From assembly GCA_001604585.1 (NCBI GenBank), contig LVBW01000012.1:1-41068 (forward strand): a stretch of DNA of 41,068 nucleotides, in the 5' to 3' direction. Positions within the stretch are counted from its first letter, which is position 1; each line of letters opens with the position of its first letter. This document shows, one piece after another, positions 1 to 41,068 of this stretch. Origin of the DNA: Puniceicoccales bacterium Verruco_02. Its GTDB lineage: Bacteria; Verrucomicrobiota; Verrucomicrobiia; Opitutales; Oceanipulchritudinaceae. The notes beneath the pieces were generated by a model that saw only the letters and a program-made list of their open reading frames with translations, ran no database searches and was not told the DNA's origin. The translations under genes were made by a program, and so were the position numbers.

Positions 1-536
1 CGGTATAGCAGGGGACTGCCACTTTTCATGTGCAGGCGGGTGTAGTTTCCCTCGGTTTCGAGCAGCTTTAGTTCGCGCAAGGGGACAAACCAGCAGCGCT
101 CTCCATCGCGAACGAAGATGCGGTCCTCTTCTGTCAGCGGGGTGGCGGGCGCTTCATCGGCCTCATCATCGTTGTTGTTGTTCTCCGCACGTGTTTGCAG
201 CTTGTTCAGAGCCTCGACAAGGCGCCGGGGGTTTACCGGCTTCATCAGGTAGTCCAGAGCGTTGACCTCGAAGGCACGCAGGGCAAAGGCGTCGTAGGCG
301 GTTACGAATATTATCTGCGGATGTGGAGCTGGCAGGGCCTCGATTAGCTGGAAGCCGTTCATGCCGGGCATCTCGATATCTAGGAACATCAGATCCGGGT
401 GCAGCTCCTGTATCAGGCGTATTGCACTAGTGGCGTTTGCAGCCTCGCCGCATACTTCCACGCTCTCATGTTCGGCGAGCAGGGCGCGCAGTTCCTCGCG
501 GGCCAGTCTTTCGTCGTCAACGATAATGGTTTTCAT
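1..536 (-). CDS. LytTR-family response regulator (3' end cut by window)
   Basis: Cytoplasmic two-component response regulator. The N-terminal receiver domain starts MKTIIVDDERLAREELRALL and shows the acidic pair (D7-D8), the phospho-acceptor Asp in a LMFLDIEMPGMNG motif and the conserved Lys in DYLMKPVNP. An acidic, Asn-rich linker (about residues 115-135) follows, then the beginning of a LytTR DNA-binding domain (RIFVRDGERCWFVPL, ETEGNYTRL). The C-terminus lies before base 1. The start ATG (complement of 534-536) overlaps the stop of the upstream sensor kinase as ATGA, so the two are co-transcribed and probably translationally coupled. Family knowledge: such AlgR/LytR-type pairs often control cell-envelope or surface genes. 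The target here is unknown. Confidence 0.93.
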   Translation of the reverse strand, partial: MKTIIVDDERLAREELRALLAEHESVEVCGEAANATSAIRLIQELHPDLMFLDIEMPGMNGFQLIEALPAPHPQIIFVTAYDAFALRAFEVNALDYLMKPVNPRRLVEALNKLQTRAENNNNDDEADEAPATPLTEEDRIFVRDGERCWFVPLRELKLLETEGNYTRLHMKSGSPLLY

Positions 537-1720
537 CGGGGTGAAGGTATCTCAAGAGTGTGCGATTCGCCCTTTTCGAGCCTAGGCAGGCGCAGGGTGC
601 AGCTGACAAGGTTTGGCTCGCTTTGCTCAAGGCGGATGTCGGCCCTGTCCCCGTAGAGTAGCTCCAGCCTTGCCTTGGCGTTGCGTAGTCCCAGTCCCGT
701 CGATGCTCGGTTTACGTCAATTCTGCCGGGGTTGGCCACCCTGATAGTCAGGATGTCATTTTGTACGGATGCCCTTATGGAGAGCAGGCCCCCCTGCTCC
801 TGTGTGCCGATGCCGTATTTGACGGCGTTTTCCACCACGGTCTGGAACATGAATATGGGCATTTCCCAGTCCATTACCCCGGGGCTAATGTCGCATACCA
901 TGCGCAGCCTGTCTTCGTGGCGCAGCTTTTCCATGGCAAGGTAGTTGTGGACAATCTCCATTTCTTCGCGAAAGGGGACCGTCTCCTTGTGCTCGCTTGT
1001 AAGCGAGGCGCGCAAAAAGTCCGCCAGCATGGTTATTGCATCGCGAGGGACTGTGAGATCGTGCGGGATGAGAGCGCGGACTGTGTTAAGGCTGTTGAAA
1101 AGAAAGTGAGGGTTAATCTGCGCCTTTAGGGCGCGCAGGCGGGCCTCCTTTAGCGCGGCGTCCATTTGTAGCAACTTCATGGAGCTGGTCTGGTACTCAC
1201 GTTGTATTAACAGACTAAAGTAGCATATCGTCCAGCTCAGCATCAGCAGGTAACACATCACGCAGAAGGAGATGAATTCCGGAATCCCGTTGCTGGATTC
1301 AATTTCGCTTTTTTCGAGCGCGTCGGGGATTATGAGTATGATAACGGCCCAAACTAGGCCGCCCATCCCGATGGACACGACGCCGGGGGCAATCAGGCCG
1401 AAACCCAGCATTTTCTTCCCCGCGTACTGTCTGTGCCTGCCGAATATGTAGATTATGCGCAGCAGGTGTGTGAAGAATATCCCCGAAGCGGACAAAAACA
1501 GCAGGCTTTGCAGCTCTTCGAGAATGGTGATGTTTTGATCCCTCACCATCATGAAGCTAAGCATCTGGCAGGCGCAGAGTATGCCCCATCCGCAGAGCTG
1601 GCAGAGCCAGTAGGATTTGGTACCCAGCCAGCGCCGGGCAAGAGTATAGGTTTCCGGTGGGGTGGGCGGCAGGAAACCCCTTGTCTGTCTCTTGCGGCGG
1701 GCCTTGTTGCTGAACGTCAT
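533..1720 (-). CDS. LytS/YehU-type membrane sensor histidine kinase
   Basis: Sensor kinase of 395 aa that partners the LytTR regulator directly downstream (4-nt ATGA overlap). About four hydrophobic segments occupy residues 35-175. The His_kinase domain of the LytS/YehU family follows, with the phospho-acceptor His205 in QINPHFLFNSLN. The HATPase_c domain has its N-box in VVENAVKYG (about 295-303) and a G-box in GLGLRNAKARLELLYG (342-357). No separate extracytoplasmic sensing domain is visible; the signal is probably sensed through the short membrane region. The start codon has no clear Shine-Dalgarno site. A 13-bp hairpin separates it from the beta-barrel gene upstream on the same strand. 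Confidence 0.93.
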   Translation of the reverse strand: MTFSNKARRKRQTRGFLPPTPPETYTLARRWLGTKSYWLCQLCGWGILCACQMLSFMMVRDQNITILEELQSLLFLSASGIFFTHLLRIIYIFGRHRQYAGKKMLGFGLIAPGVVSIGMGGLVWAVIILIIPDALEKSEIESSNGIPEFISFCVMCYLLMLSWTICYFSLLIQREYQTSSMKLLQMDAALKEARLRALKAQINPHFLFNSLNTVRALIPHDLTVPRDAITMLADFLRASLTSEHKETVPFREEMEIVHNYLAMEKLRHEDRLRMVCDISPGVMDWEMPIFMFQTVVENAVKYGIGTQEQGGLLSIRASVQNDILTIRVANPGRIDVNRASTGLGLRNAKARLELLYGDRADIRLEQSEPNLVSCTLRLPRLEKGESHTLEIPSPR

Positions 1721-1743
1721 TTGCGGCTCGGTGAATATGTGTC

Positions 1744-1782
1744 ATGCGCCGCCTCCTTTGTCCATAGTCGGAGGCGGCGCAT
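1744..1782 (-). terminator. Strong hairpin after the beta-barrel gene
   Basis: A perfect 13-bp inverted repeat (arms 1744-1756 and 1770-1782) encloses a 13-nt loop, 15 bp past the stop of the minus-strand outer-membrane gene. No T-run follows on either strand, so it could be a weak intrinsic terminator, an RNA 3'-stabilising hairpin or a processing site between the barrel gene and the kinase. Confidence 0.5.
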
Positions 1783-1796
1783 CGAAAATATTCGGC

Positions 1797-2666
1797 CTAG
1801 AAACGGGCGCTTATGCTGATGCTGCCGTAGGCGCAACCGCTGTCGCTCTTCACCTTGTTCTTGCTCTCATAGTAGTCGAAGTGGCGGTCGAAGAGATAGC
1901 CGCCGGTTACACCAAGGCTGATGCCTTCGCTCATGTTCCAGGCGTAGCTAAGGCCGAGGCGAACGTCCTGATACTCCATCTTTTCGCCATCCTTCACTAG
2001 GGTCTTGCCTCGGGCGTTCATGTCTTCCCGGTTAACCTTGTAGGTGGAGAAGTTGCCCTCGGCCACGAGCGAGAGGCTCATGGCTTCGTTGATGTTGTAG
2101 GTAAGGGCTGTGGAGGGGATGCCGAAGGATAGCGTCCAGTCGGGGCTGATTTTCCACTCAACGCCAAGAAGCGGCAGCACCTGACGTCCGTCGCGGGCGA
2201 GGCTTGTGTAGCCAAGGCCCATGTTGTAGGTGACGGTGTCGCTCTTCTTGTAGCTGGCGCCAGCGGCCACGAATATGCCAAAGCCTGCGCCGCGGAGGCT
2301 GCTTCCGCTATTGCTCCACGACGGGACGATGTATGCGATGCCAGTCCATTTGTCGTCGATGGGCATCATGCCCATGTAGCTTATGCTCAGTGTCTTGAGC
2401 TGTTCTGGCGCTGGCATCAACGCGTCCTTGTCCACGTCGAAGAACATCCCCTCGTAGCCGAAGCCAAGAGTGTGTTGCCCTCCGAATAGTTCGGCGGAGT
2501 AGCCAACGGACACGCTGGCCTCGCTGGAGGATACATCTCCAAGTTCGCTTCCGGAGAGCTTCATCGGGGTATTCCCTGTTATGCCCGCCGAAACGGAGGT
2601 GAAAACGCCTGCATCAGCGTGCGCGGCGGAAAATAGCAGTATGGCTGCTCCAATTGTTTTTGTCAT
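1797..2666 (-). CDS. Outer-membrane beta-barrel protein of unknown function
   Basis: Predicted protein of 289 aa. The start chosen (complement of 2664-2666) gives MTKTIGAAILLFSAAHADAG, a compact signal peptide with likely cleavage after AHA. Earlier in-frame starts at 2684 and 2705 would put a charged stretch before it. The mature part alternates polar and hydrophobic residues (for example LSISYMGMMPID and LVAEGNFSTYKV) and ends in GSISISARF. A terminal Phe is the usual C-terminal signature recognised by the BAM machinery. The length suits a 10-12-stranded barrel. I do not recognise the family or a substrate. It lies upstream of the kinase/LytTR pair on the same strand and may be regulated by it (inference). 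Confidence 0.75.
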   Translation of the reverse strand: MTKTIGAAILLFSAAHADAGVFTSVSAGITGNTPMKLSGSELGDVSSSEASVSVGYSAELFGGQHTLGFGYEGMFFDVDKDALMPAPEQLKTLSISYMGMMPIDDKWTGIAYIVPSWSNSGSSLRGAGFGIFVAAGASYKKSDTVTYNMGLGYTSLARDGRQVLPLLGVEWKISPDWTLSFGIPSTALTYNINEAMSLSLVAEGNFSTYKVNREDMNARGKTLVKDGEKMEYQDVRLGLSYAWNMSEGISLGVTGGYLFDRHFDYYESKNKVKSDSGCAYGSISISARF

Positions 2667-2955
2667 GCAGATGTGCTCTTTCATGCAAGGAAGGTTGAAT
2701 GGCATTCCAGTCTCTAAGACAGCATCTCTTCAACAAGCGGTCAGGATACGCGGGTGTGCGGCCCGAATAACGGCTGTCAGAGGCATGTGGGGGCAGTCTT
2801 CTTCATCGCTATTGTGTGAATGAATGTGCCTTTTGGGCGATTTAATTCCAGTGGCAAAGGCAAGTGTTCGATATTTCTTACAGGTGCAGAATCGGACCCG
2901 CCTTAAGCGCCCGTTCTTGCTGGTGTATTGTTCATTTCTGGCTAATATAATACTT

Positions 2956-4971
2956 ATGGCCTGTTCTCTCCCGCGTAAACACTGGGCCTGCCGAAACTGG
3001 CTTTTCCCTTTTTGGACCGCCTTCTTTTCACTGCTGGCGGCCCAGTTCATTGCTCCCATCTTCAACGCCGGGACTCACCCTCTGCATGTAAGGGCAGAAG
3101 TGGGGCCGGGTGCCGCCTTGTACGTCGTGCTGGACGACGGCTGGGAGGCTCCGCTTGTTGCAGTGGGCGAAGGTTTGTACGTCTGCGAACTGCCGCCGCG
3201 CCGCTCATACCATGCTTGGCTACGCGCGGAGGGAGGCTCCGGCAATGTTAAGGAGCTTCTGGTCAAGAGCCTTGCCGACAGGCCCATTGAGTCCTTGGTC
3301 ATATGGTTCAAGGGGAGCAATACTTCGCTGGCGGAGGGGCAGAAGATCCGCTTTGAGTGTTTTCCCAAAGCCGGGGTCGAGGAATGGCTGCTGGCCTTTT
3401 TCGGCACGTACTGCTTCTTGTGGCTGCTTGGCTACGGACTTCGCGCTTTGTGGGTGACGCACCTTCCGGAGTGGGACGGTGAGGCGCATAGGCACGGACC
3501 TGGGCCGCTCTGGGCGCTGTTTGCCGTAGGGGCGGCACTGCACATATTGCTCGTTACCGGGGCCAATCCTCTTTTCTGGCCTGCGGATTCTATCGGCTAT
3601 GCCAGCAACGCCCTTCGCATATACGATGGGGGCTGCTACTTTTCGGGAGGGATTATCGATGCTCTATCTCGCGCTCCGGGCTGTTCCTTTGTGGAGGCCC
3701 TTGGCTGGACTCTGTTCGGTTTTTCCTCGTCCAGCGTGGTGCTTGTGCAGGCGCTCCTCTACTGTGGGGCAGCTTTGTTCGCGCTTGATGCCCTTTGCAG
3801 GCGCTTTGGCAGGCTTGCCGCCGGTATCGCTGCCCTGCCGCTTCTATTAAGCCCTGTGGCCATTCAGTTTGTGCGCATATACGCCAGCGAGGCCCCTTTC
3901 ATGGCGTTTTCCTTGATGGGGGCTGCCTGCATGTTGCGGGGTTTGGACGCGCGGGGAAGGGCCTTGGGTCTGTGGATGCTGGGGGGCTCGTTTGCCACGG
4001 CGCTTGCTGTATTGACGCGGCCCAACGGAGTGGTGCTCCTTGCGATGCCATTGTTCATGGTTGGCCGGGCCGGAGTGCAGATATTGCGCAGCCGGGGCTT
4101 TTCCAGTCTTCGCCCTCTGCGTCCTTGGTTACTGCCGCCTCTTGCGGTAGGGCTGACACTGTTTGTATGGAGTTTCTGCGCTTGGCATCAAGTGGGCTAC
4201 TTTTCGCCTAGCGACATCGTGGGTCTTTCCAAGGCCGAGGCTGGCTTCAAGAGTGGAATTGTGGATTTGCGCTCCGCCTGTAATGGCGACGAGGCCCTGT
4301 ACGAGGAACTTACCCTTGCCCGCTTCAAGAGCGGATACAACTTCGAGGCTTGGGCACTCAAGGGCATACTTAAGCGGCGGCACCTTTCCGCAGAGCCTGC
4401 GTGGGGCGATTCCCGCCGCCTTGACCTTATGCTGGCCAAGTTCGCCGAAGATGGCTGCGAACCCTTGCCGGGCCGCATGATGATGCTGCGCTTTGCCCGC
4501 GGCCTTGTCTGGGGACTTTGGGTGCTCAAGGATACGAATTTCCAGCCCTACGGCAGGCCCGATTACCGCTTTGTCACATATCCGGATGGCGACTGGGCCT
4601 ATACGAACGAGTTGATTGCGGGCTGGGTGCATCCAGATCTGACAATCGAGCAGCAGGCTCCCGGCTTTCCGCAAAGGGCCTACAATGCCGTCCTGATAGC
4701 GTATCCCTCTTTTTACGTTCTGCTTGTTGCCGTCGGCCTTCTTGCGTTCGCTCTTGCCTGTGTCAAGGGCTGGCCCGGCGTCTTGTTGTTCCTTTTGCCA
4801 GCATTCGGCAACCTGCTCTTCAACGCCTGGCTGGGGGTGGTTATTTCCCGCTATGTGATGGTGTTTGAGCCATTCCTCTGGCTGGGTGTGGCGGCCGCTC
4901 TTGCACGCTTTCTTGCAGATCGCACCAGCGTTGTGGGGTGCAAGGTGAAAAGTGCGGAAGCCGAGGGCTGA
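2956..4971 (+). CDS. Polytopic GT-C-like membrane glycosyltransferase (PMT/ArnT-like)
   Basis: A 671-aa membrane protein. A first transmembrane helix (NWLFPFWTAFFSLLAAQFIA) precedes a globular stretch of about 100 residues that is probably periplasmic. At least eight further hydrophobic segments follow. The arrangement, with an acidic residue in an early loop (PADSIGYASNALRIYDGG), loops such as LSRAPGC and TRPNG, and a last helix near the C-terminus, resembles GT39/PMT-type lipid-linked sugar transferases; the exact family is not certain. The open frame extends upstream to 2824, but the segment before 2956 is not hydrophobic or signal-like. A TATAAT lies at 2946-2951, which argues for the later start. 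It stands alone between the divergent beta-barrel gene and a tRNA gene. Confidence 0.7.
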   Translation: MACSLPRKHWACRNWLFPFWTAFFSLLAAQFIAPIFNAGTHPLHVRAEVGPGAALYVVLDDGWEAPLVAVGEGLYVCELPPRRSYHAWLRAEGGSGNVKELLVKSLADRPIESLVIWFKGSNTSLAEGQKIRFECFPKAGVEEWLLAFFGTYCFLWLLGYGLRALWVTHLPEWDGEAHRHGPGPLWALFAVGAALHILLVTGANPLFWPADSIGYASNALRIYDGGCYFSGGIIDALSRAPGCSFVEALGWTLFGFSSSSVVLVQALLYCGAALFALDALCRRFGRLAAGIAALPLLLSPVAIQFVRIYASEAPFMAFSLMGAACMLRGLDARGRALGLWMLGGSFATALAVLTRPNGVVLLAMPLFMVGRAGVQILRSRGFSSLRPLRPWLLPPLAVGLTLFVWSFCAWHQVGYFSPSDIVGLSKAEAGFKSGIVDLRSACNGDEALYEELTLARFKSGYNFEAWALKGILKRRHLSAEPAWGDSRRLDLMLAKFAEDGCEPLPGRMMMLRFARGLVWGLWVLKDTNFQPYGRPDYRFVTYPDGDWAYTNELIAGWVHPDLTIEQQAPGFPQRAYNAVLIAYPSFYVLLVAVGLLAFALACVKGWPGVLLFLLPAFGNLLFNAWLGVVISRYVMVFEPFLWLGVAAALARFLADRTSVVGCKVKSAEAEG

Positions 4972-4990
4972 ATTTTCCGGGTTTTCGTGG

Positions 4991-5018
4991 TTGACGTTCT
5001 TCTGCCATGCTATTTGAT
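4991..5018 (+). promoter_or_regulatory. Probable promoter of the tRNA-Ala gene
   Basis: A sigma-70-like TTGACG (4991-4996) is followed after 16 bp by TTTGAT (5013-5018). The expected start of transcription falls about 8 bp before the tRNA. Confidence 0.45.
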
Positions 5019-5033
5019 GCATGTCTTTCCCAA

Positions 5034-5109
5034 GGGGACGTAGCTCAGTTGGAAGAGCGCCTGAATGGCATTCAGGAGGTCGTCGGTTCGATCCCGATCG
5101 TCTCCACCA
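5034..5109 (+). tRNA. tRNA-Ala (anticodon GGC)
   Basis: Complete 76-nt cloverleaf. The acceptor stem is GGGGACG/CGTCTCC (one G-U pair), the D arm has GCTC/GAGC, and the anticodon stem CCTGA/TCAGG holds loop ATGGCAT with anticodon GGC at 5067-5069. The T arm is GTCGG-TTCGATC-CCGAT, the discriminator is A, and the CCA end is encoded. Anticodon GGC reads GCC/GCU, so the tRNA carries alanine. Confidence 0.97.
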
Positions 5110-5124
5110 GATTTTCAAACGAAG

Positions 5125-5154
5125 AAGCGCGAGGCATAAGCCCCGCGCTTTTTT
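5125..5154 (+). terminator. Intrinsic terminator after tRNA-Ala
   Basis: Stem AAGCGCG/CGCGCTT with an imperfect inner GGC/GCC pairing around ATAA is followed by six T residues. It lies 16 bp downstream of the tRNA 3' end. Confidence 0.85.
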
Positions 5155-5189
5155 CGTCCATTGGCGAGCATGTTCCCCGTGAAGCAATC

Positions 5190-5223
5190 AGGGGTGTTCC
5201 CACCACCCCGTGGAAACACCCCT
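5190..5223. repeat. Long GC-rich inverted repeat downstream of the tRNA
   Basis: Arms AGGGGTGTTCCCAC and GTGGAAACACCCCT pair over 14 bp with one mismatch around a 6-nt loop. It is followed by only TTTA, so it is a poor second terminator on the plus strand. It could equally be a protein-binding site. Confidence 0.6.
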
Positions 5224-5550
5224 TTATGCACAGAGAGGCCATCAGAGGGCCTGTTATGAAAAACTAGGGAGCCTGCCAGCTCCTTGCATTACATACTGGG
5301 CGTAGCCTCCTCGCATGACAAGCGGTGTATTGTAAATGCTTGGTGACGGGCGACACATGGCCGCGGCATTCTCTACAGCATCGGTTTTGGGAGTGCCTTG
5401 GGGCCGATAATGCTTGAAAAGCAGCCCCCTTGCGTGCAACAAGATGGATGCTTGCAGAGCTAATGTGGGAGGCTCCCCCCGCAGCGCGCAGATGGCGCGT
5501 CAACCTAGGAAGATTCCGGGTGTGGGCAGCTTTCCCGAATACACAGGCTG
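5224..5550. other. Non-coding stretch, nothing firmly identified
   Basis: About 330 bp with no convincing coding frame on either strand. Minus-strand frames here lack motifs and a plausible start. Small potential stems are present (for example ATCGG/CCGAT near 5378-5407), but no RNA family is recognisable. It probably carries the promoter for the CNNM gene. Confidence 0.4.
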
Positions 5551-5676
5551 ATGAGCGCGATCAAAGACACCGAAGAAGTAGAGGGCGACAGTAGCGGCGC
5601 CGCCACATGGCGGCGCACATATGCAGGGGCGGGCGCAGTGCCCGTTCTTCTTGTGCGGAAGGGAGGCCGGAGTTGA
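5551..5676 (+). CDS. Possible 41-aa leader ORF coupled to the CNNM gene
   Basis: An ATG frame of 41 codons (MSAIKDTEEVEGDSSGAATW at the start) ends in TGA at 5674-5676. That stop overlaps the TTG start of the CNNM gene as TTGA, the same arrangement as the ATGA couplings elsewhere in the window. Third-position GC is only about 62%, not strongly coding. An 8-bp perfect hairpin (5597-5616) lies inside it. It may be a real small protein, a translational regulator of the next gene, or chance. Confidence 0.3.
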   Translation: MSAIKDTEEVEGDSSGAATWRRTYAGAGAVPVLLVRKGGRS

Positions 5677-6812
5677 GCGCGCTGGCTGTTGCAATCGCAC
5701 TTACACTGGGCATATCCGCCGTTTGCTCTCTGCTCGAAGCTGTGCTTCTTAGCACTACCGTGGCCGACATCGAAGCTTTGCGCAAGAGAAGCCCGCGGCG
5801 AGGGCAGATGTTGGAGAGTCTTCGCGAGGGGCTGGATATGACCAGTTCCGCAATTCTGACGCTCAACACCATTGCCAACACTCTTGGCGCAACGGTCGTC
5901 GGTGTGCTTACATCGGAGCAGTTTGCGGGACAACCGGGGATGGACTTCATGCTCTGGGCACTACCTGCATGCATGGTCGTAGGCATACTGGCCTTTTCGG
6001 AGATATTTCCGAAGAACATAGGCGTTGCATACCGCAAGCAACTACAGCCCCTGCTCGTGTACCCGATGTTGTTTGTGCGCTGGAGCATGTGGCCGGTGGC
6101 CGTGCTGGCGCGTTATACGATTAGGGGACTCTTGCCCTCGGATGAGAGAAGCGAAGCGGACGACGATGCGGATGCAGAAGAGATTCTGCTCTTGGCGGAT
6201 CGTCAGGCCAAGGAGGGCGTCCTTTCGCTTAACGAGCGCGACATGATAGCCAACGCGCTGGGCTTGGACGATGTGCAGGTGTCGGAGATTATGACTCCGC
6301 GAACCGTGGTCATCTTCGTTGAGCAATCAGAGACCGTGGGCGAGGTAAGCCGACGCTACAAGGCCATTCCTTTTGCGCGCATCCCGGTCTTCAGGGACAG
6401 TATTGATGATGTGGTAGGCCTTGTGCGCAGGCGCGACATCATGCAGGCATATTCCGAGGATCGCGACAATACGCCCATGAGCGCCCTCATGGCCCCTGTT
6501 CCCATTATCCCTGAGACGGCCTCGGGGCTTGACGCCTTGCAGCTTTTTCTCAAGGAGCATCAGCAGCTCGCCCTTGTCGTGGACGAGTTCGGCTCCACTG
6601 CGGGCGTTGTGACGATGGAGGACGTGATAGAGCAGCTTCTTGGGCGGGAGATTTACGAGGAGACTGACCTTGCAATCGACATGCGCGAGCTTGCCCTCAA
6701 GCGCGCCCGGCGCTGGGCAGGCAGGCAGGAGCAGCAGCAGAAGGCACGCGCTGATGATGCAGGCTCTTCAGAGGCGGGGCAGGGCGGGGAGAGTGGTGGC
6801 AAGGGCCAGTAG
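5673..6812 (+). CDS. CNNM-domain membrane protein with CBS pair (HlyC/CorC-type)
   Basis: Inner-membrane protein of about 379 aa. The TTG start at 5673 is preferred because GGGAGG lies 8 bp before it and because the protein then begins directly with a hydrophobic helix (ALAVAIALTLGISAVCSLLE). The N-terminal CNNM/DUF21 domain has three to four helices and the characteristic early acidic residue before LLSTTVADIEAL. A linker follows, then two CBS motifs (MTPRTVVIFVEQ ... ARIPVFRDSIDDVVGLVRRRD, and the second around LALVVDEFGSTAGVVTMED). The C-terminal CorC_HlyC transporter-associated domain is missing; the protein ends in a Gln/Gly-rich tail. Family members are linked to magnesium or cobalt efflux, and CBS domains usually bind adenine nucleotides. 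Transport by this member is inferred. Confidence 0.9.
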   Translation: MSALAVAIALTLGISAVCSLLEAVLLSTTVADIEALRKRSPRRGQMLESLREGLDMTSSAILTLNTIANTLGATVVGVLTSEQFAGQPGMDFMLWALPACMVVGILAFSEIFPKNIGVAYRKQLQPLLVYPMLFVRWSMWPVAVLARYTIRGLLPSDERSEADDDADAEEILLLADRQAKEGVLSLNERDMIANALGLDDVQVSEIMTPRTVVIFVEQSETVGEVSRRYKAIPFARIPVFRDSIDDVVGLVRRRDIMQAYSEDRDNTPMSALMAPVPIIPETASGLDALQLFLKEHQQLALVVDEFGSTAGVVTMEDVIEQLLGREIYEETDLAIDMRELALKRARRWAGRQEQQQKARADDAGSSEAGQGGESGGKGQ

Positions 6813-6903
6813 TTATTGGCTCGACTGCGATGCCCGGCCAGTGCCGCCTTATCTCGGCACCTTTGCTGCCGCTATTTTGCTGGTATCCGGGTTTGAATGC
6901 GTA

Positions 6904-6944
6904 CAGAAGAAAACCGGCATCCGGTTGGCTTACCGAATGCCGGT
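6904..6944 (-). terminator. Intrinsic terminator of the small basic protein gene
   Basis: Read on the minus strand, ACCGGCAT/ATGCCGGT arms (6913-6920 and 6937-6944) with extra inner CCGGT/ACCG pairing are followed by TTTTCTTCT. A second 7-bp hairpin (6979-6999) lies directly after the stop codon of the gene. Confidence 0.7.
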
Positions 6945-7004
6945 GACATGGAAAAGTGATGTTCGCGAGGACCTTTGTCAGCGCCCAAGCTTGGCGCTGG
7001 CCGG

Positions 7005-7223
7005 TTATTCGGCGGCGGGGACTGCTCCGGCTGCTTCTGTGGCAGCGGCGTAGGCTTCGCGACGGGCAGCGGTCTTTGCGCGCTTGGCGGCATTGTCCGC
7101 ACGGGTCTTCTTGCGAAGGGCGATCTGGCGGGAGCGGTCTGCGCTGGGCTTGCCCTTGGAGGGCTTGTTGGACTTGCGCTTGCCTGCGAGGGTCTGGTTG
7201 CGGCCTTTTTCGAGGTGCTTCAT
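7005..7223 (-). CDS. Small lysine/arginine-rich basic protein
   Basis: A 72-aa protein, MKHLEKGRNQTLAGKRKSNK at its start. About 30% of residues are Lys or Arg over the first 55 positions, and the tail is Ala-rich. It has no signal peptide, membrane segment or cysteine. The composition resembles histone-H1-like or ribosome-associated basic proteins, but I do not recognise a family. It is a monocistronic unit with its own hairpins downstream, which supports it being a real gene. A nucleic-acid-binding role is a guess from charge only. Confidence 0.65.
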   Translation of the reverse strand: MKHLEKGRNQTLAGKRKSNKPSKGKPSADRSRQIALRKKTRADNAAKRAKTAARREAYAAATEAAGAVPAAE

Positions 7224-7436
7224 GGCTGTGGCTGCTGGTGTAAGGTGTCTTTCTGGAAGAAAAGGGTGATGTATAGCCAGCTTTGCTTCGCTTGAAAAGA
7301 GAAATCCGCCGCTCTTATTGTCTTTGAATGTGCGTAGGCTTGCCTGCTTAGCTCATGGGCCGGAGAACAATCGACTTATTCACCGGCAAAGCGTTGGAGC
7401 TAGCTTGTCGAGAATATCTCTTCGCCTCATTTGCCT
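7224..7436. other. Intergenic region, no gene seen
   Basis: About 210 bp between the small basic gene and the PEP-CTERM relic. It should hold the promoter of the basic protein (minus strand), but no clear hexamer pair was found. Only short stems (GCCGG/CCGGC near 7360-7385) are visible. Confidence 0.35.
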
Positions 7437-7766
7437 CTAGGCAGTCTTATTCTGCTTGCGCCAGAGACGAAGGCCCGCCGCTCCGAGGGCTAGTGCGCCA
7501 AGTCCGGCGGCCCTTGTCGCTGGTTCGGGCACAACGCCTACCAATATACTGGCACCGTTTTCTCCGACGCTGGAGGCCTTGTCGAAATACTGTACGCGGC
7601 CAACTAGCGGAGCTGGCGGCGATAAGTCTTCGGAGTAATCCTCTGAAACATGTTCTGATACGTGCGTTGTATCGACCCTGGAGCCGCAATTTTCTTTCTG
7701 AATCTGAACCTGCCTTCGCGCGATGATGTCAAAGGGGGCGCTCTGGCGTTTGACTTGGCCCATCAT
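7437..7766 (-). pseudogene. 5'-truncated PEP-CTERM protein remnant
   Basis: The last 31 residues form a PEP-CTERM sorting signal: VPEPATRAAGLGALALGAAG, a hydrophobic helix, then a basic end LRLWRKQNKTA. In the family this tail is cut by an exosortase after export. Full members need an N-terminal signal peptide. None is present here: the frame opens with polar, charged residues (MMGQVKRQSAPFDIIARRQV), and only 8 bp separate it from the divergent sigma-factor start, so there is little room for a promoter. The remaining body is about 80 aa. I read it as the surviving 3' end of a larger gene. A very short unusual PEP-CTERM protein cannot be excluded. No exosortase lies in the window. Confidence 0.6.
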
Positions 7767-7774
7767 TTGTCTCA

Positions 7775-8317
7775 GTGTCTTTTGAAAGCACATCCGTGAC
7801 GCAGCTAATCGACAACCCACCGCCTGAACTGGACTTTGCGACACTCGCGCGCGAATACTATCAGCCCCTGTACCGCTTTGCGCTAAGTCTGGCCCGCAAC
7901 GAAAGCGACGCTTCGGACCTTGTCCAGCAGACTTTCCTAATCTGGGCGCGCAAAGGCGGCTCGCTGCGCGAAGCCTCTAAGGTGAAGTCCTGGCTGTTCA
8001 CCACCCTGTACCGCGAATACTTGCGCGTTCGCCGCCGCATAGCCCCCTTTGTAAGTCACGAGCCGGAAACCCTCGAAAACGAGCTGCCGAGCGTCCCGCC
8101 GGAAGCGATCACGAGCTTTGACGCCAATCAGGCTGTGGACTCACTTCAGGCTGTGGACGAGATATACCGCGCCCCGCTGACCCTGTACTATCTGGAACAC
8201 ATGTCCTACAAGGAAATAGCGGACGCCCTCTCCATACCCATCGGCACGGTGATGTCTCGCCTTTCCCGTGGCAAGAGCCAGTTAAAAAATGCACTTTTAA
8301 GCAAGATGGGGAAATAG
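7775..8317 (+). CDS. ECF-family RNA polymerase sigma factor
   Basis: A 180-aa sigma factor with only the sigma-2 and sigma-4 regions. Region 2 includes REYYQPLYRFALSLARNESD ASDLVQQTFLIWARKG and the region 2.3/2.4 segment VKSWLFTTLYREYLR. Region 4 has YLEHMSYKEIADALSIPIGT VMSRLSRGKSQL, the helix-turn-helix that reads the -35 element. The start is GTG at 7775 without a clear Shine-Dalgarno site; no other start gives a full region 2. It is followed after 39 bp by a single-span membrane protein, the usual sigma/anti-sigma layout. The stimulus and regulon are not evident from sequence. Confidence 0.93.
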   Translation: MSFESTSVTQLIDNPPPELDFATLAREYYQPLYRFALSLARNESDASDLVQQTFLIWARKGGSLREASKVKSWLFTTLYREYLRVRRRIAPFVSHEPETLENELPSVPPEAITSFDANQAVDSLQAVDEIYRAPLTLYYLEHMSYKEIADALSIPIGTVMSRLSRGKSQLKNALLSKMGK

Positions 8318-8356
8318 AGGCACCCTCAGGATGGTCTAAGTATTAGAAAGACAGCG

Positions 8357-9154
8357 ATGGATTCCCGCCGAATTAAAGAATTGCTTCACGCTTGGAGGCC
8401 CGGACAGGACCTCCCGAACGAGATTGCCAAGGCGCGCGAGAGCGCGGCTGGCGATCCCGCACTCTCCGCTTGGCTAGACTCCGAAAGGGCTTTCGATCAA
8501 GCATTTGCCGAGAAGTTCAACAGTGTGCAGGCTCCTTCCGGCCTGCTCGACAATATTCTGGCCGCTCACGAGGCCGGGGAGGGCAACCTAGTCCCTTTCG
8601 CGCCGCCGGCGCCCCGAAGCTTGGGGCAAAGCACCTTTGTGCGCTACGTAATAAGCATCGCCGCGTCGCTCCTCATTGTCGCTGGCATCTTCACTCTCGT
8701 AACGCGTGACAGCGGGGCCTCGGACGTGGAACTGGCGCAGTTTATCGACGCCACCGTAATTCAGGCCCTATCCAGCCGAATGGAACCGGCCCAGGGATAC
8801 GAGCGCGTGCAGCGAGGCATACAAGCGGCCGGATACGATCAGGTGCAGGACATTTTGCCCACGGCCCTTCTCGGTATGCAGCCATCGAGCTATGGGGTCA
8901 TACCCTCGAATGACGGCTTCATAGGCCAGATCGGCTTTTCCGGCAACGACTCCTACCGCCTCATCGTCATGGAGCGCCGCTGTATAAGCGGCTGTTCCGG
9001 CAAGCTCAGTAAGCCCATCGTCTATGACCTTGGCGACAAGCTTGCCGTTACTTGGGCAAAGGGCCAGCAGGTGTATATATTGGTGGGCCTTCGCGGAATG
9101 GCGGAGGAGAAGATGATACGCGACGTTGCAGAGTCCATGTCCACGACTCTGTAA
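8357..9154 (+). CDS. Single-span membrane anti-sigma-factor-like protein
   Basis: A 265-aa protein directly downstream of the ECF sigma gene. The N-terminal 90 residues are predicted cytoplasmic, with helices that could bind the sigma factor but without the His/Cys zinc motif of ZAS-type anti-sigmas. One transmembrane helix (about 95-115, YVISIAASLLIVAGIFTLV) follows. The C-terminal part of about 150 residues is predicted periplasmic, with two Cys in a CISGCSG motif that could form a disulfide or sense redox. The role as anti-sigma rests on position and topology. I recognise no named domain, so a function unrelated to the sigma factor is possible. Confidence 0.7.
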   Translation: MDSRRIKELLHAWRPGQDLPNEIAKARESAAGDPALSAWLDSERAFDQAFAEKFNSVQAPSGLLDNILAAHEAGEGNLVPFAPPAPRSLGQSTFVRYVISIAASLLIVAGIFTLVTRDSGASDVELAQFIDATVIQALSSRMEPAQGYERVQRGIQAAGYDQVQDILPTALLGMQPSSYGVIPSNDGFIGQIGFSGNDSYRLIVMERRCISGCSGKLSKPIVYDLGDKLAVTWAKGQQVYILVGLRGMAEEKMIRDVAESMSTTL

Positions 9155-9233
9155 AGAACATAGCTACACAGCTTCTGTTGTTCGACGACGCTTGCGAAGA
9201 GCATGGCTCATGCTGTACATATGTGCGCCATAG

Positions 9234-10637
9234 ATGCCAGCCGAGCAGCCAGAGTTTTTCGAAAGCGCAGTGCCCAGACCCTCTTCCGAGGCACTTGAAC
9301 GGGCATCCGGCGATGCGCCAGGAGAGTTGCTTGTAGATGCCCCGGCTTCGGGTGCGCGTCGCCCGCTTGCAGCAAGGATGCGCCCCCGCTGCCTTGCGGA
9401 AATCATTGGTCAGGATCACATCGTGGGGCCGGACTGTCTCTTGCCCCGCCTTGTCGCAGGGGGGAACTTTGGCAGCATCATGCTCTATGGGCCACCCGGC
9501 TGCGGCAAGACCAGCCTTGCCGAGGCCATCGCAGCGCAGACGGGCAGCCGCTTTGTACGGGTGAACGCCGTGCTGAGCAACGTGGCCGAGCTGCGCGACA
9601 TTCTGCGCTGGGCGCGCAGCCGCCCGGAGGAGCGCCTGCTGCTCTTTATAGACGAGATACACCGCTTCAACAAGAGTCAGCAGGACTTGCTACTGCCCGA
9701 TATCGAGGCGGGGCACCTGCGCCTAATCGGAGCAACGACGCATTCGCCGGGGCATTATGTGAACGCGCCGCTTCTTTCGCGCAGCCACCTGTTCCGGCTG
9801 GAGCCGGTTTCGCAGGAGGCCATCGTGACGGTGCTCCGCCGCGCAATGGAGGACGCAGGGCGCGGCCTTGCCGGGCAGAGGGTGCAGGCGGGCGACGAGG
9901 TCCTGACCAGCATAGCCCGAATGAGCGATGGAGACCTGCGCCGCGCCCTCAACGCGCTGGAGACTCTGGTCCTTGCCGCGCCTATGGGGGGCAGCGTTAC
10001 GCAGGACGATCTGAGGAGCTTTGCAAGGGAGCGCCACATCCGCTACGATGCCGATCAGGACGAGCACTACGACACCATTTCCGCCTTCATAAAGAGCGTG
10101 CGCGGTTGTGACCCCGACGCTGCCATGTACTGGCTGGCCAAGATGCTGTCCGGTGGCGAGGATCCCCGCTTTATTGCCCGGCGGCTCGTTATACTGGCCT
10201 CGGAAGACGTGGGCCTAGCCGACAGCCGCGCCCTGGGCGTTGCCGTGGCGGCGCAGCAGGCCGTGGAGTTTGTCGGCCCGCCGGAGTGCGAGCTCAATCT
10301 GGCGCACGCGACCCTCTTTCTCGCCCTTTCGCCAAAGAGCAACAGCGCGATGAGCGCCCTGTTTGCCGCCAAGGAGGCCATCAAGAAAGGCCCCTTGCAG
10401 AGCGTGCCCCCCTGGCTGAAGGACGCGCACACGAAGACTGCAAAGGCTATGGGCAACGGCGCAGGCTACATATACAGCCACGAGGCACCCGAAAACATCA
10501 GCGGGCAGGAATACATGCTCGAACCTTTGCGCCTGTACAATCCGCGTAGTCAGGGGGCGGAAGAGGCGCTCGCCCGTCGCCTCGAGCACTGGCGCAGGCT
10601 CAAGGAGGATATCAAGGACTCTGGGGCCGGAGCCTGA
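9234..10637 (+). CDS. rarA: Replication-associated recombination protein A (AAA+ ATPase)
   Basis: RarA/MgsA (467 aa) is a clamp-loader-like AAA+ ATPase acting at stalled replication forks with SSB and RecA. Visible motifs are Walker A GPPGCGKT (86-93), Walker B LLLFIDEIHRFNKSQQ with DEIH at 140-143, sensor 1 LIGATTHSP, the arginine-finger region NAPLLSRSHLFRL, and the C-terminal tetramerisation/MgsA region (AMYWLAKMLSGGEDPRFIARRLVILASEDVGLAD in pieces, then PLRLYNP). The N-terminus carries about 45 extra residues before the conserved ARRPLAARMRPRCLAEIIGQ start, so a later start is possible. It converges with the lipoprotein gene, with only 9 bp between stops. Confidence 0.95.
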   Translation: MPAEQPEFFESAVPRPSSEALERASGDAPGELLVDAPASGARRPLAARMRPRCLAEIIGQDHIVGPDCLLPRLVAGGNFGSIMLYGPPGCGKTSLAEAIAAQTGSRFVRVNAVLSNVAELRDILRWARSRPEERLLLFIDEIHRFNKSQQDLLLPDIEAGHLRLIGATTHSPGHYVNAPLLSRSHLFRLEPVSQEAIVTVLRRAMEDAGRGLAGQRVQAGDEVLTSIARMSDGDLRRALNALETLVLAAPMGGSVTQDDLRSFARERHIRYDADQDEHYDTISAFIKSVRGCDPDAAMYWLAKMLSGGEDPRFIARRLVILASEDVGLADSRALGVAVAAQQAVEFVGPPECELNLAHATLFLALSPKSNSAMSALFAAKEAIKKGPLQSVPPWLKDAHTKTAKAMGNGAGYIYSHEAPENISGQEYMLEPLRLYNPRSQGAEEALARRLEHWRRLKEDIKDSGAGA

Positions 10638-10646
10638 GTTTTGCCC

Positions 10647-11051
10647 CTAGGAGAGGCGGGTCTTGATCGCTTCCAATACGTCGCGCGATAGCTGCTCGTC
10701 GCCGAACAGGCCCACGCGGATAGTGATGCGCGTAGTCTTGTCGGTCGCCTTTTCGAGGATGATGACCACCTTCTCGTCTCGGGCCGTGCGTGCCTCGTAC
10801 TCGGCGCTCACGGCGTCTTCCTTCGCGCTTACGAGGGTGAACTTCAGGTCGTTGCGAATGGTGCGCTTGACCGCCTTTTGTACATCTTCGATAGGGTCGC
10901 CCAAGGTGGCGTTCAGCGCGCCGCGCACATAGGCCACCGTCCCGCCGGCAGCGGCCGCAGCGGCCAGTGCCACACACCCGCCAAGGGCGAAGGGCACGCT
11001 AAGAGCCATCACAAGCGCAAAGAGGGCAGGGCGGACGATGTGCTTTTTCAT
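10647..11051 (-). CDS. DUF3568-type lipoprotein
   Basis: A 134-aa predicted lipoprotein. The signal peptide MKKHIVRPALFALVMALSVP is followed by the lipobox ALGGC, so the mature N-terminal Cys (residue 26) should be lipidated. After an Ala-rich stretch with a short hydrophobic segment, the body (ALNATLGDPIEDVQKAVKRT ... EKATDKTTRITIRVGLFGDE) matches the pattern of the DUF3568 family of small envelope lipoproteins with an alpha/beta fold. Function is unknown. It has its own strong promoter directly before the ATG. Confidence 0.85.
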   Translation of the reverse strand: MKKHIVRPALFALVMALSVPFALGGCVALAAAAAAGGTVAYVRGALNATLGDPIEDVQKAVKRTIRNDLKFTLVSAKEDAVSAEYEARTARDEKVVIILEKATDKTTRITIRVGLFGDEQLSRDVLEAIKTRLS

Positions 11052-11059
11052 GCCTTATT

Positions 11060-11088
11060 TATATATGTGATTCCGCGCCCTGCTGCAA
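11060..11088 (-). promoter_or_regulatory. Sigma-70-type promoter of the DUF3568 lipoprotein
   Basis: On the minus strand TTGCAG (11083-11088) and TATATA (11060-11065) are separated by exactly 17 bp. The -10 ends only 8 bp before the ATG, so the transcript should have almost no leader or be leaderless, although AAGG sits in between. Confidence 0.6.
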
Positions 11089-11207
11089 GGCGTTACATTT
11101 ATGGCCGATTGGGTGCGGGAGGATAGCTTGCGGGGTGGGCCATTGTCTGCGTACCAATACCCTTTGCCTTGCCTGCGCTCTTGTAGTTTGTGCAAATCCG
11201 CGCTTCC

Positions 11208-12047
11208 ATGTCGGACAACACCATTACACGCATCATGATAGAGACGGCATTCGTTGGCGCTGGCAACATGGCTTCGGCCATTGTACGGGGCATGTTGAAC
11301 AAGGGTTTTTGCACGGCCAGCGAACTGGCCTGCACGAGCGCAAGGGACGGCACGGGCGAGAAGCTCTCCGCGGCCACGGGCGTTGCCCTTTTCGACTCTC
11401 TTGAGGAAATGCTGCGTGCGGCGCCGGGAATACGCAGCGTGGTGCTTGCCATCAAGCCCCAGCAGTTTGCCCAGCTTCCCGACAGCGTGGCGGAGCTTAC
11501 CCGTGGCAAGCTCATCATTTCCATTCTGGCTGGGATGCCCATTTCGAGGCTCGTTGCCCGCTTTCCGCACGCGGCCAATATCGTACGCGCCATGCCCAAC
11601 ACTCCCGGTCAGATTGGGGCGGGCATCACTGCCTACGCTTCCAATGTGCCGCTCGCTGCGGACAGGCTTTCGGATGTGGAGGGTATCCTTGGCTCGATGG
11701 GGCCGGTTCTTACCGTGGAAGAGGGGCAGCTCGACGCTGTGACCGCCCTTTCGGGCAGCGGTCCGGCCTATGTCTTTGCTTTCGTGGAGGCCTTGCGCGA
11801 TGGTGGCATTGCCGAGGGGCTTTCGCCCGATGTGGCCTTCCGCCTTGCAATGCATACTGTGCTAGGCTCTGCACTGCTTCTTGAAAAGAGCGGCGAAGAT
11901 CCCGCAGAGCTGCGCCGCAAGGTGACTAGCCCCAACGGCACAACTCAGGCCGCGCTGGAGAAAATGGCATCGCTGGACCTTCACGGCACGGTCAAGGCCG
12001 GAATACGGGCCGCAAGGCTGCGCAGCGAGGAGCTGGCAAGGGGCTAG
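11208..12047 (+). CDS. proC: Pyrroline-5-carboxylate reductase
   Basis: Last step of proline synthesis: NAD(P)H-dependent reduction of 1-pyrroline-5-carboxylate to proline, in the cytoplasm. The Rossmann motif FVGAGNMASAIVRGM lies near the N-terminus. IISILAGMPISRL and RAMPNTPGQIGAG are typical family stretches. The C-terminal dimerisation and active-site region has TALSGSGPAYVFAFVEALRD and KVTSPNGTTQAALE. The start could be GTG 11190, ATG 11208 or ATG 11235; the last gives the most typical N-terminus (MIETAFVGAGN). I chose 11208. Length of about 280 aa is slightly above the usual 265-275. The next gene follows after 28 bp, so it may share the transcript. Confidence 0.95.
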   Translation: MSDNTITRIMIETAFVGAGNMASAIVRGMLNKGFCTASELACTSARDGTGEKLSAATGVALFDSLEEMLRAAPGIRSVVLAIKPQQFAQLPDSVAELTRGKLIISILAGMPISRLVARFPHAANIVRAMPNTPGQIGAGITAYASNVPLAADRLSDVEGILGSMGPVLTVEEGQLDAVTALSGSGPAYVFAFVEALRDGGIAEGLSPDVAFRLAMHTVLGSALLLEKSGEDPAELRRKVTSPNGTTQAALEKMASLDLHGTVKAGIRAARLRSEELARG

Positions 12048-12075
12048 ACATGCTGATGCTGCCATCGTTATTGCC

Positions 12076-12609
12076 ATGAGCGAATATTCCGACAAGTCCC
12101 TGCCTGCCTGCCCATTCCCGAAGCTGTACCCGTCGCTGCTGGCCTTGGACGATCGCTACTTCATGACCTTGGCCTACAATCTGGCCATCGACGCATGGAA
12201 TTGCGGTGAGGTGCCCATCGGGGCCGTTGTGGAATACAATGGCGAGGTGGTGGCAAGGGCGCACAACTGTGTCGAGAGCACGAAAGACCCCACGGCACAT
12301 GCCGAGATACTTGCCCTTACTAGCGCCGCTAGGGCCATCGGCGACTGGCGCATGAGCGGGGCCACGATGTACGTCACCAAGGAACCTTGCCCGATGTGCA
12401 GCGGGGCAATGATAATGTCGCGCATGTCCCGCGTGGTGTACGCGGTGCGCGACCCGAAGATGGGCTGCCTTGGCGGGGCTGCGGACTTAAACACGCTGCC
12501 CCGTTCCAATCACCGGGCGATGTTGGAGGTAGGGCTTATGGAGGAGGAGTGCCGAGAGCTGTTGCAGGCTTTCTTTTCCGTACGCAGGCAGGGCGGCAGC
12601 GCCCAATAG
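12076..12609 (+). CDS. tadA: tRNA-specific adenosine deaminase
   Basis: Zinc deaminase converting the wobble adenosine of tRNA-Arg(ACG) to inosine. The zinc site is visible: H75-A-E77 (PTAHAEILAL) with the proton-shuttling Glu, and P104-C105-P-M-C108 (EPCPMCSGAMIMSRMSRVVY). GEVPIGAVV and the C-terminal helix EECRELLQAFF also fit. The 25-30 residues before the conserved FMTLAYNLAIDAW are extra, so ATG 12163 is an alternative start, although it gives a short N-terminus. Its stop codon lies in the loop of its own terminator. Confidence 0.93.
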   Translation: MSEYSDKSLPACPFPKLYPSLLALDDRYFMTLAYNLAIDAWNCGEVPIGAVVEYNGEVVARAHNCVESTKDPTAHAEILALTSAARAIGDWRMSGATMYVTKEPCPMCSGAMIMSRMSRVVYAVRDPKMGCLGGAADLNTLPRSNHRAMLEVGLMEEECRELLQAFFSVRRQGGSAQ

Positions 12610-12637
12610 CGCCCGCCGCCCTGCATTTCCTTTTCCA
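12588..12637 (+). terminator. Terminator overlapping the tadA stop codon
   Basis: Outer arms GCAGGGCGGC (12588-12597) and GCCGCCCTGC (12615-12624) pair perfectly over 10 bp. An inner GCGC/GCGC stem closes the loop, which contains the TAG stop. A T-rich tail (ATTTCCTTTTCC) follows. It also separates tadA from the convergent sigma-factor gene. Confidence 0.75.
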
Positions 12638-12650
12638 GTAGTGTGTGTGC

Positions 12651-13406
12651 CTATTCGCTTATGTAGTTCTGCATCTGCTTGCGAAGGTTGGCGATGGCCT
12701 GACTGCGAATCTGGCAGACGCGGGCCTCGGTGACGCCGAATTTGTCCGCTATCTCGGACAAACGAAGGTTGTCGAAGTAAATCATCGATAGGATGCGGCG
12801 CTGGCGCGGGCAGAGCATGTCGAGCTTGTCGCGCAGTATGTCGATAAGCTCGCTCTGCTGGCAGCGTTCGGAGCCGGGTTGCTGGGCCTCGTCGGCAATG
12901 GCTTCGTGCATGTCCGCTTCCTGTTCGCTGCCGTTGCCCTGCCTGTTGTCGAGCGAGACGAAGTTCATCGGGCGCACCTGGTTGCGCATCCGGCGTAGTT
13001 CGCACAGCTTCAGCCCCATTGCCACGGACAGCTCGTCCTCGCTTGGCTCGCGGCCGAGGCTCTGCTCCAGACGGGCCGAGGCCTCCTGGAGGCTGCGCGC
13101 CTTGGCGCGGGCTGTGCGGGGCAGGCTGTCCAAGCGGCGCAGTTCGTCGAGCACCGCGCCGCGTATGCGCATGACCGCATAGGCCTCGAAAGTCTTTTCC
13201 TGATCGCTGTCGAAGCGGCGCACGGCTGCAATGAGGCCCATCGTGCCGACGCTGTGCAGGTCGTCCACATCGACCTGTGGCGGCAGGTGTCGGGCAAGGC
13301 TCATTACCACTTTGCGCACCAGTGGCAGGTACTGTTCAATAAGTTCGGGTTCCGCCTTTGGGCAAAGGTTAACGCTCTTGGGTAGTTCGGAGTAGCTGCT
13401 TGGCAT
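12651..13406 (-). CDS. Sigma-28-family (FliA/WhiG) RNA polymerase sigma factor
   Basis: A 251-aa sigma factor with regions 2, 3 and 4. Region 2 has EQYLPLVRKVVMSLARHLPP, VDVDDLHSVGTMGLIAAVRRF and TFEAYAVMRIRGAVLDELRR, all typical of the FliA/WhiG group. Region 3 has AREPSEDEL-like SLGREPSEDELSVAMGL, and region 4 has LRLSEIADKFGVTEARVCQI. The ATG at 13406 is chosen because AAAGGA lies 6 bp before it; the frame stays open to 13478. Family members transcribe late flagellar or chemotaxis genes, but no flagellar structural gene is in the window and other roles occur outside motile bacteria. An acidic, Gln-rich insert separates regions 3 and 4. Confidence 0.9.
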   Translation of the reverse strand: MPSSYSELPKSVNLCPKAEPELIEQYLPLVRKVVMSLARHLPPQVDVDDLHSVGTMGLIAAVRRFDSDQEKTFEAYAVMRIRGAVLDELRRLDSLPRTARAKARSLQEASARLEQSLGREPSEDELSVAMGLKLCELRRMRNQVRPMNFVSLDNRQGNGSEQEADMHEAIADEAQQPGSERCQQSELIDILRDKLDMLCPRQRRILSMIYFDNLRLSEIADKFGVTEARVCQIRSQAIANLRKQMQNYISE

Positions 13407-13478
13407 TGCGGTCCTTTCTGATTGCTGAAACATACAAAGCGCAGCCCGTGCCAAGTGGCCTAAGTCGTTAATTATCAA

Positions 13479-13919
13479 GGTTAGAAATAATCCCTATTGA
13501 ATTGGTATGCTTTAGGTGGGCAATTTATGCACCTCTATGCGTGGAAAGGATGTGGCATGAAGTCGTTTTGTGTATCCTGCGGCAAACTTTGCCTAGCTCG
13601 GCGCGCATTTCCCTATTAAATAGATGTTGTTGCATCCGACCGCTTCGGGCGCGGTGCAAAAATTGCCTACGACTGTTTGTGTGCCTTGTTGTGGCGCTTT
13701 CCAGCCCCGATACAATGGGCAAGTGTTAAGTAGGCGCACATTTCATCTTGTCAGCAAAGCGCGGTTAAGTTCACACAAGGAGGGGTATTCGGTGACAGGA
13801 CTGTTACAAGGTTAAGGCAATGTTACCGGGGCGTGATAAGGTAAAGGAGGCTTTAGTATAGAGTTGCCGCCCCCTGTGGCTGGGGCTGGATAGGTCGCAT
13901 CGAGACATTTTTCCCGACC
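13479..13919. other. 440-bp leader/regulatory region before the TonB receptor
   Basis: No long coding frame with motifs. It holds a hairpin (TTGCA/TGCAA outer, CCGC/GCGG inner, 13633-13662). It also has two near-perfect Shine-Dalgarno sequences unusual for this genome segment: AAGGAGG (13777-13783) and AAAGGAGG (13843-13850). The first sits 8 bp before a GTG that opens a seven-codon frame ending TAA (13792-13815). A TAGTAT at 13854-13859 could be a -10. I see no cobalamin-riboswitch motif. The promoter of the divergent sigma-28 gene should also lie here. Confidence 0.45.
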
Positions 13920-16900
13920 ATGCGACTCACACACGCCCTTCTTATATCACTGGGCCTGATAGCACCATCAATGACGTTCGCCCAAGCTGGCGACGCCTCA
14001 CAGGCACAGGTGCCAGGCAGCGCCAAAGGCATTCTCTCCGGCAAGGTGGCAGATACAGCCACCGGCAGAGGCATATCCGGCGTATCCGTGTCGGTGCTGT
14101 CCACCGGGCAGTATGCCACGACAGACATCGACGGCAGATACCGCATCGCGGATGTGCCCGCCGGACTTCAGACAGTCACCTTTTATAAAGGCGGCTACGA
14201 ATACAGCCAGATAAAGGATGTTTCTGTTGCAGAGAGCGGAGTGTCTCGTGCGGACATTTCTCTTGTGGCCCGTCCTTATTCGGACGTGGACGAGTTCGGC
14301 AGCGATGACGACATCGTGCTTTTGGACGCAATCACGGTTGTGGCCGAGCAGATGCAGGATAGCCAGATCGGCCTCCAGCAGTTCCGCGCAAAGTCGCTCA
14401 ACGTATCCGACGCCATCGGCGCGGAGGACTTTTCCAAGCAGGGCCTTGGCGACGCTGCCGAGGCAATGAGCCGCGTTACAGGCGCCAGCGTGATGGAGGG
14501 CAAATACGTGGTTATCCGTGGTCTTGGCGATCGCTACGCCAACACGCAGATGAACGGCGTGGCCATGCCAAGTGCAGACCCGGACAAGCGCGCCGTGCAG
14601 ATGGACCAGTTCCCGACCGACCTACTGGAGAGCATACAGACCTCCAAGAGCTTCACTCCGGACCTGCCGGGCGACTTTGCGGGCGGCAGCGTGAACATCC
14701 GCACCAAGAGCTTCCCAGACCAGTTCTTTGCCAGCACATCCGTTTCCATCGGTTACAACAGCAACGTTACCGGCAAGGACATACTGGCCACTTACGAGGG
14801 CGTTTCTTTCGACGGCATCGACGCTGGCAATCGCTGGGCACCGGCTACGCCCGAGGGCCTTGTGACGCCGCAGAGCGCCTACAACTATGCCCGCGCAAGC
14901 GTCAACCCATCGCTGGAACCGGCCAACATACTGAGCGATTACAGCAAGCAGTTCCAGAACAGCATGTTCCCTAAGACCGTGAGCGCCAAGCCCAATTACG
15001 GCTTCTCGGTGGCCACGGGCGGTCAGAAGCAGTATGACAAGGAGGGACGCATCGGCTACACCTTCAGCTTCACATACGACCGCAAGAGCGAGGGCTTCGA
15101 CGACGGTTACCTGGCCAGTTACAGCTCGCTCGAAGTGCCGAAGTTCATCTACGACACCGACCCGGCCAACTTCTCCTTCAGCGACAGGCTGGAGGGCAAG
15201 ACCCTGCCTTGGGGAGACAAGACCCCTTGGGGCTACACCAAGAACGTGCAGAGCGTCAACTGGGGCGCGTTCGGCAAGCTGGCCATACAGACCAGCGCGA
15301 ACAACGAGGTGACTCTCGACCTCTATCACAACCAGTATGCAGAGGACGAGGTGCGCCGCGGCGTTGGCGTGCAGCCCGAGGACTACCCCTCGATGGTGTA
15401 TGAAAACTACTCGATGCTCTACACAGAGCGCGGCATGTCCAGCGTGCAGCTGCACGGCAAGCACACCCTTCCCGCCCTTGGCGAAACAAGGGTTGACTGG
15501 ACCACTTCGTGGAACCGCAGCACGCAGAAGCAGCCCGATTTTCGCGTGTTTCAGACCCTTTACGACCTCGACACCGAGTCCTATTCCACCAACACGACCT
15601 TCCCGCCCTCGCGCTACTTCCGCGACATGGACGAGATAAGCAAGGACGGCAAGATGGACATATCCGTGCCGCTCAAGCTCTTCGGCGAGCATGAGAGCAC
15701 GATCAAGTTCGGCGGCCTGTATTCGTTGGCTAACAGAACATACACCGAAGACCAGTACACCGTATATTTTGGTCGCGGCAGCACGGCCATCACGAGCTGG
15801 GCACAGGAAAGCTCGCTTTTTGCCCCCGAAACAATCGGCCTACTTGGTGCGACCGACAATGGCAGGGGCGGCTGGATAACCGACTTCGGATGGACGGTGT
15901 TCCCCGTCAACACCTTCGTATCCAACTACACTGGCAGGCAGGAAGTTAGCGGCAGCTATGCGATGGGCGACATCGTGATCAGCGAACACTGGCGTGTGAT
16001 GGCCGGAGCGAGGGCCGAGCACACGGGTATGAGCGTTACCACGTTCTCCAATTCGACTGGCAGTGTGGACAGCAAGGCCCACATCCTTCAGACGGACGTG
16101 CTCCCCGCCTTCAGCCTTATTTACACCTTCCGCGAGGGTATGAACCTTCGCTTTGCCTACGGTGCCACAGTGGCGCGTCCCACCTTCAAGGAGCTTACAA
16201 GCGCCCGTTTATACGACCCTTTCCGCCGCGAATACTATCAGGGCAATCCGGACCTTATCATGACCACGATCGACAACTTCGACGTTCGCTGGGAATGGTT
16301 CATGGAGCGAGGCCAGATGGTGGCCTTCAGCGCCTTCTACAAGAGGCTTGAGAACCCCATCGAGGTCATGTTCCTCGACAGCATCGCCGGTGGTTCTTCC
16401 ACGGGAACGAACGTCATAAGCCCCGTAAACCGCGAGGAAGCCACCGTACGAGGTATCGAAGGAGAGTTTCGCTACGAGCTGGGCAACCTCAGCTCTTGGC
16501 TCGAAGGCTTCACCTTTGGCGGCAATGCGGCGCTCATTGATTCCACAGTAAGCGGCGGGGAATACCACCTGCACACCATACCCGACTCCAGCCTCGTTGG
16601 TCAGTCCCGCTACATGGTCAATGCCAACCTGACCTATCAGAACTTCGCTTGGGGGAGCGCCATTACGTTGGCCGTCAACAAGGTTGGCGAGCGCCTCGTG
16701 GCCTTCACTCCTCCCGACGACGACCTTCCGGATGTGTACGAGCTGCCTCCGATGACGCTCAACCTCATCTATTCGCAGAAGCTCTGGAACGGCCTGTCCA
16801 TGAAGCTGAGCTTCGGCAACCTACTTGACTCCCAGTACGAACGCACCCTCGGCAAAAGCTCCGACATCCTGATGGAGCGCTACAAGAAGGGGCGCAGTGT

Positions 16901-16928
16901 GGGCCTGTCGCTCAACTACAGTTTCTAG
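13920..16928 (+). CDS. TonB-dependent outer-membrane receptor with carboxypeptidase-like N-domain
   Basis: A 1002-aa outer-membrane transporter. The signal peptide is MRLTHALLISLGLIAPSMTF AQA. A CarboxypepD_reg-like beta-sandwich spans about residues 35-125 (GKVADTATGRGISGVSVSVL ... DIDGRYRIADVPAGLQTVTF). The plug domain spans about 140-260 (VMEGKYVVIRGLGDRYANTQ, then DLLESIQTSKSFTPDLPGDF, GGSVNIRTKSFPD). A 22-strand barrel ends in GRSVGLSLNYSF with the terminal Phe used for insertion. Energy comes from TonB/ExbBD, encoded elsewhere. The substrate is unknown. The next gene, 40 bp downstream, encodes a secreted repeat protein, so the two probably act as a unit on the cell surface. Confidence 0.93.
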   Translation: MRLTHALLISLGLIAPSMTFAQAGDASQAQVPGSAKGILSGKVADTATGRGISGVSVSVLSTGQYATTDIDGRYRIADVPAGLQTVTFYKGGYEYSQIKDVSVAESGVSRADISLVARPYSDVDEFGSDDDIVLLDAITVVAEQMQDSQIGLQQFRAKSLNVSDAIGAEDFSKQGLGDAAEAMSRVTGASVMEGKYVVIRGLGDRYANTQMNGVAMPSADPDKRAVQMDQFPTDLLESIQTSKSFTPDLPGDFAGGSVNIRTKSFPDQFFASTSVSIGYNSNVTGKDILATYEGVSFDGIDAGNRWAPATPEGLVTPQSAYNYARASVNPSLEPANILSDYSKQFQNSMFPKTVSAKPNYGFSVATGGQKQYDKEGRIGYTFSFTYDRKSEGFDDGYLASYSSLEVPKFIYDTDPANFSFSDRLEGKTLPWGDKTPWGYTKNVQSVNWGAFGKLAIQTSANNEVTLDLYHNQYAEDEVRRGVGVQPEDYPSMVYENYSMLYTERGMSSVQLHGKHTLPALGETRVDWTTSWNRSTQKQPDFRVFQTLYDLDTESYSTNTTFPPSRYFRDMDEISKDGKMDISVPLKLFGEHESTIKFGGLYSLANRTYTEDQYTVYFGRGSTAITSWAQESSLFAPETIGLLGATDNGRGGWITDFGWTVFPVNTFVSNYTGRQEVSGSYAMGDIVISEHWRVMAGARAEHTGMSVTTFSNSTGSVDSKAHILQTDVLPAFSLIYTFREGMNLRFAYGATVARPTFKELTSARLYDPFRREYYQGNPDLIMTTIDNFDVRWEWFMERGQMVAFSAFYKRLENPIEVMFLDSIAGGSSTGTNVISPVNREEATVRGIEGEFRYELGNLSSWLEGFTFGGNAALIDSTVSGGEYHLHTIPDSSLVGQSRYMVNANLTYQNFAWGSAITLAVNKVGERLVAFTPPDDDLPDVYELPPMTLNLIYSQKLWNGLSMKLSFGNLLDSQYERTLGKSSDILMERYKKGRSVGLSLNYSF

Positions 16929-16968
16929 TCTGTCTGTATCGAACTAACCCGATAATAGCAAACACCAT

Positions 16969-18486
16969 ATGAATAAGATAGTAATCGCGCTAATGGGTGT
17001 GGTCGCCAGCTTTGGCAACCTGGGCGCCCAGACGCCCATCCCCAACAAGATCAGCACCAACCTCACGCTGACGGCCAACAGCGAGTATCTGCTCTCCGGC
17101 TACACCTACGTGATGCCCGGCTATACGCTTACAATCGAGCCTGGCGTTACAATATATGCCGAAGAAGGCACCGGTTCCAGCGCTGCAGCCCTGGTTGTCA
17201 CCCGCGGTGCCCGGATCCATGCCGAAGGCACATCCACCAATCCCATCGTCTTCACCTCGATTCTCGACAAGACCGTGGGCAACCTCGATGCCGACGACAC
17301 CGGCCTCTGGGGCGGTGTGTGCATACTTGGCAACGGCATCTTGAACTCCAACAAGAGCGGTAGCTTCTCCGGCGACTATCCCACCAACGACATCGAAGGC
17401 TTCATCCCGGCCAGCGGCGACGAAGGCCTGATCAACTACGGCGGCAGCGACAACAGCGAAAGCTCCGGCGTGTTCCGTTACGTGTCCCTGCGCCACGGCG
17501 GTGCAATCATTTCCGAAGGCAATGAGATCAACGGTCTGACCCTCGGCGGCGTCGGCTCGGGCACGGTCATCGACCACGTCGAAGTGTACGCCAACAAGGA
17601 CGACGCAGTCGAAATTTTCGGCGGCGCAGTAAGCCTCAGCCACATCATCTGCGCCTTTGCATACGACGACGGTCTCGACCTTGACCAAGGATGGCTGGGC
17701 CAGGTGCAGCACCTGTTCGTCATCCAGCGCGCCGGTCAGGGCGGCAACACGGACAAGGGCGACAAGGGCGGTGAATGGGACGGCAACGACAAGCCCACGA
17801 CCCGCGGCCCCAAGATGCTGCTCCAGCTCGCCAACGCGACCTTCATCGGCATGGGTACAGAGTCCTCCAACACGGCCATCAACATTCGCGCAAACGGAGC
17901 CGCAGAGGTGTACAACAGCATCTTCATCGAGTACAACAAGATGCTCCAGATCGACAAGGACAGCGACAGCGCCACCTACAACCGTTTCCTCGCTGGCGAG
18001 AGCAAGTTTGAAGGCAACATCTGGTACAGCAGCACCCCGGCCAACAACACCGTGACCGGTCTTGCCGTGACAGGTGAAGCATATTGCAGCCCTCTTGACG
18101 CATTCTTCAGCGGTACAAACCAGATTGTTGACCCCGGCCTGACTGTTTCCCGCGTCCTTGGCGCACAGGCTCTCGATGTGCAGCCCGCCCTCAACAGTGC
18201 TGCCGTGACAACGGCCACCGCCAATGTGCCTGCCGGTCTTACCAAGACCAGCTACAAGGGCGCCTTCGACCCCTACTACAACTGGGCCACCGGCTGGACC
18301 AAGCTCTACAACGACGGCTACTTTGTCGCCAAGGGCACTTGGTTCGACCATCCCGAATGGGGCTGGATCTACCTCGACAGCGGCGCTCTTGAGAATGGCT
18401 CCTACGTCTATTTCAAGAACACCGACCAGTGGATCTGGGTTGCCGCTTCCGACGCTTCCGGCTACTGGACCTACCTGTTCAAATAA
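16969..18486 (+). CDS. Secreted, probably right-handed beta-helix protein paired with the TonB receptor
   Basis: A 505-aa exported protein with signal peptide MNKIVIALMGVVASFGNLGA and cleavage near AQT. Short repeats rich in Gly, Asn and Val (YTLTIEPGVTIYAEEGTGSS, LVVTRGARIHAEGTSTNPIV, RYVSLRHGGAIISEGNEING, HVEVYANKDDAVEIFGGAVS) have the look of a solenoid/beta-helix. Asp-rich loops (YDDGLDLDQGW, DKGDKGGEWDGND) could bind calcium. The last 45 residues are aromatic (WFDHPEWGWIYL, QWIWVAASDASGYWTYLFK) and resemble a separate tail domain seen in surface proteins. It is in one operon with the TonB receptor. Binding or presentation of its substrate is inferred; no catalytic motif is seen. Confidence 0.75.
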   Translation: MNKIVIALMGVVASFGNLGAQTPIPNKISTNLTLTANSEYLLSGYTYVMPGYTLTIEPGVTIYAEEGTGSSAAALVVTRGARIHAEGTSTNPIVFTSILDKTVGNLDADDTGLWGGVCILGNGILNSNKSGSFSGDYPTNDIEGFIPASGDEGLINYGGSDNSESSGVFRYVSLRHGGAIISEGNEINGLTLGGVGSGTVIDHVEVYANKDDAVEIFGGAVSLSHIICAFAYDDGLDLDQGWLGQVQHLFVIQRAGQGGNTDKGDKGGEWDGNDKPTTRGPKMLLQLANATFIGMGTESSNTAINIRANGAAEVYNSIFIEYNKMLQIDKDSDSATYNRFLAGESKFEGNIWYSSTPANNTVTGLAVTGEAYCSPLDAFFSGTNQIVDPGLTVSRVLGAQALDVQPALNSAAVTTATANVPAGLTKTSYKGAFDPYYNWATGWTKLYNDGYFVAKGTWFDHPEWGWIYLDSGALENGSYVYFKNTDQWIWVAASDASGYWTYLFK

Positions 18487-18532
18487 GCTTCCGATAGCAT
18501 AGGTTTATACAGGGGATACTCTCCTCTTGCAA

Positions 18533-18563
18533 AGAGGCCGCCGGTGAAAAACCGGCGGCCTCT
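18533..18563. terminator. Bidirectional hairpin between convergent genes
   Basis: Perfect 13-bp stem, AGAGGCCGCCGGT (18533-18545) and its complement (18551-18563), with a 5-nt A-rich loop. Only short T content follows on either strand. Its place between the convergent beta-helix and glycosyltransferase genes suggests it serves both. Confidence 0.75.
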
Positions 18564-18578
18564 GTCATATACGGAATG

Positions 18579-19295
18579 TCAGGCTTGCATGGTCTCGCAG
18601 TCCTGCCTCATGAGGGGTTTGGCCTCCGGCCCTGCGTAGTGCACAGCCCATGCTTCGCTCCTGGCTCCGGCACTTTCCCAGCCTTCGTGGCCGGGCAGGA
18701 AGTTTGCCCTTGGGTCCATATATGTGCGGGGAAGGCGGGCCGCTGCGCTATGGTAGTTCAGCGCCGTCTGGTCCGGCCAGCGCCCCGGCAAAAGTCGTGA
18801 CGGGTCAAAGCTCAATAGCTCCCTGTGCGCCCTCGATAGAACCAGCAGTCCGGCGTTGAAATACGGCTGCAAGGGCTGGGGCAGGGCACTGAAACGCTTT
18901 TCCATAGCGGCCATTTCCTCGTCTCTTTTCCACATCTGTTCGCCTGCCGGGTCCGCCACAACGCCTAGGCACTCTTCCGGCACCATTGCGAAAAGGTCGG
19001 GGCAGCGCGGCGAAATAATCAGGTCGGCATCGGCGTACAGGATGCGTTCGTATTGTTCCAGCATGGGGCCTATCTGGAACTTCTCAAGGTGCAGGTTCAC
19101 GCGGGGCTTGCGCCACTGGAGCCGGTGGCGGATGCGCCGCTCGGTAATCGCGATGTAGGTGCAGCCCGTGCGCCGCGCATAGGCCTCGAAAAATGGCCCG
19201 GACATGGCCAGCCACTCCGCACCCTGCCTGCCCAGAGCCAGCGTCACAAGTGCCTTCTGCGGCTCTTTGCTGCCTGTTGAAATCTGCTGCTGCAT
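18579..19295 (-). CDS. GT8-like nucleotide-sugar glycosyltransferase
   Basis: A 238-aa cytoplasmic protein with a GT-A-type fold by motif. The DxD metal/nucleotide-sugar site is YERILYADADLIISP (about 83-97). LEKFQIGPML before it, PYFNAGLLVLSRAHRELL (about 147-164) and the later WPDQTALNYH stretch with its Asp are the usual landmarks of GT8 and related families. HEGW and AVHYAGPEAKP near the end resemble the acceptor-side His motif. No signal peptide is present. Its ATG shares one base with the stop of the SPT-like gene (TGATG), implying coupled translation and a linked product. The sugar and acceptor are unknown. Confidence 0.78.
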   Translation of the reverse strand: MQQQISTGSKEPQKALVTLALGRQGAEWLAMSGPFFEAYARRTGCTYIAITERRIRHRLQWRKPRVNLHLEKFQIGPMLEQYERILYADADLIISPRCPDLFAMVPEECLGVVADPAGEQMWKRDEEMAAMEKRFSALPQPLQPYFNAGLLVLSRAHRELLSFDPSRLLPGRWPDQTALNYHSAAARLPRTYMDPRANFLPGHEGWESAGARSEAWAVHYAGPEAKPLMRQDCETMQA

Positions 19296-20494
19296 CAGAG
19301 CTTTTTCCCGAGAGCCTTGGCTATGGCGGCGCAGGCGCGGTCGATGTCGGCATGTGTGAGCCTTGCCGAAACGGCGGTGCGAATAAGGTCGCGGCCCGGC
19401 GGCACGGCTGGCGATATGGCCAGCACTGTGAATATGCCCTCATCCCAGAGCTTCTTCCACACGTAGTATGCCCTCTCGCGGCTGCCCATCACTAGCGGCA
19501 CGGCGGGCGTCTCGCTGCCCCAGGTGTCCACGCCCAGCGTGGCCAGTTGCTCCTTGTAGTAGCGGGTGTTGTCCCAGAGCCTTTCGATGTGCTCGGGCTC
19601 GCTTTGGATCAGGTCCAGAGCGGCTTCTGCGGCGGCGGCCTGCGCAGGAGCCAGAGCGGCGGAAAATATTGTCTGCTTTGAATGGGTGCGCAGGTATTCG
19701 ATGGCGTCACCGCTGCCCGCCACAAAGCCTCCGGTGCTCGAGAGCGACTTGGAGAGGCTCCCGCAGATTACGTCCACATCGTCGGTCAGGCCGAAGTGTG
19801 CCGCCGTTCCACGACCCTTGCCCATCACGCCAAGGCCGTGCGCGTCGTCCATCACGACGAAGCAGCCCCTTGGCCTAGCCACATCCAGCAGGGCGGGCAG
19901 GTTGCAGATGTGCCCCTCCATCGAGTACACGCCCTCGACGAGCAGCATCGCGGGCGTCTTTTCCGGCTCCGCAGCGAGCACGTTGGCAAGGTCCGCCGCG
20001 TCGTTGTGGGCAAAGCGTTCGTAACGGGCGTTGGACTGTGCCACCCCGCTCCATAGGGAGGAATGCACGTTGCGGTCCACGGCGATGAAGTCCCCGCGCG
20101 TGGCAAATGTGGCCGGGGCGCTCATGCAGGAAAGATACCCCGCAGAGCTGAGGTGGCATGCCTCCTTCCCCAGAAACGCGGCCAGCTTTTCCTCAAGCCT
20201 TGTGTGATAGGCGCGGCTGCCGTTGGCAAGGCGTGCCCCTGTGGGGCTACTGCCCCATTCGTCAATGGCCTTTCGGGCCGCTTCCACGAGCTTGGGGTGT
20301 TCGCCAAGGCCGAGGTAGTCGTTGCTGGCCAGCATGAGCATGTCGCGCCCGTCCACAGTGACCGTGGCCCCCTTTTGCGCCTGTGCGCCGTGATACCAGA
20401 TGGCGAACTTGCGCCGCATTCGCGTTGCCTCGTCGCTTTCGATGCGGCGGCGTATGGCGCCCTTGTCTGTCTTGCCTTTGAATAGTCCCAGCAT
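19295..20494 (-). CDS. Serine-palmitoyltransferase-like alpha-oxoamine synthase (PLP)
   Basis: A 399-aa PLP enzyme of the fold-type I alpha-oxoamine synthase group (SPT, BioF, Kbl, HemA). The PLP Lys is K249 in CGSLSKSLSSTGGFVAG. D217/H219 sit in VMDDAHGLGVMGKGRGTAAH, His144 stacks on PLP, and LASNDYLGLGEHP is the N-terminal signature. The stretches HFGLTDDVDVI, SKSLSSTGGFVAG and QSEPEHIERLWDNT look closer to bacterial serine palmitoyltransferases than to BioF (from memory, not alignment). SPT condenses serine and an acyl thioester to 3-ketosphinganine. No other biotin gene is nearby. An upstream TAAAAT lies 6 bp before the ATG. BioF or Kbl activity remains possible. Confidence 0.82.
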   Translation of the reverse strand: MLGLFKGKTDKGAIRRRIESDEATRMRRKFAIWYHGAQAQKGATVTVDGRDMLMLASNDYLGLGEHPKLVEAARKAIDEWGSSPTGARLANGSRAYHTRLEEKLAAFLGKEACHLSSAGYLSCMSAPATFATRGDFIAVDRNVHSSLWSGVAQSNARYERFAHNDAADLANVLAAEPEKTPAMLLVEGVYSMEGHICNLPALLDVARPRGCFVVMDDAHGLGVMGKGRGTAAHFGLTDDVDVICGSLSKSLSSTGGFVAGSGDAIEYLRTHSKQTIFSAALAPAQAAAAEAALDLIQSEPEHIERLWDNTRYYKEQLATLGVDTWGSETPAVPLVMGSRERAYYVWKKLWDEGIFTVLAISPAVPPGRDLIRTAVSARLTHADIDRACAAIAKALGKKL

Positions 20495-20581
20495 TGCCTG
20501 ATTTTAAGCCTTCGCGGGATGGAGCATCCCATGCCGCTGCGTTCCACTATGTAACGGCGGAAACGGGGAAATGTCGCGCGA

Positions 20582-21244
20582 TCAGAACATTTCGAGCTGT
20601 CCGGCCGCGTCTTTGCCGGAGGAGCTGTGTTCGACAAGCCAGCGGAGTGATAGATCTTCGTAACCGGGCAGGCTGCCAAGATGCATCAGCAGCAGCGCGC
20701 TGCCCAGCGCGTCGTACAGGGCGCAGTGTGGGCGGCGGCGCTTTTCCGGACAGTGGACGGCGGCCAGTTCATAGAGCCTTTCGCGCAGGCCGAAGGTATC
20801 CAGCAGAGAGGACAGGCCGTAGTCGCCAAGGTCGGGGTAAATTACTTCGTACAGGCGCAGGGTGTCGATCCAGGGCCCCCAGTCGGCAAGCTCCGCTCCG
20901 GGGCAAATGAAGTCCGGCGAAAGACGGGGGTAGGGCCACTGCGCCTTCAGTAGATGCTTTTCAAAGCCCGCGTTGTGCGCAGAGAGCGTTCCGCTGCCGC
21001 GCAGGCTCATGAACAGCTCCATGTCCTCTGCAAATGGCGCAGCGCCTGCCGTTTCCATCCGGCTTAGGCCGTGAACCCGCGTCTCGGCCTCTGGTATGGC
21101 GCATATGGGCGCACAGATGCGGGTGTGTGTGCTCAGGATGGTGCCGCCGGACAGGCTTGCCACGCCGTATTCGACTATGCCCGAGGCGCGGCTGCCTTCG
21201 AAGTCGATTACTTGCACCGGGCAGTCTGTCCAGTGTCCGTTCAT
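20582..21244 (-). CDS. DEDD-family 3'-5' exonuclease (DnaQ-like)
   Basis: A 220-aa DnaQ-type exonuclease domain protein. ExoI is VQVIDFEGSRASGIVEYGV with D14 and E16. ExoII is LSAHNAGFEKHLLKAQW, where Glu stands in the place of the usual Asp after HNAxF. ExoIII is PHCALYDALGSALLL with His and Asp, so it belongs to the DEDDh subtype if the Glu substitutes. The start ATG (complement of 21242-21244) overlaps the surE stop as ATGA; the frame open to 21304 runs inside surE and is not needed. Such stand-alone proteins act in DNA proofreading/repair or RNA trimming; the substrate is not evident. Confidence 0.85.
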   Translation of the reverse strand: MNGHWTDCPVQVIDFEGSRASGIVEYGVASLSGGTILSTHTRICAPICAIPEAETRVHGLSRMETAGAAPFAEDMELFMSLRGSGTLSAHNAGFEKHLLKAQWPYPRLSPDFICPGAELADWGPWIDTLRLYEVIYPDLGDYGLSSLLDTFGLRERLYELAAVHCPEKRRRPHCALYDALGSALLLMHLGSLPGYEDLSLRWLVEHSSSGKDAAGQLEMF

Positions 21245-22014
21245 CGACGCCCCAGACGGCTGAAGTCCAATAGGCCGATGCTTATGCGCCCGGAGCTGAC
21301 GCATTCGCGGTCGCTCTCCACTTCGCCGGGTATGGTGGCCCCGGTGGCGAAGCGGAACCTGAATTCGCCCTCCTTTTCGCTTCTTACGTAGAGGCCGAAA
21401 GGCTCCACCGCGGCGGGCAGGGTACGCACGATGGGCGTTGCCGCGTCTACCTTGGGCGGGTAGTTGAGGTTGTGGACAAGATAGCGCTCGCCGGGCAGTT
21501 TTACCAGTTCTGCGGCAAAGGCAGCGGCGTGCCGGGCGATGTTGCGCACGTCCCCTTCCAGCTCTTCTGGCACGTTAACGTTGTCCTCGTGCAGGCGGGC
21601 GAAATACTGCGGAGGTACCATCACGGACACCGCCAGCGCTGGCAGGCCCCACATCGCTCCCTCTATGGCTGCGCCGAGGGTGCCGGAGCAGAGGATGAAG
21701 GGCACCCCGGCGTTGTAGCCGATGTTCATGCCGCTTATCACGATGTCGGGCCTGCGCTCCAGCAGGTGGTCTAGGGCGATGTTGATGCAGTCCGTGGGGG
21801 TGCCGTCCACGCTCCATGCCGGGACGCCCATTCCGTCCACTCTTGCCGTCTGTACGGGGGTGCGGCGGCTCATGGCACGGCCTATCCAGCTCTGCTCGCG
21901 CAGGGGGGCGGCCACGATAACGTCAAAATGTTCGGGCAGGGCTTCGACAAGGGCGCGCAGGTAAAAGCTGCCTATGCCGTCGTCGTTGCTTACAAGGGCG
22001 AGGGGCTTGCTCAT
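21241..22014 (-). CDS. surE: 5'/3'-nucleotidase SurE
   Basis: SurE (257 aa) is a metal-dependent phosphatase for nucleoside monophosphates, active in stationary-phase survival and nucleotide salvage. The metal site is VSNDDGIGSFYLRALVEAL (N10, D11, D12). The other family signatures are VAAPLREQSWIGRAMS, GTPTDCINIALDHLL, ISGMNIGYNAGVPFILCSGT LGAAIEGAMWG, and NLNYP in LVHNLNYPP. It overlaps the exonuclease by 4 nt and follows the unknown gene by 10 bp, so all three form an operon. Confidence 0.95.
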   Translation of the reverse strand: MSKPLALVSNDDGIGSFYLRALVEALPEHFDVIVAAPLREQSWIGRAMSRRTPVQTARVDGMGVPAWSVDGTPTDCINIALDHLLERRPDIVISGMNIGYNAGVPFILCSGTLGAAIEGAMWGLPALAVSVMVPPQYFARLHEDNVNVPEELEGDVRNIARHAAAFAAELVKLPGERYLVHNLNYPPKVDAATPIVRTLPAAVEPFGLYVRSEKEGEFRFRFATGATIPGEVESDRECVSSGRISIGLLDFSRLGRR

Positions 22015-22024
22015 CGTCGTTGTG

Positions 22025-22522
22025 TTACTGAAGGCCCTGCTGCTGGAACAGGCGCTGAAGCTCCATCTGGAACTCGCGCACGTCTTCCTGCACGGGGCGG
22101 TAGTTCTTGTCCGCGCAGTCGAGGCCGAGGCGGCCCATCTGGTCCAGATACCACTTGGCGGACACTCCGTCGCTGAATGTGACCTGTCCGCTCATCATGG
22201 TGCCGGGCATCTTCAGGCGGTCCACGCTTACGCTGACGCCAGCGGGCAGCAGTTCTTCCACCTCGTCGGCTTCTTCCGGCTCCACTTCGGCAGGTTTTGG
22301 CTGCGGCGTGGCCTTGGCGGGGCTGCCCAGCTCTATGTTGTTGTCGTCCAGAAAAAAGCGCAGCTGCATGTAGGTCATGCGGATGTCCAGATCCCGTTCG
22401 AGCTGCTTCTGTATTTCCGAGAGTCCCTTGCCGGAGGCTGCCCAGCCGCGTACAAGCTCTGTCTGTTCTTGTGTAAGTGCCATTGCTGTTGGTGGGGGGG
22501 ATTGTTGTGGCTGGTCGGGCAT
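22025..22522 (-). CDS. Conserved-looking hypothetical protein upstream of surE
   Basis: A 165-aa soluble protein. Residues 14-60 (MALTQEQTELVRGWAASGKG LSEIQKQLERDL ...) read like a helix-turn-helix or small helical domain. An acidic/Pro linker (about 70-92) follows, then a beta-rich C-terminal part (VSVSVDRLKMPGTMMSGQVT FSDGVSAKWYLDQMGRLGL). ATG 22522 or ATG 22483 may be the start; neither has a clear Shine-Dalgarno site. I do not recognise a named family. It lies first in the operon with surE and the exonuclease and directly behind a terminator hairpin, so it may be expressed through a regulated leader. Confidence 0.7.
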   Translation of the reverse strand: MPDQPQQSPPPTAMALTQEQTELVRGWAASGKGLSEIQKQLERDLDIRMTYMQLRFFLDDNNIELGSPAKATPQPKPAEVEPEEADEVEELLPAGVSVSVDRLKMPGTMMSGQVTFSDGVSAKWYLDQMGRLGLDCADKNYRPVQEDVREFQMELQRLFQQQGLQ

Positions 22523-22566
22523 AAGGTCAAGCGCCCTGACGCCTTCCTGCGCATTGCCGCGTACAT

Positions 22567-22612
22567 AAAAAAGGAAAGGCCCGGCGATAACCCCGAAACA
22601 CCGGACCTTTCC
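22567..22612 (-). terminator. Strong intrinsic terminator or attenuator upstream of the surE operon
   Basis: On the minus strand a 12-bp stem (arms 22601-22612 and 22573-22584, one G-T pair) with a 16-nt loop is followed by six T residues (22567-22572). It ends 45 bp before the ORF start at 22522. Confidence 0.85.
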
Positions 22613-22846
22613 TACCAGTAATCCCGAATCCGAGATTCAGAGATTGTGTTTTGTTCCCCTATGGAGAGCTAGTCTCCGTCTGCCCCAAGTTGATGCAGCA
22701 CTTGTACCAATTACCTCATAGTTGGGATTATGGGCGATTTTTGTTAGCCCTGTTCTCATGCGTGTCCGGTGGACGCACGAGGGCGTTATGAGCTGCGCAT
22801 TTCTGGCCAGCTCGAACAAATCGCGCGAGAGTTGTTGAATGGCAGG
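22567..22846 (-). ncRNA. Candidate structured RNA or leader, family unknown
   Basis: About 280 nt on the minus strand between the divergent NtrC-type gene and the terminator at 22567. The only open frame (TTG start at 22849, 70 codons) has about 49% GC at third positions, far below the real genes nearby, so it is unlikely to be coding. Several stems can be drawn: AACAA/TTGTT around a GC-rich apex; GCCC/GGGC enclosing TCGTGCG/CGCATGA (about 22750-22785); CCAA/TTGG; CAAGT/ACTTG; GGAGA/TCTCC; and AATCTC/GGGATT with inner GAATC/GATTC just before the terminator. A CATAAT at 22848-22853 could be its -10. I see no tmRNA, SRP or RNase P signature. Either a free small RNA or a 5' leader of the surE operon. 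Confidence 0.5.
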
Positions 22847-22897
22847 CAAATTATGCCTACATTAGCGACTTGACCGGACAGGGAATCGCCCAAGCCC

Positions 22898-24319
22898 ATG
22901 CCCTTCGAAAAAATCCTAGTTCTCGACGACGAGCCGATTGTTTGCCGCACGCTTCAGAGCCAGCTGCGGCGCAAGCGGTACAATGTGGCTGCTGTGGCCA
23001 GCATTGCCGAGGCGGAGCGCGTGCTCGCAGCCGATCATTTCGACATGCTCTTCATGGACCTGCGTCTGCCCGATGGCGACGGAACCCAGCTATTGGAGAG
23101 GGTGGCCAAGCAGCCGGACGCGCCTTTTGTCGTCGTAATGACCGGCTACGCCACAGTGGAGAGCGCCGTCAACTGCATGAGGCTCGGCGCCTTCGACTAT
23201 ATTATCAAGCCTTTCTCCAACAGTCAGATAGAGATTACTATCCGCAAGGCCGAGCAGTACCACCACATACTGAACGTGGCGCGCTTCTTTGCCAAGGAGG
23301 ACTTGAATGACACGGAGATAATTGGCGAGAGTCCTGCCGTCCGCAAGGTGCGAGAGCTTATCGAGCGCGTGGCCCGCACCCATGCCACGGTGCTTATTCA
23401 AGGCGAGAGCGGCACGGGTAAGGAGCTTATCGCCAACGAGATACACAAGCTTTCGCCGCGTTCTGGCGCGCCCTTCATCCGGGTGAACTGCGCGGCCATT
23501 TCCGAGACACTCATAGAGAGCGAGTTTTTCGGGCACGAGAAAGGTGCCTTCACCGGGGCCACGGCGCGGCGCGAGGGGCGCTTCGAGTTGGCGGACGGGG
23601 GCACGATATTGCTCGACGAAATAAGCGAGATTTCCCTGCCCCTTCAGGCCAAGCTCCTGCGCGTTCTTCAGGAAAACCAGTTCGAGCGGGTGGGGGGCAA
23701 CAGTACCCTCCAGGTCGATGTGCGCGTCATTGCTACTACCAACCGCAAGCTCGTCAAGAGCGTGGAGAAGGGCGAGTTCCGCGAAGACCTTTACTACCGC
23801 CTGAATGTGTTCCCGATACATAACCCGCCCTTGCGCGAGCGCAAGGAAGACATTCCGGGGCTTGCCCGCGCATTTGTCGAAAGGGCCGGGCGCAAGCACG
23901 GGGTAAAGGTGCGGGGCCTTTCCAATGCCTCGATGGCGAGCCTGCTTCGCCACGACTGGCCGGGCAATGTGCGCGAGCTTCAGAACATGATAGAGAGGGC
24001 GGTGATACTCACGGGCAGCGATGCCCTTATCGAGCCGCCATCGCTGGGGCTCGGCGGGCAGGAGCATGGCGAGGAAGCCGCGCCTCATGCTCCGCAAGGT
24101 AGTCAGATGATACTTTCTGACGAGATTCTGCCTATGGAGGAGGTTGAGAAGAGCTGCATTCTCAACGCCTTGCGCGTCTGCGGGGGCAATCGTACCCATG
24201 CGGCAAAGGCTCTTGGCATATCTCTTCGAACGATGCGCAACAAGATCAAGGCCTATCGAGAGAGCGGTATGGACCTGCCAGAGCCTGCCGCCGGTGCCGA
24301 CGATGGCGAGGAGGCATGA
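22898..24319 (+). CDS. NtrC-family sigma-54-dependent response regulator
   Basis: A 473-aa transcription activator with three domains. The receiver (1-120) has D10-D11, phospho-acceptor D54 in FMDLRLPDGDG, T82 and K104. The AAA+ domain has Walker A GESGTGKE (169-176), the sigma-54 contact loop GAFTGA (216-221), Walker B GTILLDE (235-241) and the arginine-finger stretch REDLYYRLNVFPI. The C-terminal Fis-type helix-turn-helix is NRTHAAKALGISLRTMRNKI KAYRE. Its intact GAFTGA shows it drives RpoN promoters. The HTH resembles flagellar regulators of the FlgR type, which would fit the sigma-28-family gene at 13 kb. The partner kinase is not in the window. Confidence 0.94.
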   Translation: MPFEKILVLDDEPIVCRTLQSQLRRKRYNVAAVASIAEAERVLAADHFDMLFMDLRLPDGDGTQLLERVAKQPDAPFVVVMTGYATVESAVNCMRLGAFDYIIKPFSNSQIEITIRKAEQYHHILNVARFFAKEDLNDTEIIGESPAVRKVRELIERVARTHATVLIQGESGTGKELIANEIHKLSPRSGAPFIRVNCAAISETLIESEFFGHEKGAFTGATARREGRFELADGGTILLDEISEISLPLQAKLLRVLQENQFERVGGNSTLQVDVRVIATTNRKLVKSVEKGEFREDLYYRLNVFPIHNPPLRERKEDIPGLARAFVERAGRKHGVKVRGLSNASMASLLRHDWPGNVRELQNMIERAVILTGSDALIEPPSLGLGGQEHGEEAAPHAPQGSQMILSDEILPMEEVEKSCILNALRVCGGNRTHAAKALGISLRTMRNKIKAYRESGMDLPEPAAGADDGEEA

Positions 24320-24345
24320 GGTACAGTGAGGCGGAGCTATAATCC

Positions 24346-25143
24346 ATGTCACCGATGAGTCAGTTTGAGAAGAACATCAATGCCGACTACCTTCGCCGTT
24401 CTGGCGATGCCTTGCAGGGGCTTAAGCAGCTTAGCTACTCGCTTATGAACCTGCCGGAGGCGGAGCGTGTGCTGGATGTTGGCTGCGGAGTGGGGCTGGA
24501 TCTTGCACCAATGCTCGCGCGTATGCGCGGCGATGGTGTGGTGACGGGGCTGGACCTTTCCGAAAAGATGCTGGCTGAGGCAGCACGACTCGTCATGGAG
24601 CAGGGCTTGGAGGAGCGCATAGAGCTGGTGCGTGCTTCGGCGATGAAGCTGCCCTTCGCCTCGGGGTACTTCGACGCAGTGCGTGCGGAGAGGCTTTTTC
24701 AGGTAATATCGCCTGAGCAGTGCCCACCGCGTGAACTGCTTGGCGAGCTACTGCGGGTTGTTCGTCCTGGCGGTCGCATCGTTCTGGCGGATACGGACTG
24801 GGCAAGTGCCTCTCTGGACTTTCCCGACATCGAGCTTGAACGGCGTATGATGGACTTTTTTGCCCGCCGTTGCAGACCGAGCGGTTTTGCGGCGCGGCAG
24901 TTTCGCGCATGGCTCTTGGACGAGGGCTTGCATGAGGTGGAGATTCACATTTTGCCTCAGCCCATGTTCAGCATGGAGAATTGTCCCCTCTGCGCATGGC
25001 TGGCCGATGAGGCGCTCCGGCAGGGCCTTGTCGGCGAGCGGGAGGCCCGCCTATGGATGGGTCACATATCCGAACGCAGCGCGGCAGGCAGTTTCTATGC
25101 CTGTGCTAACATGCTCGTTGTGGCGGGGACTCTTGTCCGTTGA
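24346..25143 (+). CDS. SAM-dependent class I methyltransferase
   Basis: A 265-aa cytoplasmic methyltransferase. Motif I is VLDVGCGVGLDLAPML (42-57), followed by the acidic end of strand 2 (VTGLDLSEKMLAEAARL), the motif II-like region RASAMKLPFASGYFDAVRAE and the post-motif RPGGRIVLADTDWAS. This pattern fits the Methyltransf_11/UbiE-like group. The C-terminal part has CPLCAWLADEALRQGLV, which does not identify a substrate. The ATG at 24346 or the one at 24355 may be used; a TATAAT at 24338-24343 lies directly before them. It is only 26 bp after the NtrC-type gene but may have its own promoter. Confidence 0.85.
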   Translation: MSPMSQFEKNINADYLRRSGDALQGLKQLSYSLMNLPEAERVLDVGCGVGLDLAPMLARMRGDGVVTGLDLSEKMLAEAARLVMEQGLEERIELVRASAMKLPFASGYFDAVRAERLFQVISPEQCPPRELLGELLRVVRPGGRIVLADTDWASASLDFPDIELERRMMDFFARRCRPSGFAARQFRAWLLDEGLHEVEIHILPQPMFSMENCPLCAWLADEALRQGLVGEREARLWMGHISERSAAGSFYACANMLVVAGTLVR

Positions 25144-25157
25144 GGCTCAGCGCTGGC

Positions 25158-25505
25158 CTACCAGTTGCGCCTGTTGACGAGCAGTCCGTACAGTCCCGCC
25201 AGTAAAGACAGGGAAGAGGCTGCGGCCAGAGGCATGGTGCAAAGGTAGAACTTCATTATGAAGCGTGTCTCATAGCGGTATTCTCCCAGCATAAGCCAGA
25301 CAACGAAGAGTATCGCAAACCCAGCTATTGCCCCCGCGCACAGGCCGTAGGACTCTGGCTTGGACAGGCTTTTGAGGAAGCGTGTCGTCGATTCCGCCAG
25401 CCGTATAAACAGGTTCGCGGGAGGGTCTATCGGGGCCTTGGCCTGGCTTTCCCCTTGCGGGGCTGCCCGGTCGTCTGGTAGCGCAGAACGTCGGGAGTGG
25501 GGCAT
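25158..25505 (-). CDS. Small two-helix membrane protein of unknown function
   Basis: A 115-aa protein. The first 50 residues are polar and proline-rich (MPHSRRSALPDDRAAPQGES). Two hydrophobic helices follow (GLCAGAIAGFAILFVVWLML, about 55-74, and MPLAAASSLSLLAGLYGLLV, about 91-110) with a short charged loop between them and a basic end NRRNW. No motif or family is recognised. It converges with the methyltransferase and is divergent from the Nif3-like gene. Confidence 0.6.
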   Translation of the reverse strand: MPHSRRSALPDDRAAPQGESQAKAPIDPPANLFIRLAESTTRFLKSLSKPESYGLCAGAIAGFAILFVVWLMLGEYRYETRFIMKFYLCTMPLAAASSLSLLAGLYGLLVNRRNW

Positions 25506-25602
25506 GTTATCAATATCGTCGGCGCTGCTTTATTGATAATAGGGGCAACGTTCTTTGTTACCAACTTGAGTAGTTGTAGCTGAGTCGGATAAAGTGCCTC
25601 CG

Positions 25603-26355
25603 ATGGCAGATCTTGACGAAATTGTAAGCTATTGCGACCAGAGGCTGGGCATGGCCCGGATACGGGACTTCAAGGGGGCCGAGAATGGTCTTCAGGTGGC
25701 TAACAATGGGCGCGTGTCGCGCATCGGGGCGATTGTCGATGCGGGGCTTTTCCCCTTTCGCGAGGCGGCTGCGGCAGGGGTGGATTTGCTGCTTTGTCAC
25801 CACGGGATGTTCTGGGATGCTCCGCGCCCAGTTGTCGGCCCGGTCAGGGAGAAGCTCAAGACGCTCTTTGACGCCAATATTGCCCTTTACTCCTGCCATC
25901 TGCCTTTGGATGCGCATCCTGAGCTTGGCAACAACGCCCAGATTGCCCTGAAGCTTGGCATGGAAGTGGAGCTTTGGGTGATGGATTACGAGGGTACTCC
26001 GATGGCTCCGCTCTGCCGTTGCGGGCATGGCAGGCTTGCCCTTCTTCAGGCGCTGGAGGGATTGTTTCCGAGGGTGACTCCGCTTCTGTATGGGAGCGAG
26101 AGGCCGGATAAGCTCTGCATAGTTAGCGGCAGCGGCAGCCAGACCTTGCCAGTCTTGCGTGCGGCCGGGGCCGACACCTTGATTACGGGCGAGCTGAAGC
26201 AGGCCAGCTTCAACGTGGCTCAGGAGCTGGGCCTGAACGTCTTTGTCTGTGGCCATTACGACACCGAGGTTTTCGGTGTGCGCGCGCTGGCGGCGGAGCT
26301 TTCGCAGAGGTTTGGCCTGCCCTGGCAGTTCATCCACACAGGTTGCCCGCTCTGA
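25603..26355 (+). CDS. Nif3-like dinuclear metal-centre protein
   Basis: A 250-aa member of the Nif3/YbgI/DUF34 family, which forms hexameric toroids with a two-metal site. Conserved elements are ENGLQVANNGRVSRIGAIVD, LLLCHHGMFWD (metal-binding His pair), YSCHLPLDAHPELGNNAQIA (His/Asp) and the C-terminal GELKQASFNVAQELGLNVFV CGHYDTE with the remaining His and Glu ligands. The central trimming domain seen in longer homologues is absent. The true biochemical role of the family is unsettled; GTP cyclohydrolase and repair-linked functions have been proposed. ATG 25603 is preferred over GTG 25594. Confidence 0.9.
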   Translation: MADLDEIVSYCDQRLGMARIRDFKGAENGLQVANNGRVSRIGAIVDAGLFPFREAAAAGVDLLLCHHGMFWDAPRPVVGPVREKLKTLFDANIALYSCHLPLDAHPELGNNAQIALKLGMEVELWVMDYEGTPMAPLCRCGHGRLALLQALEGLFPRVTPLLYGSERPDKLCIVSGSGSQTLPVLRAAGADTLITGELKQASFNVAQELGLNVFVCGHYDTEVFGVRALAAELSQRFGLPWQFIHTGCPL

Positions 26356-26369
26356 CAGGCAATGTCTTC

Positions 26370-27053
26370 CTAGACCAGCTGTATGCCAAGCTGGCGCATC
26401 AGCCAGAATACCAGATCTTGCAGCTCTCTTGGCGATACGCTGTGAGGCATCGGGTAGTTGTGCCACTCTATGTCCAGCCCCGCTTCGCGTATCACATCGC
26501 GGGAGTTGCTGGCGAGGGCGGGGGGCACCACGTCGTCCCAGTCTCCGTGGCCCATGAACAGGGCGGGGGCTGTCTCGGGGGCAAGTTGTGCTGGCAGGCC
26601 GCTCTGGCCTGATTTGGCAAGCAGGTAGCCTGATAGGGCCACTATGCCTTTTATGGGCACGGGTGCGTCGTAGCCGCAGTGAAGGCTGATCGCCGCACCT
26701 TGGGAGAAGCCGCCAAGGAATATGGGCAGGCCGGGGTTGCGGGCTTGCTCCTCCTCCAGGAGGCTGCGGATGTAGATTTTGGTCCGTTCCACACTCTGCC
26801 AGTCCACGCCGTCGGCACGGGATAGGTCTGTCAGGTCGTACCATGCAGGCATCGGCATTCCGCCATTGATCGTGACCGGCATTGATGGGGCATGAGGCAG
26901 CACCCAGCGCATTGGAAGAACAGGCAGGAGCTGGCGCGCGATTGGTTCAAAATCGTGCCCGTTGGCGCCCAGTCCGTGCAGGAACACAATCACGGCAAGC
27001 GGCGCCGTTCCGGTAGGTTCTACAATGACGCTTTTCACAGGCTCGCAGAGCAT
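26370..27053 (-). CDS. Alpha/beta-hydrolase, phospholipase/carboxylesterase type
   Basis: A 227-aa serine hydrolase of the acyl-protein-thioesterase/carboxylesterase group. The oxyanion region is VIVFLHGLGANGHDFEPIA. The nucleophile is Ser117 in FLGGFSQGAAISLHCG, the acid is in GHGDWDDVVPP (D173 or D174), and the His is H204 in YPMPHSVSPRELQDL. This is the complete triad for hydrolysis of short-chain esters. The ATG at 27053 gives the usual length; an open frame upstream to 27155 crosses two hairpins and looks non-coding. It converges with the Nif3-like gene. A TTGACA promoter and a terminator-like hairpin lie upstream on the same strand, suggesting a regulated leader. Confidence 0.88.
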   Translation of the reverse strand: MLCEPVKSVIVEPTGTAPLAVIVFLHGLGANGHDFEPIARQLLPVLPMRWVLPHAPSMPVTINGGMPMPAWYDLTDLSRADGVDWQSVERTKIYIRSLLEEEQARNPGLPIFLGGFSQGAAISLHCGYDAPVPIKGIVALSGYLLAKSGQSGLPAQLAPETAPALFMGHGDWDDVVPPALASNSRDVIREAGLDIEWHNYPMPHSVSPRELQDLVFWLMRQLGIQLV

Positions 27054-27110
27054 ATGACAAATGCCTGCCGCGCAAGCAGCAAAAAGTGGGCGCGATTTTT
27101 CTTCTGGCCA

Positions 27111-27126
27111 AGGAACCGAAGTTCCT
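27111..27126 (-). repeat. Short perfect hairpin in the esterase leader
   Basis: AGGAAC/GTTCCT with loop CGAA (minus strand GGAAC-TTCG-GTTCC, a very stable UUCG-type tetraloop), between the terminator-like hairpin and the esterase start. Confidence 0.5.
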
Positions 27127-27149
27127 CTTAGCGGGTCGCAATGTCCGTA

Positions 27150-27230
27150 CAACAAGAACCCGTCCTCGGAAGGACGGGTCCCATTTTGGGGTAACGCAGG
27201 AGTTGGCTAAAAGCCTCGTTAAAGGCTGGC
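27150..27230 (-). ncRNA. Candidate small RNA or attenuated leader
   Basis: From the promoter at 27236-27264, transcription should begin near 27230 and meet a perfect 9-bp hairpin (27158-27166 with 27171-27179, tetraloop) followed by TCTTGTTGT, about 80 nt later. Before it, two overlapping alternative stems exist: AGCCT/AGGCT and GGCT/AGCC, which cannot form together. This is either a short free RNA or a leader that controls the esterase 97 bp further on. No known family recognised. Confidence 0.45.
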
Positions 27231-27235
27231 CTCTA

Positions 27236-27264
27236 CTTAAATCGCGCGCGCCTGTGCGTGTCAA
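27236..27264 (-). promoter_or_regulatory. Sigma-70-type promoter, minus strand
   Basis: A perfect -35 TTGACA (27259-27264) and a -10-like TTTAAG (27236-27241, 4 of 6) are spaced by 17 bp. It reads towards the esterase. Confidence 0.55.
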
Positions 27265-27464
27265 TGCGTTTTTGCTGAATTTTGTACGATTTTACCGATT
27301 TTTCTTCATAGGTATTTACGTATGGCCAGGTCTAATAGCTGTTTATTTGTCGTTAACTGAAAATACGCGTGTCTAGGCATGGTTTGTTATGAAAACGTCA
27401 AAGCTGAGCCTGCGTATTAGTGTGAATTGCCTAGTTCCGTTATTCTGATTGATTAACAGTAGAT
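27265..27464. other. AT-rich intergenic region before the CheY-like gene
   Basis: About 200 bp with clearly more A+T than the surroundings (TTTTTGCTGAATTTTG, GATTTTACCGATTTTTCTTC). No coding frame with motifs. It probably holds the promoter of the response regulator; I could not fix a convincing hexamer pair. Confidence 0.35.
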
Positions 27465-27836
27465 ATGGCGGTGGGTAAATCAGTGCTTGTTGTGGATGAC
27501 GACGACCTGTGTCGCCGCGCCTTGCTGTCGCTGGTTGCGGAGTTCACTGTCGGGCAAATCACCGAGGCTAGCGATGGGTTCGAGGGGCTGCAAAGTTACA
27601 TGGACTCTCAGCCCGATGTCGTGTTTTTGGATATCAACATGCCGCGCATGGACGGGCTGGAAGCATTGAAGCGCATACGCGAGGCCAACAAGCAGGCCAA
27701 TGTGGTTATTGTGTCCTCGCAGGCGACGAGGGGGTTGGTGTTTCAGGCCATGCGCCTTGGGGCGCGGCACTACATTCGCAAGGATCTGCCAAGGGAGTGT
27801 CTTCGCCCCATGATTAAGCAGCTAATGGCCCCGTAG
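27465..27836 (+). CDS. Stand-alone receiver-domain response regulator (CheY-like)
   Basis: A 123-aa protein that is only a receiver domain. The acidic cluster is VLVVDDDDLCRRALL, the phospho-acceptor Asp sits in VVFLDINMPRMDGLEALKRI, the Ser/Thr switch is VVIVSSQATRG and the conserved Lys is HYIRKDLPRE. There is no output domain, so it must act through protein contacts, as CheY or Spo0F do. No chemotaxis genes are adjacent, and its kinase is unknown. There is no Shine-Dalgarno site before the ATG. It is a single gene converging with tlyA. Confidence 0.9.
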   Translation: MAVGKSVLVVDDDDLCRRALLSLVAEFTVGQITEASDGFEGLQSYMDSQPDVVFLDINMPRMDGLEALKRIREANKQANVVIVSSQATRGLVFQAMRLGARHYIRKDLPRECLRPMIKQLMAP

Positions 27837-27861
27837 GGCTGGTAGATTGTCGCGGATATTG

Positions 27862-28641
27862 CTACTGTGCAATGGCTTGCTTGCGTAGGCCCAGCAGGTA
27901 TTCCACGTTGCCTTCGGCCCCTTGGATGGGGCTTTCGACGATGCCTATTTCGCTACTGCCGGGTAGCTCCGCCTTTGCGAAAGAGCGGATTTTTTCAACC
28001 ATGTCGGCGCGCAGGCCCTCGTCCCTAATCACGCCTTGATAGCGGTCGGCGTCCTTTTTTCCGACTTCGAACTGCGGCTTAATCAGACAGACGAGGAAGC
28101 CGCCTGTTTTTAACGCTGGCCATACCGATGGAAGAACGGCGGTAAGCGAGATGAACGAAAGGTCCATCACCACGGCGTCGTAGGCCGGGTGGGGCAGGGT
28201 GGATACGTCCAGATGTCTGGCGTTAATCCCCTCGAAGTTCTTTACGCGGGGATCGTTTACGAGGCGGCTGTGGAGCTGTGCGCGGCCTACGTCGATGCAT
28301 GTGGCCTCGGCAGCGCCGTGTTGCAGGGCGCAGTCGGTGAAGCCGCCCGTCGAGGCACCAACGTCCAGTACCAGTGCTCCGCTTATGTCCTGCGGGAAGG
28401 CCTTTAAGAAGCCCTCCAGTTTTTCACCCCCGCGGCTGACAAAGCGTGGCGGCTGGAGTAGCTCCAGTTCGATGTTGTCGGGGAAAGTGTGGCCGGGCTT
28501 GTCGAGGGTTGTCGTGCCGCTTCGCACCTTGCCCGCTATTATGAGCAGTTTGGCCTGCGCGCGGCTCTCCGCCAGACCTCTTACCGTCAGAATTTCGTCT
28601 AGGCGCATCTTGCGCGCCTTGTGGCTATTGCCATCCTTCAT
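27862..28641 (-). CDS. tlyA: TlyA-family rRNA 2'-O-methyltransferase / hemolysin-like
   Basis: A 259-aa protein with an N-terminal S4 RNA-binding domain (MRLDEILTVRGLAESRAQAK LLIIAGKV) and an FtsJ-type methyltransferase domain. The SAM motif is LVLDVGASTGGFTDCALQHG, and the catalytic K-D-K-E-type positions include AVVMDLSFISLTAVLP and LIKPQFE. Family knowledge: TlyA 2'-O-methylates cytidines in 16S/23S rRNA, and the haemolysin name is historical. The ATG at 28641 is preferred; the frame extends to 28827, but that part (MRRHCSHFIPLCPTTPPRSS) is low-complexity and crosses the mraZ promoter. ATG 28608 (MRLDEIL) is an alternative. Confidence 0.92.
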   Translation of the reverse strand: MKDGNSHKARKMRLDEILTVRGLAESRAQAKLLIIAGKVRSGTTTLDKPGHTFPDNIELELLQPPRFVSRGGEKLEGFLKAFPQDISGALVLDVGASTGGFTDCALQHGAAEATCIDVGRAQLHSRLVNDPRVKNFEGINARHLDVSTLPHPAYDAVVMDLSFISLTAVLPSVWPALKTGGFLVCLIKPQFEVGKKDADRYQGVIRDEGLRADMVEKIRSFAKAELPGSSEIGIVESPIQGAEGNVEYLLGLRKQAIAQ

Positions 28642-28769
28642 CGCCTCATTCTTGCAGGCTGGCGAGGTCTGGGCAACGGCGAAAATGCCATTGCGAGCTG
28701 GTGGCTTCCGAAGTGGCTTCGGGAGTGGAATAAAAATGCTTTTTGAGCACGTATTTTTATGAATGAAAC

Positions 28770-28812
28770 TTGACCGCGGGGGCGTTGTGGGGCAAAGTGG
28801 GATGAAATGGGA
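28770..28812 (+). promoter_or_regulatory. mraZ promoter region with three MraZ boxes
   Basis: Three TGGGN repeats at 28788-28792, 28798-28802 and 28808-28812 are separated by exactly 5 bp, giving a 10-bp period. This is the known operator pattern for MraZ autoregulation. A TTGACC at 28770-28775 is the likely -35; the -10 would overlap the boxes (weak CAAAGT), so bound MraZ would block polymerase. Confidence 0.8.
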
Positions 28813-28829
28813 GCAGTGTCTGCGCATTT

Positions 28830-29357
28830 ATGGTTCCGCGCCGTTCCGTCGGCCAAGTGAGCCTGAGTGAGCCGCCTGTTCCAGACCCACCCCTTCGCGC
28901 TTCCCTTCAGTCTGTCCTCCCCGTGGAAAAGAGGCCCATCACCTACGTCAGCAACTTCCGCCATTCTCTGGATGCGCGGGGTCGTGTGACTGTGCCCTCC
29001 TCCTGGCGTGTGGATGGCGACGAGGGCAACTACTACATGGCTTGGAGGCACCCGGATGGCTGTCTCGCGCTGTTCCCCCCGGACATGCAGCAGGAGCTGG
29101 TGGACAAGATCAAAAATTCCCAGCAGTCCGACCTCAAGGCGCAGGCTCTTCTGCGTCAGCTCTTCGGCAACGCGGCCATGCTCGGCTGCGACAAGCAGGG
29201 CCGCATCCTGCTTAACGAGAGCCTCTGCAAACAGGCCGGAATCAGCAAGGACGTGGTCCTCGTCGGCCTTGGGCGCAACTTTCAGATCTGGGCCGCCGAA
29301 AAGTGGAACCCGCCGGAATTCGACTTCCTTGAGGCCATGAAGGACCTCGGAATCTAA
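28830..29357 (+). CDS. mraZ: Transcriptional regulator MraZ
   Basis: MraZ opens the dcw cluster and represses it by binding TGGGN repeats, which are present just upstream. Two SpoVT/AbrB-like half-domains are visible: FRHSLDARGRVTVPSSWRVD and, later, MLGCDKQGRILLNESLCKQA GISKDVVLVGLGRNFQIWAA. The second DxxGR motif is CDKQGR. The ATG at 28830 gives 175 aa with about 33 extra N-terminal residues. GTG at 28923 would give 145 aa, the usual size. The first lies 17 bp behind the last MraZ box and fits the promoter better; neither has a Shine-Dalgarno site. Confidence 0.93.
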   Translation: MVPRRSVGQVSLSEPPVPDPPLRASLQSVLPVEKRPITYVSNFRHSLDARGRVTVPSSWRVDGDEGNYYMAWRHPDGCLALFPPDMQQELVDKIKNSQQSDLKAQALLRQLFGNAAMLGCDKQGRILLNESLCKQAGISKDVVLVGLGRNFQIWAAEKWNPPEFDFLEAMKDLGI

Positions 29358-29408
29358 CACTTTGCCTTAAAACCCTTTACACGCAACTTTCCAACCACCC
29401 CAATCACC

Positions 29409-29597
29409 ATGATCGACCGCTTGTATGATACCGGGATGCTGATGAGCGGCGAAGTCAGGCACTACAATGCCTGGGAACACCCCACCATGCCCCGCCTCCG
29501 TGCGACGCAGCCCATAGGCCAGCGCCGTCAACCCATATCGCCGTCGCGCAAGAGGGGCTACGTGGCCCTGTTGCTCGACGTACTGCGTTCTAAGTAA
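29409..29597 (+). CDS. 62-aa ORF between mraZ and rsmH
   Basis: A small basic protein, MIDRLYDTGMLMSGEVRHYN at the start and GYVALLLDVLRSK at the end. Third codon positions are about 79% G/C, as in the true genes around it, which supports coding. It is co-directional with the dcw genes, 51 bp after mraZ and 115 bp before rsmH. No signal peptide, membrane helix or known motif was seen. The overlapping minus-strand frame is Ser/Arg-rich and looks like a shadow. If real, it is an extra member of the division cluster, possibly lineage-specific. Confidence 0.45.
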   Translation: MIDRLYDTGMLMSGEVRHYNAWEHPTMPRLRATQPIGQRRQPISPSRKRGYVALLLDVLRSK

Positions 29598-29712
29598 GCG
29601 TTTCTTTTCCTCGATGAATTCCTTGGTGCCAGAGCGCCCGTTGCGAGAGCGGCGGATGCGAAGGCTTCGCCGCCCTGCGGCGGAGGGCACCAGTTTGTGC
29701 CGCAATACCGCC

Positions 29713-30642
29713 ATGAGCGAAGGACATATTCCAGTGCTGCTTGAAGAGTGCATGGAGCTGCTGGGCCGGGCCGGTCTGGACAGGGTCTCTGCGCGCGTTC
29801 TTGACTGCACTTTTGGCGGAGGCGGGCACAGCGGGGCCATTCTGGAACGCTTCCCCGCTTGCAGACTCACGGCCATTGACCGCGACCCGGAGGCGGCTCC
29901 CCGCGCCGAGATTCTGAAGGGACTATTCCCGGATCGCTTCAGCTTTGTCGATTCCAACTTTGGCGAACTGCCCCGGCTGGACCTCGGCGGGGAATTCGAC
30001 GCCATACTCTTTGACCTTGGCGTATCCTCCTACCACTTCGACACGCCCGGCCGCGGCTTCTCGTTCCGTTTCGACGCGCCGCTGGACATGCGCATGAACC
30101 CAAGGGAAGGGCGTAGCGCGGCCGAGTTCCTCGAAAGGGCATCTCGCGTAGAGCTCGTGCGCGCAGTGCGCGACTATGGCGAGGAAAAACGCTGGCGCAG
30201 GGTTGTGCAACTTATCGAAGAAGCGCGCGGCAGCGGTCTTTTGGCCCGCACGGGCAGCTTCTGCACCCTGCTGCAAAGGGTGCTCGGCGCACCGCGTCCC
30301 GGACGCATACACCCGGCAACACAGATATTTCAAGGCCTGCGCATAGCGGTCAACGGCGAGATGGACGCGATGGAAAGCGCCCTGCCCGCCGCCTTCGATC
30401 GGCTTCGCAGCGGCGGCGTCATGGCCGTTATCAGCTTCCACTCGCTCGAAGACAGGATAGTCAAGCGCCAGTTCCGGCGCGAGGCTGGCCTGCCCGAAAG
30501 CCGCGAGGACAACACTCCGCAGCAGAGCCGTCAAAGGCGTGCCGAGCTGCTAACCAACCGACCCATAACCGCATCCAAGGCGGAACAGGAGCACAATCCA
30601 CGGTCCCGCTCCGCCAAACTGCGCGCTCTGCGCAGAATATGA
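29713..30642 (+). CDS. rsmH: 16S rRNA (cytosine-1402-N4)-methyltransferase
   Basis: RsmH (MraW) methylates C1402 of 16S rRNA with SAM and is a standard dcw member. The start MSEGHIPVLLEECMELL matches the family N-terminus. The SAM motif is RVLDCTFGGGGHSGAILERF. LFDLGVSSYHFDTPGRGFSF, PLDMRMN, HPATQIFQGLRIAVN and VISFHSLEDRIVKRQF are diagnostic. The reading frame is open back to ATG 29614, which would add 33 Arg-rich residues. GC3 of that part is high, so the longer form cannot be excluded. ftsL follows after 28 bp. Confidence 0.95.
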   Translation: MSEGHIPVLLEECMELLGRAGLDRVSARVLDCTFGGGGHSGAILERFPACRLTAIDRDPEAAPRAEILKGLFPDRFSFVDSNFGELPRLDLGGEFDAILFDLGVSSYHFDTPGRGFSFRFDAPLDMRMNPREGRSAAEFLERASRVELVRAVRDYGEEKRWRRVVQLIEEARGSGLLARTGSFCTLLQRVLGAPRPGRIHPATQIFQGLRIAVNGEMDAMESALPAAFDRLRSGGVMAVISFHSLEDRIVKRQFRREAGLPESREDNTPQQSRQRRAELLTNRPITASKAEQEHNPRSRSAKLRALRRI

Positions 30643-30670
30643 ACCAAGCGCCGCAACTTGAGGCAACGCC

Positions 30671-31093
30671 ATGAAGAAAACGACCCATACCCGCAATCCC
30701 CAGGACAGTATCTACATCTACCGCATCGCCACCCTGATGGCTCTGAACCTTCTCACCGCCACGGCAGGAGGACTGGGGATGCTCTGGATGAGGCAGGAGA
30801 TATCCGCCAGCGCGGACAACATCCGTCAGACCCAGCTAGCCATAGCCGACACGGAGCGCCGCCTGCAGTACGTAAATGTGCAGATTGCCGAAGCCACCTC
30901 TCCCGAAGTGCTGAAAAGACGCATCGCAGAGCTGGCCCTCGACCTGCGCCTGCCCGCCAGCGGGCAGACCGTGCAGATGGGCGAACTGCCCGCCATAGTG
31001 GTGAACAGCCCTGCCGAGGTCGAAACCCAGACACCGGCCCTTCGCAGCTTTGAACTTGCACTCCTGAAGGGAGGAGCCGCTTCCGGCAAGTGA
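30671..31093 (+). CDS. ftsL: FtsL-like cell division protein
   Basis: A 140-aa bitopic membrane protein in the place of ftsL, between rsmH and ftsI. A short cytoplasmic N-terminus (MKKTTHTRNPQDSIYIYRIA) is followed by one helix (TLMALNLLTATAGGLGMLWM, about 21-40). A coiled-coil-like periplasmic stretch comes next (ISASADNIRQTQLAIADTER RLQYV), then a C-terminal tail. FtsL forms the FtsQLB complex that activates FtsWI. Sequence identity in the family is low, so the call rests on topology, size and position. ftsI starts 4 bp after its stop. Confidence 0.8.
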   Translation: MKKTTHTRNPQDSIYIYRIATLMALNLLTATAGGLGMLWMRQEISASADNIRQTQLAIADTERRLQYVNVQIAEATSPEVLKRRIAELALDLRLPASGQTVQMGELPAIVVNSPAEVETQTPALRSFELALLKGGAASGK

Positions 31094-31097
31094 TACC

Positions 31098-32888
31098 ATG
31101 AGTCCCGCCTTCATAGCCCGCTGGCGCTTTGCGCTCGTCTTCGCGACGATAGCGGCGGGCTATTGTGGCATCGTGGTACAGTTGTACCACTTGCAAATTG
31201 TTGACGGTCCGCGAATAGCATCCCTTGCCGAGAATGCCCGCGAAAGGGTTCAGCCCCAGCGTGCAAGGCGGGGCGACATAAGCGACAGTCGCGGCCACCT
31301 TCTGGCCGCAACACGCCCGGTAATAGAGCTGGGTGTGGACCCCGAACGTTTCCGCCCCGAGGACGAGGGCAAGCTGGCGGGGCTTGCCGCGTTGACAGGC
31401 GTGCCAGCGGCCACATTGCTAGAACTCTGCCAGCCGGGCGTTTACAGCGTGGGAGAGCTTGGCGAAGTGCGCAAGGTGCGTTGGCGCAAGATAAGTGATG
31501 CTGTTAGCGATTCCACTTACGACAAGATACGCGCCTTGGACATCCCGGCCGTGTACGGCAACCGCAAATACGTGCGCGAATATCCTTCGGGCATTGCGGC
31601 GGCCCATGTGCTCGGCTTTGTGAACAAGGAAGAGGCAGCAGTCACGGGCTTGGAAAACCAGCTCGACTACTACCTGCGCGGGCAGGACGGATGGCGCGAG
31701 ATAGAGACCGACGCCCGGCGCAAGGAGATGACCCAGTTCGCCAAGCGAGAGGTAAGCTCTCGCGACGGGTTGAATGTGGAGCTGACAATTGACCTGGTCA
31801 TCCAGAACATGGCCGACCGCGAGGTGGCCCTGCTCGTGGAGCGCTACAAGCCCGATTCGGTCGTAATCATTGTCTCCGACCCTCGCAACGGCGACCTTCT
31901 GGCCATGTCAAGCTGGCCGAACTTTGACCCCAATCGCTACTGGGAAAGCCCTGTGGACAATCTGCGCAACAGGGCGATTACGGACGTTTACGAGCCGGGT
32001 TCGACTTTCAAGATAGTGCCCGTTGCAGGGGCAATGGAAGAGCGCCTTGCAAGGCCCGGAACCCTAGTGGATTGCAAGTCCTCCACAGTCGAATACAACG
32101 GGCGCACGGTGCGTTTGCCCCGCGACGATCACGACATGGGCGGCATTGTCCCGCTGGAAACAGTTGTCGCCAAGTCCAGCAACCGCGGCGCAGCCCAGCT
32201 AGCCATCAAGATGGGTGCAGCCCGCTTTCTCGACTACGTGTACAGCTTCGGATTTGGCAAGAAGACCGGTGCCTTTGGCCCCGCAGAAGTTAGCGGCATA
32301 GTCCATCCCTTGAACAAGTGGGACGGGCTGACGATCAGCCGTATGCCAATGGGGCACGCCGTATGCGTCACAGCCGTGCAGATGCACTATGCGATGAGTT
32401 CCGTGGCAAGCGGGGGCCTTCTGATGCAGCCCCGCCTTGTGCGCCGCGTCTATGACCGCGACGGCAGCACGGTGTTCACCTTCAGCCCCAGCGCGCGCAA
32501 CCGCGTGATGAGCGAGACCACGGCACGCCAGCTATCGGAAATGCTGGAAAAAGTCCCCACAAGCGAAGGCACCGCCGTGCGCGCCGAAATCAAGGGCTAT
32601 CAGGTGGCAGGCAAGACCGGCACCTCGCAGAAAATCGAGAACGGCCAGTACTCGCGCAAGAAGCACGTGGCCACGTTCAGCGGTTATTTCCCAGCCAGCG
32701 ATCCGCAGATAGCCATCACCGTTGTCGTGGACAACGGCCACCGCCCCGACGGGGGTGTAAACTACGGCGGCTTTGTAGCCGCGCCCGCCTTTAAGGAAAT
32801 CGCACAGCAAATCATCCAGTACATGGCGATGGAACCGCCTGACTCAACAAAGGGTGGAATGCTTGCGGGCACACAGGCGGCGAAATGA
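31098..32888 (+). CDS. ftsI: Septal penicillin-binding protein FtsI (PBP3-type transpeptidase)
   Basis: A 596-aa class B penicillin-binding protein that cross-links septal peptidoglycan with FtsW. One N-terminal helix (FALVFATIAAGYCGIVVQLY) anchors it. The PBP dimer domain starts with RRGDISDSRGHLLAATRPV. In the transpeptidase domain the catalytic motifs are S302-T-F-K305 (EPGSTFKIVPV), S360-S-N362 (AKSSNRGAAQL) and K506-T-G508 (AGKTGTSQK). PMGHAVCVTAVQMHYAMSS is also typical. The stop overlaps the murE start (ATGA). No PASTA domain is present. Confidence 0.95.
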   Translation: MSPAFIARWRFALVFATIAAGYCGIVVQLYHLQIVDGPRIASLAENARERVQPQRARRGDISDSRGHLLAATRPVIELGVDPERFRPEDEGKLAGLAALTGVPAATLLELCQPGVYSVGELGEVRKVRWRKISDAVSDSTYDKIRALDIPAVYGNRKYVREYPSGIAAAHVLGFVNKEEAAVTGLENQLDYYLRGQDGWREIETDARRKEMTQFAKREVSSRDGLNVELTIDLVIQNMADREVALLVERYKPDSVVIIVSDPRNGDLLAMSSWPNFDPNRYWESPVDNLRNRAITDVYEPGSTFKIVPVAGAMEERLARPGTLVDCKSSTVEYNGRTVRLPRDDHDMGGIVPLETVVAKSSNRGAAQLAIKMGAARFLDYVYSFGFGKKTGAFGPAEVSGIVHPLNKWDGLTISRMPMGHAVCVTAVQMHYAMSSVASGGLLMQPRLVRRVYDRDGSTVFTFSPSARNRVMSETTARQLSEMLEKVPTSEGTAVRAEIKGYQVAGKTGTSQKIENGQYSRKKHVATFSGYFPASDPQIAITVVVDNGHRPDGGVNYGGFVAAPAFKEIAQQIIQYMAMEPPDSTKGGMLAGTQAAK

Positions 32889-34510
32889 CAGCTTACACCA
32901 CAATCAGCAAGACGGCACAGACACAGTTCACACAGCAAAGACAAAGCGGCCTCTGGCATTCCGGGGCTGCACTCTGCGGCGGACTGGTGCTGAACAGAGG
33001 CATGAACCCGGATATACGCACGCTTTTCGAAGGGCTTGATGCGCAATTTGTACAGACAGGCAGCCAGCCCAAGGTCAACGCCCTGTGCACGGACAGTCGC
33101 CGGGTGTCGCCCGGAGCGCTGTTCTTTGCCCTTGGCGGCACGCGCACCGACGGCAACATGTATGTAGAAGAGGCCATACACCGTGGGGCTGCTGCGATAG
33201 TGTCCGAAAGCCCCTCGGCACTAATGCCACCGCGCGTGACCTTCATCCAGACAGGCAACGCGCGCCGTCTGATGGCCGAAGTGGCCGCCCGCTTTTACGG
33301 ACACCCCGAGAAGGCGCTGGAATTGGTCGGCATCACGGGTACAAACGGCAAAACGACGATCAGCACCCTGTGCAGACACCTTCTGGAATGCGCCGGGCGG
33401 CGCACGGGCCTTCTCGGCACAGTGGCCTACGTGATGGGCCGCCGTTCCCTGCCCGCTGCCCGCACTACGCCAGAGGCAATGGAGCTATGCAGTATGCTGG
33501 ACCAGATGCGCGCCGAGGGCTGCACGAGCGCCGTCATGGAGGTAAGCTCTCACGGCATAGATCAGAACCGTGTATGGGGCCTTCCCTTCCGCATAGCCGC
33601 CTTTACCAACCTGACCCAAGACCACATCGACTATCACAAGACGATGGAATCCTACTTCGAGGTCAAGGCACGCCTTTTCAACGGGCATACGGGCTGCGCG
33701 CCACAGGTGGCCGTGATCAACATAGACGATGCCTGCGGGCGCAGGCTTTGCTCGAAGCTCGCCCCCGGCACACGCCTTGTGCGCTACGGCGAGAGCCTTG
33801 CGGCGGACTTCCGCGCAGATGCTCTTTCGATGTCGGAAAAAGGCACCCGCTTTGTCCTGCACTGCCCCGAGGGTAGCATCCAGGTGGAAAGCCCCCTGCT
33901 TGGCCGCTACAACGTGAGCAACGTGCTCTGCGCGCTGGCCATTGTGAACGCTGCGGGAATATCGGTGAGTGACGCAGTGGACGCCTTGCGCCTTTTTCCG
34001 GGGGTGCCCGGCAGGATGGAACGTATCGACTGTGGGCAGGGCTTCAACGTGCTCGTCGATTATGCGCACACGCCCGACGCCCTTCACAACGCCCTTTCGA
34101 TGCTGCGCCCGATTACAAGGGGCCGCGTGTTGGTCGTCTTTGGCTGCGGAGGCAATCGCGACCGCGGCAAGCGCCCCCTCATGACCCGTGCCGTGCAGGT
34201 GGAGGCAGACGAGGCATGGGCCACGGCGGACAACCCCCGAGGCGAGCAACTGTCGGAGATATTTGCCGACATGAAGGGCGGAGTCATCCGGCCGGACGCC
34301 ATCCACTGGGTGGAGGACCGTCGCAGAGCCATACATCTGGCGCTTGCCGCCGCTAGGGATGGGGACTCCGTGCTCATAGCGGGCAAGGGGCACGAGGCGT
34401 ACCAGGAGTTTGCCGACACCGTATCGACCTTCGACGACCGCGTCACAGCGCGCGAACTTCTGCGCCTTGGCAGGACCGGTGGTGTGGATTATGTCGGCCT
34501 CGGTGCGTAG
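32885..34510 (+). CDS. murE: UDP-MurNAc-tripeptide synthetase (meso-DAP type)
   Basis: MurE adds meso-diaminopimelate to UDP-MurNAc-L-Ala-D-Glu using ATP. The P-loop is GITGTNGKTT (149-158). MEVSSHGIDQNRVWG carries the conserved SSH, VDYAHTPDALHNAL is the central Mur ligase stretch and FGCGGNRDRGKRPLM follows. DNPR at 449-452 is the meso-DAP-recognition motif, so the wall is of the DAP type. The ATG at 32885 overlaps the ftsI stop. It gives about 39 extra residues before MNPDIRTLFEG (ATG 33002), the more usual N-terminus, but the overlap supports the long form. Confidence 0.95.
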   Translation: MTAYTTISKTAQTQFTQQRQSGLWHSGAALCGGLVLNRGMNPDIRTLFEGLDAQFVQTGSQPKVNALCTDSRRVSPGALFFALGGTRTDGNMYVEEAIHRGAAAIVSESPSALMPPRVTFIQTGNARRLMAEVAARFYGHPEKALELVGITGTNGKTTISTLCRHLLECAGRRTGLLGTVAYVMGRRSLPAARTTPEAMELCSMLDQMRAEGCTSAVMEVSSHGIDQNRVWGLPFRIAAFTNLTQDHIDYHKTMESYFEVKARLFNGHTGCAPQVAVINIDDACGRRLCSKLAPGTRLVRYGESLAADFRADALSMSEKGTRFVLHCPEGSIQVESPLLGRYNVSNVLCALAIVNAAGISVSDAVDALRLFPGVPGRMERIDCGQGFNVLVDYAHTPDALHNALSMLRPITRGRVLVVFGCGGNRDRGKRPLMTRAVQVEADEAWATADNPRGEQLSEIFADMKGGVIRPDAIHWVEDRRRAIHLALAAARDGDSVLIAGKGHEAYQEFADTVSTFDDRVTARELLRLGRTGGVDYVGLGA

Positions 34511-34538
34511 GCTCTTCAACATGGACGGGGCTGGACGG

Positions 34539-34550
34539 CCCGGTACCGGG
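34539..34550. repeat. Perfect 12-bp palindrome in the murE-murF spacer
   Basis: CCCGGTACCGGG lies 10 bp before the murF ATG in an otherwise tightly packed operon. It could hide the ribosome-binding region in a hairpin or be a protein site. Confidence 0.5.
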
Positions 34551-34560
34551 AAATATACAG

Positions 34561-35979
34561 ATGCAGGCGCTGGATGCAGTTCAGATTGCGGCTTGGGCGA
34601 AGGGACGCTGGTTCCGCGCTCCCGCGCCAGCCTGCGTACAGGGCATCTGCATGGATAGCCGTTCTGTTAAGCCGGGCGATATGTTCATAGCCCTGCGCAC
34701 GGGGAAAAGAGACGGGCACGAGTTCCTGCAAATGGCCGAGAGCAACGGCGCCGCGGCTGCCCTTGTCGAGCGCGAGAGTATGGCAACGGGGTTGCCGCAG
34801 CTCATAGTGTCGGACACTCTCGAAGCCCTGCACCTGATAGCTTCTGGCATCCGCACTCAGTTCAAGGGGCGCATAGCCGCAATTACGGGTAGCTGTGGCA
34901 AGACTTCGACCAAGAATCTTCTTGCGTTGCTCCTTGGCGAAGGAGTGTTGGCCACAGAGGGCAATCTCAACAACTACATCGGGATGCCCCTTACGCTCTG
35001 CCGTCTGCGTGCCGGGCACAGGGCCGCCGTTGTGGAGCTTGGCATAAGCCTCAAGGGCGAGATGGAGCCGTTGGCCCGCATACTCAGGCCCGACCTTGCG
35101 ATAGTGACGAGCGTTGCGCCCGCCCACCTTGAGGGCATGGGCAGCTTGGCCGGTGTTGCCGAGGAAAAGGCGGCGCTGCCGGGAGTAATGGGCCGGAACG
35201 GCTACGCGTATTTTCCAGCATACTGCTTGCAATGGGAGCCATATCGTGAACTTCGCTGCAAGGTGCGTGTGACGGCCAGCATGGACGAGGACACCCCGGA
35301 ATTGCCGGGCGCAAACTACTCGCTCGTGCGTTACCAGACCTTTCATTCTCCGGACGCCGGGCGCAGCGACATGCTGCTCTACCGTGGCGGGGAGGAGAAC
35401 TTCTGTCGCTTCACTCTGCCGAGGCTTTCGCTGGGTATGCGCTCGAACGCCGCGCTGGCCTTGTCTGTCGCTCTGGATATGGGAGAGAGCGAAGAGGCTC
35501 TGCGCGAGCGTTTGCCCTTGTGGAAGCCTGCCAGTATGCGCGGAGAGATTCGCAGCCTTGGCGCCGTGGACTACTGCGTGGACTGTTACAACGCCAATCC
35601 GGCCTCGATGCTGGACTCTGTGCGTCTATTTCGCGAGAGTTACCCGAGGGGGCCTCGCCTGTTCCTTTTTGGCAGCATGAACGAGCTTGGCGTGGAGGCT
35701 GCCGCCCTGCACTGGAAGCTGGGGCGCGAGATAGGCGCAGAGGCGCAGGACCGCTTCTGCCTTGTCGGGCCGCACGCGCAGGCACTCTGCGGCGGCTTGT
35801 TGGAAGCCGGTGTTCTTGCCCGCTCAATCTGCGTGGCCGCCAGCATGGACGAGGCCCGTGCCGTGCTTGATACTTTTCGCCAAGGCAGCGGCGCAGCCCT
35901 CATCAAGGGCAGCCGTTCCTATCAGCTCGAAGAGCTTCTACCGCCAGAACTTTCACAACAAGCGAGTCACCAGTGCTGA
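34561..35979 (+). CDS. murF: UDP-MurNAc-tripeptide:D-Ala-D-Ala ligase
   Basis: MurF joins D-alanyl-D-alanine to the tripeptide precursor, completing the pentapeptide, in the cytoplasm. N-terminal domain: CMDSRSVKPGDMFIALRTGK RDGHEF. P-loop: AAITGSCGKTSTKNLLALLL (107-126); Cys for Asn/Ser in the loop is tolerated in the family. The stretch EGNLNNYIGMPLTLCRL, SVAPAHLEGMGSLAGVAEEK and VDCYNANPASMLDSVRLF are characteristic. The 3' end overlaps mraY by 7 bp. The 50-bp gap before it contains a perfect palindrome. Confidence 0.95.
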   Translation: MQALDAVQIAAWAKGRWFRAPAPACVQGICMDSRSVKPGDMFIALRTGKRDGHEFLQMAESNGAAAALVERESMATGLPQLIVSDTLEALHLIASGIRTQFKGRIAAITGSCGKTSTKNLLALLLGEGVLATEGNLNNYIGMPLTLCRLRAGHRAAVVELGISLKGEMEPLARILRPDLAIVTSVAPAHLEGMGSLAGVAEEKAALPGVMGRNGYAYFPAYCLQWEPYRELRCKVRVTASMDEDTPELPGANYSLVRYQTFHSPDAGRSDMLLYRGGEENFCRFTLPRLSLGMRSNAALALSVALDMGESEEALRERLPLWKPASMRGEIRSLGAVDYCVDCYNANPASMLDSVRLFRESYPRGPRLFLFGSMNELGVEAAALHWKLGREIGAEAQDRFCLVGPHAQALCGGLLEAGVLARSICVAASMDEARAVLDTFRQGSGAALIKGSRSYQLEELLPPELSQQASHQC

Positions 35980-37112
35980 CATACCTTCAATACCTTGCCG
36001 ACGAGCAGTTCCTAAGCCCTCTGCGCCTATTCCGCTACATCACGGTGCGCAGCGTGGGGGCCGCAGCCACGGCTTTGCTCATTTCATTTATCATCGGCCC
36101 CTGGCTGATAGCGAAGCTGCGAGACTTCAAGGCGAACCAGTCCTTCCGCACCGCGTCAGAGCTTGGCAAGCTGGCCGAATTGCACGGCAAGAAAAAGGGC
36201 ACGCCAACGATGGGCGGCCTTATGATATTTATCTCGGTGTTTACGAGCACCCTGCTCTGGGCGCGGCCCAATGTGTACGTGGTGACGGCTCTGTTCGTAT
36301 ATGCTGGGCTGACGGTGGTCGGCTTTCTCGACGACTACCTGAAGATCAAGTTCCGCAACAGCAAGGGGCTTTCGGGACGCTACAAGCTGATGGGGCAGGG
36401 ACTTATCACCATCGGAGCCATGTTGCTATTGCTCAACTTCGGCGATCTATTCTCCGGGGCCGAGATGAAGGGCAGCTACGTGGCCGAGTGTGCCCGGCAG
36501 CTCTGGGTGCCCTTTCTAAAAGAGCCGCTTCTTGCCGTCATGCCGCTGACGCTTATGGCGGTGTTTCTTTTCTTTGTGCTGGCAGGTTCGTCCAACGCCA
36601 TCAACCTTACAGACGGCATGGACGGTCTTGCCATCGGCTGCACGGTGACGGCGGCCATGACCTTCGGCATCATGTCCTACGCAACGGGGCACAAGATCGT
36701 GGCCGATTATCTCCTGCTCCTGCCCTTGCCCGGGACGGGAGAACTTGCCATACTCTGTGCTGCTCTTGTGGCGGGCAGTCTGGGTTTTCTCTGGTACAAC
36801 GCGCACCCCGCGCATGTGTTCATGGGCGACACCGGCTCTCTGGCCATCGGGGGCCTTGTCGGAATAATTGCCTTCATGATTCAGCAACCCTTTACGCTGG
36901 TCATCGTGGGCGGTATTTTCGTGATGGAGGCTGGCTCTGTCATCATACAGGTGTTCTCCTTCAAGAGCACGGGTCGCAGGGTGTTCCTCTGTTCGCCCAT
37001 ACATCACCACTTTGAACTCAAGGGCTGGGCCGAGACGCAGGTCGTGGTCCGCTTCTGGATACTCTCGCTAATTTTCGCCGTCTGCGGACTGGCGACTCTC
37101 AAGCTTCGATGA
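35973..37112 (+). CDS. mraY: Phospho-N-acetylmuramoyl-pentapeptide-transferase
   Basis: MraY transfers phospho-MurNAc-pentapeptide to undecaprenyl phosphate, making lipid I at the inner membrane. 379 aa with about ten helices. Hallmarks are KKKGTPTMGGLMIF near residues 73-85, the Mg-binding D120-D121 in GFLDDYLKIKF, SNAINLTDGMDGLAIGCTV and the HPAHVFMGDTGSLAIGG stretch. HHHFELKGWAE is the conserved loop E/His cluster. It starts with GTG at 35973 inside the end of murF and overlaps murD as ATGA. Confidence 0.96.
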   Translation: MLTYLQYLADEQFLSPLRLFRYITVRSVGAAATALLISFIIGPWLIAKLRDFKANQSFRTASELGKLAELHGKKKGTPTMGGLMIFISVFTSTLLWARPNVYVVTALFVYAGLTVVGFLDDYLKIKFRNSKGLSGRYKLMGQGLITIGAMLLLLNFGDLFSGAEMKGSYVAECARQLWVPFLKEPLLAVMPLTLMAVFLFFVLAGSSNAINLTDGMDGLAIGCTVTAAMTFGIMSYATGHKIVADYLLLLPLPGTGELAILCAALVAGSLGFLWYNAHPAHVFMGDTGSLAIGGLVGIIAFMIQQPFTLVIVGGIFVMEAGSVIIQVFSFKSTGRRVFLCSPIHHHFELKGWAETQVVVRFWILSLIFAVCGLATLKLR

Positions 37113-38434
37113 ACTTTTCCGTGGAACTGAGTCCAAGAATGCGCGAGCTGCTGGCAAGGCCGGTGGCCGTGTTCGGCGCTGGAGTCAGCGGCCGGGCCGT
37201 TGCGGGCTTGCTTGCGCGAATAGGGGCTCAGTGGGTGTTTTACGATACCAAGGGGCGCAACAATGTGCGCGAGTTCGGCCCGCAGGAGGCCGCAGGGCAT
37301 GGGCTGGTGGTGTACAGCCCCGGCTTTGCCGAAGATCATCCCTGGCTTTGCGCTGCACGGACTGGCGGCTGCGTCACCCTTGGCGAGATGGAGTTTGCCT
37401 TCCGCTTCTGGCACGGGCCGCTTGTCTGCATTACGGGCAGTAACGGCAAGACAACGATTACGGAGCTAGTCACGAGCCTCTTAAACAGCGGTTCCCGCAA
37501 GGCGCTGGCCGTGGGCAATATCGGCAGGCCTCTCTCGGATGTGGCCCTGCGTCCGGAATGTGCGGACCGCACGGCGGTATGCGAGATTAGCTCGTTTCAG
37601 GCTGAGAGTCTGGACCGTTTCCGCGCCGATGCGCTCATATGGGTGAACTTTTTCAACAATCATCTGGACCGGCACGGCGATTTGCGCGGCTACTTCGCCG
37701 CAAAGTGGAAGCTCGTCGAGCGCCTGCGCGGGCGGGAACTTGTGGTCGGGCGCAGCGTGGCCGATGCTGCCGAACGCTTCGGATACGTGCTGCCGGACTT
37801 TGCGCAGGTGGTGGACGCGGATAGCTACGTGCCCTGGCCGATGCCGCGCACAAGCGCCTTTTTCCCGAAGCGTCCTGCGGAGAATCTGCTGCTAGTGCGC
37901 CGCTGGTGGGCCACGGCGGGGCAAGATCCGCTCGCCGTCCGCAAGGCTGCGGAAGCACTTGGCCCGCTTCCGCACAGGCTGAACGCCGTGCCTGCTCCGT
38001 CGGGCAAGATCACTTTTTGGAACGATTCCAAGGCCACCAATCATCAGGCCTGCATCGGCGCGCTTGAGAACTTTGAAAACAAGGTCCTCTGGATTGGCGG
38101 AGGGCGCGACCGTGGCGAAAAGCCCGAAGAGCTGGCAGAGGCGATTGCGCCGCGCCTTCGCATGGCCTTTGTCACGGGCGAGACTGCCCCGCTGCTCGCG
38201 GCCCGCTTTGGCGAACTGGGCGTCCCCTGCACAGTGTGCGAAGGGCTTTCGCAGGCCGTCCAGGCCGCGTGGGAAAACGCCTTGCCAGCCGACGACATCA
38301 TATTTAGCCCCGGTCATTCAAGTCACGACAGTTTCCGCGACTACAACGAGCGCGGGAACTATTTCGAGTCCTGCGTGGCCAAGCTCGGCGACCGCGTGTG
38401 GCCGCCTTCCGATCACCCGTCCGCACTAAGATAA
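37109..38434 (+). CDS. murD: UDP-N-acetylmuramoylalanine--D-glutamate ligase
   Basis: MurD adds D-glutamate to UDP-MurNAc-L-Ala. The N-terminal Rossmann-like domain is [20 protein letters not shown]. The P-loop is [20 protein letters not shown] (108-127). Further family stretches are [33 protein letters not shown], the [25 protein letters not shown] region and [17 protein letters not shown], ending in [20 protein letters not shown]. It directly follows mraY with an ATGA overlap. A 25-bp spacer separates it from the LysM gene. Confidence 0.96.
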
Positions 38435-38459
38435 CTTCATAACAGGTACAGAGAGAGAC

Positions 38460-39509
38460 ATGAAAAACAAACGCTTTCTAGGGCTGGTGTTGGCAGCCCA
38501 CATAGCAATTGCAGGCACCCTGCTCGTGCAGCCCGGTTGCCAGACAACGCAGCCCAAGCCTCCGGCCCCAGCCCCGGCCCCCGCGCCCGCACCGGCGGAC
38601 GATACTCCGCTTGCCCAAGGCGCGCCGCGCCCGATCAACCCCGCCTTCAACGCCGGGGCCGCAGGGCGTCAGGCCCCGCTGCGCCCGGAAGAGTTCCAGC
38701 CCGGCGCTCCGCTCGATGGCGATGCGCCAGATTCCATTCTGGAGCCTCTTGGCAAGGGCGAGACGCCCATGCCTGCCGCCTCGGCCTCTGTGAGCTATAC
38801 GGTGGTAAAGGGCGACAGCCTGAGCAAGATTGCCCGCAGCTTCGGCGTCAGCGTGTCCGCTATCAAGAGCGCAAACAAGCTGAGCAGCGACTCGATCAAG
38901 GTGGGGCAGAAGCTGGATATTCCCGGCACATCGGCTCCCGACAGCATCAAGCCTTCCATCTCTGTGGCACCAGCGGCAGGTGGAGATTACGTCGTTGTTT
39001 CCGGCGACAGCCTGAGCAAGATTGCCCGCAAGTTCGGCGTCAGCGTGGGCGATTTGCGCACCGCCAACGGCCTTTCGTCGGACAGTATCCGAGTTGGTCA
39101 GAAGCTCGTGATCCCCGGCGTGGCCACGGCCTCCACGGCCAAGGCAGCCCCGGCTGTCGAAGTGGCTGCGGGCGACACCTACACTGTGCAGAGCGGCGAG
39201 ACACTTGGCGGCATTGCCAAGCGTCTTGGCGTTAGCGTGCAGGCGCTCATGGATGCCAATGGCATCAGCGACCCGCGCAAGCTGGCCGTCGGGCAGGTGT
39301 TGAAGGTCCCCGCTGGCAGCTCCGCCCCGGCCTCTGCGGCCAAGACAACGCCAGCCGCGGCAAAGACTCCTTCCGCCACCCCGGTACCCATCGTGGTGAA
39401 GCCCGCCACGCCTTCTGCTCCTGCGGCAGGAGATGACAATCTCGACTATCTGGACGACGAACCAGCCACCCCCACGGTGCCCGTGCAGGTGGAAGATTCC
39501 ATGCCCTAA
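38460..39509 (+). CDS. Triple-LysM lipoprotein inserted in the dcw cluster
   Basis: A 349-aa envelope protein. The signal peptide [20 protein letters not shown] ends at LLVQPGC; Cys27 fits a lipoprotein signal, although Pro-Gly before it is a weak lipobox. A Pro/Ala linker (33-46) and three LysM domains follow at about 112-155, 176-219 and 240-284 ([60 protein letters not shown]). LysM binds N-acetylglucosamine in peptidoglycan. There is no hydrolase or amidase domain. The tail is Pro/Ala-rich and ends acidic. GAGAGA lies 2 bp before the ATG. Placement between murD and ftsW suggests a role in septal wall binding (inference). Confidence 0.85.
38811..38855 (+). repeat. 45-bp near-identical direct repeat, copy 1 (LysM1)
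   Basis: This stretch differs from 39003-39047 by only two bases, one codon (AGC versus AAG). It encodes [15 protein letters not shown]. LysM3 is much more diverged, so the first two repeats were duplicated or homogenised recently. Confidence 0.85.
39003..39047 (+). repeat. 45-bp near-identical direct repeat, copy 2 (LysM2)
   Basis: Second copy of the repeat at 38811-38855, 192 bp away, encoding [15 protein letters not shown]. The identity includes silent positions. Confidence 0.85.
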
Positions 39510-39570
39510 TCCAGCCATAGAGGCCGACCCTGACCGAGAAACAAGCCCCGCCATCACAGAGTATCAGCCA

Positions 39571-40725
39571 ATGTCAGCACATAATACAGAGGCCGGTTTC
39601 CGGTACGAGCTTCAAAAGCTCGCACCCGGCCTTGTGCTGCTTCTTTGCTGCTGCTGCCTGCTGATGGTGGGGCTGCTGGTCCTGTACAGCGCGGGCCTTG
39701 GCGAGGCTGGCCCGCCGCAGACATTTATCCGCAAGCAGGCGGTGTTCGCCTTTGTCGGAGCTTTCGCGATGTTCTTTATCTGGCGCATTGACCTAGAATG
39801 GCCCCGCCGCCTTGTGATACCGATAGCCATCGCAAGTGTGGCGCTTCTAGCATCGGTGCTTATCCCCGGCGTGGCCAGGGAGATCAACGGTTCGCGCCGC
39901 TGGCTGGATCTTGGCCCGGTGAACATGCAGGTGTCCGACTTTGCCAAGATTGGCTTTTTATTCGTACTCGCCCACTACCTCGCCTCCGAACAGAGGCGGA
40001 TCAAGACTTTCAAGCGCGGCTACGTCCTGCCTCTTTGCATCGTGGGCACGGCCTTCATGCTAATCATCCTTCAGCCCGACTATGGGACGGCTCTGCTCGT
40101 GGGCGTTGTGGGCGGGGCGCTCATCTTCATGGCCGGGGCGCGGATGCTATACATCGTGCCAACGGCCCTTGCCGGGCTGGCGCTGTTCAGTGTGGCTGTT
40201 TACATGAACCCGGTGCGTCTCAAGCGCATCGTGAGCTTTCTCGACGTGGAGGGTAACAAGAGCGAGGGTTCCTACCAGCTCTGGCAGGGCATCATAGCCT
40301 TTGGCAGCGGAGGGCTTGGCGGGGTGGGCCTTGGCAGCGGCCGCCAGCAGAATTCCCTGCCCGAGGTTCATACGGACTTTGTCTTCGCCATCGTGGGCGA
40401 GGAGCTGGGCTTTGTGTGGACTAGCGCCGTTGTGCTGCTCTTTCTCACGATACTTGTCGTTGCAGTGTCGCGCCTTCGAAACGCGCCCAACATGTACCAG
40501 TTTTTGCTCGTAAGCGGTGCCTTGCTACTTCTCACCCTTCAGGCGCTCATCAATTTTGGCGTCGTCACGGGCTGCCTACCCACCAAGGGCATGAGCCTGC
40601 CTTTCATTTCCTACGGTGGCTCCAACCTGGTGGCCACCTGCATACTGGTGGGCATCATACTCAACGGCATAAGCCGATGGGGCAGGGTGTCCAGCCTAAC
40701 CCCCAACGAGGTAATTCGTTCATGA
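39571..40725 (+). CDS. ftsW: Septal peptidoglycan polymerase FtsW (SEDS family)
   Basis: FtsW polymerises lipid II at the septum with FtsI. 384 aa with ten helices. SEDS signatures: VLYSAGLGEAGPPQTFIRKQ, GSRRWLDLGPVNMQVSDFAK, LIILQPDYGTALLVGVVGGA, QLWQGIIAFGSGGLGGVGLG SGRQQNSLPEVHTDFVFAIV GEELGF in successive stretches, and the end LPTKGMSLPFISYGGSNLVA. The conserved periplasmic Asp is in PEVHTDF. The ATG at 39571 is chosen; an upstream open frame to 39433 is inside the LysM gene. It overlaps murG as ATGA. Confidence 0.95.
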   Translation: MSAHNTEAGFRYELQKLAPGLVLLLCCCCLLMVGLLVLYSAGLGEAGPPQTFIRKQAVFAFVGAFAMFFIWRIDLEWPRRLVIPIAIASVALLASVLIPGVAREINGSRRWLDLGPVNMQVSDFAKIGFLFVLAHYLASEQRRIKTFKRGYVLPLCIVGTAFMLIILQPDYGTALLVGVVGGALIFMAGARMLYIVPTALAGLALFSVAVYMNPVRLKRIVSFLDVEGNKSEGSYQLWQGIIAFGSGGLGGVGLGSGRQQNSLPEVHTDFVFAIVGEELGFVWTSAVVLLFLTILVVAVSRLRNAPNMYQFLLVSGALLLLTLQALINFGVVTGCLPTKGMSLPFISYGGSNLVATCILVGIILNGISRWGRVSSLTPNEVIRS

Positions 40726-41068
40726 GTCGCTTTGTCATAGCGTGCGGAGGTACGGGCGGGCATCTGGCACCGGGCATCTCGGTGGCGGAAGAGCTTGTTC
40801 GCAAGGGACATGACTGCGTACTGCTTGTCAGTCGCAAGGACGTGGACCGGCGTCTTTCGTCCAAGTATGAGGGGTTGCGCTTTGTGCAGGGTCCGGGCTT
40901 GGGTATGTCGCTCAACCCCCTGCGCTTTGCATTGTTTCTTGCCAGTCAGGTGAAGGCTCTTGTCTTTGCCTTCCGCCTGTTAAGAGAGAGGCCCGCCGCC
41001 GTGATGGCCTTTGGTGGCTTCACCTCGGCGGGGCTAGTGATCGCTGCATGGTGCAAGCGCATCCCTGT
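40722..41068 (+). CDS. murG: MurG, lipid I GlcNAc transferase (3' end cut by window)
   Basis: N-terminal 115 codons of MurG, which adds GlcNAc to lipid I to give lipid II on the inner face of the membrane. The start MSRFVIACGGTGGHLAPGIS has the G-loop GGTGGHLAPG of the GT28 family. GLGMSLNPLRFALFLASQVK and PAAVMAFGGFTSAGLVIAAW are family stretches (second G-loop FGGF). The start overlaps the ftsW stop by 4 bp. The C-terminal UDP-GlcNAc-binding domain lies beyond the window. Confidence 0.95.
   Translation, partial: MSRFVIACGGTGGHLAPGISVAEELVRKGHDCVLLVSRKDVDRRLSSKYEGLRFVQGPGLGMSLNPLRFALFLASQVKALVFAFRLLRERPAAVMAFGGFTSAGLVIAAWCKRIP

Follow-up and report, generated by a model that had tools for sequence, protein, structure and literature searches.

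Vibrio encodes qrr1 beside luxO, and the CrcZ RNA of Pseudomonas, which is longer than the RNA considered here, carries repeated short motifs and binds Hfq/Crc through A-rich repeats. The Qrr sRNAs are short and sigma-54-dependent and are switched by the NtrC-type response regulator LuxO (PMC10162802), and CrcZ and CrcY are transcribed from sigma-N promoters under the NtrC-type activator CbrB, which is encoded next door; CrcZ acts by titrating a protein (PMC8871633). A further point of comparison is RepG of Helicobacter pylori, for which the excerpted account describes a gene beside an orphan response regulator and a functional loop, identical with the terminator loop, that is C/U-rich and pairs with mRNA at G-repeats; no sigma-54 promoter is reported in that excerpt (PMC8295292).

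The locus analysed here lies on the minus strand of a stretch of 41,068 nucleotides (the window) of an uncultured verrucomicrobial bacterium, between the surE operon and a divergent gene for an NtrC-type response regulator, and quite probably is a free-standing, enhancer-dependent sRNA gene with a trans-acting product. It is like the Qrr system in its short RNA, its predicted sigma-54 dependence and its candidate NtrC-type activator, and unlike it in having no Rfam match, in being present as a single copy, in having a neighbour that varies by family and in belonging to another phylum. With RepG, as far as the excerpt describes it, the locus shares a terminator loop as the probable working element and a response-regulator neighbour, but the loop is G-rich here. 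It resembles CrcZ in its sigma-54 promoter and in the NtrC-type gene next to it; unlike CrcZ, the RNA carries one or two G-rich motifs in about 114 nt, and in place of the multiple GGA motifs in hairpin loops that mark the CsrB/RsmZ type its loop has GGGGUU, in one or two copies. By analogy, it most likely works like Qrr or CrcZ while being unrelated to them by sequence. The features of the locus are collected in the table, in which G000 is the genome of the window and G001 and G002 are genomes of the same genus.

Table. Predicted features of the sRNA locus and its surroundings; positions are those of the window unless another locus is named.
Feature	Position	Strand	Remarks
NtrC-type response regulator gene	22898..24319	+	Pfam: receiver, Sigma54_activat with GAFTGA, Fis-type HTH (HTH_8); candidate activator
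Regulator-gene promoter, sigma-70-like, TTGAAT-17-TACATT	22835..22863	+	Similar layout in G001 and G002
Palindrome GGCAAATTATGCC (GGCA-N5-TGCC)	22845..22857	.	Inside regulator promoter; candidate enhancer or autoregulatory site
Sigma-54 (-24/-12) promoter TGGTACAAGTGCTGCA	22694..22709	-	GG and GC elements 10 nt apart
Predicted gene of the sRNA (about 117 nt)	22567..22683	-	Start inferred 12 nt past the -12 element, +/- 2 nt
Hairpin 1 GGAGACTAGCTCTCC	22663..22677	-	G001 has a hairpin of different sequence at the same place
First G-rich motif M1 ATAGGGGAAC	22653..22662	-	Many relatives have TTRGGGGTAAC, unpaired
Hairpin 2, AATCTCG-GATT-CGGGATT	22620..22637	-	G001: TATCCCGGATCCGGGATA; G006: AATCTCG..CGGGATT
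Terminator hairpin	22572..22613	-	Stem 22599-22613 with 22572-22586
Terminator loop TTTCGGGGTTAT	22587-22598	-	Carries the conserved GGGGTT motif (M2)
T6 tract of intrinsic terminator	22567..22572	-	Read from the sequence
surE operon promoter, sigma-70-like, TTGACC-18-AACAAT	22501..22530	-	Separate; downstream of the terminator
First gene of surE operon	22025..22483	-	Probable true start 22483; without Pfam family
Sibling RNA loci	L213-L229, L232 (e.g. L220:188-270)	- (L220)

Sigma-54 promoters were scored with an ad hoc consensus score, for which a threshold of at least 17 was used; in 41 kb, a few chance matches reach a score of 17. The element upstream of the predicted RNA is among the top five matches in the window, and its counterpart at the same place in G001, TGGCACGGACGGTGCA, is nearly the sigma-54 consensus. 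The sigma factor itself, RpoN, is encoded in the genome of the window (PF04552, contig C16). From the position of the -24/-12 element, the RNA is predicted to start near 22683 and to be about 117 nt long. At its other end the minus-strand terminator (22613-22567), which is separated by 45 bp from the ATG annotated at 22522, had been described in the earlier note as a 12-bp stem with six Ts and as part of a possible surE attenuator; the stem and the six Ts are present, with 14-15 bp and a 12-nt loop, whereas the attenuator role did not hold, as discussed below. The start near 22846 that had been proposed for the transcript also did not hold, as neither of the two same-genus genomes shows conservation of the minus strand at 22846-22710; to judge from its sequence, this part instead holds the promoter from which the divergent regulator gene is read.

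The suggestion of a structured transcript with at least six stems was borne out in part. The whole 280 nt fold better than shuffled sequences (z of -3.4), but without the terminator the values are -2.3 for the long version and -1.0 for 22684-22613, so that most of the excess comes from the terminator and drawable stems alone are not evidence of structure. Conservation is limited to the 3' part of the interval and to G001, in which hairpin 2 and the terminator are 77% identical; this block and the sigma-54 promoter are kept, and the remaining spacer is not. No homologue of the 70-aa TTG frame, conserved translation of which would have spoken for a protein-coding gene, was found in the same-genus loci, and the non-coding status of the interval therefore stands. 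An intrinsic terminator is accompanied by the absence of a conserved reading frame, as would be expected of a sigma-54-dependent sRNA.

The RNA was followed through the order with covariance models, in a sample of genomes from one large order that includes many MAGs. Model R1, built from G000 and G001 on 82 positions of the 3' part without the promoter, added one more relative, which lies behind amtB-glnK in G006 and again has a sigma-54 element. The R1 matches in G008 and on contig C11 of G010 were rejected as chance matches, as was a DNA match of the first search inside a gene on contig C50 of G043. Model R2, built from three sequences and with E-values from a shortened calibration, matched at E<=0.05 in 71 of the 273 genomes of the order, and the strong matches of the promoter-free model, spread over the order (Opitutales/Puniceicoccales MAGs, Verrucomicrobiota), number one to a genome. 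A sigma-54 element scoring at least 17 lies upstream of 29 of the 30 best R2 matches, or 26 of 27 once the three seeds are excluded; among random 170-bp windows, 5.6% have such an element. The sole exception among the best 30, L151, is a sibling RNA of sigma-70 type. Covariation, which the earlier note had named as a check, was found in the terminator helix: among 28 distinct sequences, compensatory changes occur at nine of the 11 core pairs and 98% of cells are paired, a level that controls made by shuffling or sliding do not approach, although shuffling makes no correction for relatedness. In the loop that this helix closes, GGGT is invariant and GGGGTT near-invariant.

In the family of the window, model R3 gave one match of at least 48 bits in each of ten genomes, all with a GGGG loop and a sigma-54 element within 150 bp, whereas inspection of 19 weaker matches showed ordinary terminators, none of which has a GGGG loop or the element (10/10 versus 0/19, Fisher 5e-8, three of the ten being seeds). 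A strong R3 match is absent from G002 and from six further genomes of this family. When the scan was extended to the class, every match above 45 bits fell in the order of the window, and the sigma-54 element accompanied ten of ten new matches with a GGGG loop versus none of five lacking the full GGGG loop; the matches outside the order, including the two best, are generic terminators without the full GGGG loop or the promoter.

Altogether, the sigma-54 type is represented in seven families of this order, by at least 41 genomes (including the later L230 and L231). All 41 members have an equivalent of the -24/-12 element upstream and suitably spaced from the RNA, and an alignment of 39 promoters shows TGG and GC without variation and the consensus TTGGCACG-N5-TGCT. 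The predicted RNAs are 80-158 nt long (median 114); their 5' half varies from family to family and can be aligned in part, and M1 is absent from roughly one quarter to one third of the members. RpoN was detected in 245 of the 273 genomes, and at such a high frequency its co-occurrence with the RNA carries no information; in G088, a 77%-complete assembly, the RNA is present and RpoN was not detected. Rfam 15, including tmRNA, SRP, RNase P, T-box, Qrr, CrcZ and 6S, gave no match above a gathering cut-off and noise at E up to 10, in agreement with the earlier impression that the RNA fits no known family. An identity with 6S RNA was rejected, the 6S gene of the genome lying elsewhere (contig C25, 62.4 bits). 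In our literature search this RNA family was not found described, nor was any sigma-54-controlled sRNA in Verrucomicrobiota. It is a previously undescribed sRNA family of a known kind, with the unusual features of a G-rich terminator loop, a duplicated motif and a sigma-70 sibling.

The position of the locus is conserved within families and not between them. The RNA gene is divergent from the NtrC-type regulator gene in G000 and G001, and elsewhere from genes of the sensor-kinase type, namely a HisKA gene in G010, a gene for a PAS and HisKA protein in three genomes of family f21 (one of which was profiled, the others being 58-68% identical to each other) and, in G018, a gene for a GAF/PAS protein, the end of which lies beyond the piece of G018 that was analysed. 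It follows glnK (amtB-glnK) in G006 and, as read from the flanking coding ends with no profile search, an HU-like gene in G005 and G012, a GH3-like gene in several f14 genomes and thiC in f4. A link to nitrogen control, considered because of the position in G006, was rejected, since no other genome of the family has the RNA after glnK. Most members have no adjoining NtrC-type gene. Upstream of the sigma-54 promoter, the f21 loci L149, L150, L153 and L176 have a conserved AT-rich block like CTCTATTGTAAAAAATTTGTTTGTC, a possible family-specific enhancer.

In the genus of the window, the divergent NtrC-type regulator is the probable activator. Its orthologues within the genus are 79-84% identical; it scored below every cut-off of the NCBIfam equivalog models (AtoC, NtrC, ZraR, LuxO and others), and a search of viral contigs with it matched nothing. 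The palindrome in its promoter, the site of which is also given as GGCAnAATTTGCC, recurs in the promoters of the regulator gene in G001, G002, G005 and G012, and thus also outside the genus. Relative to the sigma-54 promoter it is located some 150 bp upstream (-149 in G000, -160 in G001). A location at about -150 would suit an enhancer, and the site could also serve autoregulation of the regulator gene. The palindrome matrix did not find the palindrome at other sRNA loci, and neither the inverted-repeat count nor this matrix yielded an enhancer motif shared across the loci. A paralogue with 64% identity (contig C32 of G000) has GGAAAATATTTCC in its promoters. Five matches to GGMAAANNTTKCC are clustered on one strand within 10 kb of contig C78 of G000 (14145-24384), and small clusters of this type are also present in G001 (contig C34) and G002 (contig C25).

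The weaker R2 matches revealed a second, strongly conserved RNA in 17 genomes of family f14 and one of f11. Its layout is a hairpin, TTTTGGGGTAACTAAG and then a terminator hairpin with a AGGGGTAA loop, and it has the same two GGGGUAA motifs as the sigma-54 RNA in an otherwise different sequence. In f14 it is preceded by a TTGACG -35-like element and no sigma-54 element, with the exception of L216, which has a distant sigma-54-like match; one genome, G267, has both the sigma-54-type and the sigma-70-type RNA. Rfam gave no credible match for this sibling. The nearest model, anti-hemB RNA (RF02837), is alike in having a hairpin followed by a terminator hairpin, but it scored 23.7 bits against a cut-off of 49.5 and lacks the GGGG motifs, and the likeness was treated as chance. 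Since the pair of G-rich motifs is common to two otherwise different RNAs, the function of both may well reside in this motif. On a broader reading, to which we give somewhat less than an even chance, the order has a common system in which sigma-54 and sigma-70 sRNAs, each with GGGGUAA twice, would address one common partner, either an RNA-binding protein or C-rich mRNA sites, so that two signals would converge on one post-transcriptional regulon.

The earlier note had offered two readings, a free small RNA and a riboswitch-like or attenuated leader of the surE operon, and the evidence now strongly supports the former, with its own sigma-54 promoter, its terminator and its homologues at unrelated loci. 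As a leader, the transcript would start near 22846 and read conditionally through into 22522, and the terminator does lie on the appropriate strand, with 45-85 bp between it and the first operon gene. However, a conserved promoter that belongs to the operon itself follows the terminator, and GCGCTTGACCTT of this promoter is kept in G002; this sister genome keeps the operon and its promoter without the RNA or the terminator, the homologues of the RNA adjoin unrelated genes, and the stretch from which the leader would start lacks conservation, all of which renders the leader very improbable. The gene order of the NtrC-type regulator and the divergent small gene with surE is kept in both G001 and G002. 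Homologues of the first protein of the operon begin at about residue 13 of the annotated protein, which together with the promoter at 22530-22501 places the real start probably at 22483; the annotated start at 22522 would then be 13 codons too early, and the extra stretch overlaps the operon promoter. This protein of about 150 aa, encoded upstream of surE here, is conserved order-wide (49 of 55 relatives have it) and belongs to no Pfam or NCBIfam family. It is scarcely credible that the terminator just ends spurious antisense transcription from the regulator gene beside a chance -24/-12 match: intrinsic terminators are common and the promoter score is of a kind reached by chance in a sequence of this length, but promoter, loop and helix recur jointly at unrelated loci, in seven families and 41 genomes, the promoter was sought at these other loci and was present, and ordinary terminators of the same genomes lack it.

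Within the reading as a trans-acting sRNA, the mode of action could be that of a sponge, the sigma-54 RNA titrating a protein that recognizes GGGGUAA-type motifs, as CsrB/RsmZ or CrcZ do with theirs, and not acting as an antisense RNA. The G-rich motif occurs twice in most members, once in a hairpin loop and once unpaired, and exactly these two motifs are kept in the sigma-70 sibling; sponges, however, usually carry many motifs and not one or two per RNA, and the motif is neither a CsrA-type GGA loop nor an A-rich Hfq/Crc site. We regard this possibility as less likely than not.

For the free-standing sRNA gene we infer the following course of events. Minus-strand transcription by RNA polymerase with sigma-54, from about 22683, would require an NtrC-type activator in its active state, which in this genus would likely be the divergent regulator acting through the palindrome, and transcription would stop at the intrinsic terminator at 22567. 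The RNA of about 117 nt would fold into two or three hairpins and present GGGGUU/GGGGUAA in the terminator loop and, in most relatives, again in single-stranded form. It would most likely act in trans and post-transcriptionally through these G-rich motifs, which may pair with C-rich mRNA sites or be bound by a protein, and a two-component signal would thereby be passed on to the control of translation or mRNA stability.

In conclusion, this analysis describes an sRNA family that is recognizable from sequence alone by the combination of promoter, helix and loop, and that, being single-copy and conserved in the order, offers a way into post-transcriptional control in a phylum in which little is known of it. 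The findings suggest that the layout of an sRNA beside an NtrC-type regulator, as in Vibrio and Pseudomonas, recurs far outside the Proteobacteria, and the GGGG loop together with the sigma-70 sibling leads to a specific and directly testable hypothesis, namely that the G motif has one shared partner.
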